From: Pseudomonas fluorescens
Lineage (GTDB): Bacteria; Pseudomonadota; Gammaproteobacteria; Pseudomonadales; Pseudomonadaceae
DNA length: 64,000 bases
NCBI RefSeq assembly: GCF_019212185.1
Contig: NZ_CP078138.1
Span: forward strand, 4,260,501 to 4,324,500
Direction of reading: 5' to 3'
Below are positions 1 to 64,000 of this stretch, piece by piece (position 1 is the stretch's first letter; each line of letters begins with the position of its first letter). Under the pieces are notes generated by a model. It worked only from the letters and a program-made list of their open reading frames with translations, did no database searches and had not been told where the DNA came from. A program made the translations under genes and the position numbers.

Positions 1-2
1 TC

Positions 3-878
3 CAGGCCAAGCTGCAACAGGCACGCCATCGCGAATTCATTTTCGGCCGCTCCGACGGCACCGATGAAGCGCCCTGGACCATCAAGACTGACGGCAGCAT
101 CGGTTACGCTGCTGACGCGCGGCGAATCGATGCCGCGGCGCAACTGGCCAACGGCCCGACCGATGCCGGTTACAGTGGCGACGGCACCCTGGAAGTGTGG
201 AAAATCAGGAACGGCGGCAACGGCTGGAGCCATCCAGTGCACGTGCACTTTGAGGAAGGCATCATCCTCAACCGCGACGGCAAGGCGCCGCCGGAATGGG
301 AAAAATGGGCGCGCAAGGACGTCTATCGCATCGGCGAAGGCATCGACAGTTCGGTGGACGTGGAAATAGCGATCCATTTCCGCGAGTTCGCCGGGACCTA
401 CATGGAGCACTGTCACAACACCCAGCACGAGGACACTTCGATGCTGCTGCGCTGGGATATCGAGCACCCAGGGCAGTTCCAGCTGATGCCCACTCCCCTG
501 CCCGGATGGGACGGCGTCACCTATGTGAACTCGGCCGCGCTGCCGACCTTCCGCACCGGTGCCAGGGAGAGCAATCAGGGCAACAACCTGAAACCGGTGG
601 CCAATGCCGACACCGCAGTCAGCAACAATGGCAAGGCGCTGACCATCAACGTCCTGGCCAATGACAGCGACCCTGACGGCAATGTACCGCTGAAAGTGGT
701 GGGCCTGGCGCAACCGGATTCCGGCAAAGGCAAAGTCAGTACCGACGGTTTGCGGGTGGTCTACACGCCACCGGCGACGATCGCCGCGCCGTTTACCGCG
801 AGCTTTACCTACCAGGCCAGCGATACCAAGGGAGCGGTGTCGGCGCAGGCCACGGTGAATGTGGCGGTATCACGCTGA
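3..878 (+). CDS. Multicopper oxidase, C-terminal part, with Ig-like tail (5' end outside window)
   Basis: The reading frame is open from the left edge, so only the C-terminal ~290 residues are present. They align closely with the end of the complete oxidase at 12048-14855 and include the copper motifs HPVHVHF (about 229-250) and HCHNTQHEDTSM (about 408-443), which supply trinuclear and type 1 copper ligands in this family. After the oxidase fold there is about 100 residues not found in the paralog, beginning near base 590, with NVLANDSDPDG and a Thr/Val-rich beta pattern typical of bacterial Ig/VCBS-like domains. The protein is probably exported, but the signal peptide lies outside. Substrate is not shown by the sequence; Mn(II) is a candidate from the context at 8-16 kb. 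Confidence 0.85.
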   Translation, partial: QAKLQQARHREFIFGRSDGTDEAPWTIKTDGSIGYAADARRIDAAAQLANGPTDAGYSGDGTLEVWKIRNGGNGWSHPVHVHFEEGIILNRDGKAPPEWEKWARKDVYRIGEGIDSSVDVEIAIHFREFAGTYMEHCHNTQHEDTSMLLRWDIEHPGQFQLMPTPLPGWDGVTYVNSAALPTFRTGARESNQGNNLKPVANADTAVSNNGKALTINVLANDSDPDGNVPLKVVGLAQPDSGKGKVSTDGLRVVYTPPATIAAPFTASFTYQASDTKGAVSAQATVNVAVSR

Positions 879-900
879 GGAGGGGAGAGAAAACGGCAAT

Positions 901-936
901 GCTTCGCGGTGCCGGTCACGACCTGCACCGCGAAGC
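901..936 (-). terminator. Hairpin between convergent genes
   Basis: Perfect 12-bp arms (GCTTCGCGGTGC and its complement) with a 12-base loop lie between the convergent genes ending at 878 and 945. There is only a short broken T tract on the minus side, so efficiency is uncertain. Confidence 0.5.
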
Positions 937-944
937 TCATCGAC

Positions 945-1592
945 TTAACAGGCGCCTGCCAGTGTCTGCCCAGGCATGGCGGTGGAGCTTTGCTGATTGG
1001 CCCGTTGGGTCAATGCCAGCATCACCAGGAAGCCGAGGACAATCAGTACCGGGTAAGCCATCAACAATTCACTCAGGCTGTATTTCCAGGCCAGTGGACG
1101 TCCGACCCCGAGCATCGCGGCATACATCCAGGACACCGCCGACAGCGAGCCGCAAAACAACGCCAGCATCCGCGCACTGAACTCCAGCTTGAGCAGCGAC
1201 CCGGCCTTCTGCAGCGCCGGCAGTACCTTGCTGTGCAACAACATGCCGTTGTAAGTCAGTAATAGAACAATAATCACCTTGGCTTGAAGTTTCGGATTCA
1301 TGAAGTACTGAGTGCCTTTCTCCAGATAATCAATACCAATAATCGCCGCCCCGGTAACCCATAAGCCTATCAATGCAAAAACGACAGACTTCTGCAGACT
1401 TTCCATGTGCGCATTATCATGCTCGGTAAAAGTCTTTCGTTTTAACAAGTCCCTGACCATGGCGATATCGCTGGTCAGTACTAAGCCGAGGGCTACGCAA
1501 CAAGCGAGCAAGTGCATATAAACAACACCCAGCCGGGCAAACTCAATGAACTCTTTATTTTCGAGCAGGCTCATAATTGTATTTATCGCCAC
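945..1592 (-). CDS. Predicted inner-membrane protein of unknown function
   Basis: 215 residues with about four to five hydrophobic segments: near residues 20-40, 70-90, 103-125, 138-160 and 175-195. The start is a GTG, chosen because AGGTGGAG sits about 8 bases upstream; the internal ATG six codons later has no such site. I do not recognise a named family. The gene converges on the partial multicopper oxidase and lies near, but not in an operon with, the other oxidase genes. A role as membrane partner of the oxidase is only a guess. Confidence 0.7.
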   Translation of the reverse strand: MAINTIMSLLENKEFIEFARLGVVYMHLLACCVALGLVLTSDIAMVRDLLKRKTFTEHDNAHMESLQKSVVFALIGLWVTGAAIIGIDYLEKGTQYFMNPKLQAKVIIVLLLTYNGMLLHSKVLPALQKAGSLLKLEFSARMLALFCGSLSAVSWMYAAMLGVGRPLAWKYSLSELLMAYPVLIVLGFLVMLALTQRANQQSSTAMPGQTLAGAC

Positions 1593-2059
1593 GGTAAAAT
1601 CTCCACCTAATTCGACAGTAAACAGGGCGTTTTAATGGGGGACCCTGTGAGAACTTACTGGTACAAGACACACCAAATCATCGACTTGGCACTGTTAAGT
1701 TCATTGATTCGGTTGGCAAATCAATGGTCGGGATGTTGCTCGGCTCCTGATTATCGGGTAAAAAAATCCTCATCTGCATGGGATGCATATGAGGTTGAAT
1801 GTCCACTTCTGGTATTGCGTGTGCGAGAGCAGGTCGTGAATGACGTGCTGGATTATATGACGCACAAAACGTTCAGGTGTTCATTTTTTGAGCGGGTTAC
1901 TGACCAGCGGTAGTTAGGTGTATATACACTTAAAGTTAAACGTTCCTGCAATCGCCCGAGATAGACATTCATGTCGCTGAAATAGCGATTAATGGATCCA
2001 CTAGTTGGATCCATTATAGCGTTGACACCTGTAGCTGTGCCTGCACCTGCACATGAACC
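1593..2059. other. AT-richer intergenic stretch without a convincing gene
   Basis: Lower GC than its surroundings. A 92-codon frame at 1635-1913 lacks a ribosome binding site and recognisable content, and I do not call it. The stretch holds a sigma-54-like sequence on the plus strand (1725-1740, TGGTCGGGATGTTGCT) with no evident gene behind it, and an 11-bp inverted repeat at 1990-2016. Confidence 0.5.
1990..2016. repeat. Perfect 11-bp inverted repeat, 5-base loop
   Basis: Arms TAATGGATCCA and TGGATCCATTA around CTAGT. No T tract follows on either side, so it is not an obvious intrinsic terminator. Confidence 0.7.
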
Positions 2060-2160
2060 TGTGGGAGCGAGCCTGCTCGCAAAGAACCAGAGAACACCGC
2101 GTGTTTTCAGAATGCACGCGTTATCGTTGACGTTATTCGCGAGCAGGCTCGCTCCCACAG
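2060..2160. repeat. REPIN (inverted REP pair)
   Basis: TGTGGGAGCGAGCCTGCTCGC at the left and its reverse complement at the right, separated by about 57 bases. This is the non-autonomous REP doublet typical of P. fluorescens group intergenic regions. Related copies are at 28490 and 32447. Confidence 0.9.
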
Positions 2161-2182
2161 AAGATCGAGGTCTGCCTTCTAA

Positions 2183-2956
2183 TCATTGCTGAACCGGCGC
2201 CGCACGACTGGCCTGAGCCTTCGCCGCATCCCGCGTCGTATTGGCTTGCGCCTTGGCCGCATCGCGCGTCGCATCTGCCTGGTTGCGGCTGGCGTCGCGA
2301 GCGGCATCAGCGGCGTTGCGCGCCGCGTCGCGAGCAGCGTCGGCATCGGCGCGGGAAACGCCGGCCGCCCTGGCGGCATTGCGATCCGCATCCGCCTGGG
2401 CACGGGCGGCATCGCGGGTGGCATCCGCATTGGCCCGGGTGGCATCGCGAGCGGCATCGGCATCATTGCGGGCTGCATCGCGAGCCGAATCAGCGGCGTT
2501 GTCGTTATCGGCCGCATCGTGATCACGGGCATTGCCTCGGCCACTGTTGCCGGCCAGACCGCCATGATCATCACCCGCTCCGTCATCACCACGGCTGCTG
2601 TGACCAACTCCGTCGCCGCTGTGACCACTGCCGCTACCACCGGAGCCGCCACTATTACCGGAGCCACCGCCGCCTGAGCCGCTTCCACCACCGGAACCGG
2701 AACCACCGTGACCACCGCCACCGGAACCGCCATTGCCGGAACCACCGCCACTGTGGCCGCCACCGTCACCGCCGTGGCCACTGCCGCCGGAACCACCATT
2801 ACCGGAGCCACCGCCGCCGCCATGACCGCCACCACCGCTGCCGCCATCTCTGGCATACGCGCTGGAGAATCCACTGATCTGATCCGGCACCAGCACCGTC
2901 GATGCCGAAATCACCGCACCGATGGCCAACGCCAACACACATTTTCTGAGCAGCAT
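2183..2956 (-). CDS. Secreted Gly-rich protein with 11-residue Ala/Arg/Asp repeats
   Basis: 257 residues. An N-terminal signal-like segment (MLLRKCVLALAIGAV...) is followed by a Gly/Ser/His-rich low-complexity half (about residues 37-135) and an Asp/Ala/Arg half (about 145-250). The second half is built of 11-residue units such as DAARDATRANA, DATRDAARAQA, DAARDASRNQA and DATRDAAKAQA, at least seven in a row with one interruption. The 11-mer periodicity with Ala and alternating charges recalls group 3 LEA proteins, which form amphipathic helices on drying; that is analogy, not proof. GGAGGT lies 6 bases before the ATG. Stands alone between a REPIN and a decayed region. Confidence 0.8.
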   Translation of the reverse strand: MLLRKCVLALAIGAVISASTVLVPDQISGFSSAYARDGGSGGGGHGGGGGSGNGGSGGSGHGGDGGGHSGGGSGNGGSGGGGHGGSGSGGGSGSGGGGSGNSGGSGGSGSGHSGDGVGHSSRGDDGAGDDHGGLAGNSGRGNARDHDAADNDNAADSARDAARNDADAARDATRANADATRDAARAQADADRNAARAAGVSRADADAARDAARNAADAARDASRNQADATRDAAKAQANTTRDAAKAQASRAAPVQQ

Positions 2957-3310
2957 GATGCACCTCCGTTGGGCCTTGCGACGTCATGACGCGCAAGGTC
3001 CCTTGAGTGTCCAGCCCCCCGTCGCAGCGGCCCAGCAAAGGCAACAGTAGCGGGTGACTGAGATTTACACGCGATCCTGCAAAACGGGTCTTTTTATTCG
3101 TGGGATATTTTCCCACGCACATCTCAGAGGGACAGAATACGCCCAAGTTCAATCAGCGGGGGAGTTTTTTTGCGATCGTGCCTGCAGGGCACAGCCCAGA
3201 GCGATGGCACGCGAACGGCGGTCAGTGGTGGGACAGGGATCCAGCGGGAGCGCTTCGATGGACCAGGCCGATCGAGTGATCGGCCTGGTGTTTTATTGCA
3301 CAGCTAGCGG
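2957..3310. other. Intergenic region, no gene recognised
   Basis: Apart from the upstream region of the Gly-rich gene (to about 3050) and a plus-strand terminator at 3262-3296, I see no feature. Open frames here cross the terminator and resemble nothing known. The region adjoins two gene remnants and is probably also decayed. Confidence 0.4.
3262..3296 (+). terminator. Rho-independent terminator
   Basis: Stem ACCAGGCCGATC / GATCGGCCTGGT with a GAGT loop, followed by GTTTTATT on the plus strand. No intact plus-strand gene precedes it, so it may be left over from a lost gene. Confidence 0.75.
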
Positions 3311-3670
3311 TTACTTGAAGCAGTACTCATAGAGGCAGGTCTGGAACCCATACTTGAGGTCGAACGTGCCGTCCAGCACGTTGTTCTGCTTCACGTATTG
3401 CTCCCAGGCCACCAGCATTTCCTGCATTTTCACCGGCTCCTTCGCGGCCAGGTCGCGGCTTTCGGTGGGGTCGCGCTTGAGGTCGTAGAGCTGCCACTAG
3501 TCGTAGCGCGCCTGCCAGGAGCTTTCGTTGGGCTTGATGAAGGCCACCGCCGACCAGTTCACCAGGTACGGCTGCGGCGCAAAGCCGTTGAGGGTCGGGA
3601 AGGTGCTGTCGCCGAGCATCCGCTGATAGCCGACGCCGGAACCGTGCCCGCCCTTGCGCAAGGTGGTCTA
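3311..3670 (-). pseudogene. Arylsulfatase, C-terminal remnant
   Basis: Read on the minus strand, this frame gives a sulfatase C-terminus: GYQRMLGDSTF, then WQLYDLKRDPTESRDLA and a final EQYVKQNNVLDG stretch ending in LYEYCFK. It is broken by an in-frame TAG at 3497-3499 (just before the WQLYDLK segment) and another at 3668-3670, and the catalytic N-terminal domain with its Cys/Ser-x-Pro-x-Arg site is missing. The WxLYDLxxDPxExxDLA pattern is typical of arylsulfatases. A truncated, non-functional relic. Confidence 0.75.
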
Positions 3671-3728
3671 GGACAACCTCGCACAGCCCATCTCTGCGCG
3701 ACCTCCATAACAATAAGGTTGGCCTCTC

Positions 3729-4033
3729 ATGCACTACCCCCTCCCCCGCTGCACCTCCCTTTCACTCGGCGCCGCGCTGTTGCTCGCCGGCAGTACGACC
3801 CAGGTCCTGGCCACCGAAGGTGGCGTCTCGTCGTGGCCGCTGGGCATTGAAATCTATGGCATGGGTATCCTGCCGCCGATGGCAACCGTGGCCGTTCGTT
3901 TTCCATCGGTCCGGCGGTGCAATACGCCAGCCAGGGCGGCTGGTTATTCAGCGCCAAATGGCAGGATGAATCCGGCGTGCGCAACCGCGCGGATGGGCAG
4001 GCGTATTGGCTGAAGTTCACCTTGCCGCTTTGA
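3729..4033 (+). pseudogene. SphA/MetA-like outer-membrane protein with internal deletion
   Basis: The first part has a signal peptide (MHYPLPRCTSLSLGAALLLAG...) and the mature start ATEGGVSSWPLGIE, typical of the MetA-pathway/SphA outer-membrane family. After about 50 codons the frame changes: in another frame the sequence reads VQYASQGGWLFSAKWQ and ends AYWLKFTLPL, which is the C-terminal beta-strand region of the same family with a terminal hydrophobic residue. Most of the ~300-residue barrel is therefore deleted. An intact relative is at 6376-7326. Confidence 0.8.
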
Positions 4034-4139
4034 GGTTTGCGGTTTACCTGGCTACTGCGTCGGCCCCCAAAATTGTGCATGCCTCAGCTCTCACAGGCGT
4101 GGTGTTCAGTCAACAGTATCTGGGGGCGGCCGGTGCTTT

Positions 4140-5027
4140 TCAGCCGCCGTTCAACGCCCGTAAATCAAGCCGACCGTCCTGCAGTGGCGGGCACCAGTAG
4201 TAGCCACCGGTGATCGGCCGGCTCATGCGGTACAGGCCGTCGACGATGCCGTCTTCCAGGCCGCTCATGCGTCGCAACTGGGCTTCGAAGGCGTTGAAGG
4301 AATGACCGAAGGCGGTGAACATCAGGCCGGCGCGGTCGCCTTCGATCCACGGCATCGAGCGGCGCACGATGAAGGCCTCGGGGCTGAAGCTTTCCTGGGC
4401 GGTGCGCTTGACGTGGGCCGAGAGCGGCGCGTCGTCGAGTTCTTCGTTGTCGCTTTTGCGCCGGCCCATGATGTGGTCCTGTTCCTCGGACGGCATCGCA
4501 TTGAAACCTTTGAGGTCGTGCTGCCACTGCTGGATCGCGACGAAGCTGGCGCCGACTTCACCGTCCGCGCCTTCTGCCACCAAAGCAGCCGCCACCGCTG
4601 CATCATCATGAGGATTTTCGGTGCCGTCTTCATAGCCGGTCAGGTCGTGCCCGGTCATGTGGCGGAAGGTTTCATTCATTTGCACCAGGCGCAATGCCGG
4701 GGCCAGCGCGGCCTCAATCGCCTGGCTGCGATTGAGCAGCTCGCCGCGGTCCTCACCGTGCAGCCACAGCCACAGCGCGTGCTGGGTCGAAGGGTTTTCC
4801 ACACCCACGCCGATCATCGCCGGGAACGGACGCAGGCCGGCGATTTTCGCCCCCAGCGCATTGACCAGCGACTTGCCAAAGCCCACCACCGCCGACTTGC
4901 CGTCGACCCATTGCACCAGTTGATCGAGTGCCGCCGGCAGGGCTTCTACCGATTCAAGGGCAAAAAACAGGTGCCGCGCCTGGGACGGAACGGGGGTCGC
5001 GAGGATGCCGGGCTGGTAGTTACTCAT
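4140..5027 (-). CDS. DyP-type heme peroxidase
   Basis: 295 residues, matching the usual length of YfeX-like cytoplasmic DyP peroxidases. The family signature GYEDGTENP (GxxDG) is near residue 131; the proximal heme His is probably that in SAHVKR (near 206), and the distal Arg that in FIVRRSMPW (near 221). C-terminal GGYYWCPPLQDGR fits the family. No signal peptide. It oxidises dyes or porphyrinogen-type substrates with hydrogen peroxide; the natural substrate is not shown. Stands alone between a decayed region and a regulator gene. Confidence 0.93.
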   Translation of the reverse strand: MSNYQPGILATPVPSQARHLFFALESVEALPAALDQLVQWVDGKSAVVGFGKSLVNALGAKIAGLRPFPAMIGVGVENPSTQHALWLWLHGEDRGELLNRSQAIEAALAPALRLVQMNETFRHMTGHDLTGYEDGTENPHDDAAVAAALVAEGADGEVGASFVAIQQWQHDLKGFNAMPSEEQDHIMGRRKSDNEELDDAPLSAHVKRTAQESFSPEAFIVRRSMPWIEGDRAGLMFTAFGHSFNAFEAQLRRMSGLEDGIVDGLYRMSRPITGGYYWCPPLQDGRLDLRALNGG

Positions 5028-5080
5028 GGGAACTCCTTGGGAAAGGCGGGAATTCTACTACGCCAAGTAAGGAATTGTGA

Positions 5081-6124
5081 CTAGTGCGCGGGTATTTGCG
5101 CCTCGCCTCGGTAGGCACTCGGGCTTTGGCCAGTCCAGCGCTTGAATGCTCGCCGGAAACTGCGCACGTCGCTGTAGCCGACTTCCTCGGTGATGCGCTC
5201 GATGGACATCTCCGGGTTGGCCAGCAGGCTCATGGTCCGCGCCTGGCGCACCTGCTCCAGCAGCGCCTCGAAGGTCAGGGCGTGCTCGGTCAGGCGACGG
5301 CGCAAGGTGCGACCACTCATGTTCAGGTCGCCGGCAATTTTTTCCAGGTGACTGCCACGGGTCAGGTCGCGGGAAATGGCGCGTTCGACGGCCTGGATCA
5401 AGTCCAGTTTCTGATGCACCTGGGCACCTTCCAGCTCCAGCAGCTTGACCGCCTGGCGCAGCGCCAGTGAATGATGATTGGGCAGGCACACATCCAGCCA
5501 GTGCGCCTCCAGCACCAGCCGATTGTGCAGGCAGCCGAAGCGCACATCGGCGCCGAGCAGGCGATGATACTGCGCCACGTAGTCCGGCGCGGCGTGCATG
5601 AATTCGACCCGCAGGCAGTGAAAATCGGCACCCACCAGCGCGCGACCATAAACCAGCAGACTGGTGAAAAACTCCTCCACGGCAAACTGCTGCACGTCGG
5701 CAAACGGCAAGCGACATTCAGCGTCGACATACACCTGACCGGGCACTTCCTGCACGCTGGAAACCACTATCCCGCCCGTGGTGTGCTGATGGCGAATACC
5801 CAGTTCAAAGGCATCGCGCAGGGTCTTGCACAGCGACAACACGTGCCCCAGCAAACCGAGGGTGCCCAACACATTCTGATTACCGACCCACAGCCCGAGC
5901 CCCTGGTTGGGGATGACCTTGAGCGCACGCTGGATCATCGCCACCGCCTGACGGTAAGAAATCCGCTGCGCGGGATCGTCGAGGTCGTCAAGGGTAAATC
6001 CCAGGCCACGGCACAGGCTGTGGGGGTCGATGCCTTTGTCAGCAACCACTTCAGCCAGGGTTTGCAGCAAAAAGGGAGACACCAGCGCCAGTTCGTAATG
6101 GGGATCGATGACTTTGATAGGCAT
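5081..6124 (-). CDS. AraC-family transcriptional regulator
   Basis: 347 residues from the ATG at 6122-6124; upstream in-frame codons look non-coding. The N-terminal ~200 residues are the arabinose-binding-like domain seen in OruR/VirS-type regulators, and the C-terminal ~100 hold two helix-turn-helix units (LEKIAGDLNMSGRTLRRRL and ITEEVGYSDVRSFRRAF). It is divergent from the outer-membrane protein gene at 6376, with about 250 bases between, and probably controls it in response to a hydrophobic or aromatic ligand. The ligand is unknown. Confidence 0.9.
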   Translation of the reverse strand: MPIKVIDPHYELALVSPFLLQTLAEVVADKGIDPHSLCRGLGFTLDDLDDPAQRISYRQAVAMIQRALKVIPNQGLGLWVGNQNVLGTLGLLGHVLSLCKTLRDAFELGIRHQHTTGGIVVSSVQEVPGQVYVDAECRLPFADVQQFAVEEFFTSLLVYGRALVGADFHCLRVEFMHAAPDYVAQYHRLLGADVRFGCLHNRLVLEAHWLDVCLPNHHSLALRQAVKLLELEGAQVHQKLDLIQAVERAISRDLTRGSHLEKIAGDLNMSGRTLRRRLTEHALTFEALLEQVRQARTMSLLANPEMSIERITEEVGYSDVRSFRRAFKRWTGQSPSAYRGEAQIPAH

Positions 6125-6375
6125 GACGACGGTTCCGCACCTGTTCTTATTTTTGTAACCGGTTATGTCAGCAAACGTTAGCACGCCTGGCCGCCTGACT
6201 GCCAACCTGCTGCCAATGCCGCCGGCCAGGTGCCACGGCGGGCCACAGGCTGTCCGCAGAAGTCCGCTCTGTGTCCGCCAATACCCTGCCCCGGCAAGCG
6301 CCGAGCGCTTATTTCTATAGCAAGGCCTGCGTGAAGGTCGACGGTGCCTCCAACCACAAGAACAAGAGCCCAGAC

Positions 6376-7326
6376 ATGAACCTGAACCCTGTGTTTTCTC
6401 CCCTGCGCCTGGCCGCCAGCGTGGCCCTATTGGCGAGTGTCTGTGCCACGGCCCAGGCTACCGAATCCGGGGTCGACAATATCGGTCCCGGCACCGATGG
6501 CTTCTTCATGCTGCCACTGGACGTCAACAGCCTTCCGGACAACATGGTTGCGTTCAACCTCTACTACAACTACTACAAGGCCCGGGAGCTGAATATCAGC
6601 TCATTGGGCGGCAAGGTGCCGGGGGTGGAGATCAAGTCCGAGGCGGTGATTCCGCGCCTGGACTATCTCAGCCCGTTGCGTATCGCCGGTGGTCGCCTGG
6701 GGTTCTATATCGCGCAGCCGTGGATCAAACAGGAAGTGCAGGCTTTCGGACTTTCCGATGACCGCGAAAGCATGGGCGACACCACGGTGGCGCCGATCAT
6801 CCTGTGGGATATGGGAAAAAACCTGACGCTGGGCGCAGCGGTGGAAATCACCATTCCCACCGGCGAGTACGACGCGACCCGCCTGGCCAATACCAGTAAC
6901 AACTTCTACACCTACAAACCGCTGTTTTCCTTCACCTGGCTGCCCAGCGCAAGAACCGAGCTGTCGGTCAAGACCACCTACAGTTTCAATCAGGAAAACC
7001 ACGACACCGACTATCGTTCGGGGCAGATTTTCCACTTCGATTATTCCGCCAGCTACAAGGTCACCGACAACCTGAACCTCGGCCTCAACGGTTACTACCT
7101 GAAGCAGACCACCGACGATAAACAGTTCGGCAGGACCGTGCAGTTCAACGGCCAGGATGTCAACGACGGGGTGCGCGGCGAAGTGTTCGCCATCGGGCCG
7201 GCGCTGTATTTCACCTTTCTCAAGTACGCCAGCGCCGAGCTGCGCTGGGCCAAGGAGTTTGACGTAGAGAACCGTCCGGAAGGCCAGATGCTCTGGGCCA
7301 AGGTCAGTATTCCCTACGCCTTTTGA
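6376..7326 (+). CDS. SphA/MetA-pathway-like outer-membrane protein
   Basis: 316 residues. Signal peptide to about residue 28 (MNLNPVFSPLRLAASVALLA... ATAQA), then TESGVDNIGPGTDGFF and alternating hydrophobic beta strands ending in a terminal Phe (KVSIPYAF), as expected of an outer-membrane barrel. This family is found with aromatic or sphingosine degradation genes and is thought to take up hydrophobic compounds. The start at MNLNPVF is chosen because the signal peptide begins there, although the ribosome site is weak. Probably controlled by the divergent AraC-type gene. Confidence 0.85.
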   Translation: MNLNPVFSPLRLAASVALLASVCATAQATESGVDNIGPGTDGFFMLPLDVNSLPDNMVAFNLYYNYYKARELNISSLGGKVPGVEIKSEAVIPRLDYLSPLRIAGGRLGFYIAQPWIKQEVQAFGLSDDRESMGDTTVAPIILWDMGKNLTLGAAVEITIPTGEYDATRLANTSNNFYTYKPLFSFTWLPSARTELSVKTTYSFNQENHDTDYRSGQIFHFDYSASYKVTDNLNLGLNGYYLKQTTDDKQFGRTVQFNGQDVNDGVRGEVFAIGPALYFTFLKYASAELRWAKEFDVENRPEGQMLWAKVSIPYAF

Positions 7327-7335
7327 TGCGCAGGT

Positions 7336-7482
7336 TCAGGGCTTGAGCGGCCATTCCTGATCCAGATCAGACAGTTCCCGGCTGTCGTCATGCTTCCAGG
7401 TTTGCGGCGGCGGATTTTCTTCCGGTCGGGCCTCGTCCGGCGTCTGCTCGTCGCCCTGCTCGCGTGGTTGTTCTTTTGCCAT
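7336..7482 (-). CDS. Small acidic hydrophilic protein
   Basis: 48 residues, MAKEQPREQGDEQTPDEARP onward, rich in Glu, Asp, Pro and Gln, with a Trp-Lys-His-Asp-Asp stretch and WPLKP end. AGGAGAAGG lies just upstream of the ATG. Probably disordered. No family recognised; the coding call rests on the ribosome binding site and normal codon use. Confidence 0.6.
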   Translation of the reverse strand: MAKEQPREQGDEQTPDEARPEENPPPQTWKHDDSRELSDLDQEWPLKP

Positions 7483-7612
7483 TGCGCCTTCTCCTGAAGT
7501 GAATGTGTACCTTGAAGAATAGAGCACGCCGGGGATGGCGGCCGGCGAAGTTGCGCACGACTGCTATAGTTAACCGTTGGGGATTCGCGCAGGTCAGGCA
7601 GAAGGTGGTGCG

Positions 7613-7969
7613 ATGAAAAACACTGGAACGCTGTTGCTATTGTTGCTCTGTCTGCCCGCCGCCGCCGATGATCTCAACGGCCCCCAAGGGCCGCTGTTCA
7701 TCAACTCCGAAACCCAAACGCTGTACTCCACGCCGGCCAAGTCGTTTAACGATACAGCGCCGCAGGATTTTGAGCTGATCTCCGACTCCCACAGCTTCAA
7801 CAACTCGCAATTGCCCAGGGTAGGCGACACCCGGCCGCAATTGCTGCGCCGCACCTACAACCCGGAACTGGGGGTCTACGTCGACAACAGTGTGCCAATC
7901 GGACGCTGCCCCAACAACTGCGAGCCTGTCGACAGCGATGCCGAGAGCCAGGCACCCGCAACCGAATGA
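7613..7969 (+). CDS. Small secreted protein of unknown function
   Basis: 118 residues with a clear signal peptide (MKNTGTLLLLLLCLPAAA, cleavage near ADD). The mature part is hydrophilic, ends in an acidic Ser/Ala-rich tail, and has two Cys in GRCPNNCEP that could form a disulfide. AGAAGGTGG precedes the ATG. It converges on the response regulator gene at 7974, four bases away. No known family recognised. Confidence 0.7.
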   Translation: MKNTGTLLLLLLCLPAAADDLNGPQGPLFINSETQTLYSTPAKSFNDTAPQDFELISDSHSFNNSQLPRVGDTRPQLLRRTYNPELGVYVDNSVPIGRCPNNCEPVDSDAESQAPATE

Positions 7970-7973
7970 CGCT

Positions 7974-9404
7974 TTACCACTGGCGTTTGTCGGGTCTTTC
8001 CAGGCCCAGCTTTTCGATGCGATAGCGCAACATGTCGCGACTCAACCCCAGCAGGCGTGCCGATTTGGTAACGTTCCAGTCGGTCTTGTCGAGCATCTTG
8101 CGCACCATGTCCCGCTCCACTTCCGGCAGGTTCATGCTGTCGCTGCCATTGAATGCCGGCCGCGGCTCGTTGAATGATGAGGACTCGAACTGGGGCAGGG
8201 ATTCTTCCACCAGGCTGTGGCAGACGTTCAACTGTGCCGCACCGACACTGTCGTGAGGCGCCAGCAGCACGGTCTGTTCCAGCATATTGCGCAACTCACG
8301 CACATTGCCCGGCCAACTGTAGCTGAGCAGCAGTTCTTCGGCCTGGGGGCTGAAATACAGGTTCGGCTTGCCGTAGCGCTTGCCGTGCAGGCTGAGGAAA
8401 TGCCGGGCCAGCAACAGCACGTCGTCGACCCGCGCATACAGACGCGGCACCTTGATCGAAATGATCCGCAGACGGAAGAACAGGTCCCGACGAAACTTGC
8501 CCTGTTGCACCATCTGTTCAAGGTTGCAATTGGTTGCGCTGATGATCCGCAGGTCGACCTTGCGCTCTTTCACCGAGCCGACGCGGCGGATGGTTCGGTC
8601 CTCGAGCAACTTGAGCAGCTTGGCCTGGAGCAGCAGGTCCATTTCCCCGACTTCATCGAGAAACAGGGTGCCGCCATCAGCCGCTTCCACCAGGCCCAGG
8701 CGGCGGTCCTTGGCATCAGTGAACGCGCCCTTTTCGTGACCGAACAATTCCGATTCCAGCAGATTGGACGGAATCGACGCACAGTTGAACTCGACGAACG
8801 GCCCTTTGCTGCGCGGACCGTCGAAATGCAGGGCTCGCGCCACCAGTTCTTTGCCGGTACCGGTCTCGCCTTCCACCAATACGGGTGGCAGGTCGGAGTT
8901 GGACATCCGGCGCTCGGCATCGAGCAACTGACAGATGGTATTTTTCAGCTCCAGCATCGGTCCGGACTCGCCGATCAGTGCCTGCACCCCGGATTTCTGC
9001 GCCTCGCGCTCCTGATAGAACGACAGCGTGCGTTCCATCCGCTCTGTCGCCAGCGCCTTGTCCAGCAACAACTTGAGCTCCGGCAACGCGACAGGCTTGG
9101 TCACGTAGTGAAACGCACCCTCCTTCATCGCCGTGACCGCGTCCTCGACGTTGCCATAACCGGTCATCATGATCACTTTCAGATCCGGCGCGCTGACGCG
9201 CAGCTTCTGGATCAGGTCGTGACCACTCATGCCCGGCAACGAGTTGTCCGTCAACACCGCATCGGGAGCGAAGGTACTCAATTGTTCCAGCGCCTCTTCG
9301 GCGCTGTGACAGACGGTCACCTCGAATCCCTTGCGCTCCAGATAGGTCTGGATGTTTTCGGCGAGCAACTCGTCGTCCTCAACCAGCAGTATGCTGTGCT
9401 CCAT
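7974..9404 (-). CDS. Sigma-54 response regulator (MnxR-like)
   Basis: 476 residues: receiver domain (1-120, acidic pair near 10, phospho-acceptor Asp near 52 in VLTDNSLPG, Lys near 104); AAA+ domain with Walker A GETGTGKE (near 178), GAFTDA loop (near 226) and Walker B GGTLFLDE; and a C-terminal Fis-type helix-turn-helix (TDWNVTKSARLLGLSRDML). It activates sigma-54 promoters. The loop is GAFTDA rather than the common GAFTGA, a variant known in some family members. The ATG overlaps the end of the upstream kinase gene by 26 bases, so the two are translationally coupled partners. With the two paralogous kinases it resembles MnxR of P. putida GB-1; orthology is inferred. Confidence 0.92.
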   Translation of the reverse strand: MEHSILLVEDDELLAENIQTYLERKGFEVTVCHSAEEALEQLSTFAPDAVLTDNSLPGMSGHDLIQKLRVSAPDLKVIMMTGYGNVEDAVTAMKEGAFHYVTKPVALPELKLLLDKALATERMERTLSFYQEREAQKSGVQALIGESGPMLELKNTICQLLDAERRMSNSDLPPVLVEGETGTGKELVARALHFDGPRSKGPFVEFNCASIPSNLLESELFGHEKGAFTDAKDRRLGLVEAADGGTLFLDEVGEMDLLLQAKLLKLLEDRTIRRVGSVKERKVDLRIISATNCNLEQMVQQGKFRRDLFFRLRIISIKVPRLYARVDDVLLLARHFLSLHGKRYGKPNLYFSPQAEELLLSYSWPGNVRELRNMLEQTVLLAPHDSVGAAQLNVCHSLVEESLPQFESSSFNEPRPAFNGSDSMNLPEVERDMVRKMLDKTDWNVTKSARLLGLSRDMLRYRIEKLGLERPDKRQW

Positions 9405-10866
9405 ATTCCCCTCCCGCAGCCACTTTAAAGGTCAGACATACACGGGTTCCTTCCTGCTCCTGGCTGGTCAGTTCGACCGAACCCTCAAAGCGCTCCATTA
9501 TTCGCTTGACCAACGCCAGGCCAACCCCGAGGCCGCCCTGTTTGGTGGTAAAAAAAGGTTTGAAAACCATCTGTTCCTGCTGCTTGCTCATGCCTTTGCC
9601 GGTGTCGGTGAGGGTCATCTGCAAGCGCCCGTCTTCTATCTGCGCGATATCGAGGCTGAGCACGCCGCCCTTGGGCATGGCCTCCAGGGCATTGGCGAAC
9701 AGGCTGTTGAGAATCTGCGTCAGCAGCACCCGCTGGCTGACCACTGACGGATAACTGCCCGGGGTAAAACGCACCTCGACATTCGAACGCTTGATCAGCG
9801 CATCGAAGGCACTCAGGGTGTCATCCAGGGCCAGCACCAGGTCGACGGCTTCGTGATCGTCATGCATTGGCCGCAGGGACACCAGCAGCTCGCGGACCCA
9901 ACGCGACATACGGTCGACCTGGCTGATGATGTCGCCAATGTTCTTCTGTGCCGGCGCACTGGCGACATCCTGGGCCAGTTCGGCGCTGGAGCGAATGGTC
10001 GCCAGCGGGTTGCGCAGGCTGTGAGCCACCGCCGAGGACATCTCCCCCAGCGCGACAAAGGTTTCGTTGGTCACCAATTGCTGTTGCTGGGTCTGCAGCA
10101 ACAGCGCGGCGCGGCGCACAATCCAGTACAGACCCAGATAAATCAGCAAGCCACCGAAAATCGTCGCCACCCAGATCGCGGTAAAGCCACGCCGGATGCG
10201 CTCCACCAGGTCGGCCGGTTCCTTGTAAATCTCGACCATGGCGATGACCTTGGTCTGGTCGGCGTTGAACATCGGGATGTAGTTTTCGATGAACAGGTAC
10301 TTGGGCTCGCGCAGCAGGCGTTGTTCCGGCTTTTCATCATCGATTTCGTGGTAACTGGAGGACACCGGCACCTTCATGGCGAAGGATTCGTCGAGTTCAT
10401 CATCGTCCTCAATGCGCACCCCGATCAGGTCCGGATTGGTTGACCAGACCACGGTGCGGTCCAGTGCATAGACGGTGGCCAGCAAAATATCCGGCAGGTG
10501 CTCGACATGATCGAGAAATTCGTTACGCGCCGCGGCCCGCGACAACGGGTCGACATCGGGATAGGCGTAGTCCTGGCGCGGGTCAAGCAACTCGCCCATG
10601 GCCCGGGCTTCGCTGATCGAGGCGTGACGCCGTTCGGCGGCGCCGATGGCCTGAATGAACTGGGCAGTGAGCAAGGCATCGCGCTCGATGCTTTCGGTGA
10701 CCACGAAGCGCGTCGAGACATACCCCAGGCCCAGCGCCACCGCGGCGATGATGAAAAAACTGGCGAGGGAAAACCAGCGCAGCAGATTGAACTGCCCGCC
10801 CCAGCCCTTGCGCTCGCCCGATGGAAAGGCTTGCTCAGGTATTTTTGTGGTTTCCAGCGTCTGCAT
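9379..10866 (-). CDS. Membrane sensor histidine kinase (MnxS-like, copy 1)
   Basis: 495 residues. A transmembrane helix at about 30-50, a periplasmic sensor region (55-235) and a second helix near 240-260 precede the dimerisation domain with the phospho-acceptor His in SSAVAHSLRNPLA (near 281) and the ATPase domain with N, G1 (LTDTGKGMS) and G2 (GGLGVGLALVKRI) boxes. The ATG at 10866 has AGGA about 9 bases upstream; an earlier TTG is less likely. Same operon as the SCO1-cytochrome gene and the regulator at 7974. Very similar to the kinase at 15029, especially around both membrane helices and the His box. Confidence 0.92.
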   Translation of the reverse strand: MQTLETTKIPEQAFPSGERKGWGGQFNLLRWFSLASFFIIAAVALGLGYVSTRFVVTESIERDALLTAQFIQAIGAAERRHASISEARAMGELLDPRQDYAYPDVDPLSRAAARNEFLDHVEHLPDILLATVYALDRTVVWSTNPDLIGVRIEDDDELDESFAMKVPVSSSYHEIDDEKPEQRLLREPKYLFIENYIPMFNADQTKVIAMVEIYKEPADLVERIRRGFTAIWVATIFGGLLIYLGLYWIVRRAALLLQTQQQQLVTNETFVALGEMSSAVAHSLRNPLATIRSSAELAQDVASAPAQKNIGDIISQVDRMSRWVRELLVSLRPMHDDHEAVDLVLALDDTLSAFDALIKRSNVEVRFTPGSYPSVVSQRVLLTQILNSLFANALEAMPKGGVLSLDIAQIEDGRLQMTLTDTGKGMSKQQEQMVFKPFFTTKQGGLGVGLALVKRIMERFEGSVELTSQEQEGTRVCLTFKVAAGGEYGAQHTAG

Positions 10867-10973
10867 AAGAGACGTTCCTGATTGCAATCCGGTTGTATAA
10901 CTATGCGGTTAATACATCACACCAGTGTAGAAGCCATTGGCCAAAACAGCAGACCAATGATGTTATTAAGCCG

Positions 10974-12029
10974 CTACTGCGTAAGACTGATCTCCGGTGG
11001 CATCGGCCCCGGTCGATGGCCGTGTTCCTCGCTGTTGACCACCGGTGTGCCGAGCGCTTGCTGGCGTTCGGTTTCGTCCTGGAGAAAACGCAGGATGGCC
11101 ACGGTCGCGTTGTCGTCCAGGCGCAGGTTGGGCATCGAGATGCGGTCATATTGCTCATACAATTTCAGTGCCAGCGGATCTTTCTCGGCGAGCATGCGGT
11201 CCGGTTCCTTGATCCAGCGCCGCAGCCAGACCGGATCGCGCTGCTGAGTCACACCGATCAGATCCGGGCCGATGTTGCGCATGCCGATCCCCTGGCCATC
11301 CTGCGGGCCGAGGCTGTGGCAGGAGGCGCAGCGCGTGCGGAACAGTTCCTCGCCATTGCTCGGCGGTCGCAGCACCGGCGCGTCGGCATAGCTTTCCTCG
11401 TTGCTAGCCTGCTTCCAGTTCTGCAAGGTATTGGCCAATTGATCGGCGAGAATCCATGGATTTTCGAAAGGCGAGGCCTTCATCCAGCGCCCGCTGGCCT
11501 GGTTGCCGACGATCAGGCTGAGGTTGTGGTCCTTGGTGCGGCCGTTGTCGACACCCTCGATGAACAGCCCCAGCTTGCGCCGCAGATCGGCGATTTCCTG
11601 GATGTCCCCGGTGAGAAATTGCCAGCCCGGGCCGACCTTGAATTTTTCCGCGTACTGCTTGAGCACGGCGGGCGTATCACTCAATGGGTCGATGCTGATG
11701 GAGTAGAAGAACACGTCCTTGCCGACCCGATCGCCTAACAGGTTCTGCACCTGGCGCAAGCGCGCGGTTTCCAGCGGGCAGGAATCCCCACAACCGGTGA
11801 AGATGAAGTTGATCACCACCACCTTGCCCTTGATCAGGTCATCGAAGAAACGCAAGTTCTGACCGTCCTGATTGGTCAGCACCGTATTGGGAAAATAGTC
11901 GGCGCCCCACGGCGTTGCAGTGGCTTCGGCCGGGGTCGCCTGCTCGCCGGCCCAAAGCCCCCCGCCACTCAACAGGCAGGCCACGGCGGTCAGGATCAAC
12001 AGACTCGTGCGGGGGCTTGGGCGTATCAT
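10974..12029 (-). CDS. SCO1/SenC domain fused to cytochrome c
   Basis: 351 residues. Signal peptide (about 1-27), then a thioredoxin-fold SCO1/SenC domain with the copper-binding pair in FTGCGDSCPLE (CxxxC, near 77 and 81) and the third ligand His in DHNLSLIVG (near 168). The C-terminal ~120 residues form a class I cytochrome c with CASCH (near 234) and a Met in SMPNLRL as axial ligand candidate. SCO1 proteins insert copper into or reduce thiols of copper enzymes, so the protein probably serves the multicopper oxidase encoded 18 bases upstream. The fused heme domain could move electrons from the oxidase. Confidence 0.92.
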   Translation of the reverse strand: MIRPSPRTSLLILTAVACLLSGGGLWAGEQATPAEATATPWGADYFPNTVLTNQDGQNLRFFDDLIKGKVVVINFIFTGCGDSCPLETARLRQVQNLLGDRVGKDVFFYSISIDPLSDTPAVLKQYAEKFKVGPGWQFLTGDIQEIADLRRKLGLFIEGVDNGRTKDHNLSLIVGNQASGRWMKASPFENPWILADQLANTLQNWKQASNEESYADAPVLRPPSNGEELFRTRCASCHSLGPQDGQGIGMRNIGPDLIGVTQQRDPVWLRRWIKEPDRMLAEKDPLALKLYEQYDRISMPNLRLDDNATVAILRFLQDETERQQALGTPVVNSEEHGHRPGPMPPEISLTQ

Positions 12030-12047
12030 GGTCGGCTCCTCGACAGG

Positions 12048-14855
<2,808 letters not shown>

Positions 14856-14895
14856 TGCCAACCACCTCGAGTTTTTTGGAGAGGTAATGGCTATG

Positions 14896-14911
14896 AGCAA
14901 TTACCTCGCCA
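14896..14911 (-). promoter_or_regulatory. Candidate sigma-54 promoter of the oxidase operon
   Basis: The minus strand reads TGGCGAGGTAATTGCT, with GG and GC dinucleotides spaced as in the -24/-12 consensus TGGCACG-N4-TTGCW. It ends about 41 bases before the ATG, leaving room for the ribosome binding site. A sigma-54 activator is encoded in the same operon, so positive autoregulation is likely. Confidence 0.7.
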
Positions 14912-14957
14912 CACTGGAGATGGCATCTCGCGAAAGTATTAACCCTTAAAAAAACAA

Positions 14958-14983
14958 GATGTTACAAAATATGTCAAAACATC
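14958..14983. promoter_or_regulatory. Inverted repeat upstream of the sigma-54 promoter
   Basis: GATGTT and AACATC arms separated by 14 AT-rich bases, centred about 85 bases upstream of the expected transcription start. The position suits an enhancer site for the response regulator at 7974, but the arms are short. Confidence 0.35.
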
Positions 14984-15028
14984 ACAGGTGGGAAAAACCG
15001 GGGAATGACACCCGCTTGCGGGGAAAGT

Positions 15029-16489
15029 TCACACCCGATCACCGGGGACAGCCTTGAAGTTCAAGCGCACCGAGGTGCCCTCGCCTTCGTGACTGTCGAG
15101 GCTCACGCTGCCAGAAAAACGCTCCATGATGCGTTTGACCAGCACCAGTCCCACCCCCAGCCCGCCTTGTTTGGTGGTGAAAAATGGACGAAAGGCCATG
15201 CTGCGCTGTTCCTCGTTCATGCCCTTGCCGGTATCGCTGATCACCACACTCACCCGCTGCCCTTCCTCCGCCTGCACACTGATGCCAAGCGTGCCATCAC
15301 GGCCCATGGCTTCCAGCGCATTGGCGATCAGGCTGTTGAGTATTTGCGTGAGTTGCACCTGCTGACTGAGGACCATGGGGGTGATCTGCGGAGTGAACAG
15401 CACCTGGGTTCGGGACCGGGTGATCTGCTGTTCGAACGCCGCCAGGCTGTCCTGGATAGTCGCCACCAGATTCACCGCCTCGGCATCGTCGGTCAGCGGG
15501 CGCAGGGACTGCAGCAGCTCGCGCACCCACTTCGACATGCGATCGACCTGGGCAATGATGTCGTTGATATTTTTATGTGCCGCCCCGTCGTCGAACTCCA
15601 GCGCCAGTTCGGCACTGGAGCGAATGGTCGCCAACGGGTTGCGCAGGCTGTGGGCCACCGCCGAGGACATTTCCCCCAGCGCCACAAAGGTTTCGTTGGT
15701 CACCAACTGGCGCTGCTGTTGCGCCAGCAGCATGGCCGCGCGCCGCACGATCCAGTACAGGCCGAGGTAGATCAGCCCGCCCCCCAGCGCGGTGGCCAGC
15801 CAGATCATCACCAACCCGCGCTCGATCCGATTGATCAGGTCCTTGGGTTCCTTATAGATCTCGACCATCGCCGAGACGCTCTTGCCATCGACATCGAACA
15901 GCGGGATGTAATTTTCGATGAACAGAAAATCCGGCGGATTGAGGAATTTCTGCTCCAGGCGCGTGCGATCCACGTCGTGATAACTGGCCGAGACCGGCAC
16001 CTTGTTATCGAAGGCGTAGTCGAGGTCTTCATCGGTATGAATCCGCGTGCCGATCAGCTCCGGATTGGTCGACCAGATCACCGTGCGATCGGGGGCGTAA
16101 ATGTTCGCCAGCAGCACATCGGGCAAGTGCGCGACATGATCGAGGAATTCGCCCCTGGCCGCGGCACGGGCCAATGGATCAACGTCGGGAAATTGATGGT
16201 CCTGACGCGGGTCGAGCAATTCACCCATGGTCCGCACGTTGGCAATCGACACATGCCGCACTTCGGCCGAAGCAATCGCCTGAATGAATTGCGCGGTCAG
16301 CAGTGCATCGCGCTGGACGCTTTCGGTGATCACAAAACGCGTGGAAACCGCACCGAGGCCAACCGCCACGGTTCCGATGATTCCCAGGCTGACGAAGGAG
16401 AACCACCGCAACAGATTGAAGGTCACCTGTGGCGACCCCGAGGCGGCGTCCTGGTTTTTTTGCCGGCCGAGTTTTATGGGCATATTCAT
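15029..16489 (-). CDS. Membrane sensor histidine kinase (MnxS-like, copy 2)
   Basis: 486 residues, same layout as the kinase at 9379: helix near 28-48, periplasmic sensor region, second helix near 225-245, His box SSAVAHSLRNPLA (His near 278) and ATPase domain with ISDTGKGMN and GGLGVGLVLVKRI. No receiver gene of its own adjoins it, so it probably shares the regulator at 7974. Transcribed toward the oxidase operon but separated from it by 173 bases carrying that operon's own promoter. Two such kinases with one regulator match the MnxS1/MnxS2/MnxR scheme. Start could also be the ATG two codons in. Confidence 0.9.
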   Translation of the reverse strand: MNMPIKLGRQKNQDAASGSPQVTFNLLRWFSFVSLGIIGTVAVGLGAVSTRFVITESVQRDALLTAQFIQAIASAEVRHVSIANVRTMGELLDPRQDHQFPDVDPLARAAARGEFLDHVAHLPDVLLANIYAPDRTVIWSTNPELIGTRIHTDEDLDYAFDNKVPVSASYHDVDRTRLEQKFLNPPDFLFIENYIPLFDVDGKSVSAMVEIYKEPKDLINRIERGLVMIWLATALGGGLIYLGLYWIVRRAAMLLAQQQRQLVTNETFVALGEMSSAVAHSLRNPLATIRSSAELALEFDDGAAHKNINDIIAQVDRMSKWVRELLQSLRPLTDDAEAVNLVATIQDSLAAFEQQITRSRTQVLFTPQITPMVLSQQVQLTQILNSLIANALEAMGRDGTLGISVQAEEGQRVSVVISDTGKGMNEEQRSMAFRPFFTTKQGGLGVGLVLVKRIMERFSGSVSLDSHEGEGTSVRLNFKAVPGDRV

Positions 16490-16571
16490 CCAGTTGGCTT
16501 CCGGCTCCGGGCTCCGGCACCCGTATATGGGTTATAGCGCACTGCCATGTTTTTGCTCGGTGGCGGGCGAT

Positions 16572-16586
16572 GTTTAGCCGCTAAAC
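16572..16586. promoter_or_regulatory. Perfect palindrome, possible activator site
   Basis: GTTTAGC-C-GCTAAAC, about 160 bases before the expected start of the curli transcript, in the region between the divergent kinase and curli genes. An activator site is a reasonable guess; no match to the inverted repeat at 14958 was seen. Confidence 0.4.
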
Positions 16587-16713
16587 CACCCACCCCCCGC
16601 ATCCCCGCCCCCCCAAACCTGGGGGTAAACGCCCTCCCCGCTTGACCACCGGACACCCCAATCTTTCGCTTAAACCGCTCTGGCACGGTCATCACAGGGC
16701 TTTTTCAGGCTGT

Positions 16714-16729
16714 TGGCATGGGAGTTGCC
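16714..16729 (+). promoter_or_regulatory. Candidate sigma-54 promoter of the curli genes
   Basis: TGGCATGGGAGTTGCC: very good match to the -24/-12 consensus, with GG and GC correctly spaced. It lies about 88 bases before the csgB ATG. Confidence 0.75.
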
Positions 16730-16816
16730 GAAGACCCTGTAACTCGAACTGAGCCACTGAGTCCATCCCCACCGGTTTGCCGCCGGTGGATCTGGCCAGG
16801 TCTCCAGGAGCTTGCC

Positions 16817-17284
16817 ATGAAACCGTTGACCCTCACCGCGCTCTGCCTGTCGTTGCTCCTGAACCTGCCGGGTTCAGGAGCATGGGCCGACGACCTGATG
16901 GACAACGACGACCTGGCAGCCGCCACCGATCTGGGTGAACTGCCACCACCGGTTGGCCAGCAAGCGCTGATCAACCAGAACGGCATGAGCAACCAGGCCG
17001 GCATTCAACAGAGCGGCCAGTCACTGCTGGGCAACATCGTCCAGTCGGGAAGTAATCAGGAGGCCTGGATTCTGCAGCAGGGCAACGACCTGATGGCCTT
17101 GATTACGCAACAGGGCTACGGCAACGCGGCCTCGATCACCCAGACCGGCAGCAGCAACCGGGCACAGATTTCACAAAACGGTAGCAACAACAACGCAAGC
17201 ATCGATCAGGCCGGTACGGGGCTGCAAAGCGCCGTGACGCAGTCGGGCAACGGTATGAGCGTTTCGGTTCAGCAGTATCGCTAG
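16817..17284 (+). CDS. csgB: Curli minor subunit (nucleator), CsgB-like
   Basis: 155 residues. Signal peptide MKPLTLTALCLSLLLNLPG... ending near AWADD, then about five curlin repeats with regularly spaced Gln-x-Gly-x-x-Asn patterns (for example ASITQTGSSNRAQISQNGSNN) and the final SVQQYR. In E. coli, CsgB on the outer surface nucleates polymerisation of CsgA; the length and the C-terminal end fit CsgB. AGGAG precedes the chosen ATG; a longer frame from 16718 would start inside the promoter. Operon with the next gene, 31 bases on. Confidence 0.85.
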   Translation: MKPLTLTALCLSLLLNLPGSGAWADDLMDNDDLAAATDLGELPPPVGQQALINQNGMSNQAGIQQSGQSLLGNIVQSGSNQEAWILQQGNDLMALITQQGYGNAASITQTGSSNRAQISQNGSNNNASIDQAGTGLQSAVTQSGNGMSVSVQQYR

Positions 17285-17315
17285 ACCAGGCACCAATCCC
17301 TTAGGAGGTAATACC

Positions 17316-18767
17316 ATGTTCTCTTTGAAACCCCTCAGCGCCGCGATTCTGATCGTCCTCAGCGCCCAGGCAATGGCCGCCAACAGCATTTCCAACCAGA
17401 CTCAGGACGGTACGGAAAACATCGCCGATGTCCTGCAGATCCAGGCTTCGGCCAGCACCACCACCCAGAACCAGACCGGCACGGGCAACGATGTGGCCGC
17501 CAAGCAGCAACTGGCCAGCAGTACCATCGAGCAAACCCAGAACGGCGACTACAACGCCAGCTATGCCGAACAGATCGACGACAACAACAGCACCATCAGC
17601 GTGACCCAGGAAGGCAGCTTCAACTCCGCCCATGCCAGCCAGTCAATCGGCGGCGGGGGCAACGAAGCCGTGCAGGAACAGAACGGCAGCGGCAACCTCT
17701 CGTTCGTCTATCAGGAACGTCAATCGGACAGCAAGGGCACGACCCAGCAGCTCGGCGACTATAACGAAGCGAATATCGAACAGCTGGAGGACGGCGGCGC
17801 CCGGAACAGTGCCCTGGTGATCCAGACCGGTAACGGCAACTATGGCACCAGCGAGCACATCAATCACCAGGACGGCCAGATCGAGATCCGTCAGACCGGC
17901 GATAACAACTATGCCTACAGCGACCAGCGCTATGGCAGCGGCAGCAAATCGAACGTCAACCAGAACGGTGAGGGTCACGGCGTTGAAGTCTGGCAAGAGG
18001 GGCAGACCAACAGCCAGTCCACGATCAATCAATACGGCGTCGCCAACGAAACCGGGATCGACCAGAGCTTTGGTGAAAACAACACCGCCCTGGTGGGCCA
18101 ATCCGGTGACACCAACGCCGTGTATGCCGACCAGTACGAGGCCAACCAGGCGAAACTGTCGATCTACCAGGATGGCACCTCCAACCTGCATTACACCTAC
18201 CAGACCGGTGACAACCAGACCCTCAACGTGTCGTCCGTGGGCCAGGACAACAAGGTCTACGCCAGCAACTGGAAAGGCCCGCAGTTGGGTGGCCAGTTCG
18301 GCAGCAACCAAACGGCCAATATCAATCAATCGGGTAACGGCAACACCGCCAACTTCACCCAGAAAGACAGCGGCCATGTGCTGAACCTGAACCAGCATCT
18401 GGACGGCAACACCGCCACCGTGGTCCAGGCCGATACCAACAACGAACTGTGGTTCGACCAGAACGGCACCGACAACATCCTCATCGCCGACCAGCGCGGC
18501 ACCGGCAACCTGGCGCAAGGCACCACCGAAGGTACCCGCAACAAAGTCGAGCTCGACCAGTCGGGCGGCGACAACCAGGCCTACACCACCCAGCTGTACG
18601 GTGAAGACAACACCATCACCATCACCCAGACCGACAACCTCAACCTGGCCTACGTGACCCAGGGCGGCAACAACAACAGCGCCACCATCAACCAGAGCGG
18701 CAATTCGCAATACAGCAACGTGCAACAGACCGGCGACGGCAACAAAGCCAATGTGGTGCAACAGTAA
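17316..18767 (+). CDS. csgA: Large curlin amyloid subunit, CsgA-like
   Basis: 483 residues behind a near-perfect AGGAGGT. Signal peptide MFSLKPLSAAILIVLSAQAMA. The whole mature chain is made of roughly 20 curlin units of about 20-24 residues with Gln and Asn at the inward positions (such as VNQNGEGHGVEVWQEGQTN and ITITQTDNLNLAYVTQGGNNN), ending in NVVQQ. E. coli CsgA is about 150 residues with five units, so this is a much longer fibre subunit. The export and chaperone genes csgE, csgF and csgG are not in the window and must be elsewhere for it to be secreted. Confidence 0.85.
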   Translation: MFSLKPLSAAILIVLSAQAMAANSISNQTQDGTENIADVLQIQASASTTTQNQTGTGNDVAAKQQLASSTIEQTQNGDYNASYAEQIDDNNSTISVTQEGSFNSAHASQSIGGGGNEAVQEQNGSGNLSFVYQERQSDSKGTTQQLGDYNEANIEQLEDGGARNSALVIQTGNGNYGTSEHINHQDGQIEIRQTGDNNYAYSDQRYGSGSKSNVNQNGEGHGVEVWQEGQTNSQSTINQYGVANETGIDQSFGENNTALVGQSGDTNAVYADQYEANQAKLSIYQDGTSNLHYTYQTGDNQTLNVSSVGQDNKVYASNWKGPQLGGQFGSNQTANINQSGNGNTANFTQKDSGHVLNLNQHLDGNTATVVQADTNNELWFDQNGTDNILIADQRGTGNLAQGTTEGTRNKVELDQSGGDNQAYTTQLYGEDNTITITQTDNLNLAYVTQGGNNNSATINQSGNSQYSNVQQTGDGNKANVVQQ

Positions 18768-18806
18768 GGAGGAGGATGCTTGCGTTGCATCGAAGGGTTG
18801 AAACGG

Positions 18807-18847
18807 AAAAACCTGCGAGGGGGGAGCTTCGCAGGTTTTTTTGTTTT
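18807..18847 (+). terminator. Rho-independent terminator of csgBA
   Basis: Stem AAAAACCTGCGA / TCGCAGGTTTTT around a G-rich loop, followed by TTTGTTTTTG on the plus strand, 40 bases after csgA. Confidence 0.9.
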
Positions 18848-18851
18848 TGTT

Positions 18852-19285
18852 TTAGCCGGACTTGCGTTTCTTCATCGGCGGTTTGGTCTTCGCCACCTCC
18901 TGCAAAAACACCTCAGTCGGCAATTCAAACCCGCGTAGCTTGAGCAACTCCAGCGGCCCGGTACCCAGTTCGGTGCGTAAATTCCACCTGGGCCACCAAC
19001 TTCGGATCGGTCTCGAGGCGCCACTCCGGATGGGCTGGCAGTTGCTCGGCGTAGAACTTCCAGAGCTCGGGCGTCAGCGCTTGCCAGAGGCCGGTCGAGA
19101 TGCCGTCGCGCTCGGTTTCGGCGGCAATGAGGGTCTTGGCGAGAAAGGCGCTTAAGCCTTGAGCTGATCGTAGGCCTGGGCCGAGAGTCTGGTGCGTTAC
19201 GGGCTGTCAGCCGGCAGCTTGATCAGGCGATTCAGCGCGGCTTGCAGGTTGGCCGCCGCCGGGTCGCCCTGCTCCGCCGTTTATT
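18852..19285 (-). pseudogene. Degraded gene of unknown function
   Basis: Minus-strand reading gives convincing protein-like stretches in different frames: LQAALNRLIKLPADSP then a stop; RTRLSAQAYDQLKA then a stop; FLAKTLIAAETERDGISTGL in a shifted frame; and, after another shift, RTELGTGPLELLKLRGFELP ending in MKKRKSG. At least two frameshifts and two stops separate them. I do not recognise the family. Sequencing error is possible but several lesions within 430 bases favour a pseudogene. Confidence 0.55.
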
Positions 19286-19309
19286 GGCGGCACACCTCGG
19301 ACGCCACTC

Positions 19310-20227
19310 TCACCCCGCATGCTGCTTGCGATACTCCCCCGGCGCGATGCCGAACCTGGACTTGAACGCCGTGGAAAAATGGCTGGAGTCGGAGAAGCCC
19401 CATGAATAGCCCAGCACCGAGAGCTTTTGCTCGCTGGATGATTTGCGCAGGGACTCGGCACACAGGTCGAGGCGGCGATTCTTGATGTAGCGCGCAACCA
19501 CCAGACCTTTTCTGGAGAAGATCCGGTACAGCCCGCGCACTGACATGCCGACTTCCCTGGCCAGCCATTCGGGGCACAACTCCTCGGACTGGATGTGCCG
19601 GTCGATGCACTCCAGGGTCTTGCGAAACACCCGCTCGTGGACGTCGTTGCTGTCATCGGCCGCGCAGAGCGCCGGGCGTAGCAGGCTGATGATCGCCTCC
19701 AGGGTCGCTTCGCTTTCCTGCAGGGTCAGGTTGTCCTGGCGCGTCGCCTCCAGGATCAGTTGCCGCGACAGCCGGGCCAGCGGCGTGGTGCCGGCGATGC
19801 GCCGGGCGCAGGCCACCGGGTTGAACTGCAGGGCCTGACGCAGCGCTTCCGATGGCAGGATCAGCGACAACTGTCGGGAGTTACCGGTGTAGGTGAAGTC
19901 GCTGGGCCGGGAAGCGTCGATCAGGGTGATGTCGCCGGTTCGCAGCAGCGCTTTGCTGTCGCCCTGGGCCATGTCGGCTTCGCCGTCGAGCTGGAACACG
20001 GCGAAGAATTTGCTGCCCTCGCCTGCGGCGATTTGCGCCGGGGTGCGGAACAACCTTGCCTGACAGGCATCGACCACGCTGAGTTTCAGCGCACCACTCT
20101 GGTAGGGGCGAATCTGTCCACTGAAGCCGCCGCCCAATGTTTGTGCATCGAAGGCGCCGCAGACTTGATTGATCTGATGGATCCACTGCTCGAATCCATC
20201 AGCACGCTGTGCACTTGAAGGCATCAT
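19310..20227 (-). CDS. feaR: AraC-family regulator FeaR
   Basis: 305 residues (or 304 from the second of two adjacent ATGs). Matches E. coli FeaR along its length: the N-terminal FEQWIHQINQVCG, the central GDITLIDASRPSDF, and the C-terminal helix-turn-helix block VGMSVRGLYRIFSRKGLVV, YIKNRRLDLCAESL and WGFSDSSHFSTAFK. FeaR activates oxidation of 2-phenylethylamine to phenylacetate. The amine oxidase and aldehyde dehydrogenase genes it normally controls are not nearby; instead it lies behind paaX at the edge of the phenylacetate island, to which its pathway delivers substrate. Confidence 0.9.
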   Translation of the reverse strand: MMPSSAQRADGFEQWIHQINQVCGAFDAQTLGGGFSGQIRPYQSGALKLSVVDACQARLFRTPAQIAAGEGSKFFAVFQLDGEADMAQGDSKALLRTGDITLIDASRPSDFTYTGNSRQLSLILPSEALRQALQFNPVACARRIAGTTPLARLSRQLILEATRQDNLTLQESEATLEAIISLLRPALCAADDSNDVHERVFRKTLECIDRHIQSEELCPEWLAREVGMSVRGLYRIFSRKGLVVARYIKNRRLDLCAESLRKSSSEQKLSVLGYSWGFSDSSHFSTAFKSRFGIAPGEYRKQHAG

Positions 20228-20280
20228 TTCCAGACCTCACGCAGGCTTGTTTTTATTGTCTACGCCAGTACCCGTCACTC

Positions 20281-21204
20281 TTACTTCAGGCCTCCGAAGC
20301 GGCGGTAGAAGCTGTCACCCACATCAGGCAAGGGGCCGTCGGCGGTTTCCAGTGCACTGTTGAGCCACTCTTCGGCCTTGGCGTAGATCAGCCGATAGAT
20401 ATTGCGGCACAACTGGCGCGCGGCGCGGCCTTCCCAGTCGCCGGGCAAGAGTTCGTCCGGCAACTGCGGGTCACGCAGAAGCAGTTTGCGGTATTCATGG
20501 ATAAGCAGGACACGTGCCAGGAAACAGTCCTCCGGTTGCAGGGTCTCCTGCTCGCGCAGTGCTTGCCAGAGCGGTCGGAACAACTGGATGAACTCACTGT
20601 AATGCGCCGCCAGTTCCTCGATACTCCAGCTCTCGCGCACTTGCATGCGTAACGCCTTCGACGCCAGCACGTCCTGCGCGGTGGTTTCGAAGACGATGGT
20701 CTCCTCCAGCACGCCCAGATCCAGCAGGGTCGCGTTGACGTCACCACGGTCACTGCGCGGGCTGGCCAGCACCACCGGCGAGATCGCGCCGAAGCCTTGC
20801 CACTCCAGCTCTTCGCGCACTTGCTTGCGTTTGTCCTGGCTCAGTTGCGAGAGCATCACCAGGCACCAGGAGCCATCCCAGGCCGGCATGCTGGTGCTGT
20901 AGACCCGCTTGAAGGCCTTGTCGAAACGCCGGCGACCGGTGCCGGTGAGGCTGTAGTAGCTGCGCCGACCGACTTTCTCGGCGGTCAGCCAGCCTTCTTT
21001 GGTCAAACGGAAAATCGAGGTGCGGATCAGCCGTTCGTTGATCCCGATCGGTTCCAGCAATTGAATCAGGCTGCCCAGCCAGACGGTGCCGCCATGGGGC
21101 TCGATGGCATCACCGTACAGGGTGATGATCAGGGAGCTGGCGCGGATGGGCGTCTGTTCCTGGAAGCGGGTAATCAGGTGATTCAAGGGTGTCAGGGACG
21201 ACAT
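20281..21204 (-). CDS. paaX: Phenylacetate pathway repressor PaaX
   Basis: 307 residues, the usual length. N-terminal winged helix (RASSLIITLYGDAIEPHGG, then RLIRTSIFRLTKEGWL) followed by the PaaX central and C-terminal domains (YRKLLLRDPQLPDELLPGDW). GntR-like repressor of paa promoters that lets go of DNA on binding phenylacetyl-CoA. Follows paaY by about 54 bases on the same strand. Confidence 0.96.
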   Translation of the reverse strand: MSSLTPLNHLITRFQEQTPIRASSLIITLYGDAIEPHGGTVWLGSLIQLLEPIGINERLIRTSIFRLTKEGWLTAEKVGRRSYYSLTGTGRRRFDKAFKRVYSTSMPAWDGSWCLVMLSQLSQDKRKQVREELEWQGFGAISPVVLASPRSDRGDVNATLLDLGVLEETIVFETTAQDVLASKALRMQVRESWSIEELAAHYSEFIQLFRPLWQALREQETLQPEDCFLARVLLIHEYRKLLLRDPQLPDELLPGDWEGRAARQLCRNIYRLIYAKAEEWLNSALETADGPLPDVGDSFYRRFGGLK

Positions 21205-21258
21205 GGGCGTACCGAGCGAAAAAAGAAAGGGAATATACCGAAAGCCAGTCAGTGCTGC

Positions 21259-21855
21259 TTATGAAGCAGCACCCTTGGGCCGTAACCCGCTATCGCTGAT
21301 CCGTGGGCGATCCGCTTCCGGCTCGGTCAACGGCTCGCAGACCTGCATCTGTTCCAGGCAACGCTTGGCCAATTGCTGATACTCGCGGGTGCCGGCCTGT
21401 TTCCAGGCCACTTCCTGATCGCTGAGGCTGCGTTTGATGCTGGCCGGAGCGCCCATCACCAGTGACTGCTCGGGGCACTCGAAGCCGGCCTTGACGAAGG
21501 CGGCCGCCGAGACGAATGAGCGCGCGCCGATCCGCGCGTTGTCCATCACCACCGCATTCATGCCCACCAGCGCGTCGGCGCCGATCCGGCAACCGTGCAA
21601 CACCGCGCCGTGGCCGATATGGCCATTGCGCTCGACCACCGTGTCGCTGTCGGGAAAGCCGTGCATCACGCAGGTGTCCTGCAGATTGGCGCCCTCCTCC
21701 AGGACGATCCGCCCGAAGTCGCCGCGCAGGCTGGCCAGCGGCCCGACATAGCAATGGGGGCCGATGATCACGTCACCGATCAATACGGCGGACGGATGCA
21801 CATAGGCGCTGGGATCAACCACCGGGGTCAGGCCGTCGAGGCTGTAGCAGGTCAT
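21259..21855 (-). CDS. paaY: Phenylacetate pathway protein PaaY (hexapeptide-repeat thioesterase)
   Basis: 198 residues from the ATG at 21855, which has AAGGAAG upstream. Left-handed beta-helix hexapeptide repeats ([22 protein letters not shown], then [22 protein letters not shown]) with gamma-carbonic-anhydrase-like His residues. PaaY is a thioesterase that clears inhibitory ring-derived CoA esters and cooperates with PaaX. Divergent from paaF; same operon as paaX. Confidence 0.95.
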
Positions 21856-22204
21856 GGCAGCTTCCTTCACAAAGCGATGCAGATATTGACTTATTTTGTA
21901 TCACATCGCTTTTAACATCACAAAGGCTAAAAAGCGTATCACTTGAAACGGCACTTTCCGACGACCTGTCCCGCTCTCCAAATACCGCGATAAAAGCCAA
22001 TAAAAACGGCGGAAAACCCTATACACAGGAGCCCAACTACACATCAACTGGACTCATAAATCGAGCAAATAGGACACGCTAATTAACTTTTAGTATTGCA
22101 TTTGCGTATCACGTTGTAGGTATACTCGGCGAAAACCGACCCCCAGCGGTCGATCCAATAACAAGCCGGCGCACCGCCGAGCGTGCACCGTGAGGGCACC
22201 CACC
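21856..22204. promoter_or_regulatory. paaY/paaF divergent control region
   Basis: AT-rich 349-base region. Toward paaF a TATACT -10 (22121-22126) has a weak TTGCAT/GCATTT -35 at 22096-22103. The motif GTATCAC occurs at 21898, 21936 and 22106, each beside GCG or ATCGC; the last lies between the -35 and -10 elements of paaF. No gene is seen inside. Confidence 0.6.
21871..21912. promoter_or_regulatory. Candidate PaaX operator in front of paaY
   Basis: Inverted arms AAAGCGATG (21871-21879) and CATCGCTTT (21904-21912). The same arm core recurs as AAGCGATACA / TGTATCGCTT before paaA (28626-28687), which supports a shared regulator. Assignment to PaaX is inferred from location. Confidence 0.5.
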
Positions 22205-22978
<774 letters not shown>

Positions 22979-23027
22979 CGCCCCGAATACCTGAACAGCG
23001 AACGACCTCCCAGAGAGCGCCTAGACC

Positions 23028-23819
23028 ATGAATTTCGAACACATCCTGTTTTCCATCGACGCCGGCGTCGCCCTGCTCAGCCTCAATCGCCCGGAGCAAC
23101 TGAACAGCTTCAACACGCAGATGCATGGCGAAGTGAAGGAAGCGCTGAAACAGGTGCGCAACAACCCGGACGTCCGTGTACTGCTGCTGACCGGCGAAGG
23201 TCGCGGCTTCTGTGCAGGCCAGGACTTGAGCGACCGCAACGTCGCACCGGGCAGTGCCGCACCGGACCTGGGCGAGTCGATCGAGAAGTTCTACAACCCG
23301 CTGATCCGCCAATTGCGCGACCTGCCGTTGCCGGTGATCTGCGCGGTCAACGGCGTGGCCGCCGGTGCCGGCGCGAATATTCCGCTGGCCTGCGACCTGG
23401 TGCTGGCGGCACGTTCGGCGAGCTTCATCCAGGCGTTCTGCAAGATCGGCCTGATCCCCGATTCCGGCGGCACCTGGACCTTGCCACGACTGGTCGGCAT
23501 GGCCCGCGCCAAGGCCCTGGCCCTGCTCGGCAACCGCCTGACGGCAGAACAGGCTGAACAATGGGGCCTGATCTACCGTTGTGTGGACGACGCCGAGCTG
23601 CGCGCCGAAGCGCTGAAGCTGGCGCAACACCTGGCCACCCAGCCGACCTATGGCCTGGCACTGATCAAACGCAGCCTGAACGCCAGCCTGAGCAACAGCT
23701 TTGACGAACAACTCGACCTGGAACGCGACCTGCAGCGCCTGGCCGGGCGCAGCGAGGATTACCGCGAAGGCGTCGGTGCCTTCATGGAAAAACGCACCCC
23801 GACCTTCAAGGGACGCTGA
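23028..23819 (+). CDS. paaG: Ring-1,2-epoxyphenylacetyl-CoA isomerase PaaG
   Basis: 263 residues, crotonase family: [32 protein letters not shown] and [15 protein letters not shown] with the catalytic Asp typical of PaaG. Converts the epoxide made by PaaABCDE to the oxepin, and also isomerises a later enoyl-CoA. Lies 49 bases after paaF and 3 before paaH. Confidence 0.95.
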
Positions 23820-23822
23820 GTC

Positions 23823-25340
23823 ATGACCGCACTGAACACCACTGCACGCATCGCCGTGATCGGCGCCGGGGCCATGGGCGCCGGGATTGCCCAGGTCGCG
23901 GCGCAGGCCGGTCATCCGGTACTGCTGCTGGACAACCGCCCGGGCGCTGCCGCCCAGGCCATCGAAGGCATTGATCGGCAACTGGGCAAGCGCGTCGACA
24001 ACGGCAAACTGTCTGCCGAGTCGCGCAGCGCCACCGTTGCCCGCCTGCAAGCGGTAGAAGCCATCGACGCCCTGGCGGATTGCGAGCTGATCATCGAGGC
24101 CATCGTCGAGAACCTAGAGGTCAAGCGCGCGCTGTTCCGTCAGCTTGAGGAGATTTGCGGCGAGCACTGCATCCTCGCCAGCAATACCTCGTCGCTGTCG
24201 ATCACCAGCATTGCCGCGCAACTGCGCCATCCACAGCGCCTGCTCGGCCTGCACTTCTTCAACCCGGCGCCAGTCATGGCGCTGGTGGAAATCGTTTCGG
24301 GGCTGGCCAGCGCTCCGGCCTTGGCCGATTGCCTGTACGACACCGCCAGGGCCTGGGGCAAAAAACCGGTGCACACCCGCTCCACTCCGGGTTTTATTGT
24401 CAACCGCGTGGCCCGGCCGTTCTACGCCGAAAGCCTGCGCCTGTTTCAGGAAGGCGCTGCCGATTGCCCGACCCTGGACGCCCTGATGCGCGAGGCCGGT
24501 GGCTTTGCCATGGGCGCCTTCGAGTTGACCGACCTGATCGGTCACGACGTCAACTACGCCGTCACCTGCTCGGTATTCGATGCCTACTACCAGGACAGCC
24601 GTTTCCTGCCGTCGCTGATCCAGAAGGAACTGGTGGATGGCGGACGCTTGGGCCGCAAGAGCGGTCAGGGCTTCTATAGCTATGCCGAAGGTGCGGTGCG
24701 TCCGCTACCGCAGCACATCTCCAGCGCTGCCAGCGCGGCGGTCTGCGTGGTCGAAGGCGAGCTGGGCATTGCCCGCGAGCTCCTGCCACGCCTGCGCGAA
24801 CACGGCGTCGAAGTCATTCAGCGTGACGGCTCGGGCCTGCTGCGGGTCGGCGATGCGGTGCTGGCCCTGAGCGACGGGCGCATGGCCTGCCAACGCGCCC
24901 GCGAAGACGGCTTGCGCAACCTGATCCTGCTGGATCTGGCACACGACTACCGCAGCGCCAAGCGCATCGCCATTAGCCACACGGCCGGGATCGATCCGCT
25001 GGCCCTGGAACAAGGCGTGGCGCTGCTGCAACGCGCCGGCCTCACGATCAGCCTGCTCAGCGACAGCCCGGCGCTGGCGGTATTGCGCACCGTGGCCATG
25101 CTCGCCAATGAAGCCGCCGACGCCCTGCTGCAAGGCGTGGCCTCGGCTGCCGACATCGATCTGGCGATGCGCGCCGGGGTCAACTACCCGCAAGGCCCGC
25201 TGGCTTGGGCCGATGCCATTGGCCTGGGGCACGTAGTCAGGACCCTGGACAACCTGCAAGCCAGCTATGGCGAAGAACGCTACCGGCCGTCGCTGTTGCT
25301 GCGTCGTCGGCTGGCCGAAGGGAGAACATTGCATGATTGA
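23823..25340 (+). CDS. paaH: 3-hydroxyadipyl-CoA dehydrogenase PaaH
   Basis: 505 residues. N-terminal NAD-binding GAGAMGAGIAQVAAQAG, the ASNTSSLSI and HFFNPAPVM blocks of 3-hydroxyacyl-CoA dehydrogenases, and two C-terminal dehydrogenase domains, the second degenerate, as usual for PaaH. Oxidises 3-hydroxyadipyl-CoA to the 3-oxo form. Overlaps paaI by 8 bases. Confidence 0.95.
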   Translation: MTALNTTARIAVIGAGAMGAGIAQVAAQAGHPVLLLDNRPGAAAQAIEGIDRQLGKRVDNGKLSAESRSATVARLQAVEAIDALADCELIIEAIVENLEVKRALFRQLEEICGEHCILASNTSSLSITSIAAQLRHPQRLLGLHFFNPAPVMALVEIVSGLASAPALADCLYDTARAWGKKPVHTRSTPGFIVNRVARPFYAESLRLFQEGAADCPTLDALMREAGGFAMGAFELTDLIGHDVNYAVTCSVFDAYYQDSRFLPSLIQKELVDGGRLGRKSGQGFYSYAEGAVRPLPQHISSAASAAVCVVEGELGIARELLPRLREHGVEVIQRDGSGLLRVGDAVLALSDGRMACQRAREDGLRNLILLDLAHDYRSAKRIAISHTAGIDPLALEQGVALLQRAGLTISLLSDSPALAVLRTVAMLANEAADALLQGVASAADIDLAMRAGVNYPQGPLAWADAIGLGHVVRTLDNLQASYGEERYRPSLLLRRRLAEGRTLHD

Positions 25341-25782
25341 TCATGACGCCATGAAACTCGCCAGCGATTGCGCGCAGACACTGCTCAGTCGCGACAACGC
25401 CAGCCTCGGCATGGGCATGCGCTTGCTGTCCGCCGGCCCCGGCAGTGCACGCGTCGGCATGACGGTCCGCGCCGACATGTTGCAGGGCCACGGCACCTGC
25501 CATGGCGGCTACCTGTTCGCGCTCGCCGATTCGGCGTTCGCCTTCGCCTGCAACAGTTACAACGAAGCCACCGTGGCCATCGGTTGCAGCATCGACTACA
25601 TCGCCCCGGCCCGCCTGGGCGACACCCTGAATGCCGACTGCAGCGAGCAAAGCCGCTCCGGTCGCACCGGCAACTACGACGTCCGTATTGAAAACCAGCA
25701 GGGTCAGTTGATCGCCCTGTTCCATGGCAAATCCTACAAAGTGCGCGGCCCGGTGCTGACGCCGGAGAACTCAAATGAATGA
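25333..25782 (+). CDS. paaI: Phenylacetyl-CoA thioesterase PaaI
   Basis: 149 residues, hotdog fold with [20 protein letters not shown], including the catalytic Asp and the HGG element. Hydrolyses dead-end CoA esters of the pathway. Its ATG lies inside the end of paaH and its stop inside the start of paaJ, so translation is coupled. Confidence 0.94.
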
Positions 25783-26986
25783 CGCCCTGATCATTGATGC
25801 GGTGCGCACCCCGATCGGCCGCTACGCCGGCGTCCTGAGCAGCGTGCGTGCCGACGACCTCGGCGCGGTGCCGCTACGCGAACTGCTGCGCCGTTATCCG
25901 CAGGTGGACTGGAGCCACGTCGACGACGTGATATACGGCTGCGCCAACCAGGCCGGCGAAGACAACCGCAACGTCGCCCGCATGTCGGCGCTGCTGGCCG
26001 GGTTGCCGGTCAGCGTGCCCGGCACCACCCTCAACCGCCTGTGCGGTTCGGGGCTGGATGCGGTCGGCACGGCAGCGCGGGCGATTCGCAGCGGCGAAGC
26101 CGGGTTGATGCTGGTGGGTGGCGTCGAGTCGATGTCCCGTGCACCACTGGTGATGGGCAAGGCCGAGCAGGCGTTTTCCCGTCAGGCCGAGATCTTCGAC
26201 ACCACCATCGGCTGGCGTTTCGTCAATCCGCTGATGAAAAAAGCCTTCGGCATCGATTCGATGCCGGAAACCGCCGAGAACGTCGCCGCTCAGTTCAACA
26301 TTTCCCGCGCCGACCAGGACGCCTTTGCCCTGCGTAGCCAGCAACGTGCAGCAGCGGCCCAGGCCAATGGACGCCTGGCCAAGGAAATCGTCGCGGTGAC
26401 AATCCCGCAGCGCAAAGGCCCGGCCAAAGTGGTCGAGCACGATGAGCACCCGCGCGGCGACACCACCCTTGAGCAATTGGCCAAACTGGGTACGCCATTT
26501 CGCGAAGGCGGCAGCGTCACCGCCGGAAACGCTTCCGGGGTCAATGACGGTGCCTGCGCCCTGCTGCTGGCCAGCCCTGAAGTCGCCAAGCGCCACGGCC
26601 TGACGGCTCGCGGACGCGTGGTAGCAATGGCCACCGCCGGCGTCGAACCACGGATCATGGGCATCGGCCCGGTGCCGGCGACGCGCAAGGTGCTGGAGCT
26701 GGCCAACCTGAGCCTGGCGGACATGGACGTCATCGAACTCAACGAGGCGTTCGCCGCCCAGGGCCTGGCCGTGCTGCGCGAACTGGGCCTGGACGATACC
26801 GATCCAAGGATCAACCCCAACGGTGGCGCGATTGCCCTGGGTCACCCCTTGGGCATGAGCGGCGCGCGCCTTGTGACCACCGCCCTGCAGGAGCTGGAAG
26901 AACGCAATGGCCGGTATGCCCTGTGCACCATGTGCATCGGCGTCGGCCAAGGGATCGCGCTGGTCATCGAGCGGCTGTCCCACTAA
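25775..26986 (+). CDS. paaJ: 3-oxoadipyl-CoA thiolase PaaJ
   Basis: 403 residues. Thiolase active Cys in [14 protein letters not shown], His in [17 protein letters not shown] and the second Cys in [12 protein letters not shown]. Cleaves 3-oxoadipyl-CoA to succinyl-CoA and acetyl-CoA, and also acts on the dehydro form. PcaF thiolases are close relatives, but position in the paa operon decides the name. Confidence 0.94.
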
Positions 26987-27038
26987 AGAAACGCCATTCC
27001 CGGGGAGCCGACAGCGGTATCCTTGGGGCATACACTCA

Positions 27039-27059
27039 AGCCCCCTGTGTGCGGGGGCT
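27039..27059 (+). other. GC-rich hairpin between paaJ and paaK
   Basis: Arms AGCCCCC / GGGGGCT with a 7-base loop and no following T tract. It could lower paaK expression relative to paaJ or protect the upstream message; no evidence distinguishes these. Confidence 0.4.
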
Positions 27060-27087
27060 GAAACACAAAAACAATTCGAGTGAAACC

Positions 27088-28413
27088 ATGAACATGCCAA
27101 TAGCCAAAGCCGTGCTCGACCCACAGCTGGACCCGCTGGAAACCGCCAGTGTCGACGAGTTGCGCCAGCACCAGCTGGAGCGTATGCGCTGGAGCCTGTC
27201 CCACGCCTACCAAAACGTGCCGCTGTACCGTCAGCGCTTCGATGCCCTGGGCGTGCACCCGGATGACATCAAGTCCCTTGAGGACCTGGCGAAATTCCCC
27301 TTCACCACCAAGTCCGACCTGCGCGACAACTACCCCTACGGCATGTTTGCCGTGCCGATGAACGACGTCGTGCGCCTGCACGCCTCCAGCGGCACCACCG
27401 GCAAACCGACCGTGGTCGGCTACACCCAGAACGATATCGACACCTGGGCCAACGTGGTTGCCCGTTCGATCCGCGCGGCAGGTGGGCGACGTGGCGACAA
27501 GGTGCATATTTCCTATGGCTACGGCCTGTTCACCGGCGGCCTTGGTGCGCACTACGGTGCCGAACGCCTGGGTTGCACGGTGATCCCGATGTCCGGCGGC
27601 CAGACCGAAAAGCAGGTGCAACTGATCAAGGATTTCCAGCCGGACATCATCATGGTCACCCCGTCCTACATGCTGAACCTGGCTGATGAGATCGAGCGCC
27701 AGGGCATCGACCCGCACAAACTGGCCCTGCGCCTGGGCATCTTCGGCGCCGAGCCGTGGACCGCCGAACTGCGCCGCGCCATCGAGGAGCGCCTGGGCAT
27801 CACCGCCCTGGACATCTACGGCCTCTCGGAAATCATGGGCCCGGGCGTCGCCATGGAATGTGCCGAGACCAAGGACGGCCCGACCATCTGGGAAGACCAC
27901 TTTTACCCGGAAATCATCGACCCGATCACCGGCGAAGTGCTGCCGGACGGACAGATGGGCGAACTGGTGTTCACCTCCCTGAGCAAAGAAGCCCTGCCGA
28001 TGATCCGCTACCGCACCCGCGACCTGACGCGCCTGCTGCCGGGCACCGCGCGGCCGATGCGCCGTATCGACAAAATCACCGGCCGCAGCGATGACATGCT
28101 GATCATCCGCGGGGTCAACGTGTTCCCGACGCAAATCGAGGAGCAGGTGCTGAAAGTCAAACAGCTCGCCGAGTGCTACGAGATCCATCTGTATCGCAAC
28201 GGCAACCTCGACAGCGTCGATGTGCATGTCGAACTCAAGGCCGACCACCAGCACCTGGGCGATGACCAGCAAAAGGCCGTGTGCAACGAACTGAGCAAGC
28301 ACATCAAGACCTACATCGGCATCAGCTCGCGGATCGTCCTGCAGCCGTTCCACTCGATCAAGCGTTCCGAAGGCAAGGCCTGCCACGTGGTGGACAAACG
28401 CGCTAAAGCATGA
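27088..28413 (+). CDS. paaK: Phenylacetate-CoA ligase PaaK
   Basis: 441 residues, adenylate-forming family: LHASSGTTGKPTVVGYTQND (phosphate loop), DIYGLSEIMGPG and the hinge block KITGRSDDMLIIRGVNVFP. Activates phenylacetate with ATP and CoA. The ATG at 27088 gives the standard N-terminus MNMPIAKAVLDPQLD; the frame is open further upstream across the gap from paaJ, but that part is not family-like. Confidence 0.96.
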   Translation: MNMPIAKAVLDPQLDPLETASVDELRQHQLERMRWSLSHAYQNVPLYRQRFDALGVHPDDIKSLEDLAKFPFTTKSDLRDNYPYGMFAVPMNDVVRLHASSGTTGKPTVVGYTQNDIDTWANVVARSIRAAGGRRGDKVHISYGYGLFTGGLGAHYGAERLGCTVIPMSGGQTEKQVQLIKDFQPDIIMVTPSYMLNLADEIERQGIDPHKLALRLGIFGAEPWTAELRRAIEERLGITALDIYGLSEIMGPGVAMECAETKDGPTIWEDHFYPEIIDPITGEVLPDGQMGELVFTSLSKEALPMIRYRTRDLTRLLPGTARPMRRIDKITGRSDDMLIIRGVNVFPTQIEEQVLKVKQLAECYEIHLYRNGNLDSVDVHVELKADHQHLGDDQQKAVCNELSKHIKTYIGISSRIVLQPFHSIKRSEGKACHVVDKRAKA

Positions 28414-28431
28414 CTGCTGCACCTTTTATAG

Positions 28432-28455
28432 CCCCGCGATTGCGGGTTTTTTTTT
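28432..28455 (+). terminator. Rho-independent terminator after paaK
   Basis: Stem CCCGC-GATT-GCGGG followed by nine Ts, about 20 bases after the paaK stop. Ends the paaFGHIJK unit. Confidence 0.85.
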
Positions 28456-28489
28456 GGCCGGTTTTTTGGTCACCAACCACCGCCCCCCC

Positions 28490-28589
28490 TGTAGGAGCGA
28501 GCCTGCTCGCGATGGTCGTCAACGATGACGCGTGTGGCCTGACACAACCAGGCGATCTCTGGTTCATCGCGAGCAGGCTCGCTCCTACA
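28490..28589. repeat. REPIN between paaK and paaA
   Basis: Inverted TGTAGGAGCGAGCCTGCTCGC arms at about 100 bases overall; inner sequence begins GATGGTCGTCAACGAT, shared with the copy at 32447. Confidence 0.9.
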
Positions 28590-28625
28590 AGGGAACTAGG
28601 TCCCATAAACCCACCACTCATCCCA

Positions 28626-28692
28626 AAGCGATACAAAAAACAATGCGACACGTCATTTTGCGTTTGATATTAATTTCTGTATCGCTTATAAA
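28626..28692 (+). promoter_or_regulatory. paaA promoter with overlapping operator arms
   Basis: -35 TTGATA (28664-28669), 17-base spacer, -10 TATAAA (28687-28692). Inverted arms AAGCGATACA (28626-28635) and TGTATCGCTT (28678-28687); the right arm covers the spacer end and touches the -10, as expected for a repressor site. Related arms occur before paaY. PaaX is the likely binder. Confidence 0.65.
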
Positions 28693-28733
28693 GTTCCCAT
28701 GCCTAAGAACAGTGCCCAGGCGGGAGAATAAGA

Positions 28734-29723
28734 ATGTACGCACAGCTTGTAGAAACCGGCGTCAAGCGGATCAAGGAACTCTCGGAGATGTCCGCAGAGG
28801 AACGCGCCTTTCAGGAAAAAATCGATGCTGAAATCAAGATCGAAGCCAAGAATTGGATGCCAGATGCCTACCGCCAGACTTTGATCCGGCAGATTTCGCA
28901 ACACGCCCACTCGGAAATCGTCGGCATGCTGCCCGAGGGCAACTGGGTCACCCGCGCGCCATCGCTCAAACGCAAACTGCAATTGATGGCCAAGATTCAG
29001 GACGAAGCCGGTCACGGTCTGTATCTGTACAGCGCCATGGAAACCCTGGGCGCCGATCGCGATACAGAAATCGACAAGCTGCACAGCGGCAAGGCGAAGT
29101 ATTCGAGCATCTTCAATTACCCGACGCTGAACTGGGCCGACATGGGCGCGGTGGGCTGGCTGGTGGATGGTGCGGCGATCGTCAACCAGGTGGTGCTGCA
29201 ACGCACCTCCTACGGCCCGTACTCGCGGGCGATGATCCGCATCTGCAAGGAAGAAAGCTTCCACCAGCGCCAGGGCTACGAAATCCTCCTGACCATGATG
29301 CGCCACGGTACTCAGGCGCAAAAAGACATGGTCCAGGACGCGATCAACCGTCTGTGGTGGCCGTCGTTGATGATGTTCGGCCCAAGCGACGAACACTCGC
29401 CCAACAGCGCCCAGTCCATGGCCTGGAAAATCAAACGCCAGAGCAACGACGAACTGCGCCAGCGCTTCATCGACCAGACCATCCCGCAGCTGGAATTGCT
29501 GGGCTGCACCTGCCCCGACCCGGACCTGAAATGGAACGCCGAGCGCGGCCATTACGATTTCGGCGAGATCCAGTGGAACGAATTCTACGAAGTGCTCAAG
29601 GGCAACGGCCCGTGCAACCAGGAACGCGTCGCCACCCGCCGCAAGGCGATTGAAGACGGTGCCTGGGTACGCGAAGCCGCCGTCGCCCACGCCCGCAAAA
29701 AACAAAACAAGAACGCCGCCTGA
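28734..29723 (+). CDS. paaA: Phenylacetyl-CoA 1,2-epoxidase catalytic subunit PaaA
   Basis: 329 residues. Ferritin-like diiron protein with carboxylate/His motifs [20 protein letters not shown] and [18 protein letters not shown] (two ExxH elements). Epoxidises the ring of phenylacetyl-CoA with oxygen. First gene of paaABCDE, behind its own promoter. Confidence 0.97.
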
Positions 29724-29751
29724 TTCGGCCACCTGATGTGGAGTAATTGAA

Positions 29752-30033
29752 ATGTCCGAGTGGACCCTCTTCGAAGTCTTCGTGCGCAGCAAGCACGGCC
29801 TCAACCACAAGCACGTCGGCAGCGTGCATGCCGCCGACACCACCATGGCCATCGAGAACGCCCGCGAGCTGTACACCCGTCGCAGCGAAGGCGTGAGCCT
29901 GTGGGTGGTGCCGTCAGCGCTGATCACCGCCTCCTCGCCGGATGAAAAAGACCCGCTGTTCGACCCGTCGGACGACAAGGTTTACCGCCACGCCAGCTTC
30001 TACGAGCTGCCAGCCGAAGTCGGGCACATGTGA
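29752..30033 (+). CDS. paaB: Epoxidase subunit PaaB
   Basis: 93 residues, full family length, with WTLFEVFVRSKHGLNHKHVGS and ENARELYTRR. Non-catalytic bridging subunit of the PaaABCE multicomponent monooxygenase. Between paaA and paaC. Confidence 0.96.
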   Translation: MSEWTLFEVFVRSKHGLNHKHVGSVHAADTTMAIENARELYTRRSEGVSLWVVPSALITASSPDEKDPLFDPSDDKVYRHASFYELPAEVGHM

Positions 30034-30041
30034 GGTCGACC

Positions 30042-30803
30042 ATGGACAACAAGACTGATCTGATCGAATACCTGCTGCGCCTCGGCGACAGCGCCCTGAT
30101 CCAGGGCCAGCGCCTGTGCCAATGGTGCGGCAAGGCGCCGGCGCTGGAAGAAGAGTTGGCACTGATGAACGTCGGCCTCGACCTCGTCGGCCAGGCGCGC
30201 AACTGGCTGGAATACGCTGCAGAACTGCTGAATGACGGCCGCGACGCCGATCACCTGGCGTTCCGCCGCGATGAGCGCGCCTACCGCAACCTGCTGCTGG
30301 TGGAACAACCCAACGGCGACTACGCGGTGACCATCCTCAAGCAATTCCTCTACGACGCCTGGCACCTGCAAGTGCTCAAGGGCCTGAGCCAATCCAGCGA
30401 TGAACGAATCGCCGCGATTGCCGCCAAGGCCGTGAAGGAAGTGACCTATCACCTGCGTCGCTCCAGCGAATGGGTCGAGCGCCTGGGCGACGGCACCGAG
30501 GAAAGCCACCAGCGCATGCTCGCGGCGATCCCTGAAGTCTGGCGCTTCACCATCGAGTTGCTCGCCGCCGATGACAGCGAACAGCGCCTGTGCGATGCCG
30601 GTATCACCCCGGCCACCGCGCAAGTCGCCACCGCCTGGCAAGCCAAGGTCGAAGCGATTTTCGCCAGCGCCACCCTGCCGGTCCCGGCGGCAGCGAGCTT
30701 CTTCTACCTGAATGCACGCAAGGGCCTGCACACCGAGCACCTGGGCATCCTGCTGGCCGAAATGCAGTTCCTGCCACGAGCGTACCCCGATGCAACCTGG
30801 TGA
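30042..30803 (+). CDS. paaC: Epoxidase structural subunit PaaC
   Basis: 253 residues, PaaA-like ferritin fold with LGDSALIQGQRLCQWCG and NVGLDLVGQARNWLEYAAEL. It pairs with PaaA as structural subunit. Overlaps paaD by 14 bases. Confidence 0.96.
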   Translation: MDNKTDLIEYLLRLGDSALIQGQRLCQWCGKAPALEEELALMNVGLDLVGQARNWLEYAAELLNDGRDADHLAFRRDERAYRNLLLVEQPNGDYAVTILKQFLYDAWHLQVLKGLSQSSDERIAAIAAKAVKEVTYHLRRSSEWVERLGDGTEESHQRMLAAIPEVWRFTIELLAADDSEQRLCDAGITPATAQVATAWQAKVEAIFASATLPVPAAASFFYLNARKGLHTEHLGILLAEMQFLPRAYPDATW

Positions 30804-31323
30804 GTTGATCGCCAGCGACCTCGGCGCCCGGGCAGCCCAACCGACCGACCTGGCGGCGGCCTGGGCGATCCTCGCCGAGGTCATGGACCCGGAAGTCCCA
30901 GTGGTCAGCGTAGTCGACCTGGGGATTGTCCGCGACCTCGACTGGCAGGCTGGGCACCTGCACGTGGTGGTCACCCCGACCTACTCCGGTTGCCCGGCCA
31001 CCGAAGTGATCGAAAGCGATATCCGCCAGGCCCTGGAGCTTGGCGGTTTCCAGGCGCCACTGCTGGAACGCAAGTTGACCCCGGCCTGGACCACCGACTG
31101 GATCAGCGCCAGCGGCCGCGAACGCCTGCGGGCCTACGGCATTGCGCCGCCCGAGGGCAGTACCAGCAAGCGCAGCCTGCTGGGTGAAAGCCCGCAGGTT
31201 GTGTGCCCGCAATGCGGCAGCGCCCACACCGAGGTGCTCAGCGAGTTCGGCTCCACCGCGTGCAAGGCCCTGTACCGCTGCGTCGATTGCCGGGAACCGT
31301 TCGACTATTTCAAGTGCATCTGA
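30790..31323 (+). CDS. paaD: Epoxidase iron-sulfur maturation factor PaaD
   Basis: 177 residues. N-terminal MIP18/DUF59-like domain (EVMDPEVPVVSVVDLGIVRD, TPTYSGCPATEVIE) and a C-terminal zinc-ribbon-like part with CPQCGSAHTEV and YRCVDCREPF. Needed for assembly of the epoxidase, probably in cluster delivery to PaaE. Starts inside paaC. Confidence 0.95.
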   Translation: MQPGELIASDLGARAAQPTDLAAAWAILAEVMDPEVPVVSVVDLGIVRDLDWQAGHLHVVVTPTYSGCPATEVIESDIRQALELGGFQAPLLERKLTPAWTTDWISASGRERLRAYGIAPPEGSTSKRSLLGESPQVVCPQCGSAHTEVLSEFGSTACKALYRCVDCREPFDYFKCI

Positions 31324-31356
31324 GCGGCGTTTGACCGTCTCAGCTGGAGAATAACA

Positions 31357-32433
31357 ATGAGCAAATTTCACAGCCTGACCATCAAGGACGTGCGCACCGA
31401 GACCCGTGACGCGGTGTCCATCGCCTTCGAGATTCCCCAGGATCTGCAGGACAGCTTCCACTTCACCCAGGGCCAGCACCTGGTGATGCGCACCCTGATG
31501 GACGGCGAAGAAGTGCGCCGCTCCTACTCGATCTGCACCGGCATCCACGACGGCGAACTGCGCGTGGCCATCAAGCGGGTGGCGGGCGGGCGTTTTTCCG
31601 CCTTTGCCAACGAACAGCTGAAAGCCGGTCACAGCCTCGAAGTGATGCCACCCGCCGGACATTTCAGCGTCGAGCTGGACCCGGCACGCCACGGCAACTA
31701 TCTGGCCGTCGCGGCCGGCAGCGGCATCACGCCGATCCTGTCGATCATCAAGACCACCCTGGAAACCGAGCCCCACAGCCGCGTCACCCTGCTGTATGGC
31801 AACCGCTCCAGCTCCGGCGCGCTGTTTCGTGAACAGCTCGAAGACCTGAAGAATCGCTACCTGCAACGCCTGAACCTGATCTTCGTGTTCAGCCGCGAGC
31901 AACAGGATGTCGACCTCTACAACGGACGGATCAACGCCGAGAAATGCGAGCAGCTGTTCAGCCGCTGGCTCGACGTCAAGGCCCTCGACGCCGCCTTCAT
32001 CTGCGGCCCACAGGAAATGACCGAAACCGTGCGCGACAGCCTCAAGGCCAAGGGTATGGCGCCCGAGCGCATTCACTTCGAACTGTTCGCCGCCGCCGGC
32101 AGCGAGCAGAAACGCGAAGCCCGCGAGGCGGCCCGCCAGGTGGATTCGGCGGTCAGCCAGATCACCGTGATCAGCGACGGCCGCGCCCTCGCCTTCGACC
32201 TGCCGCGCAACAGCCAGAGCATCCTCGACGCCGGCAACGCCCAGGGCGCTGAACTGCCCTACTCGTGCAAGGCCGGCGTGTGCTCGACCTGCAAGTGCAA
32301 GGTCATCGAGGGCGAAGTGGAAATGGACAGCAACCACGCCCTGGAAGACTACGAAGTGGCTGCCGGTTACGTGCTGTCGTGCCAGGCCTTCCCGATCAGC
32401 GACAAGGTGGTGCTGGATTTCGATCAGCTCTGA
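31357..32433 (+). CDS. paaE: Epoxidase reductase PaaE
   Basis: 358 residues. FAD-binding [12 protein letters not shown]-binding [13 protein letters not shown] and a C-terminal plant-type 2Fe-2S domain with Cys in [13 protein letters not shown] and CQAF. Passes electrons from NADPH to PaaA. Last gene of the unit; a REPIN follows. Confidence 0.96.
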
Positions 32434-32446
32434 AACAACACAACCC

Positions 32447-32550
32447 CCTGTAGGAGCGAGCCTGCTCGCGATGGTCGTCAACGATAACGCCGGATGCCTG
32501 ATACCCCGCGGCGATCTCGGGTCCATCGCGAGCAGGCTCGCTCCTACAGG
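32447..32550. repeat. REPIN after paaE
   Basis: Perfect 27-base inverted arms, CCTGTAGGAGCGAGCCTGCT at the outer end, around about 50 bases. Nearly the same as the copy at 28490. Confidence 0.92.
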
Positions 32551-32612
32551 GGTCCGGTTCCAACCCGAATACACCGTTTCACCCACAACAAAAACAACAA
32601 AGGAGAGTCACC

Positions 32613-32921
32613 ATGAGCCCGCAAGACATAGAACTCATCCGCCAGCACCCCGACTTCATCACCCTCGTGCGGCGCAAACAGAAGCTCTACTGGTCGTTGT
32701 CGCTGATCATGCTGGTGATTTACTTCGGTTTCGTGTTGCTGGTGGCGTTTTCCCCGGCCACCCTCGGCCAATCCCTGAGCGGCGGCGTGACCACCGTGGG
32801 CATGTTGGTGGGTGTGGTGATCGTCCTGCTGGCCTTCGCCCTGACCGGTTTCTACGTCTATCGCGCCAACCACCTGATCGATCCACTGAACGACAAACTC
32901 AAGCAGGAGTGCGCCCGATGA
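32613..32921 (+). CDS. DUF485 membrane protein
   Basis: 102 residues: [22 protein letters not shown] leads into two membrane helices (about 30-50 and 62-85). DUF485 proteins are regularly encoded just before ActP-type symporters. AGGAGAG precedes the ATG. Its stop overlaps the paaL start in ATGA, so the two are coupled. Confidence 0.92.
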
Positions 32922-34558
32922 GCCGTCTGTTTGCTGTGTTGTCGCTGGCAGCGGTCAGCGATCTGGCGTTGGCCGCTGAAAGCGCGACCCGCCCCCTGAA
33001 CTGGAACGCCATCGGCATGTTCCTGGTGTTCGTCCTGTTCACCCTCGGCGTGACCCGCTGGGCGGCCATGCGCACCCGTTCGGCCAGCGATTTCTATACC
33101 GCCGGCGGCGGCATGACCGGCTTTCAGAACGGCCTGGCGATTGCCGGCGACATGATCTCGGCAGCCTCGTTCCTCGGCATCTCGGCGATGATGTTCCTCA
33201 ACGGCTACGACGGCCTGCTCTACGCCCTCGGCGTGTTGGCCGGCTGGCCGATCATCCTGTTCCTGATCGCCGAACGCCTGCGCAACCTGGGCAAATACAC
33301 CTTTGCCGACGTGGTCTCCTATCGCCTCGAACAGACCCCGGTGCGCCTGACCTCGGCCTTCGGCACGCTCACCGTGGCGCTGATGTACCTGGTGGCGCAA
33401 ATGGTCGGCGCCGGCAAACTGATCGAACTGCTGTTCGGCATCGACTACCTCTACGCAGTGATGCTGGTGGGTGTGCTGATGGTGTTCTACGTCACCTTCG
33501 GCGGCATGCTCGCTACCACCTGGGTGCAGATCATCAAGGCGGTGATGCTGCTGTTCGGCACCAGCTTCATGGCGTTCATGGTGCTCAAGCATTTCGGTTT
33601 CAGCACCGAAGCGATGTTTGCCGGCGCCACCGCCGTGCACGCCAAAGGCAGCGCGATCATGGCCCCAGGTGCCTTGCTGTCCAACCCGATTGACGCGATT
33701 TCCCTGGGCCTGGGCATGATTTTCGGTACCGCCGGCCTGCCGCACATCCTAATGCGCTTCTTCACCGTCAGCGATGCCAAGGAAGCGCGCAAAAGCGTGT
33801 TCTACGCCACCGGTTTCATTGGCTATTTCTACCTGCTGCTGATCGTGGTCGGCTTCGGCGCGATCGTCATGGTCGGCACCGATCCGAGCTTCCGCGACGC
33901 CAGCGGCGCGATCATCGGCGGCGGCAATATGGTCGCGGTGCACCTGGCGCAAGCGGTGGGCGGCAATCTGTTCCTCGGCTTCATCTCGGCGGTGGCCTTC
34001 GCGACGATTCTGGCGGTGGTCGCCGGGCTGGCGCTGTCCGGCGCCTCGGCAGTGTCCCACGACCTGTATGCCTGTGTGATACGCAAGGGTCAGGCCAGCG
34101 AGAAACAAGAGATGCGCGTGTCCCGTATCGCCACCCTGTGCATCGGCGTGCTGGCGATCATCCTCGGCCTGCTGTTCGAATCGCAGAACATCGCCTTCCT
34201 CTCCGGCCTGGTACTGGCCATCGCTGCCTCGGTGAATTTCCCGGTGCTCTTCCTTTCCATGTACTGGAAAGGCCTGACCACCCGCGGCGCGGTGCTGGGC
34301 AGCCTGGCGGGCCTGGTCTCGGCGATCGTCCTGTTGGTGCTGAGCCCGGCGGTGTGGGTCAACGTCATGCATCACGACAAGGCGCTGTTCCCGTACTCCA
34401 ACCCGGCGCTGTTTTCCATGAGCCTGGCGTTCTTCAGTGCCTGGCTGTTCTCCGTCACCGACCGCTCGCCACGGGCTGTCCTCGAGCGCGGCCGCTACCT
34501 GGCGCAGTTCATTCGTTCCATGACTGGCATCGGCGCTTCGGGCGCCAGCCAGCACTAA
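32918..34558 (+). CDS. paaL: Phenylacetate permease (SSS family), PaaL
   Basis: 546 residues, about 13-14 membrane helices after an N-terminal signal-like segment; sodium:solute symporter family with [20 protein letters not shown] and [20 protein letters not shown]. Very like acetate permease ActP, but placement between paaE and paaZ points to phenylacetate, as for PaaL of P. putida. Substrate is inferred. Confidence 0.85.
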
Positions 34559-34589
34559 TCCACTGTTTATCTGACACCGAGGACTCGTG

Positions 34590-36644
34590 ATGTCTCACGC
34601 CCCTACCCTGCAAAGTTTCATCGCCGGTCGCTGGATCGGCCAACAAGGTGCGCAGATCCTGCGCAGCGCCATCGACGGCCATGAAATCGCCCGCACCCAC
34701 GAAGAGCGCCCGGATTTCGCCGAAGCCATCGAGCACGGCCGTCGCCAGGGCGTCAGCGGCCTGATGGCCCTGGACTTCCAGCAACGCGCCCAGCGCCTCA
34801 AGGCCCTGGCCCTGTACCTCGCCGAGCGCAAGGAACAGCTGTACGCCATCTCCCACCACAGCGGCGCCACCCGGGCCGACAGCTGGATCGATATCGAGGG
34901 CGGCAACAGCACCCTGTTCACCTACGCCGGCCTCGGCTCCCGCGAGCTACCATCGGGCAACGTGGTCCACGAAGGCCCGGCGCTGCAACTGAGCAAACTC
35001 GGCAGCTTCGCCGGCACCCACATCCTCGTACCGCGCGGTGGCGTGGCGGTGCACATCAATGCGTTCAACTTCCCGATCTGGGGCATGCTGGAAAAATTCG
35101 CCCCGAGCTTCCTCGCCGGCATGCCGTGCATTGTCAAGCCGGCCAGTGCCACCAGCTACCTGACCGAAGCCGTGGTGCGCCTGATGGACGAATCGGGCCT
35201 GTTGCCAGCGGGCAGCCTGCAACTGATCATCGGCGGCACCGGCGACCTGCTCGACCGCCTGCAGGGCCAGGACGTGGTGACCTTCACCGGGTCCGCCGAC
35301 ACCGCGGCCAAGCTGCGGGTCAATCCGAACCTGATCCGCAACTCGGTTCCGTTCACCGCCGAAGCCGACTCGCTGAACTGCGCCATTCTGGCGCCGGACG
35401 TCAGCCCGGATGACGAAGAATTCGAGCTGTTCATCAAGGAAGTGGCGCGGGAAATGACCACCAAGGCCGGGCAGAAATGCACCGCCATCCGCCGCGCCAT
35501 CGTCCCGGCCAAGCACATCGATGCCGTGGCCAGCCGTCTGCGCGATCGTCTGGCGAAAGTCGTCGTCGGTGATCCGTCGGTGGAGGGCGTGCGCATGGGC
35601 GCCCTGGCCTCCCACGATCAGCAGAAAGACGTGGCCGAGCGCCTGGAAGCCCTGCTGCAGAGCAGTGACCTGCTGTTCGGTGCCCGCGACGGTTTTGAGC
35701 CTCGTGGCGAAAATGTCGACAAAGGTGCGTTCTTCGCCCCGTCCCTGCTGCAGGCCCGTGACCCGCATGCCGAAGGTGGCGCCCATGACATCGAGGCGTT
35801 CGGCCCGGTCAGCACCCTGATGGCCTACGATGACCTGGACGAAGCCCTGGCCCTGGCCGCACGCGGCAAAGGCAGCCTGGTAGCCAGCCTGGTGACCAAG
35901 GACCCACAGATCGCCGCCAAGGCCATCCCGGTCGCCGCCGCCCTGCACGGCCGCCTGCTGGTGCTGGATCGCAACTGCGCCGGCGAATCCACCGGTCATG
36001 GCTCACCATTGCCGCAACTCAAGCATGGCGGTCCGGGTCGTGCCGGTGGCGGCGAAGAGCTCGGCGGCCTGCGCGCGGTGAAACACTACCTGCAACGTGC
36101 AGCGGTTCAAGGTTCGCCCACCATGCTCGCCGCCGTGACTGGCGAATATGTGCGTGGCGCCAAGGTCATCGAGACCGAAGTGCATCCGTTCCGCCGCTAC
36201 TTCCAGGACCTGCAGATCGGCGAGTCGCTGCTGACTCACCGCCGCACCGTGACCGAGGCCGACCTGGTGAACTTCGGCTGCCTGTCGGGCGACCACTTCT
36301 ACATGCACTTCGACGACATCGCGGCCAAGGAATCGCAATTCGGCAAGCGCATCGCCCACGGCTACTTCGTGCTATCGGCCGCGGCCGGTCTGTTCGTATC
36401 CCCCGGCGTCGGCCCGGTACTCGCCAACTACGGCCTGGACACCCTGCGCTTCATCAACCCGGTGGGCATCGGCGACACCATCCAGGCGCGCCTGACCTGC
36501 AAGCGCAAGATCGATCAGGGCAAGAAGAGCCCGCAAGGCGTCCCACAAGGCGTGGTGGCGTGGGACGTGGAAGTGACCAACCAACTGGGTGAGTTGGTGG
36601 CCAGTTATGACATCCTGACCCTGGTGGTCAAACGCGAAGACTGA
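34590..36644 (+). CDS. paaZ: Oxepin-CoA hydrolase / semialdehyde dehydrogenase PaaZ
   Basis: 684 residues. N-terminal aldehyde dehydrogenase (about 1-520; catalytic Cys in TTKAGQKCTAIRRA, Glu in FTAEADSLNC region) and C-terminal MaoC-type hydratase (about 530-684; FGCLSGDHFYMHFDD and RIAHGYFVLSAAAG with its Asp-His pair). Opens the oxepin ring and oxidises the resulting aldehyde. Called paaN in some Pseudomonas papers. GAGG fits the ATG at 34590 rather than the adjacent GTG. Confidence 0.95.
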   Translation: MSHAPTLQSFIAGRWIGQQGAQILRSAIDGHEIARTHEERPDFAEAIEHGRRQGVSGLMALDFQQRAQRLKALALYLAERKEQLYAISHHSGATRADSWIDIEGGNSTLFTYAGLGSRELPSGNVVHEGPALQLSKLGSFAGTHILVPRGGVAVHINAFNFPIWGMLEKFAPSFLAGMPCIVKPASATSYLTEAVVRLMDESGLLPAGSLQLIIGGTGDLLDRLQGQDVVTFTGSADTAAKLRVNPNLIRNSVPFTAEADSLNCAILAPDVSPDDEEFELFIKEVAREMTTKAGQKCTAIRRAIVPAKHIDAVASRLRDRLAKVVVGDPSVEGVRMGALASHDQQKDVAERLEALLQSSDLLFGARDGFEPRGENVDKGAFFAPSLLQARDPHAEGGAHDIEAFGPVSTLMAYDDLDEALALAARGKGSLVASLVTKDPQIAAKAIPVAAALHGRLLVLDRNCAGESTGHGSPLPQLKHGGPGRAGGGEELGGLRAVKHYLQRAAVQGSPTMLAAVTGEYVRGAKVIETEVHPFRRYFQDLQIGESLLTHRRTVTEADLVNFGCLSGDHFYMHFDDIAAKESQFGKRIAHGYFVLSAAAGLFVSPGVGPVLANYGLDTLRFINPVGIGDTIQARLTCKRKIDQGKKSPQGVPQGVVAWDVEVTNQLGELVASYDILTLVVKRED

Positions 36645-36656
36645 AGCTGAAAGACT

Positions 36657-36690
36657 GGCCGGTCATCAACCTGATGACCGGCCCTTTGCG
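36657..36690 (+). terminator. Terminator after paaZ
   Basis: Stem GGCCGGTCATCA-ACC-TGATGACCGGCC, followed by a weak CTTTGCG, 12 bases after the paaZ stop. Confidence 0.7.
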
Positions 36691-36722
36691 TTGAGGGGCT
36701 GGATTCCAGCGAAAGGCAGAAA

Positions 36723-36753
36723 CGCAAAAAGCGGCCAATGGCCGCTTTTTGCG
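36723..36753. terminator. Bidirectional terminator
   Basis: A perfect 31-base palindrome, CGCAAAAAGCGGCCA-A-TGGCCGCTTTTTGCG, with A and T tracts on both sides. It would end the minus-strand tRNA transcript and back up the paaZ terminator. Confidence 0.85.
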
Positions 36754-36776
36754 TGGCTTCCAGAGGGAAGCAGATA

Positions 36777-36853
36777 TGGCGCAGCGGACGGGACTCGAAC
36801 CCGCGACCCCCGGCGTGACAGGCCGGTATTCTAACCGACTGAACTACCGCTGC
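36777..36853 (-). tRNA. tRNA-Asp (GTC), copy 3 of 3
   Basis: 77 bases with encoded CCA. Acceptor GCAGCGG pairs with CCGCTGC; anticodon loop CCTGTCACG gives GTC; T loop GGTTCGAGTCC. Last in transcription order, next to the terminator. Confidence 0.96.
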
Positions 36854-36945
36854 GTATCGCTGTGGACTTGCGTCCGATGAACTCGTCTGACTGTTAAGCC
36901 TTAAGGCTCTGCAATCACAAACCGGTGTCAGCCGATCTGGAAAAA

Positions 36946-37022
36946 TGGCGCAGCGGACGGGACTCGAACCCGCGACCCCCGGCGTGACAGGCCGGTATTC
37001 TAACCGACTGAACTACCGCTGC
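36946..37022 (-). tRNA. tRNA-Asp (GTC), copy 2 of 3
   Basis: Same 77-base sequence as its neighbours, separated by 92-93-base spacers that are themselves nearly identical, so the unit arose by tandem duplication. Confidence 0.96.
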
Positions 37023-37115
37023 GTATCGCTGTGGACTTGCGTCCGGTGAACTCGTCTGACTGTAAAGCCTTGAGGCTCTGCAATCGCAAACCGGCGTTAG
37101 CCGATCTGGAAAATA

Positions 37116-37192
37116 TGGCGCAGCGGACGGGACTCGAACCCGCGACCCCCGGCGTGACAGGCCGGTATTCTAACCGACTGAACTACCGCTGC
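37116..37192 (-). tRNA. tRNA-Asp (GTC), copy 1 of 3
   Basis: Same 77-base sequence; first of the three Asp copies to be transcribed, after the tRNA-Val. Confidence 0.96.
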
Positions 37193-37245
37193 GCGTCGGT
37201 GGAAGCATTTCAGCATCCGCCCTGCTTACGCAGGACTCTCGGGAG

Positions 37246-37321
37246 TGGTGGGTGATGACGGGATCGAACCGCCGACATTCTGCTTGTAAGGCAGACGCTC
37301 TCCCAGCTGAGCTAATCACCC
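37246..37321 (-). tRNA. tRNA-Val (TAC)
   Basis: 76 bases with encoded CCA. Acceptor GGGTGAT / ATCACCC, anticodon loop CTTACAA giving TAC, T loop GGTTCGATCCC. First gene of the tRNA transcript. Confidence 0.96.
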
Positions 37322-37343
37322 GTTTGCTTCTCCGAGGCCGCGA

Positions 37344-37372
37344 AATTTACGCAGATACCGAAGCTAAGTCAA
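37344..37372 (-). promoter_or_regulatory. Promoter of the tRNA operon
   Basis: On the minus strand TTGACT, 17 bases, TAAATT, ending about 22 bases before the tRNA-Val. Confidence 0.7.
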
Positions 37373-37439
37373 TAGCAGGATTGAAGTTTTTCTGAAAAAG
37401 GCGGATTTGTGCATGGCGCAAAGGGGGCCATGACCGTTG

Positions 37440-37513
37440 GGCCGCTTTCGCGAGCGGGCTCACTCCTACCGTTGAATGTATTTCGAATGCGGGAGCGAGC
37501 CTGTTTGCGATTG
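37440..37513. repeat. Degenerate REP pair
   Basis: CGCGAGCGGGCTCACTCCTAC on one side and GCGGGAGCGAGCCTGTTTGCG on the other: mutated versions of the REP arms seen elsewhere. Confidence 0.6.
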
Positions 37514-37515
37514 AA

Positions 37516-38292
37516 TTAGTCGCTGTAAATCATTTTCTTGGTCATGCCGCCGTCGACCACAAACTCTTGCCCAGTGACGAAACTGGCATTTCTCGACAGC
37601 AGCCAGGCCACCATCGCCGCCACGTCTTCAACTGTGCCTACCCTGCCCGCTGGATGCTGGGCGTGGTCGGCGTCGCTGAGGGGTTCGGCGCGGCGTGCAG
37701 AGGGATCACGGGCGTCGATCCACCCCGGGCTGACCGCGTTGACCCGAATCTCCGGGCCAAGGCTGATCGCCAGCGCGTGGGTCAGGGCCAGCAGACCGCC
37801 CTTGCTCGCCGCGTAGGCCTCGGTGTCCGGCTCCGACTGCCCGGCACGGGTCGATGCCAGGTTGACGATGGCCCCGTTATGCGCCCGCAGGTACGGCGCG
37901 CAGTGCTTGGCCAACAACATCGGCCCACTGAGATTGACCGCCAGAACGCGGTTCCAGTACGCCAGGTCGAGACTTTCCAGGGTGATGTTGCGCGGCTCGG
38001 CAACCGCCGCATTGCACACCAATGCATCGAGGCGGCCGAACTGCCCCAGCACCTCGGCCACGCCACGGGTCACCTGCTCCTCGTCGGCCACGTCCATGGT
38101 GATGAACCAGGCATGTTCGCCCAAGGCCTTGGCGACTTTGGAGCCACGCTCACGATCGAGATCGGTCAGCACCACCTGCCAACCTTCGCTGATCAACCAG
38201 GCAGCGATACCCAGACCGATGCCGCGAGCAGCACCGGTGACCAGGGCGACCCGGCCGTTGGCGCCGCTGATCGGCGCGAACAACTCGATCAC
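37516..38292 (-). CDS. Short-chain dehydrogenase/reductase
   Basis: 258 residues. Cofactor loop [14 protein letters not shown] motif VCNAAVAE, catalytic Ser in NLASTRAG and YAASK, and C-terminal [10 protein letters not shown], all classical for this family. Asp in VLTDLDRE after the second strand suggests NAD(H) use. Start overlaps the metZ stop by 4 bases, an arrangement kept in many pseudomonads; substrate unknown. Confidence 0.92.
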
Positions 38293-39500
38293 AAGGCAGC
38301 CAGCCCGCGCGCCAGGTCGGCTTGCAGGTCGGCCACATCTTCCAGGCCCACGGCAATCCGGATCAGGCTGTCACGGATCCCCGCCGCTTCCCGCTCCTGT
38401 GGCGCCAGACGGCCGTGGGAGGTGGTGCTCGGGTGGGTGATGGTGGTCTTGCTGTCGCCCAGGTTAGCGGTGATCGAGATCAGCCGGGTCGCATCGATAA
38501 AGCGCCAGGCGCCCTCTTTACCGCCCTTGACCTCGAAACTCACCACGGCGCCGAAGCCTTTCTGCTGGCGCTGGGCCAGTTCGTGCTGCGGATGGCTCTT
38601 GAGGCCGGCGTAGTGGACTTTCTCGATACCGTCCTGCTGCTCCAGCCATTCGGCCAGTTGCTGGGCGTTGGCGCAGTGCGCCTTCATCCGCAGGTTCAGC
38701 GTCTCCAGACCTTTGAGGAAAATCCAGGCGTTGAACGGGCTAAGGGTCGGCCCGGCGGTACGCAGGAAGCCAACCACTTCTTTCATCTGCTCGCTGCGAC
38801 CAGCGACTACGCCGCCCATGCAACGACCCTGGCCGTCGATGAACTTGGTCGCCGAATGCACCACCACGTCGGCGCCCAGCTTCAGCGGCTGCTGCAAGGC
38901 CGGGGTGCAGAAGCAATTGTCGACCACCAGCATCGCGCCCTTGGCATGGGCCACTTCCGACAGCGCGGCAATATCCACCAGCTCGGCCAGGGGATTGGAT
39001 GGCGATTCGACGAACAGCAGTTTGGTATTGGCCTTGATGGCCGCATCCCAGCCGGACAGGTCGGCCAGGGGCACGTAGTCGACTTCGATACCGAAGCGCT
39101 TGAAGTACTTTTCGAACAGGCTGATGGTCGAGCCAAACACGCTGCGCGAAACCAGCACGTGATCGCCGGCGCTGCACAGGCTCATGACCACCGCCATGAT
39201 CGCGGCCATGCCGGTCGCGGTGGCCACAGCCTGCTCGGCGCCTTCCAGCGCAGCTATGCGCTCTTCGAAAGCGCGCACGGTGGGGTTGGTGTAGCGCGAG
39301 TAAACGTTGCCCGGCACTTCGCCAGCAAACCGCGCGGCGGCGTCGGCGGCCGTGCGGAATACGTAGCTGGAGGTGAAGAACATCGGATCACCGTGCTCAC
39401 CTTCCGGCGTACGGTGCTGACCGGCACGTACGGCCAGGGTATCGAACGCTACGCCTTCGAGGTCGCTGTCCAGCCGACCGGCATCCCAATCCTGACTCAT
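38289..39500 (-). CDS. metZ: O-succinylhomoserine sulfhydrylase MetZ
   Basis: 403 residues from the ATG at 39500, which has AAGGAG upstream. PLP-dependent Cys/Met metabolism family; Schiff-base Lys in [18 protein letters not shown], and the N-terminal [15 protein letters not shown]. Makes homocysteine from O-succinylhomoserine and sulfide. Location after purF is the common Pseudomonas arrangement. Confidence 0.95.
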
Positions 39501-39545
39501 GCTGTCACTCCTTGCCCTGCTCTTGAAAAAGGTCTTTGGTAGATA

Positions 39546-39570
39546 CAAAAACCGGCCCCTCGGGGCCGGC
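39546..39570 (-). terminator. Terminator between purF and metZ
   Basis: Stem CCGGCCCC / GGGGCCGG with a two-base loop, followed by TTTTTG on the minus strand, just after the purF stop. Confidence 0.85.
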
Positions 39571-39576
39571 ATTTAC

Positions 39577-41082
39577 TCAGTTGTTGTACAGATCGATGAT
39601 CGCACTGACCGCCTGGGTCTTGACCTTGGAGGCATCGTTACGCGCCTGCTCGATCTTGTTCAGGTACGCCTCGTCGACGTCGCCGGTGACGTACTTGCCG
39701 TCAAACACTGCGCAATCGAACTGCTCGATCTTGATCTTGCCGCCACCGACCGCTTCGATCAAGTCAGGCAGGTCCTGATAAATCAGCCAGTCGGCACCAA
39801 TCAGGTCGGCCACGTCCTGAGTCGAACGGTTGTGGGCAATCAGCTCGTGGGCGCTTGGCATGTCGATGCCGTACACGTTCGGGTAGCGAACGGCCGGTGC
39901 CGCGGAGCAGAAGTAGACGTTCTTGGCACCCGCTTCGCGAGCCATCTGGATGATCTGCTTGCAGGTGGTGCCGCGCACGATCGAGTCGTCCACCAGCATC
40001 ACGTTCTTGCCGCGGAATTCCAGCTCGATGGCGTTGAGCTTCTGGCGTACGGATTTTTTCCGTGCCGCCTGGCCCGGCATGATGAAGGTCCGGCCGATAT
40101 AGCGGTTCTTGACGAAACCTTCGCGGAATTTCACGCCCAGGTGGTTCGCCAGCTCCAGGGCTGCGGTGCGGCTGGTGTCCGGGATCGGGATGACCACGTC
40201 GATGTCGTGTTCAGGACGCTCGCGCAGGATCTTCTCGGCCAGCTTCTCACCCATGCGCAGACGGGCCTTGTAGACCGATACGCCATCGATGATCGAATCC
40301 GGACGCGCCAGGTAGACGTGTTCGAAGATGCACGGGGTCAGGGACGGGTTGGTCGCGCACTGACGGGTGTGCAACTTGCCGTCTTCAGTGATGTAGACCG
40401 CTTCGCCTGGCGCCAGGTCGCGAATCAGGGTGAAGCCCAGCACGTCCAGGGAAACGCTTTCCGAGGCGATCATGTACTCGACGCCTTCGTCGGTGTGACG
40501 CTGGCCGAACACGATCGGGCGGATGCCGTGCGGGTCACGGAAACCGACGATGCCGTAGCCGGTGATCATGGCCACGACCGCGTAACCACCGACGCAACGG
40601 TTGTGCACGTCGGTCACGGCGGCGAACACGTCTTCTTCGGTTGGCTGCAACTTGCCGCGCTGGGCCAGTTCGTGAGCGAACACGTTGAGCAGGACTTCCG
40701 AGTCGGAGCTGGTGTTGACGTGGCGCAGGTCAGATTCGTAAATCTCCTTGGCCAGCTGTTCAACGTTGGTCAGGTTGCCGTTGTGCGCCAGAGTGATGCC
40801 ATACGGCGAGTTGACGTAAAACGGTTGAGCTTCGGCCGAAGTCGAGCTACCAGCGGTCGGATAACGCACATGACCAATGCCCATCTGACCGACCAGGCGC
40901 TGCATGTGACGCTGCTGAAACACGTCACGTACCAGGCCATTGTCCTTGCGCAGGAATAACCGGCCATCGTGGCTGGTCACAATACCGGCAGCGTCCTGGC
41001 CGCGGTGCTGGAGGACGGTTAGCGCGTCATACAGCGCCTGATTGACGTTCGACTTACCGACGATACCGACGATGCCACACAT
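39577..41082 (-). CDS. purF: Amidophosphoribosyltransferase PurF
   Basis: 501 residues. The ATG at 41082 puts the nucleophile Cys at position 2 (MCGIVGIVG), as the enzyme needs. N-terminal Ntn glutaminase domain, then the phosphoribosyltransferase motif [17 protein letters not shown]. First step of purine synthesis. Follows cvpA by 41 bases. Confidence 0.98.
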
Positions 41083-41123
41083 GCGACGCAACCCCTACTT
41101 AATGAAACTGAACTGAACACGAC

Positions 41124-41684
41124 TCACTGCGGCGTTTTCGCCGTCGGCAAGAGGTGCTCCTTGAACGGTAATTCAGCGGGTACGCTGATACCGCTGGCCA
41201 GCCACTGACTGCTCCACCCCAATATGAGGTTTTTGGACCAGTCTGCAACCAATAGAAATTGTGGCACGAGCCTCGACTCCTGCCACCAGGCATCCTGCTG
41301 TACCGGGCCCAGGCTCAATAGCCCGACAGCGGTGACCACCAGCAACGCGCCACGCGCCGCGCCGAAGGCCATGCCGAGGAAACGATCGGTCCCGGAGAGG
41401 CCGGTGACGCGAATCAGTTCGCCGATAAGATAATTGATCATGGCGCCAACCACGAGGGTCGCGACAAACAGGATGGCACAGCCCGCAATGACGCGGGCCG
41501 ACGGAGTTTCGATGTATCCGGCGAGGTACTCGGACAGTGAGCCACCAAACATCCAGGCAACGACTCCTGCGATGATCCAGGTCACCAGCGATAGTGCTTC
41601 CTTTACGAAGCCGCGGCTCAGACTGATCAAAGCGGAGATGGCGATGATTGCAACGATCGCCCAGTCAACCCAGGTAAATGGCAC
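41124..41684 (-). CDS. cvpA: CvpA family membrane protein
   Basis: 186 residues with about four membrane helices (FTWVDWAIVAIIAISALISL, then near 30, 65 and 100) and a hydrophilic tail. The family is linked to colicin V production and envelope stability. Same order folC-dedD-cvpA-purF as in E. coli. Confidence 0.94.
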   Translation of the reverse strand: MPFTWVDWAIVAIIAISALISLSRGFVKEALSLVTWIIAGVVAWMFGGSLSEYLAGYIETPSARVIAGCAILFVATLVVGAMINYLIGELIRVTGLSGTDRFLGMAFGAARGALLVVTAVGLLSLGPVQQDAWWQESRLVPQFLLVADWSKNLILGWSSQWLASGISVPAELPFKEHLLPTAKTPQ

Positions 41685-41782
41685 AGTACAGCCTACAGAC
41701 GGATAAGGCGGCGCATTTTAGCAGAGCCCATGGCTATCGGTAAGCTGCGATTTTCACTGCATTTCACATTGGAACGATAGTT

Positions 41783-42442
41783 TCAGCCACGCTCGGGCTG
41801 GAAGCGCACCACAAAGCCCTTGAGGTTCTGCTTGCGATTCAGCACGTCGCGCAAGCGGTCGGCTTCAGCGCGCTCGATCAGCGGCCCGACAAACACCCGA
41901 TTCTTGCCGTCTGCGGTGCGGATGTAGGCGTTATAGCCTTGGCTGCGCAGGGTTTTCTGCAGGCTTTCGGCGCTTTCCCGGTTCGACAGGCTTGCCAGCT
42001 GCACTGACCAGCTGACAGACAGGCCGTTGGCATCGACCCGGCTCTGGGTGGTGTCAGGCTTGGCCGTGGCGACCGGTGCGGGAGCCGGTGCCGGCTTCGG
42101 CGCTGGCGGTGTGACGGTTTTGGCCACCACGGGTGCCGGCGCGATCGGAGCGCTCGGGGCAGCCGCTGGCGTACTTGGAGTTGGCGGCACCGTATCACCG
42201 ATGGCGATCTCGTCATCGCTCGGTACAGGCTCCTGCGGCAAGGCTTGCGGTTCAGGCACCACCACCGGCTCGACCTGCACTTGCGGCATCACGGGTGCCT
42301 GCGGGGCTGCCGGGGCCTGGACCACCACCTGGCGCTGCTCGTCTTCCCGGGAAAACAGCATCGGCAGGAAAATCACCGCCAGCGCCACCAATACCAGGGC
42401 GCCGACCATCCGCTGCTTGTACGCGTTATCCAGCAATGCCAT
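41783..42442 (-). CDS. dedD: SPOR-domain membrane protein DedD
   Basis: 219 residues from the ATG at 42442. One membrane helix (GALVLVALAVIFLPMLF), a Pro/Ala/Val-rich linker (about 40-135) and a C-terminal SPOR domain (WSVQLASLSNRESAESL to VRFQPERG) that binds denuded glycan at the division septum. The start overlaps folC by 17 bases. Confidence 0.9.
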   Translation of the reverse strand: MALLDNAYKQRMVGALVLVALAVIFLPMLFSREDEQRQVVVQAPAAPQAPVMPQVQVEPVVVPEPQALPQEPVPSDDEIAIGDTVPPTPSTPAAAPSAPIAPAPVVAKTVTPPAPKPAPAPAPVATAKPDTTQSRVDANGLSVSWSVQLASLSNRESAESLQKTLRSQGYNAYIRTADGKNRVFVGPLIERAEADRLRDVLNRKQNLKGFVVRFQPERG

Positions 42443-43733
42443 CTGCCGCTTCCTCCGTGGAGCGCCGAGCCAGCCATTCAAGGGCCTCGGCGACACAATA
42501 AAATGATCCGAACAGCAGAATCTCGTCATCTGCAGTCGCCTGCGCGCTCTGCCCTTCCAGGGCCTCGGCCACGCTGGCATAGGAACTCACTGAAGCGCCA
42601 AGGTTCTGCAACGCTGCGTGCAAATCCGCTACCGGACGCGCGCGCGCAGAATCGAGGGGGGCAACCGCCCAATGCGCGACGCTGGCATTCAGCTCGCTGA
42701 CTACGCCATCCAGGTCCTTGTCGGCCAGCAAGCCGAACACCGCCAGGCGCCGACCCGCTACCGGCCGACTGGCCAGACGTTGCGCCAGATATTGCGCAGC
42801 ATGCGGGTTGTGACCAACGTCGAGCATCAGGCTCAGGCGCTTGCCGTGCCAGGTGAACTGGCGCCGATCCAGGCGACCGATGACCTTGGTCGCCGTCAGT
42901 GCGGCCGCCAATTGCTCAGGAACCCACGGCAGGCCCAACAGTGCATAGGCCTGCAGCGCCAGGGCGGCGTTTTCCATCGGCAGGTCGAGCAACGGCAGAT
43001 CATGCAACTCAATCGGCTGGCCCTTTGCATCGACACCGCGCCATTGCCAGTGTTGCTCGGTCATGCCCAGATCGAAGTCGCGGCCACGCAGGAAGAACGG
43101 GCACGCCAGTTCGCGCGCCTTGTCCAGCAGCGGTTGCGGGGGATTGAGGTCGCCGCACAGCGCCGGAGCGCCCTGACGGAAAATCCCGGCCTTTTCGAAG
43201 GCCACGGATTCTCGGGTATTGCCCAGGTAGTCGGCGTGATCGACGCCAATGCTGGTGACCAGTGCGATATCGGCGTCCACCAGATTGACCGTGTCCAGAC
43301 GCCCGCCCAAGCCGACTTCGAGAACCACCGCATCGAGCCCGGCACGCTGGAACAGCCAGAACGCCGCCAGGGTGCCCATTTCGAAGTAAGTCAGGGTGGT
43401 CTCGCCGCGACCGGCCTCTACCGCAGCAAAGGCCTCGCACAGCTGGGCGTCACTGGCTTGTACGCCATTGACCTGCACCCGCTCGTTGTAATGCAGCAGG
43501 TGCGGAGAATTGTAGACACCGACGTTCAGGCCCTGCGCACGCAGCAACGAAGCCACGAACGCACAGGTGGAACCCTTGCCGTTGGTGCCGGTGACCGTGA
43601 TCACCCGAGGCGCCGGCTTGCCCAATCCCATGCGGGAGGCTACCTCTTGCGAGCGCGCAAGCCCCATGTCGATGGCGGACGGATGCAGTTGCTCAAGGTA
43701 GGCGAGCCATTCGCCAAGGGTACGATCGGTCAT
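42426..43733 (-). CDS. folC: Folylpolyglutamate/dihydrofolate synthase FolC
   Basis: 435 residues. ATP-binding [18 protein letters not shown], the [14 protein letters not shown] block and [16 protein letters not shown] typical of the Mur ligase-like FolC family. Start overlaps the accD stop by 4 bases. Confidence 0.96.
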
Positions 43734-44650
43734 AGGTTGGCAGGTGCCGGTGGAACCACGATTGGCTCGATGGGTGCAGCCACGAATACCGGGGTCGGCA
43801 GGCCCATCATTTGCGCCAGCAGGTTGCCCAGGCGCGGACGCAGTTCGGCGCGCGGGACGATCATGTCGATGGCGCCGTGCTCCAGCAGGAACTCGCTGCG
43901 CTGGAAGCCTTCCGGCAGTTTTTCACGCACGGTCTGCTCGATCACGCGCGGGCCGGCAAAGCCGATCAGCGCTTTTGGCTCGCCGACGATCACGTCACCC
44001 AGCATTGCCAGGCTGGCGGAAACGCCGCCGTAGACTGGGTCGGTCAGTACCGAGATAAACGGAATGCCCTCTTCGCGCAGACGCGCCAGCACCGCGGAGG
44101 TCTTGGCCATTTGCATCAGCGAGATCAGCGCTTCCTGCATCCGCGCACCGCCGGAAGCGGCGAAGCAGATCATTGGGCAACGGTGCTCCAGGGCGTAGTT
44201 GGCCGCGCGCACGAAACGCTCGCCGACGATGGCGCCCATCGAACCGCCCATGAAGGAGAACTCGAACGCCGAAACCACGACCGGCATGCCCAGCAGGGTG
44301 CCGCTCATGGAGACCAGCGCGTCTTTCTCGCCAGTCTGCTTCTGTGCCGCGGTCAGGCGGTCCTTGTACTTCTTGCCGTCACGGAACTTCAGGCGGTCCA
44401 CTGGCTCCAGGTCGGCGCCCAGTTCGGCACGGCCTTCGGCGTCGAGGAAGATATCGATCCGCGCACGGGCGCCGATACGCATGTGGTGGTTGCACTTAGG
44501 GCAAACATCCAGGGTTTTTTCCAGCTCCGGACGGTACAGCACCGCCTCGCAGGATGGGCATTTGTGCCACAGACCTTCAGGCACCGAGCTTTTCTTCACC
44601 TCGGAACGCATGATCGAAGGGATCAGTTTGTCTACTAACCAGTTGCTCAT
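43730..44650 (-). CDS. accD: Acetyl-CoA carboxylase carboxyltransferase beta subunit AccD
   Basis: 306 residues from the ATG at 44650 ([17 protein letters not shown], preceded by AGAAAG). N-terminal zinc ribbon with CPSC and CPKC pairs, then the crotonase-like carboxyltransferase domain ([19 protein letters not shown]). Works with AccA in fatty-acid synthesis. The tail is Pro-rich. Confidence 0.97.
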
Positions 44651-44924
44651 GCTTTCTTTCTCCAGTACCGGCGGCCCGAACGCTCTGGTTCGCAGCCCCG
44701 CGTATGCCCTTGAGCTAAATTCATGTGTGCGGCGATGATCGGTTCGTTGCGGGGTCGGTACGCGACCTGCCTGCAACGCACTCGACCCTCAGCCATCCAG
44801 ACAACCGGCGCTGCGCGGTTGCCACTTCGGTTTCGGCCCACCCGAGGGCGGCGCCCGCCTGCTGTATGCAGCGCGGATTTTGTACCATGCAGTGGACGGC
44901 GGCAGACTGCCAGCCGTCACATCA

Positions 44925-45548
44925 TCACGCGCTACCGCGCACAGCCTGCATAAATGCGCGAATTCTCGCGTGATCCTTGATGCCCTTGCCCTGCTCCACC
45001 CCACCGCTGACATCCACCGCATAAGGCCGGACCCGCGCAATGGCCTCGGCAACGTTGGCCGGCGTAAGGCCGCCAGCGAGAATGATCGGCTTGCTCAAGC
45101 CCGGCGGTATCAATGACCAGTCAAAGGCCTCGCCGGTTCCACCGGGCACACCTTCGACATAGGCATCAAGCAAGACGCCGCTGGCACTTGGGTAAGCATT
45201 GCAGGCGGCGGCGATGTCATCGCCGGCCTTGACCCGCAGGGCCTTGATATAGGGACGGTGCCAGCTTTCGCAGAAATCGGCCGCTTCATCGCCATGGAAC
45301 TGCAGCAGGTCCAGGGACACCGCATCGAGAATCTCGCCCAGCTCACAACGACTGGCGTTGACGAACAGACCTACGGTGGTCACGAACGGTGGCAACGCGG
45401 CAATGATCGCCCGCGCCTGCTGTACCGTGACCGCCCGCGGACTCTTGGCATAAAACACCAGGCCGATCGCATCGGCTCCCGCCTCGACCGCTGCCAGCGC
45501 GTCTTCTATGCGGGTAATCCCGCAAATTTTGCTGCGAACGGCTGGCAT
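44925..45548 (-). CDS. trpF: Phosphoribosylanthranilate isomerase TrpF
   Basis: 207 residues. [20 protein letters not shown] with the catalytic Cys, LLQFHGDE, and the C-terminal [16 protein letters not shown] phosphate site with its Asp. Tryptophan synthesis. Between truA and accD. Confidence 0.96.
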
Positions 45549-45611
45549 GTCGTTGGAACCTCAGTGCAAATCGGGGAAAGTCCCGGATGGTAGCAAATGC
45601 ATTCGCAGGCG

Positions 45612-46436
45612 TCAGCCGTCAAGTTCCGAGAATCCGGTTAGGAAATGCGGGCCGATATAACGCTCCGGCAGCGCAAACTCATCGCGATACTCCACCTGCA
45701 CCAGATACAGCCCGTAAGGATGGGCCGTGACCCCGCCGGTGCGCCGCACGCGGCTTTCCAACACCTCTTTGGCCCACTCCACCGGACGCTCGCCGGTACC
45801 GATGGTCATCAGCACGCCGGCAATGTTGCGCACCATATGGTGCAGGAAAGCGCTGGCACGGATGTCCAGCACGATCATCTTGCCGTGGCGGGTGACGCGC
45901 AGGTGGTGGATTTCCTTGATCGGCGACTTGGCCTGGCACTGCCCCGCGCGAAACGCGCTGAAGTCATGTACGCCCAGCAGATACTGCGCGGCCTCGGCCA
46001 TGCGCTCGACATCCAGCGGACGATGGTTCCAGGTAATTTCTTCGTTGAGGTGCGCCGGGCGAATCTGATCGTTATAGATCACATAGCGATAACGCCGGGC
46101 GATCGCCTTGAAGCGGGCGTGAAAATGCGCCGGCATGACCTTGGCCCAACTGACGCTGATGTCGTGGGGCAGGTTGATGTTGGCGCCCATGACCCAGGCT
46201 TTCATCGAGCGCTCGACCTGGGTGTCGAAATGCACCACCTGGCCACAGGCGTGCACGCCAGCGTCAGTCCGTCCCGCACAGTGCAAGGACACGGGCGAGT
46301 CCGCCACTTTCGACAGGGCATTCTCCAGGGCCAGCTGCACCGTAGGCACACCGGACGCCTGACGCTGCCAGCCGCGATAGCGCGAACCCTTGTATTCAAC
46401 GCCCAGGGCGATGCGGAAAAAGCCTTCGGCGGCCAT
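45612..46436 (-). CDS. truA: tRNA pseudouridine synthase TruA
   Basis: 274 residues from the ATG at 46436. Catalytic Asp in CAGRTDAGVHACGQVVHF; RFKAIARRYRYVIYND and LHHMVRNIAGVLM are typical. Modifies positions 38-40 of tRNAs. The start is uncertain: the ribosome site is poor and the frame continues upstream, where a TTG 13 codons earlier is possible. Confidence 0.95.
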   Translation of the reverse strand: MAAEGFFRIALGVEYKGSRYRGWQRQASGVPTVQLALENALSKVADSPVSLHCAGRTDAGVHACGQVVHFDTQVERSMKAWVMGANINLPHDISVSWAKVMPAHFHARFKAIARRYRYVIYNDQIRPAHLNEEITWNHRPLDVERMAEAAQYLLGVHDFSAFRAGQCQAKSPIKEIHHLRVTRHGKMIVLDIRASAFLHHMVRNIAGVLMTIGTGERPVEWAKEVLESRVRRTGGVTAHPYGLYLVQVEYRDEFALPERYIGPHFLTGFSELDG

Positions 46437-46540
46437 TTCGGCAGCCGGGTTATCAATATTTGCCAAGGGGTAACAGCCTGCTGATAGACGCAAAGGCGGG
46501 CATTATAAGGCGCTCATGCCGGGATGCCAGCCGCCCCAAC

Positions 46541-46573
46541 AAAAACGGCAGCCTTCAGGGGCTGCCGTTTTTT
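46541..46573 (-). terminator. Terminator after fimV
   Basis: Stem AAAAACGGCAGCC / GGCTGCCGTTTTT, with T tracts in both directions, 23 bases after the fimV stop. Confidence 0.9.
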
Positions 46574-46595
46574 CATTCACCGTAAGAAACGATCA

Positions 46596-49511
46596 TCACG
46601 CCAGGCGTGCGAGCATCTCCCTGGCTTCGTTTTTCTGACCTTCACTGCCTTCGCTGATCACTTCACCAAGAATATCCCGCGCGCCGTCCTGGTCACCCAT
46701 GTCCAGGTAGGCCTGGGCCAGGTCAAGCTTGGTCGCGACCTCGTCGGTGCCGGCGAGGAAATCGAACGATTCCTCATCACCGTCCATCGCCAGCGCCAAA
46801 TCATCAGCGGTGAAGCTCGGCTCGCTGATCGGCGGGTCTTGCAGATCCGCGGAAAAACGATCCAGCTCGTCGTGCATGTCATCCAGATCAGCGATGAAAT
46901 CATCCGATTTGCCAGGTGCGAGCATTTCATCGGCCAGGGACAGGTCGAAGTCGGCCGGCAGGTCCAGGTCGTCCGGCGTCGGCTCGTCGCTGACAGGCGC
47001 CTCGGCTACCGGTTGATCATCCAGACTCAGTACCGCCTCGTCTGCAGCCAGGGTCGCCTCGGGCACATCGCCCGCCAGGTCGAGATCGAAATCAGCCAGT
47101 TCGCCTACCGTGTCGGTGACCTCTGTCTGCTGCAAGGCCGAGTCGACGCTCAGGTCGTCTTCCAGCGGAAAGTCTTCAAGGTCAGCGACAGGCGCAGAGG
47201 CAACCACTGTCGGCGACACCGCCTCCAGTTGATCCAGATCGAGGTCGAAGGCGGCATCGAAGTCCTCATCCGCCACCACGGCCTCGGCAACAGCTGGCTC
47301 CTGGGCGACTTCAGGTTGATCGAGGTCGAGATCGAAGGCAGCGTCGAAGTCTGAGTCCAGCGCAGCCACGTCGAGAGGTGGCGTGGACTCCGTGGCCACC
47401 TGCGGCAGCTCTTCAGTCACCACAGGCTGATCCAGATCGAGGTCAAACGCCGCGTCGAAATCCTCGTCCAATGCAGCGGTATCGGCGACAGGCGCTGCTT
47501 GCGGCAGCTCTTCAGGCACCTCGGGTTGATCCAGATCGAGGTCAAACGCGGCGTCGAAATCTTCTTCACTGACGCTGGCCACTTCAGGCTCCGCTGCGGG
47601 GGCTTCAGGCTGATCCAGCATCAGTTCCTTCACATACTGGGCATCCAGTTCGGCGGTAGCCGCAGCAGCGGCAATCCCGCCCACTATGGCTGCGGCGGCC
47701 ATGGCCGGGAAACGACCTTTCAGTTCCTCGACCTTGGCGAAGTTATCGCCATTGGCGATCAGCTGGCGCTCCTGGACCACGAACGCATCGCGATCGCCCT
47801 GCAAGCCATGGACTTCCATGAGCTTGAGGCGCAGATCGCTGCGCTGCGGCTCTTGCTGGATGCCTTCCTCGAGCAAGCTGACGGCCTGATTCAAACGACC
47901 TTCGTCGATATGCGTCTGCACGTGGTCGAGCAGGTCGCCGGAACGCTCGCCGGCCGGCGAAACCAGCGGTGCGGCGATGGGCGCGGTCATGACCACCGAG
48001 GCCACTGCCGGGGTGACCACCGCTGCCGGAGCTGGCGCGACAGGTGCAACCGTCTCCTCAGTGACCACCGACGGGGTCACCAGCTTGGGTGCCGGCTCTG
48101 CCACTTCAAGACCTTCGAAGCTGTTTTCCGGCAGTTCCAGGTCCTCGGCGAAGGCGGGCTCTTCCGCCAGCGCCTTGGCCATGCGCAGGTGTTTCTCGGC
48201 TTCCTGCTGGGCCTTGCGTCGGCGCGCCAACAGCAACAACAGCAGCGCCAGCAGCACTGCGCCGCCACCGACCAGGCCCATCAGCAGTGGATTGGTCAGC
48301 AGTTCGTTGTAGGTTTGTTCCGGCGTCTGTTTGGCAGGCACCTCGGCCGGTGTCGCTGGCGGCACTTCAGCGGCCGGCGTCGGGGCAGGCTCGGTTGACG
48401 TAGTTGCTGGCTGGGCCGCCAATTCCGCCGGCATGGCTGCCGCCGGTTCGGTGCTGGCGTCCGCCGGCGCGCCGCTCTCGGCTTGCAACTTGGCCAACTG
48501 GTTGTTCTTCAGCTCGATCAAACGCTGCAGCTTGTCCATCTGGCTCTGCAGGTCGGCCATGCGGCTTTTCAGTTCGGCGTTGTCACGACGGGTGGTGTCG
48601 AGGCTTTCCTGGGTAACCGCCAGTTGGTTGCCGATACCCTTGCTGTCGCCCACCGCGCCTTTGCCGGCTTTCTTGCCGGACTCGGCCGATACCAGGCTCA
48701 AATTGTCCCGAGCCGCGCCGGATGCCGGCGCTGGCTGGCGAGCGCGGCCCGTCGCATCGAGTTGCTGCGCCTGAGGCGGCACGTAGCGACGCCCCTCGCG
48801 CCAGGCCTTATTCTGAGCGGCGACCTGGGCAATGGCCTGGGATTGCGCAAGGCTGGTGCTCTGCGTTGCATCCGGCAGGCGCAGGACCGCGCCAGCCTTC
48901 AAGCGGTTGATGTTGCCGTCGATAAAGGCGTCGGGGTTCAGTGCCTGTATCGCCAACATGGTCTGTTGGATCGAGCCACCGTTGCGTGCCTTGGCGGCGA
49001 TTTCCCACAGGGTGTCACGCGGCGCGGTGACGTGCTGGGCAGTCGAGCCAGTCACCGGCGCATTGATGGCCGGGGCGGTTTGCGCGGCGGCATCGGCCGT
49101 CTCCGGCGAGAACTTCGACGGGTCGAGCAAAACGCTGTAGTCACGCAGCAGGCGGCCATTGGGCCACATGACCTGCACCAGGAATTTCACCATGGGTTCG
49201 GACAATGGCTGGCTGGACGTTACCCGCAGTACGCTCTTGCCGCTGGCATTGAGCACCGGGGTGAAGGTCAGATCGTTGAGGAAGGCCTGGCGATCCACGC
49301 CCGCCTTGGCGAAATCGTCAGCCGAGGCCAGGCTTGGCACTACTTCCGCCGCCGTGAGGTCCTTGACATCGAGCAACTCGATCTCGGCCACCAACGGCTG
49401 GTTCAGGGTCGACTTCAGGGTCAGTTCCCCGAGCCCAAGGGCATGCGCCATACCGGAGGACAGCGCCGAGGCGGCCGCTATTGCTAACACCAGTTTGCGA
49501 ACTTGAACCAT
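46596..49511 (-). CDS. fimV: FimV pilus assembly / polar hub protein
   Basis: 971 residues from the ATG at 49511. Signal peptide (MVQVRKLVLAIAAASALSSG...), FimV N-terminal domain (LGLGELTLKSTLNQPLVAEI), a LysM peptidoglycan-binding domain near 165-215 (HVTAPRDTLWEIAAKAR), a coiled coil near 300-345, one membrane helix (GLVGGGAVLLALLLLLLA), and a long acidic cytoplasmic part ending in the FimV C-terminal TPR-like domain (LDLAQAYLDMGDQDGARDIL). Four copies of a DFDAAFDLDLDQ unit lie at bases 47230-47570. Needed for type IV pili and polar signalling in P. aeruginosa. Confidence 0.95.
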   Translation of the reverse strand: MVQVRKLVLAIAAASALSSGMAHALGLGELTLKSTLNQPLVAEIELLDVKDLTAAEVVPSLASADDFAKAGVDRQAFLNDLTFTPVLNASGKSVLRVTSSQPLSEPMVKFLVQVMWPNGRLLRDYSVLLDPSKFSPETADAAAQTAPAINAPVTGSTAQHVTAPRDTLWEIAAKARNGGSIQQTMLAIQALNPDAFIDGNINRLKAGAVLRLPDATQSTSLAQSQAIAQVAAQNKAWREGRRYVPPQAQQLDATGRARQPAPASGAARDNLSLVSAESGKKAGKGAVGDSKGIGNQLAVTQESLDTTRRDNAELKSRMADLQSQMDKLQRLIELKNNQLAKLQAESGAPADASTEPAAAMPAELAAQPATTSTEPAPTPAAEVPPATPAEVPAKQTPEQTYNELLTNPLLMGLVGGGAVLLALLLLLLARRRKAQQEAEKHLRMAKALAEEPAFAEDLELPENSFEGLEVAEPAPKLVTPSVVTEETVAPVAPAPAAVVTPAVASVVMTAPIAAPLVSPAGERSGDLLDHVQTHIDEGRLNQAVSLLEEGIQQEPQRSDLRLKLMEVHGLQGDRDAFVVQERQLIANGDNFAKVEELKGRFPAMAAAAIVGGIAAAAATAELDAQYVKELMLDQPEAPAAEPEVASVSEEDFDAAFDLDLDQPEVPEELPQAAPVADTAALDEDFDAAFDLDLDQPVVTEELPQVATESTPPLDVAALDSDFDAAFDLDLDQPEVAQEPAVAEAVVADEDFDAAFDLDLDQLEAVSPTVVASAPVADLEDFPLEDDLSVDSALQQTEVTDTVGELADFDLDLAGDVPEATLAADEAVLSLDDQPVAEAPVSDEPTPDDLDLPADFDLSLADEMLAPGKSDDFIADLDDMHDELDRFSADLQDPPISEPSFTADDLALAMDGDEESFDFLAGTDEVATKLDLAQAYLDMGDQDGARDILGEVISEGSEGQKNEAREMLARLA
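47230..47570 (-). repeat. Acidic repeat units inside fimV
   Basis: Four DNA-level copies coding for the DFDAAFDLDLDQ motif, spaced by 60-90 bases of Pro/Val/Glu-rich sequence. Repeat number may vary between strains. Confidence 0.85.
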
Positions 49512-49707
49512 AGCCTCTTCCTTTGTTTGAACATTCCTCGGCCAGCGAGAAGGTGTTATTTGTCGCTGCCAAAAGGCATAGCGCACGAGCCTCGGATGAG
49601 TCCGTGCGCGATTAAGTCACGAGTGTCTGTACAGGCCGCGCATGGCGGCCCGTGTGCAAGCATAGCGTCGAGTTGAAATCATTCGACAAATTGTTGCCAA
49701 GTATCTT

Positions 49708-50718
49708 TTACACAAGGCGTTTTATCAACAATTCGGCCACCTGAACCGCGTTCAGCGCGGCCCCTTTGCGCACGTTATCTGACGTCAGCCACAGATTAAG
49801 TTCCGACGGCTCGTCGACTCCGTGACGAACCCGGCCTACGTAGACCACATCCTGGCCCACCGCGTCACCGACCGGGGTCGGGTAATCGCCAGCGTCCACC
49901 AGTTCGATACCCTCGCCCGCTTCCAAGGCTGCGTTGACTGCCGCCAGGTCGACCGACCGCGAGGATTCCAGGGTCACGCTCAGGCTATCGCCAAAAAACA
50001 CCGGGGCTTGAATGCAGTTCGCGGAAATTTTCAGCGCTGGCTGCGCCAAGACCTCACGCAGTTCGCGCACCAGGCGTTTTTCCAGCAGGGTATGGCCCTG
50101 CGCGTCCGGGGTACCGACCTGTGCCAGCAGGTTGAACGCCATCTGCCGGTCAAAGAACCGTGGCTCCAATGGCCGCGCGTTGAGCAACTCGGCGGTCTGC
50201 CGCGCCAACTCGGTCACCCCTTCCCGGCCCAGAGCCGAAACCGCCAGACTGGCAGTGACGCTGACCCGCCGCAGATCGAGCAACTGACGCAGTGGCGCCA
50301 GCACCACCGCCAGGAGTGTCGCGGCGCTACTCGGGCTGCTGATCTGAAACGGTTGTTTCAAGCCGGCCAGCACCTCGGCGTTGGCCTCGGGCACCACCTG
50401 CGGCGCCTGTTCTGCCGGCAAGGCGCCAGACAGATCGATCAGCGCGCACCCCGCCGCCGTCGCCCGTGGCGCAAAGCTCAGGGTAGCCGCGGGACCAGCG
50501 GCGAAAAACACCAACTGGACCTTGGCGAAATCAAACTCATCGACCTCCCGCACCCGCACGTTCTTGCCCCGGTACAACACCGAACTGCCGGCCGACTCGC
50601 TGCTGGCCAACAGGTGCAAGGTGCCCACCGGAAAATCACGCTCCTCGAGGATCTGCACGAGGGTTTCGCCGACCGTACCGGTGGCGCCGACAACGGCGAT
50701 ATCAAGGGTCTGGCTCAT
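49708..50718 (-). CDS. usg: Aspartate-semialdehyde dehydrogenase paralog Usg
   Basis: 336 residues, Rossmann start IAVVGATGTVGETLVQIL, overall like aspartate-semialdehyde dehydrogenase. At the usual active-site Cys the sequence is ISSPSSAATLLAVVL, with Ser and no Cys, so it is probably not a working dehydrogenase. Genes of this kind (usg) lie upstream of truA in E. coli; here fimV is between. Role unknown. Confidence 0.88.
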   Translation of the reverse strand: MSQTLDIAVVGATGTVGETLVQILEERDFPVGTLHLLASSESAGSSVLYRGKNVRVREVDEFDFAKVQLVFFAAGPAATLSFAPRATAAGCALIDLSGALPAEQAPQVVPEANAEVLAGLKQPFQISSPSSAATLLAVVLAPLRQLLDLRRVSVTASLAVSALGREGVTELARQTAELLNARPLEPRFFDRQMAFNLLAQVGTPDAQGHTLLEKRLVRELREVLAQPALKISANCIQAPVFFGDSLSVTLESSRSVDLAAVNAALEAGEGIELVDAGDYPTPVGDAVGQDVVYVGRVRHGVDEPSELNLWLTSDNVRKGAALNAVQVAELLIKRLV

Positions 50719-50841
50719 GGTTCTACCTCAGGCGAAACGGGGGGAGCGGCACTTTACCGGGTGGGTGGCATGCAGGCAATTTATGTGGCGTCTCTGGGGG
50801 CCACCGCGCTCATCCAGAATTAACGCGGTGCCTGAGCATTC

Positions 50842-50866
50842 TTCGCGAGCAGGCTCGCTCCTACAG
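50842..50866. repeat. Single REP element
   Basis: TTCGCGAGCAGGCTCGCTCC and following TACAGG: one arm of the REP pairs found elsewhere in the window, with no partner within 150 bases. Confidence 0.8.
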
Positions 50867-50891
50867 GTTGGGGGCCGGCAGACAATGGGAA

Positions 50892-50926
50892 TAAAAAAAC
50901 CCGCGCCTTTCACAAGACGCGGGTTC
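50892..50926 (-). terminator. Terminator after asd
   Basis: Stem AACCCGCG / CGCGGGTT followed by seven Ts on the minus strand, about 20 bases after the asd stop. Confidence 0.85.
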
Positions 50927-50944
50927 TTTCATTGCATGACTAAA

Positions 50945-52057
50945 TCAGCGCTCGAGCAGGATCCGCAGCATGCGACGCAGCGGCTCGGCCGCGCCCCACA
51001 GCAGTTGGTCGCCGACGGTGAAGGCGCCCAGGTATTGGGTACCCATGTTCAGCTTGCGCAGACGGCCAACCGGGATGTTCAGGGTGCCGGTGACCTTGGT
51101 TGGGCTCAGCTCCTGCATGCTGATATCACGGTTGTTCGGCACCAGCTTGACCCACGGGTTGTGCTGGCTGATCAGCCCTTCGATATCGGCGATCGGCACG
51201 TCTTTGTTCAGCTTGATGGTCAGCGCCTGGCTGTGGCAACGCATGGCGCCGACACGTACGCAGATGCCATCCACCGGAATCGGGCTCTTGAAGCGACCGA
51301 GTATTTTGTTGGTCTCGGCCTGGGCTTTCCACTCTTCACGGCTTTGACCGTTCGGCAGTTCCTTGTCGATCCACGGGATCAGGCTGCCGGCCAGCGGTAC
51401 GCCGAAGTTTTCGGTCGGGTACGCGTCGCTGCGCATGGCTTCGGCCACACGGCGGTCGATGTCGAGGATCGCGCTGGCCGGATCGGCCAGTTGATCGGCG
51501 ACAGCACCGTGGGTCACGCCCATTTGCTTGATCAGTTCACGCATGTGCTGCGCGCCGCCGCCGGAGGCCGCCTGATAGGTCATGGCACTCATCCACTCCA
51601 CCAGACCGGCTTCGAACAGACCGCCCAGGCCCATCAGCATCAGGCTGACGGTGCAGTTGCCGCCGATGTAGTTCTTGGTGCCCGCGTCCAGCTGCTGGTC
51701 GATGACCTTGCGGTTCACCGGGTCCAGCACGATCACTGCGTCATCCTGCATGCGCAGGCTGGAAGCGGCGTCGATCCAGTAACCCTGCCAGCCGGCTTCG
51801 CGCAGCTTGGGGAAGACTTCACTGGTGTAGTCGCCGCCCTGGCAGGTCAGAATCACGTCAAGGGTCTTGAGCTCTTCAATGCTGTACGCGTCCTTGAGCG
51901 GAGCAATGTCCTTGCCCACGGACGGGCCTTGGCCACCGACATTGGAAGTGGTGAAAAACACCGGCTCAATAAGATCGAAATCCTGCTCTTCCAGCATCCG
52001 CTGCATGAGCACGGAACCGACCATACCGCGCCAACCGATCAGACCTACACGTTTCAT
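50945..52057 (-). CDS. asd: Aspartate-semialdehyde dehydrogenase Asd
   Basis: 370 residues. [18 protein letters not shown], active-site Cys in [18 protein letters not shown], and [16 protein letters not shown], all typical of the gamma-proteobacterial enzyme. Makes aspartate semialdehyde for Lys, Met, Thr and diaminopimelate. Own terminator follows. Confidence 0.98.
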
Positions 52058-52124
52058 CGCAACTACACCTTTTACAAAAAGTGGGCTCGCTTGCCGACAT
52101 CAACGACAAGCGGGGCCCGAGAGA

Positions 52125-53207
<1,083 letters not shown>

Positions 53208-53259
53208 GCGTTCCTCAATGTCATCAGTCGGTGCGCCCACGGACGCACCCGGAAAAATT

Positions 53260-54027
53260 CTAGCGCTCTGCCATCAGTACCAGCACATCGGTACTGAACG
53301 AGCCATCGGCTTCAATCTGGAAATACTCGCGCACTTCATTGCCCATCGCCTGCTGCAACTCGCGGATCGCCCCGCGCATCACTTCCGGTGTGCGCATGCG
53401 CTCAACCCAGGAGGTGTATTCAAGGCGCAGGCGCTGGCGCGTAGTGCTGCGGGTGTGCAAACCGGCCTCGCTGACCTGGCGCAACCACTCGCCGGCAGAA
53501 TAGTCACGCACGTGACTGGTGTCGCGCAGTACTTCGACGCTCTGCAGGTAAGTGTCGAGCAATGGACTACCCGGTGACAAGACGTCGACGAACGCCGCCA
53601 CGCCACCGGGCTTCAACACTCGGCGCACTTCACGCAAGGCCAGGCCGAGATCGCTCCAGTGGTGCGCCGAATAGCGGCTGAAGACGAAATCGAATTCACC
53701 GTCGGCGAACGGCAGGCGCTCGGCGGCACCGTTGACCGTGGCGATATTGCCCAGACCCCGTTCAGCGGCGGCAACCGCCACCACGTCGAGCATTTGCTGC
53801 GACAGGTCGTAGGCCACCACTTCCTTGACCAGCGCGGCGACGTGAAAGCTCACGTGGCCGGCGCCGCACCCCAGGTCCAGGACCCGGGCATTGCCCTGCC
53901 CTGCCAGCTCGGCCTGTAGCAGGGCGAACTCGCTGCCTTGAGCGTGCACGGCGCTGCTCAGGTAGGCCGAGGCCTGCTCACCGAATTGTTTCTGGACTAC
54001 CTGGCTGTGCTGGGCGGTGCTGGTCAT
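53260..54027 (-). CDS. Class I SAM-dependent methyltransferase
   Basis: 255 residues. Motif [20 protein letters not shown], then [10 protein letters not shown] and [13 protein letters not shown] as in UbiE/YcgJ-type enzymes. Its place between leuD and leuB is common in pseudomonads, but the substrate is not evident. Confidence 0.92.
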
Positions 54028-54093
54028 GGGGAGAATCCTTTATAGGGTGTCTGTTCTGGCCTGCTCGCGATGGCGGCATTCGCCATCCGCAAA

Positions 54094-54738
54094 TCACGCG
54101 TCGCGAAACAACCACGGCTGGCTCGCACGATGCTTGGCTTCAAACGCAGCAATCGCCTCGTCGTCCTGCAAGGTCAGGCCGATGTCGTCCAGGCCGTGGA
54201 GCAGGCAGTGCTTGCGGAACGCATCGATCTCGAAGCTCAGCACCTTGCCGTCGGGACGGGTCACGGTCTGGGCCTGCAGGTCGATCTGCAACGGGTAGCC
54301 CGGATTAGCCTCCACTTGCTGGAACAGCTCATCGACTTCCGCGTCGCTGAGGATGATCGGCAGCAAGCCGTTCTTGAAGCTGTTGTTGAAGAAGATGTCG
54401 GCGTAGCTCGGCGCGATGATGCTGCGGAAACCGTACTCTTCCAGCGCCCATGGCGCGTGTTCACGGCTGGAGCCGCAACCGAAGTTTTCGCGAGCCAACA
54501 ACACGCTGGCGCCTTGATAACGCTCGGCGTTGAGCACGAAATCCTTGTTCAACGGACGCTTGGAGTTGTCCTGATACGGCTGGCCGACATCCAGGTAACG
54601 CCACTCGTCGAACAGGTTCGGACCGAAACCAGTGCGCTTGATCGACTTCAGGAATTGCTTGGGAATGATTTGGTCAGTGTCGACGTTGGCACGATCCAAA
54701 GGCGCGACAAGACCAGTGTGCTGGGTAAAAGCTTTCAT
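54094..54738 (-). CDS. leuD: 3-isopropylmalate dehydratase small subunit LeuD
   Basis: 214 residues. [17 protein letters not shown] and [15 protein letters not shown] are signatures. Starts 11 bases after leuC, behind GGAG. Confidence 0.98.
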
Positions 54739-54749
54739 GCTGCGCTCCT

Positions 54750-56168
54750 TCAGATCAATTCGCGGACGTCGATGAAACGACCGTTTACAGCAGCCGCGGC
54801 GGCCATGGCCGGGCTGACCAGGTGAGTACGACCACCAGCACCCTGACGGCCTTCGAAGTTACGGTTGGAGGTCGAGGCGCAATGTTCGCCGGATTCCAAA
54901 CGGTCCGGGTTCATCGCCAGGCACATCGAACAACCCGGCTCACGCCATTCAAAACCGGCTTCGAGGAAAATCTTGTCCAAGCCTTCGGACTCGGCCTGCG
55001 CCTTCACCAGGCCTGAACCCGGAACCACGATCGCCTGCTTGATGGTCGAGGCGACTTTGCGGCCCTTGGCGATCACCGCTGCGGCGCGCAAGTCTTCAAT
55101 GCGCGAGTTGGTGCAGGAACCGATAAACACACGATCAAGCTGGATATCGGTGATCGCCTGGTTGGCGGTCAAACCCATGTATTTCAAGGCACGGACGATG
55201 GAATCGCGCTTGACCAGGTCCATTTCCTTCTCTGGATCCGGCACGTTCTGATCTACCGCCAGCACCATCTCCGGCGAAGTGCCCCAGCTGACTTGCGGCT
55301 TGATCTGCGCGGCGTCCAACTCAACCACGGTGTCGAACACCGCGTCGGCGTCGGACACCAGGTCCTTCCAGGCTTCGACAGCCAGGTCCCACTCGGCGCC
55401 TTTCGGGGCAAACGGGCGACCCTTGACGTAGGCCACGGTCTTTTCATCCGCCGCCACCAGGCCAACACGGGCACCGGCTTCGATGGACATGTTGCAGATG
55501 GTCATGCGGCCTTCGACCGACAATTCGCGAATCGCGCTACCGGCGAACTCGATGGCGTGGCCATTGCCGCCAGCGGTGCCGATCTTGCCGATCACGGCCA
55601 GCACGATGTCCTTGGCGGTCACGCCGAACGGCAAGGTGCCTTCGACGGACACCAGCATGTTCTTCATTTTCTTGGCGACCAGGCACTGGGTGGCGAGCAC
55701 GTGCTCGACCTCGGAAGTGCCAATACCGTGGGCCAAAGCACCAAAGGCGCCGTGGGTCGAGGTGTGGGAATCGCCGCAAACCACGGTCATGCCCGGCAAG
55801 GTCGCGCCCTGCTCAGGGCCGATCACGTGGACGATGCCCTGGCGCACGTCATTCATCTTGAACTCGACGATGCCGTACTCATCACAGTTGTCATCAAGGG
55901 TCTGAACCTGCAAACGCGAGACCTGGTCGACAATCGCCTCGATACCGCCCTTGCGCTCCGGGGTGGTCGGGACGTTGTGGTCCGGGGTCGCGATATTGGC
56001 ATCGATCCGCCAAGGCTTGCGCCCGGCCAGGCGCAGGCCTTCGAAGGCTTGCGGCGAGGTCACTTCGTGAATGATGTGACGGTCGATATAGATCAGCGCC
56101 GAACCATCGTCGCGCTGCTTGACCAAATGCGAATCCCAGAGCTTGTCGTAGAGCGTTTTGCCGGCCAT
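54750..56168 (-). CDS. leuC: 3-isopropylmalate dehydratase large subunit LeuC
   Basis: 472 residues from the ATG at 56168, behind GAGGAA. Cluster ligands in [15 protein letters not shown] and [11 protein letters not shown]. Divergent from a LysR gene that probably regulates it. Confidence 0.98.
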
Positions 56169-56325
56169 CAGACGTTTCCTCATCAGCTTTTTTCTAACTG
56201 TTTCTATGCCCTGGGTCTTGAGCGATTCAATAACCCCTTGGCTTGTGAGGTCGATGCTATGGGGTTACATTAAATAACTCAAATTCATAATTTTTATGCT
56301 TTGGATAACCAACTGGAATACGAGC

Positions 56326-57213
56326 ATGGACCTGGCCAACCTCAACGCCTTTATTGCCATTGCCGAGATCGGCAGCTTCTCTGGCGCCGGTGAGCGCCTG
56401 CACCTGACCCAGCCAGCGATCAGCAAGCGCATTGCCGGCCTGGAGCAACAACTCGACGTCCGCCTGTTCGACCGCCTGGGTCGTGAAGTCAGCCTGACCG
56501 AGGCCGGGCGCGCCCTGCTGCCACGGGCCTACCAGATCCTTAATGTGCTCGATGATACGCGCCGAGCCCTGACCAACCTGACCGGTCAGGTGACCGGTCG
56601 TCTGACCCTGGCCACCAGTCATCACATTGGCCTGCACCGCTTGCCTCCTTTATTAAGGGCGTTCACCCGCCAATACCCCGCTGTGGCGCTGGATATTCAG
56701 TTTCTCGATTCGGAGGTGGCCTATGAGGAAATTCTCCACGGTCGCGCCGAGCTGGCAGTCATCACCCTGGCGCCCGAGCCGCATGCGCTGGTGCAGGCCA
56801 CGCCGGTTTGGGACGATCCACTGGATTTCGTCGTGGCCCCGGAACACTCGCTGCTGAGCAATGACGCGACACTGGCCGATATCGCCCGCCATCCAGCAGT
56901 GTTCCCCGGCGGCAACACCTTCACCCACCACATTGTCCAGCGCCTGTTCGAAGCCCAGGGGCTGACGCCGAACATCGCCATGAGCACCAACTATCTGGAA
57001 ACCATCAAGATGATGGTGTCCATTGGCCTTGCCTGGAGTGTCCTGCCACGTACCATGCTCGATGAACAGGTGGCGCGCATCCCGCTGCCGGGCATACAAC
57101 TCACGCGCCAGCTAGGCTATATCGTGCACACTGAAAGGACGCTGTCGAATGCTGCGCGGGCCTTCATGGCTTTGCTGGATGCACAGATCGATTGGCCAGG
57201 GAATGATGGCTGA
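56326..57213 (+). CDS. LysR-family regulator divergent from leuCD
   Basis: 295 residues. N-terminal helix-turn-helix (FIAIAEIGSFSGAGERLHLTQPAISKRI) and a C-terminal effector domain (about 90-290). It lies 157 bases from leuC in the opposite direction, a layout typical of a LysR protein that controls its neighbour. The effector may be a leucine pathway intermediate; this is inferred. Confidence 0.92.
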   Translation: MDLANLNAFIAIAEIGSFSGAGERLHLTQPAISKRIAGLEQQLDVRLFDRLGREVSLTEAGRALLPRAYQILNVLDDTRRALTNLTGQVTGRLTLATSHHIGLHRLPPLLRAFTRQYPAVALDIQFLDSEVAYEEILHGRAELAVITLAPEPHALVQATPVWDDPLDFVVAPEHSLLSNDATLADIARHPAVFPGGNTFTHHIVQRLFEAQGLTPNIAMSTNYLETIKMMVSIGLAWSVLPRTMLDEQVARIPLPGIQLTRQLGYIVHTERTLSNAARAFMALLDAQIDWPGNDG

Positions 57214-57281
57214 CTTGTGCTACTCCTATAGAGCCGCAAAACCCGTGCCTAACGCCCAATTCAGCCCAAGGCCTGTTACCA

Positions 57282-60200
57282 ATGCCCAAATCCGTTGACC
57301 GAACCCGCCCCCATACGCCGCGCATGCCGCGTATCCAGGCGCTCGACCCACACACTTCGGAGCAGAGCTGGGAAAGCGCGACGCAGTTGCTCGCGGCTCT
57401 CAACGGCGCACGCCTGGGCGCCTGGTACTGGGACATCGAGCGGGGGCTGATCAGTTGGTCGCGGGGCACTCAGGCATTGTTCGGTTTCGACCCTCACCAG
57501 CCAATGCCGGCGGACATCGAGTACCTCGACCTGCTGCACCCCGAGGACCGGGCGAAAACCCTTCGGGCATTCAACGCGGTCATGGCCGGCGCCCCCCTTG
57601 AGCAAGCGATGCACCACCGCATCCGTTGGCCGGACGGCAGTCTGCACTGGCTGGAAATCAACGGCAGCCTGATTCCCGACAAGCTCGGCCGGCCGCGGAT
57701 GATCGGAGTGATCCGCGAGATCACCCACCAGCGCCAGCGCGAGCAGGCACTGACCAGCTCGGAAAAGCGCTTCGCCACGCTGTTTCACCTGTGCCCCAAT
57801 ATGGTTCTGCTGACGCGCCAGGAAGACGGCCTGATCACCGAGGCCAATCAGTACTTCGAAAGCCTGTTCGGCTGGCCGGTGCAGGATGCCATCGGTCGCA
57901 CCACCCTCGAGCTGGGCCTGTGGGTGCACCCCGAGCAACGGGCGAAACTGGTCAGGGCGACCAAGGCCAAAGGTGACCTGATCAGCATGGAGGTGCAGTT
58001 TCGCGCCAGCAACGGCCAAGTGCATGACGGCATTCTCAGCGCGCAAAAGGTCGAGCTCGAAGGTCAGCCGTACCTGCTCAGCACCTTCCTCGACACCACC
58101 GAACGCAAGCTCGCCGAACACGCGCTAAAGGACAGCCAGGAGCGCCTCGACCTGGCCCTCGACTCGGCCCAGCTCGGCACTTGGGACTGGCATATCCCCA
58201 GCGGCATGCTCTACGGCTCGGCCCGAGCGGCACAACTGCATGGCCTGGAACCCATCCCCTTTCATGAATCCTTCGAGGAGTTCTTCGAGGGCGTGCCGGG
58301 GGAAGAACGCGACAGCATGCGCGACGCCTACCGCAGCCTGCGCGAAGGCCCGGCCGGTAACTACCAACTGACCTACCGGGTGCAACTGGCCGACGGCAGC
58401 TCACGTTACCTGGAAAGCCGCGCCCGACTGTACCGCGACGCTGATGGCACGCCGCTGCGCATGGCCGGGACCTTGCTGGACATCACCGAACAGGTCGAGC
58501 GCGAACAGCGCCTGGTGGCCTCCGAAGAGAAGTTCGCCACCCTGTTCCAGGTCAGCCCCGACCCGATCTGCGTGACCCGCCAGGACAGCGGCCAGTTCAT
58601 CGAAATCAACTCCAGCTTCACCCAGACCTTCGGCTGGAGCGCCGCCGATGTGCTGGGCCGCAGCGCCGACGACATCGGCCTGTGGGACGCCTCGGCGCAA
58701 AGCCTGCAGCGGATCGAACAGGTGATTCGCGAGCAGGGCCTGAACAATGTCGCGCTGCTGGTCCGGCACAAGGACGGGCAATCCCTGACCTGCGTGATCT
58801 CCAGCCGGCAGATCAACGTCGGCAACCAGCCCTGCATTGTCACCACCCTGCGCGATATTACCCAGCAGCAACGCTCGGAGGCGGCGCTCAAGGCCAGCGA
58901 AGAAAAGTTTGCCAAGGCGTTTCACTCCAGCCCCGACGCGATCACCATCACCGAGCGCGACACCGGGCGCTATCTGGAGGTCAACGACGGTTTCTGTCGC
59001 CTTACCGGCTATAGCGCCGAAGAAGTGGTTGGCAAGACCGTGTATCAGGTCGGTATCTGGGCCGAGGAAAAGCAGCGCTCGATGCTGCTCGCCGAACTGC
59101 AACTCAAGGGCCGGGTGCACCACCTGGAAATGCTTGGGCGCAACAAAAGCGGGCAGTTGCTCACCGTGGAGGTCTCGGTAGAGCCGATTACCCTCAACGA
59201 AACCGCGTGCCTGCTGTTGACCGCGCGCGATGTCAGCCTGCTGAAGAACGCCGAAGCGCAGATCCGTCACCTGGCCTACCACGACTCACTGACCAACCTG
59301 CCCAACCGCGCGCTGCTGATGGACCGCCTGAGCCAGCAGATCGCCCTGCTCAAGCGCCACAACCTGCGCGGAGCCCTGCTGTTCCTCGACCTCGACCACT
59401 TCAAGCACATCAACGACTCCCTCGGCCATCCGGTCGGCGATACGGTGCTGAAAATCATCACCGCCCGCCTCGAGGCCAGCGTGCGCATGGAAGACACCGT
59501 GGCACGCCTGGGTGGCGACGAGTTCGTGGTCCTGCTCAGCGGCCTGGAAGGTTCGCGCAATGAAGTCAGCGAACAGGTCCGGGAATTGGCCGATACCCTG
59601 CGCGAACTGCTCTCGGAACCGATGTTCCTTGACGGCCATCGGCTGCAGGTTACGCCGAGCATTGGGGTGGCGCTGATTCCAGATCACGGTTCGACCCCCA
59701 CCGACCTGCTCAAGCGTGCGGATATCGCCCTGTACCGGGCCAAGGACTCCGGGCGCAATACCACGCAGATGTACCACAACACCATGCAGAAAGCCGCCAG
59801 CGAGCGCCTGCGCATGGAAACAGACTTGCGCCTGGCGCTGTCACGGGGCGAATTCCGCGTGCATTACCAGCCGCAGATCGACGCCCGCGGCGAACGCATC
59901 GTCGGCGCCGAAGCCCTGGTGCGCTGGACCCATCCGCAACTGGGCGCGCAATCGCCCAGCGAATTCATCAAGGTGCTGGAAGACAGCGGGCTGATCCTCG
60001 AGGTCGGCACCTGGATTCTCGACGAAGCCTGCCTGGCCTTCAAACACCTGATCGCCCGAGGCAAGGTCGACCCGTTGAATTTCAGCCTGTGCGTCAACAT
60101 CAGTCCGCGCCAGTTCCGCCAGACCGACTTCGTCGAGCGCATCGAGCACAGCCTCACCAGCCACGGCCTGCCCTGCTCGCTGCTGAAACTGGAGATCACC

Positions 60201-60572
60201 GAAGGCATCGTGATCCAGAACCTGGAAGACACCATCAACAAAATGCGCCGCCTGAAAAAACTCGGCGTCAGCTTTGCCATGGACGATTTCGGCACCGGTT
60301 ACTCGTCGCTCACCTACCTCAAGCGCCTGCCGGTCGACACCCTGAAAATCGACCAGTCATTCATCCGCGACGCCACCAGCGACCCCAACGACGCCGAAAT
60401 CATTCGCGCCATCGTCGCCATGGCCCTGAGCCTGGAACTGGAGGTGATTGCCGAGGGCGTGGAAACCACTGAACAACTGGCGTTCCTGCAGGGACTGGGC
60501 TGTCATTTGTACCAGGGGTACCTGCACAGTCGGCCAGTGCCGGTGGAAGAGTTTGAGTGGTTGTTGAACTGA
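57282..60572 (+). CDS. Five-PAS GGDEF-EAL cyclic-di-GMP protein
   Basis: 1096 residues, no membrane helix or signal peptide. About five PAS domains in a row (near 40-155, 160-285, 285-405, 405-530 and 530-655), with repeated SEEKFATLFQVSPD-like starts and ITEQ/ITQQ linkers. GGDEF domain near 665-825 with intact RLGGDEFVVLL, and EAL domain near 840-1085 with GAEALVRW, DDFGTGYSSL and AEGVET, so both synthesis and hydrolysis are possible. The PAS row suggests soluble signals such as redox or oxygen. Transcribed alone. Confidence 0.94.
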   Translation: MPKSVDRTRPHTPRMPRIQALDPHTSEQSWESATQLLAALNGARLGAWYWDIERGLISWSRGTQALFGFDPHQPMPADIEYLDLLHPEDRAKTLRAFNAVMAGAPLEQAMHHRIRWPDGSLHWLEINGSLIPDKLGRPRMIGVIREITHQRQREQALTSSEKRFATLFHLCPNMVLLTRQEDGLITEANQYFESLFGWPVQDAIGRTTLELGLWVHPEQRAKLVRATKAKGDLISMEVQFRASNGQVHDGILSAQKVELEGQPYLLSTFLDTTERKLAEHALKDSQERLDLALDSAQLGTWDWHIPSGMLYGSARAAQLHGLEPIPFHESFEEFFEGVPGEERDSMRDAYRSLREGPAGNYQLTYRVQLADGSSRYLESRARLYRDADGTPLRMAGTLLDITEQVEREQRLVASEEKFATLFQVSPDPICVTRQDSGQFIEINSSFTQTFGWSAADVLGRSADDIGLWDASAQSLQRIEQVIREQGLNNVALLVRHKDGQSLTCVISSRQINVGNQPCIVTTLRDITQQQRSEAALKASEEKFAKAFHSSPDAITITERDTGRYLEVNDGFCRLTGYSAEEVVGKTVYQVGIWAEEKQRSMLLAELQLKGRVHHLEMLGRNKSGQLLTVEVSVEPITLNETACLLLTARDVSLLKNAEAQIRHLAYHDSLTNLPNRALLMDRLSQQIALLKRHNLRGALLFLDLDHFKHINDSLGHPVGDTVLKIITARLEASVRMEDTVARLGGDEFVVLLSGLEGSRNEVSEQVRELADTLRELLSEPMFLDGHRLQVTPSIGVALIPDHGSTPTDLLKRADIALYRAKDSGRNTTQMYHNTMQKAASERLRMETDLRLALSRGEFRVHYQPQIDARGERIVGAEALVRWTHPQLGAQSPSEFIKVLEDSGLILEVGTWILDEACLAFKHLIARGKVDPLNFSLCVNISPRQFRQTDFVERIEHSLTSHGLPCSLLKLEITEGIVIQNLEDTINKMRRLKKLGVSFAMDDFGTGYSSLTYLKRLPVDTLKIDQSFIRDATSDPNDAEIIRAIVAMALSLELEVIAEGVETTEQLAFLQGLGCHLYQGYLHSRPVPVEEFEWLLN

Positions 60573-60641
60573 GGGGCGACGAGATCGCTGCGCTCTTGGG
60601 AAATCGACTACAGCCTTTCAGGAAAGGTCCTATTCCCGACG

Positions 60642-60660
60642 GCCTAGCTGCTCGCTAGGC
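60642..60660 (+). other. Hairpin after the GGDEF-EAL gene
   Basis: GCCTAGC-TGCTC-GCTAGGC, 70 bases after the stop, with only a weak T tract. Possibly the gene's terminator. A second short inverted repeat, GGGAAA / TTTCCC, is at 60713-60730 before the next operon. Confidence 0.35.
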
Positions 60661-60773
60661 TTCTGCGTCCTGCGGCCCCTTCCCGGTAATCCGCCGAGAA
60701 GCCATCTACACTGGGAAAATCGTATTTCCCGGCAGTTGAACGGCGCCTATCCATTGGCAGAGACCTCCTCCCC

Positions 60774-61397
60774 GTGCCCAGCATCTACCAGCTCAAACCC
60801 GCGTTTCAAAACCTCCTGCGCCCGCTGGTCCGACGGTTGTTCGACAACGGCACGACGGCCAACCAGATCACCGTGCTGGCCGGCGTCGGTTCGCTGCTGG
60901 TGGGTGTGGTCGTCGCCTGTTTCGCCGAACATCCCTGGGTGTTTGCCCTGGTGCCGATGTGGATGATCCTGCGAATGGCGCTAAATGCCATAGACGGCAT
61001 GCTCGCCCGTGAGTTCAAGCAGCAATCGCAGCTGGGTGCCTACCTCAATGAACTCTGCGATATCGCTGCCGATTGCGCACTGATCCTGCCGTTCGCCCTA
61101 CTTCCCGGCGTCAGTCTGTGGCTGGTCCTGCTACTGACCTTACTTGCGCTGTTCAGTGAATACGCTGGCGTAATGGGCCCGATGATCGGGGCTTCACGGC
61201 GCTACGACGGGCCCATGGGCAAAAGCGACCGGGCGTTTGTCATGGGGGTGGTGGCGTGCGCTATCGCCCTGGGTTGGATCAGCGCTCTGTGGATCAACGC
61301 AGTGTTGGCGGGTGTTTCCCTGTTGCTGCTGGTCACGCTGTTTAACCGGGTCCGCCAGGGTCTGCGGCAAGTACAGGAAAACACTCCACAAGCATAA
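60774..61397 (+). CDS. CDP-alcohol phosphatidyltransferase family protein, YnbA-like
   Basis: 207 residues from a GTG at 60774, chosen because MPSIYQLKPAFQNLLRPLVR matches the N-terminus of E. coli YnbA; the ribosome site is poor. Five to six membrane helices. The family motif is DGMLAR-x8-G-x3-N-x3-D: Asn stands where Asp is usual, as I recall it also does in YnbA. Joins an alcohol to a CDP-activated lipid; partners unknown. Operon with the next two genes, a ynbABCD-like set without ynbB here. Confidence 0.85.
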   Translation: MPSIYQLKPAFQNLLRPLVRRLFDNGTTANQITVLAGVGSLLVGVVVACFAEHPWVFALVPMWMILRMALNAIDGMLAREFKQQSQLGAYLNELCDIAADCALILPFALLPGVSLWLVLLLTLLALFSEYAGVMGPMIGASRRYDGPMGKSDRAFVMGVVACAIALGWISALWINAVLAGVSLLLLVTLFNRVRQGLRQVQENTPQA

Positions 61398-61407
61398 GGA
61401 AGTTGCA

Positions 61408-63165
61408 ATGCGCGAAGCTCAACACCAGACCTTCACCACCCACGACGGTGTCCAACTGTTTTACCGCCATTGGCCGGGCAGCACGCCAGCGGGCGAACCT
61501 CGCCAGGCCGTACTGCTGTTTCACCGTGGGCACGAACATTCGGAGCGGATCGCCCATTTGGTGGACGAACTGGATTTACCTCATCTCGATTTTTTTGCCT
61601 GGGACGCCCGTGGTCACGGCCTGTCACCGGGCGAACGGGGTGACAGCCCGAGCTTTGCCACCAGCGTGCGCGACGTGCAAACGTTCTGCGATCATTTACA
61701 GAGCCACTACCAGATCGATGAATCGGACATTGCGGTGATTGCCCAGAGCGTTGGCGCAGTAATCGTCGCCACCTGGGTGCACGATTACGCGCCACGCATT
61801 CGCTCACTGGTGCTCGCCTCCCCGGCATTCAAGGTCAAGCTCTACGTGCCGTTTGCGCGCAAGGGCCTGGGGCTGATGCGTCGGTTTCGCGGCAACTTCT
61901 TCGTTAACAGCTACGTCAAGGCGCGCTTTCTCAGCCATGACCCAGAGCGAGTCGCCTCCTATGACAGTGACCCACTGATCACCAAGGCCATTTCCGTCAA
62001 CGTGCTGCTTGGTCTATATGAGGCCGCCGAACGAGTGGTGGCCGATGCCCAGGCGATTCAGGTACCGACCCAACTGCTGATTTCCGCCGCCGACTTCGTG
62101 GTGCATCGAAAACCACAGGAACAATTCTTCGAGCGCCTGGGCAGCCTGCACAAGGAAAAACACCTGCTGCCCGGCTTCTTCCACGACACCCTTGGCGAAA
62201 AAAATCGTGCTCACGCTGTGGCCAGTGCCCGACGGTTTATCCTGCAGAACTTCGCCCACGCACCGGCGCGCCCTTCGCTGCTGGAGGCCGACCGCCTGGG
62301 CCTGACCTGCGCCGAGTCCGAATCACTCGCCGCGCCACTGCCACATAACTCTCTGCGTGACCTGTACTGGCGCATGACTCGCGCCAGCATGCGTATGGGC
62401 AGTCGCCTATCGACCGGGGTCAAGCTGGGGTTCGACACCGGTTTCGACTCCGGCAGCACCCTGGATTATGTCTATCGCAATACCCCAAGCGGCACCTCTG
62501 CAATCGGGCGCATGATCGATCGTAACTACCTCGATTCCATCGGCTGGCGCGGCATCCGCCAGCGCAAACTGCACGTCGAAGAACTGCTGCGCCTGGCCAT
62601 GACGCACCTGCGCGAACAAGGACGTGAAGTGCGCATCGTCGATATCGCTGCCGGTCACGGGCGCTACATTCTCGAAGCCCTGCAAGGTGTCAACCCGCTG
62701 CCCGAAACCATTCTTCTGCGTGACTACAGCGACATCAACGTGCGCGACGGCAGTGCGTTGATCCGCGAGAAGGGCCTGGAACACATTGCCCGTTTTATCA
62801 AAGGCAATGCCTTTGACCGCGACGATCTTGCCGCGCTTGAACCCAAACCCACTCTGGCCGTGGTCTCAGGCCTGTACGAATTGTTCGCCGACAATCAGAT
62901 GGTCAGCGACTCGCTGGCCGGGTTGGCCGCCGCCGTGGAACCCGGAGCCTACCTGATCTACACCGGCCAACCCTGGCACCCGCAACTGGAGTTGATTGCC
63001 CGCGCACTCACCAGCCACCGCGAAGGCCAGGCCTGGGTCATGCGCCGGCGCAGTCAGGCAGAAATGGACCAACTGGTGGAAGCGGCCGGCTTCCGCAGGA
63101 TCAGCCTGCGCGTCGATGAATGGGGGATTTTCAGCGTCAGCCTCGCGCAACGGGTGACTGAATGA
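61408..63165 (+). CDS. Alpha/beta hydrolase fused to SAM methyltransferase, YnbC-like
   Basis: 585 residues, the length of E. coli YnbC. N-terminal hydrolase (about 1-300; HRGHEHSERI, nucleophile Ser in IAQSVGAVI, Asp in ISAADFVVH, His in GFFHDTLGE) and C-terminal methyltransferase (about 400-580; motif I VRIVDIAAGHGRYILEAL). Probably acts on a lipid head group or acyl chain made with YnbA. AAGGAAG precedes the ATG; the stop overlaps the next start in ATGA. Confidence 0.88.
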   Translation: MREAQHQTFTTHDGVQLFYRHWPGSTPAGEPRQAVLLFHRGHEHSERIAHLVDELDLPHLDFFAWDARGHGLSPGERGDSPSFATSVRDVQTFCDHLQSHYQIDESDIAVIAQSVGAVIVATWVHDYAPRIRSLVLASPAFKVKLYVPFARKGLGLMRRFRGNFFVNSYVKARFLSHDPERVASYDSDPLITKAISVNVLLGLYEAAERVVADAQAIQVPTQLLISAADFVVHRKPQEQFFERLGSLHKEKHLLPGFFHDTLGEKNRAHAVASARRFILQNFAHAPARPSLLEADRLGLTCAESESLAAPLPHNSLRDLYWRMTRASMRMGSRLSTGVKLGFDTGFDSGSTLDYVYRNTPSGTSAIGRMIDRNYLDSIGWRGIRQRKLHVEELLRLAMTHLREQGREVRIVDIAAGHGRYILEALQGVNPLPETILLRDYSDINVRDGSALIREKGLEHIARFIKGNAFDRDDLAALEPKPTLAVVSGLYELFADNQMVSDSLAGLAAAVEPGAYLIYTGQPWHPQLELIARALTSHREGQAWVMRRRSQAEMDQLVEAAGFRRISLRVDEWGIFSVSLAQRVTE

Positions 63166-64000
63166 ATCAAGCCGTAAATATGTCCCGCGAGCCCGGCCTG
63201 TTGAAACCGGCGCTGTTGTGGTTATTGCTGTTGGCACCGACATTCTTCGCCACCTACGGCTTCGCTACCTGGGTCACCACTCAGCGCAGTGACGTCGGAA
63301 CCCTGGTGTTCGATTGGGAAAATCAGTTGCCATTCTGGGCCTGGACAATCGTGCCTTATTGGTCGATCGACCTGCTGTACGGCCTGTCCCTGTTGCTGCC
63401 CAACAGTCGTGCCGAACTCAAGCGCCACGCTCTACGCCTACTGACCGCGCAACTGATCGCGGTCAGTTGCTTCCTGCTCTGGCCGTTACGCTTCACCTTT
63501 GCCCGCCCCGAACTGGACGGGGTGTTCGGCTGGTTGTTCGACGTACTGGCCGGCTTCGACAAGCCCTTCAATCAGGCGCCGTCGCTGCACATCGCCCTGC
63601 TGGTGGTGCTCTGGACCTGTTATCAGCGACACCTGCAAGGGATCTGGCGTGGTCTGATGCACCTGTGGTTCGGTCTGATCGGCATCTCTGTCCTGACCAC
63701 TTATCAACACCACTTCATCGACTTGCCTACCGGCGTGCTGCTTGGCTGCCTGTGCGTCTGGCTGTGGCCGCTGGATCGGTCCACCCCCTTGACCAATGCG
63801 CGTCTAACCTGCGACCGCAAGCGCTGGAAGTTGGCGCTGTGCTACGCCGTGGGCGCACTTATCGCCAGTCTTCTGGCGTTCGGCTTCAAGGGTGGCTGGC
63901 TGTGGTGGTTGTGGCCGGCAACCGCCTTGCTGCTGGTCGCACTGAATTACGCATTGCTGGACACCGGCGGCTTTCAGAAAGGCGCCGACGGCCACCTTTC
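63162..64000 (+). CDS. PAP2-family phosphatase, YnbD-like (3' end outside window)
   Basis: About 279 residues are visible, with several membrane helices and the phosphatase motifs QAPSLHIALL (motif 2) and YQHHFIDLPTG (motif 3). In YnbD-type proteins a dual-specificity phosphatase domain follows the membrane part; here that would lie beyond the window. Coupled to the preceding gene by a 4-base overlap. Confidence 0.85.
   Translation, partial: MNQAVNMSREPGLLKPALLWLLLLAPTFFATYGFATWVTTQRSDVGTLVFDWENQLPFWAWTIVPYWSIDLLYGLSLLLPNSRAELKRHALRLLTAQLIAVSCFLLWPLRFTFARPELDGVFGWLFDVLAGFDKPFNQAPSLHIALLVVLWTCYQRHLQGIWRGLMHLWFGLIGISVLTTYQHHFIDLPTGVLLGCLCVWLWPLDRSTPLTNARLTCDRKRWKLALCYAVGALIASLLAFGFKGGWLWWLWPATALLLVALNYALLDTGGFQKGADGHL

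Follow-up and report, generated by a model that had tools for sequence, protein, structure and literature searches.

The manganese-oxidase operon and the neighbouring curli operon of this Pseudomonas fluorescens strain probably belong to one regulon, in which the response regulator MnxR and sigma-54 would together run the Mn oxidases, their secretion and curli, a reading to which we give a probability of about 0.8. The argument is built on the genes, a shared promoter architecture, co-occurrence and co-loss, all of which are read directly from the genomes. In the proposed scheme, the kinases MnxS1 and MnxS2 would sense a signal and phosphorylate MnxR, the presumed binder of CCCCR-N4-YGGGK palindromes, which lie about 88-130 bp ahead of -24/-12 promoters. 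MnxR would then drive sigma-54 polymerase at mcoA-sco1-mnxS2-mnxR, which would form a positive loop, at csgBA (orfA-orfB-csgBA where these genes are present), where the use of sigma-54 is likewise predicted, at the mnxG operon, and at an operon encoding a receiver protein, a type II secretion system (T2SS) and CsgEFG. The Mn oxidases, the T2SS and curli would thus be produced jointly, forming a single extracellular apparatus for Mn minerals.

Genes of the locus

The analysed stretch of 64,000 nucleotides (the window) carries, on the minus strand, genes for an MnxS1-type sensor histidine kinase (15029..16489; Pfam HisKA, HATPase_c), an McoA-type multicopper oxidase (12048..14855; Cu-oxidase_2), whose start is probably the ATG at 14855 rather than an upstream TTG, a SCO1/SenC and cytochrome c protein (10974..12029; SCO1-SenC, Cytochrom_C), an MnxS2-type sensor histidine kinase (9379..10887; HisKA, HATPase_c) and an MnxR-type response regulator (7974..9404; Response_reg, Sigma54_activat, HTH_8), which combines a receiver, a sigma-54 AAA+ domain with a GAFTDA loop and a Fis-type helix-turn-helix. 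The order mnxS1-mcoA-sco1-mnxS2-mnxR is found in the window and in its relatives and, according to passages of PMC11409713, was already published for strains MS-1 and DSV-1, where mnxS2 takes the same place. The resemblance to MnxS1/MnxS2/MnxR noted in the original prediction thus extends to gene order, while the two kinases, which had been placed around the regulator, instead flank the oxidase-SCO1 pair, the regulator being the last gene. Judged by this match to published Mn-oxidising strains, which goes beyond mere resemblance, the locus is the Mnx manganese-oxidation control locus. Compared with the window, P. putida-type loci stand at 62-67% for the kinases and 78-79% for MnxR. MnxR is, as predicted, the sole sigma-54 activator in the window, and the whole genome holds 25 strong Sigma54_activat matches. 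The GAFTDA loop is present in 39/39 members of an MnxR set that includes the window's protein and holds some genomes twice, and the recognition helix is 99% conserved.

On the plus strand lie csgB (16817..17284), encoding the curli nucleator or minor subunit, and csgA (17316..18767), encoding a large major subunit of 483 aa. Both products contain the curlin repeats (PF07012) that define curli, and their best NCBIfam matches are CsgB and CsgA, respectively, each below the cut-off. The same genome encodes CsgG outside the window (PF03783, 273 bits; G000:C1:4186713-4187351), adjoined by csgE and csgF, which were named from reading of the open reading frames. An mnxG operon, composed as in the published listing, is also found elsewhere in the genome, and T2SS genes sit between it and csgEFG.

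The csg operon of relatives encodes two extra proteins, OrfA and OrfB, whose genes are absent at the csgBA place in the window strain, so that here the conserved csg promoter stands directly before csgB. OrfA has no Pfam family and no sequence relative in the PDB. Its AlphaFold model has low confidence over the N-terminal part, with a mean pLDDT of 60, and the C-terminal part appears all-beta; a Foldseek search gave only weak similarities, chiefly to chains of Ig-like domains, with query-normalised TM scores of at most 0.2 among the matches listed.

Promoter architecture

The -24/-12 sequences predicted before the oxidase operon (TGGCGAGGTAATTGCT, 14896..14911, minus strand) and before csgBA (TGGCATGGGAGTTGCC, 16714..16729, plus strand) are indeed at those places and are conserved in relatives. 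The motif alone occurs in the window at chance level (43 matches with at most two mismatches against 44.0 expected), and judging promoters from it was for that reason abandoned; the two elements gain significance because they are conserved in relatives and paired with a partner palindrome. Each lies about 100 bp downstream of a CCCCR-N4-YGGGK palindrome, the putative MnxR sites being CCCCGCAAGCGGGT for the mcoA operon (15010..15023, minus strand) and CCCCAAACCTGGGG for the csgBA operon (16611..16624, plus strand). A two-part pattern of palindrome and -24/-12 element, derived post hoc from relatives and from the two window sites themselves, matches the window only at the mcoA and csgBA promoters and gave 0 matches in 100 shuffles. 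The csg form of this compound pattern, CCCCAN4TGGGG-N72-102-TGGYAYN5TTGC, matches the csgBA site and nothing else in the window or in the 6.34-Mb genome, and the same architecture of palindrome and -24/-12 element is seen outside the window before the mnxG and T2SS-csgEFG operons.

An initial palindrome pattern, CCCC-N6-GGGG-N7-CCC, found four genome sites, at one of which neither the oxidase nor the curli queries had a match nearby; CCCCA-N4-TGGGG was used in its place. This second pattern occurs at seven sites: three in the csgB, mnxG and T2SS-csgEFG promoters, one in the interval from mnxG2 to orfA', one within the cytochrome gene of the mnxG operon, and two at 5265582 and 6198866.

Among relatives, TGGYAY-N6-TG(C/T) is present in 106/106 csg promoters (three others, cut by contig ends, were dropped) and the upstream palindrome in 101/106; in 88 of these 101, 103 or 104 bases separate its start from the element. 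TGGC-N8-TGC occurs in 71/71 mcoA promoters and the palindrome in 68/71, after exclusion of loci that fell below 78% identity, had no N-terminus or had a short flank; both promoter sets count some genomes twice, once from a named and once from an unnamed locus. When the csg set was thinned to less than 80% identity, the palindrome was intact in 62 of 67 promoters, compared with 14 of 13,400 shuffles. In the csg promoters, the palindrome and the -24/-12 element are better conserved than the sequence between them. The GG at -24 and the GC at -12 expected for sigma-54 are conserved, except for one clade with GT at -12; in this koreensis-type group (23/101 promoters) the -12 part reads GTGTA or TTGTA, which is weaker for sigma-54 and counts against the reading. 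Judged by conservation, both -24/-12 promoters are real, and a palindromic upstream site is common to the putative regulon.

A scan of 398 Pseudomonas genomes for exact matches to the csg-form pattern, which was taken partly from loci in those same genomes, gave 117 matches in 91 genomes, compared with a single match for a control pattern. All 91 carry Mnx-type kinases (91/133 MnxS+ genomes vs 0/265 MnxS- genomes), and the 42/133 MnxS+ genomes without an exact match count against the proposal. All but one of the matches (116/117) precede curli/orfA, mnxG-operon or mcoA-type genes: 81 lie upstream of csgB, in its orientation and at a distance of up to 8 kb, 4 precede orfA in loci that have lost csgB, 24 precede mnxG, 6 precede remnants of the mnxG operon, 1 precedes an mcoA paralogue and 1 stands at a contig end adjoining mnxS1.

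Co-occurrence and co-loss

Mnx-type kinases were matched in 133/398 genomes, McoA in 119/398 and CsgB in 125, counts that are not independent events because many of these genomes are related. CsgB is always accompanied by MnxS (125 of 125, a class that includes one genome with csgB in two pieces, G385). CsgB and MnxG occur together in 124 genomes, CsgB without MnxG in 1 and MnxG without CsgB in 0. An McoA match is missing from 14/125 CsgB+ genomes, and mcoA is absent or broken between mnxS1 and sco1/mnxS2 in 7/29 relatives' loci; the tie of curli is therefore with MnxG rather than McoA.

At least three branches have lost CsgB and MnxG jointly. Genome G277 lacks mnxG, csgEFG and csgBA at their usual positions and retains the T2SS genes, orfA-orfB, mnxS1, mnxS2 and both promoters. 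Two genomes count against strict coupling: G137 kept mnxG and lost most curli genes, being scored CsgB+ on a 41-residue remnant, and G387 kept csgBA without mnxG. One genome, G223, is only 73% complete.

Alternative explanations

Curli and Mn genes could simply sit side by side on a block that is inherited or mobile, their co-occurrence reflecting shared ancestry of the block and their promoters being independent. Adjacency in the window was rejected as evidence, since csgB was found in 0/29 of the relatives' stretches of about 3-4.5 kb around mnxS1. Larger stretches placed csg beside mnxS1 in 20/29 fetched loci, a selection from match lists, with orfA and orfB in between in 19 of these 20 (the exception being L077). 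Linkage was also seen in all 70 named loci for which 6 kb or more of upstream sequence was available, drawn from the best 80 of 168 confirmed loci, a choice that under-represents unlinked P. putida-type loci, and mnxG lies within 31 kb of csgB in 32 of 42 genomes hand-picked for having both genes on contig C1. Nevertheless, the two are more than 60 kb apart in the other 10, and in some genomes the parts lie hundreds of kb from each other with parts and promoter still kept, as is also the promoter in the 9/29 fetched csg loci away from mnxS. Moreover, csg and mnxG have been lost at distinct positions with the intervening genes left in place, and the palindrome and -24/-12 element are better conserved than the sequence separating them, so that we consider block ancestry improbable. 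That the -24/-12 motifs are fortuitous and a sigma-70 promoter serves csg would agree with the chance frequency of the motif and with the clade deviating at -12, but an element in all 106 csg promoters, at a nearly fixed spacing from the palindrome, makes this extremely improbable.

The csg operon could instead be sigma-54 dependent and share the palindrome while answering to another activator, MnxR serving only the oxidases. The genome has 24 strong sigma-54 activators besides MnxR, several P. putida-type loci have, upstream of csg, a 663-aa reading frame about 39% like MnxR, and in P. fluorescens PF07 the Fap amyloid is served by a sigma-54 activator of its own, BrfA, according to passages of PMC9207406. 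However, the 39% activator was not matched in the sequence retrieved around the linked loci or around L080 and L091, and was set aside as a curli regulator; the same palindrome precedes mnxG and mcoA, published as under MnxS1/S2/R, and the compound promoter was found only in genomes with Mnx kinases. A separate activator accordingly seems unlikely, if less so than block ancestry. The original prediction of one regulator for both operons is supported, at the level of sequence, by the shared palindrome and -24/-12 element, by the co-occurrence of CsgB, Mnx kinase and MnxG, by their co-loss and by unlinked genomes that keep the promoter.

Implications

The apparent co-switching of curli and Mn-oxidase genes suggests that the fibres are part of the cell's manganese-mineral machinery, and there may be a physical tie in which oxide is deposited on the fibre. 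A bolder version, offered tentatively and somewhat against the odds, is that Pseudomonas curli is a dedicated biomineralisation fibre rather than a general biofilm amyloid: CsgA/CsgB, usually with the secreted-looking OrfA/OrfB, would scaffold Mn oxide from T2SS-exported MnxG (and McoA), and MnxG and curli would be obligate partners made only when Mn switches on MnxR-sigma-54. The abstract of PMC11930936 describes Mn biomineralisation as having unknown physiological functions, and PMC3521004 leaves the regulator of Pseudomonas curli open, no Pseudomonas species outside P. stutzeri showing a csgD close to its csg genes. A single MnxR-sigma-54 regulon of oxidases, secretion and amyloid bears on both questions. 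If it is true, a bacterial trait that matters in metal cycling and water treatment comes with its own protein scaffold.

Comparison with known systems

Enteric curli are encoded by csgBAC and csgDEFG and controlled by CsgD. Homologues of CsgA, CsgB, CsgE, CsgF and CsgG are present here too, whereas CsgA is much longer, OrfA/OrfB are added in the relatives' operon, and the promoter is of sigma-54 type. Fap of P. fluorescens PF07, under RpoN and a dedicated sigma-54 activator, BrfA, is likewise encoded by an operon whose promoter is of the -24/-12 type, but it is an unrelated amyloid, and the passages on Fap in PMC9207406 mention no tie to Mn oxidation. In P. resinovorans MOB-513, as proposed here, regulation connects matrix formation with Mn(II) oxidation; there the link is the second messenger c-di-GMP, and the words 'curli', 'csg' and 'amyloid' are absent from the text of PMC9765421. 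The Mn-oxidising factor of P. putida GB-1 was reported to use Xcm/Gsp-type secretion (de Vrind 2003, cited in PMC4509608 and PMC3056050), and here T2SS genes, alike in kind, are flanked by the mnxG operon and csgEFG.

The closest system is MnxS1/S2/R-McoA-MnxG of GB-1 and MS-1/DSV-1 (passages of PMC11409713, PMC11930936 and PMC8218464), with the same kinds of genes. MnxS1/S2/R are required for Mn oxidation in GB-1, and rpoN::Tn5 abolishes it in MS-1 and was complemented (both in passages of PMC11409713); PmnxG and PmcoA, which are Mn-dependent, were predicted to be IHF-sigma54 promoters (PMC11930936), and in published reporter work mnxG and mcoA were active in stationary phase, only with aqueous Mn. 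The words 'curli' and 'csg' are absent from the main texts of PMC11409713, PMC11930936 and PMC8218464. Among the matches listed in literature searches, no paper tied the Mnx gene order to curli, and an Mnx gene name appeared together with curli only in PMC3056050, where, in the passages seen, mnxG and csgA stand in separate sections. Compared with the Mnx system as published, what is added here is that the curli genes carry the same type of promoter and co-occur with MnxG.

Gene content of the Mnx locus and its surroundings

In the window (C1:4260501-4324500 of the strain's single-contig 6.34-Mb genome), the minus strand encodes a sensor kinase (mnxS1-type, 16489-15029), a multicopper oxidase (mcoA-type, 14855-12048), an SCO1/cytochrome c protein (12029-10974), a second kinase (mnxS2-type, 10887-9379) and a sigma-54 response regulator (mnxR-type, 9404-7974), and the curli genes csgB (16817-17284) and csgA (17316-18767) lie on the plus strand. 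The minus-strand order is the one given for the Mn-oxidising strains MS-1 and DSV-1 in PMC11409713; the first operon is therefore the known Mnx locus, and the original prediction of a likeness to MnxS1/MnxS2/MnxR is borne out by gene order. MnxR is also, as predicted, the sole sigma-54 activator within the window, and the whole genome holds 25 strong Sigma54_activat matches. Between mnxS1 and the csg operon, positions 16532-16541 read TTATAGCGCA, where many relatives have TTATAGCCCA; by eye, TTATAGCGCA on the minus strand is a possible sigma-70-like -10 element for mnxS1.

Further oxidase genes were also noted. Positions 1-878 (+) are the 3'-terminal part of a third McoA-type oxidase gene, which starts outside the window; the gene (7287-10379 in the fetched locus L106) is fused to a Big_9 (Ig-like) domain and has a sigma-54-like site upstream. 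Immediately 5' of it come genes for ABC, HlyD and outer-membrane efflux proteins, together with an animal-haem-peroxidase gene that is MopA type judging solely by its Pfam family; MnxG-, McoA- and peroxidase-type genes thus all fall inside about 75 kb. A second McoA paralogue, a 1182-aa ORF (L105 6029-9577), has a C-terminal Big_9 domain resembling the one in OrfB, and it too is preceded by a sigma-54-like site.

Linkage and layout of the csg operon in relatives

The csg operon adjoins mnx genes in 20 of 29 loci, hand-picked from match lists; in the other 9, all P. putida-type, the operon lies elsewhere. These 9 unlinked loci have the same promoter, one with a single base off in the palindrome. 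The csgB-mnxG distance exceeds 60 kb in 10 of the 42 genomes having both on contig C1. Among the best 80 of 168 CsgB matches, all named loci are from Pseudomonas save one ('gamma proteobacterium L18'), and mnxS1 lies upstream in 70/70 of those with at least 6 kb of sequence there; mnxR follows the kinases in all 29 fetched loci that have mnxS kinases. In a separate set of 29 relatives' loci, mcoA is absent or broken between mnxS1 and sco1/mnxS2 in 7.

In relatives the operon reads orfA-orfB-csgB-csgA (28/29 fetched loci and 80/80 named loci, the best 80 of 168). The window strain is without orfA and orfB here, genome G271 has remnants only, and a second orfA-orfB pair is kept elsewhere in the window strain's genome, where it is divergent from a second mnxG. 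Both strains, neither with an intact csg-linked pair, have two mnxG matches. OrfA and OrfB (L062 4285-7988 and relatives; L108) are csg-operon proteins of no assigned function; 1834 relatives of OrfA were counted at E<=1e-10, 120 of them listed, but it matched no Pfam family. In P. putida-type loci (L083, L087 and others) the csg operon is preceded by a 663-aa ORF, about 39% related to MnxR and AcoR-like in appearance.

A shared two-part promoter

The -24/-12 sequences were found before both operons (14896-14911 minus and 16714-16729 plus), where the original prediction had placed them. The motif alone is no commoner in the window than chance, with 43 sites at up to 2 mismatches against 44.0 expected. 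Promoters were compared as sets (106 csg-operon promoters from the window, named and fetched loci, and 71 of mcoA, some genomes being counted twice). All 71 mcoA promoters have TGGC-N8-TGC, and in 68 a CCCCR-N4-YGGG palindrome begins 89-113 bp ahead of it; all 106 csg promoters have TGGYAY-N6-TG(C/T), and 101 have the palindrome CCCC[A/G]-N4-[T/C]GGG, which starts 103 or 104 bases ahead of the -24 element in 88 of the 101. The remaining 5 keep the -24 element, with the palindrome slightly changed. Among 67 csg promoters less than 80% identical the palindrome occurs in 62, against 14 of 13,400 mononucleotide shuffles. Within the window the two-part pattern, drawn up after sight of these sites and of relatives, occurs solely at the mcoA and csg promoters, with none in 100 shuffles; its csg form by itself matches the window at the csg promoter only. 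In koreensis-type csg loci (L180, L194, L221 and others), palindrome and -24 are intact and the -12 is GTGTA or TTGTA.

The same architecture recurs elsewhere in the window strain's genome. A gene for a multicopper oxidase of about 1950 aa is followed by genes for a beta-propeller protein, two SCO-type proteins, a periplasmic binding protein with cytochrome c and a SurA-like protein, matching the mnxG operon listed for GB-1 (PMC11409713), and its promoter carries CCCCAAAAGTGGGG and TGGCTCAGGAATTGC. Downstream on the same strand, one operon runs from a lone receiver protein through type II secretion system (T2SS) genes (by Pfam, ATPase, secretin and pseudopilin-type proteins) to csgEFG at its end; two CCCC...GGGG sites begin 88 and 130 bp ahead of its TGGCATGAAGTGTGC, an architecture present in 7/7 genomes examined. 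The receiver protein (L104 1694-2230) is retained in G331, whose cluster is without T2SS and curli genes. The whole genome contains just 7 copies of CCCCA-N4-TGGGG (control pattern, 0): at the promoters of csgB, mnxG and T2SS-csgEFG, between the second mnxG copy and the second orfA-orfB pair, and within the cytochrome gene of the mnxG operon; the other two lie at C1 5265582 and 6198866.

Distribution across the genus

The compound pattern CCCCA-N4-TGGGG-N72..102-TGGYAY-N5-TTGC gave 117 matches in 91 of 398 Pseudomonas genomes, and its reversed control 1. All 91 belong to the 133 genomes with an MnxS-type kinase (E<=1e-60), and none of the 265 genomes without one has a match. By coordinates, 81 matches lie on the same strand at most 8 kb upstream of csgB; a search of the sequence retrieved for the remaining 36 showed that 24 precede mnxG, 6 the remainder of an mnxG operon whose mnxG is itself absent or reduced to a remnant, 4 orfA where the genome has no csgB and 1 an mcoA paralogue, and that 1 stands at a contig end next to mnxS1. 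The csg matches are not an independent discovery, because the csg promoters behind the pattern came in part from the scanned genomes themselves; the mnxG, mcoA and remnant matches and the 265 empty genomes are independent of its origin.

At E<=1e-10, 125 of the 398 genomes have CsgB, all of them MnxS-positive, and at E<=1e-100 MnxG occurs in 124, all with CsgB; no genome of the 398 has MnxG without CsgB, and only G387 has the reverse. The McoA association is looser (119 genomes, 111 with CsgB; two, G185 and G260, are weak matches with no MnxS). Eight genomes are MnxS-positive without CsgB, and none of them has MnxG, one (G223) being only 73% complete. In the kinase tree, G021, G232, G246 and G277 form one clade, G163 and G331 stand apart, and G266 is a long branch. 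Since these genomes fall at several places, CsgB and MnxG were probably lost together at least three separate times, with the caution due to a gene tree, built without G223 and with long-branch rows for G331. In the G277 loci examined, mnxG, csgEFG and csgBA are missing from their usual places and no mcoA separates mnxS1 from sco1, while T2SS genes, orfA-orfB, mnxS1, mnxS2 and both promoters are retained. Two exceptions are G137, which keeps mnxG and has most curli genes deleted (a 41-residue csgB remnant makes it count as CsgB-positive), and G387, with csgBA, no mnxG and csgG matched as two overlapping pieces.

One putative regulon and its known counterparts

The most economical reading of these patterns is a single MnxR-sigma-54 regulon covering oxidases, secretion and curli, in which MnxR and sigma-54 would drive all three together, and we infer that MnxR is the activator at these promoters. 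In its favour, Mn oxidation depends on MnxS1/S2/R, an MS-1 rpoN transposon mutant lost it and was complemented (PMC11409713), and PmnxG and PmcoA require Mn, with IHF-sigma-54 control predicted (PMC11930936). The recognition helix of MnxR is 99% conserved (n=39), which also supports its assignment. Its sigma-54 contact loop is GAFTDA in 39/39 sequences, including that of the window (7974-9404); the usual loop is GAFTGA. Counting against this reading are the -12 of GTGTA or TTGTA in 23 of 101 csg promoters, all of one clade, and the 42 MnxS-positive genomes without an exact compound match. Published gene content fits this reading: PMC3056050 reports csgAB and csgEFG in the P. putida strains that it compares, KT2440, F1, W619 and GB-1. 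The Mn-oxidation genes of GB-1 likewise have homologues in these strains, W619 being without one for mcoA.

The sigma-54 dependence of Mn oxidation and the Mnx gene order are already published (PMC11409713), as are Pseudomonas curli without a nearby csgD, for which other regulators were suspected as possible (PMC3521004). A literature search, with most subscription journals outside its reach, found among the matches listed no paper joining the Mnx system and curli; what emerges is a known regulator with a probable regulon for which the search turned up no description. In P. resinovorans, biofilm and Mn oxidation are tied via c-di-GMP, in an account that does not mention curli (PMC9765421). A parallel case is the Fap amyloid, which is under RpoN and BrfA (PMC9207406).
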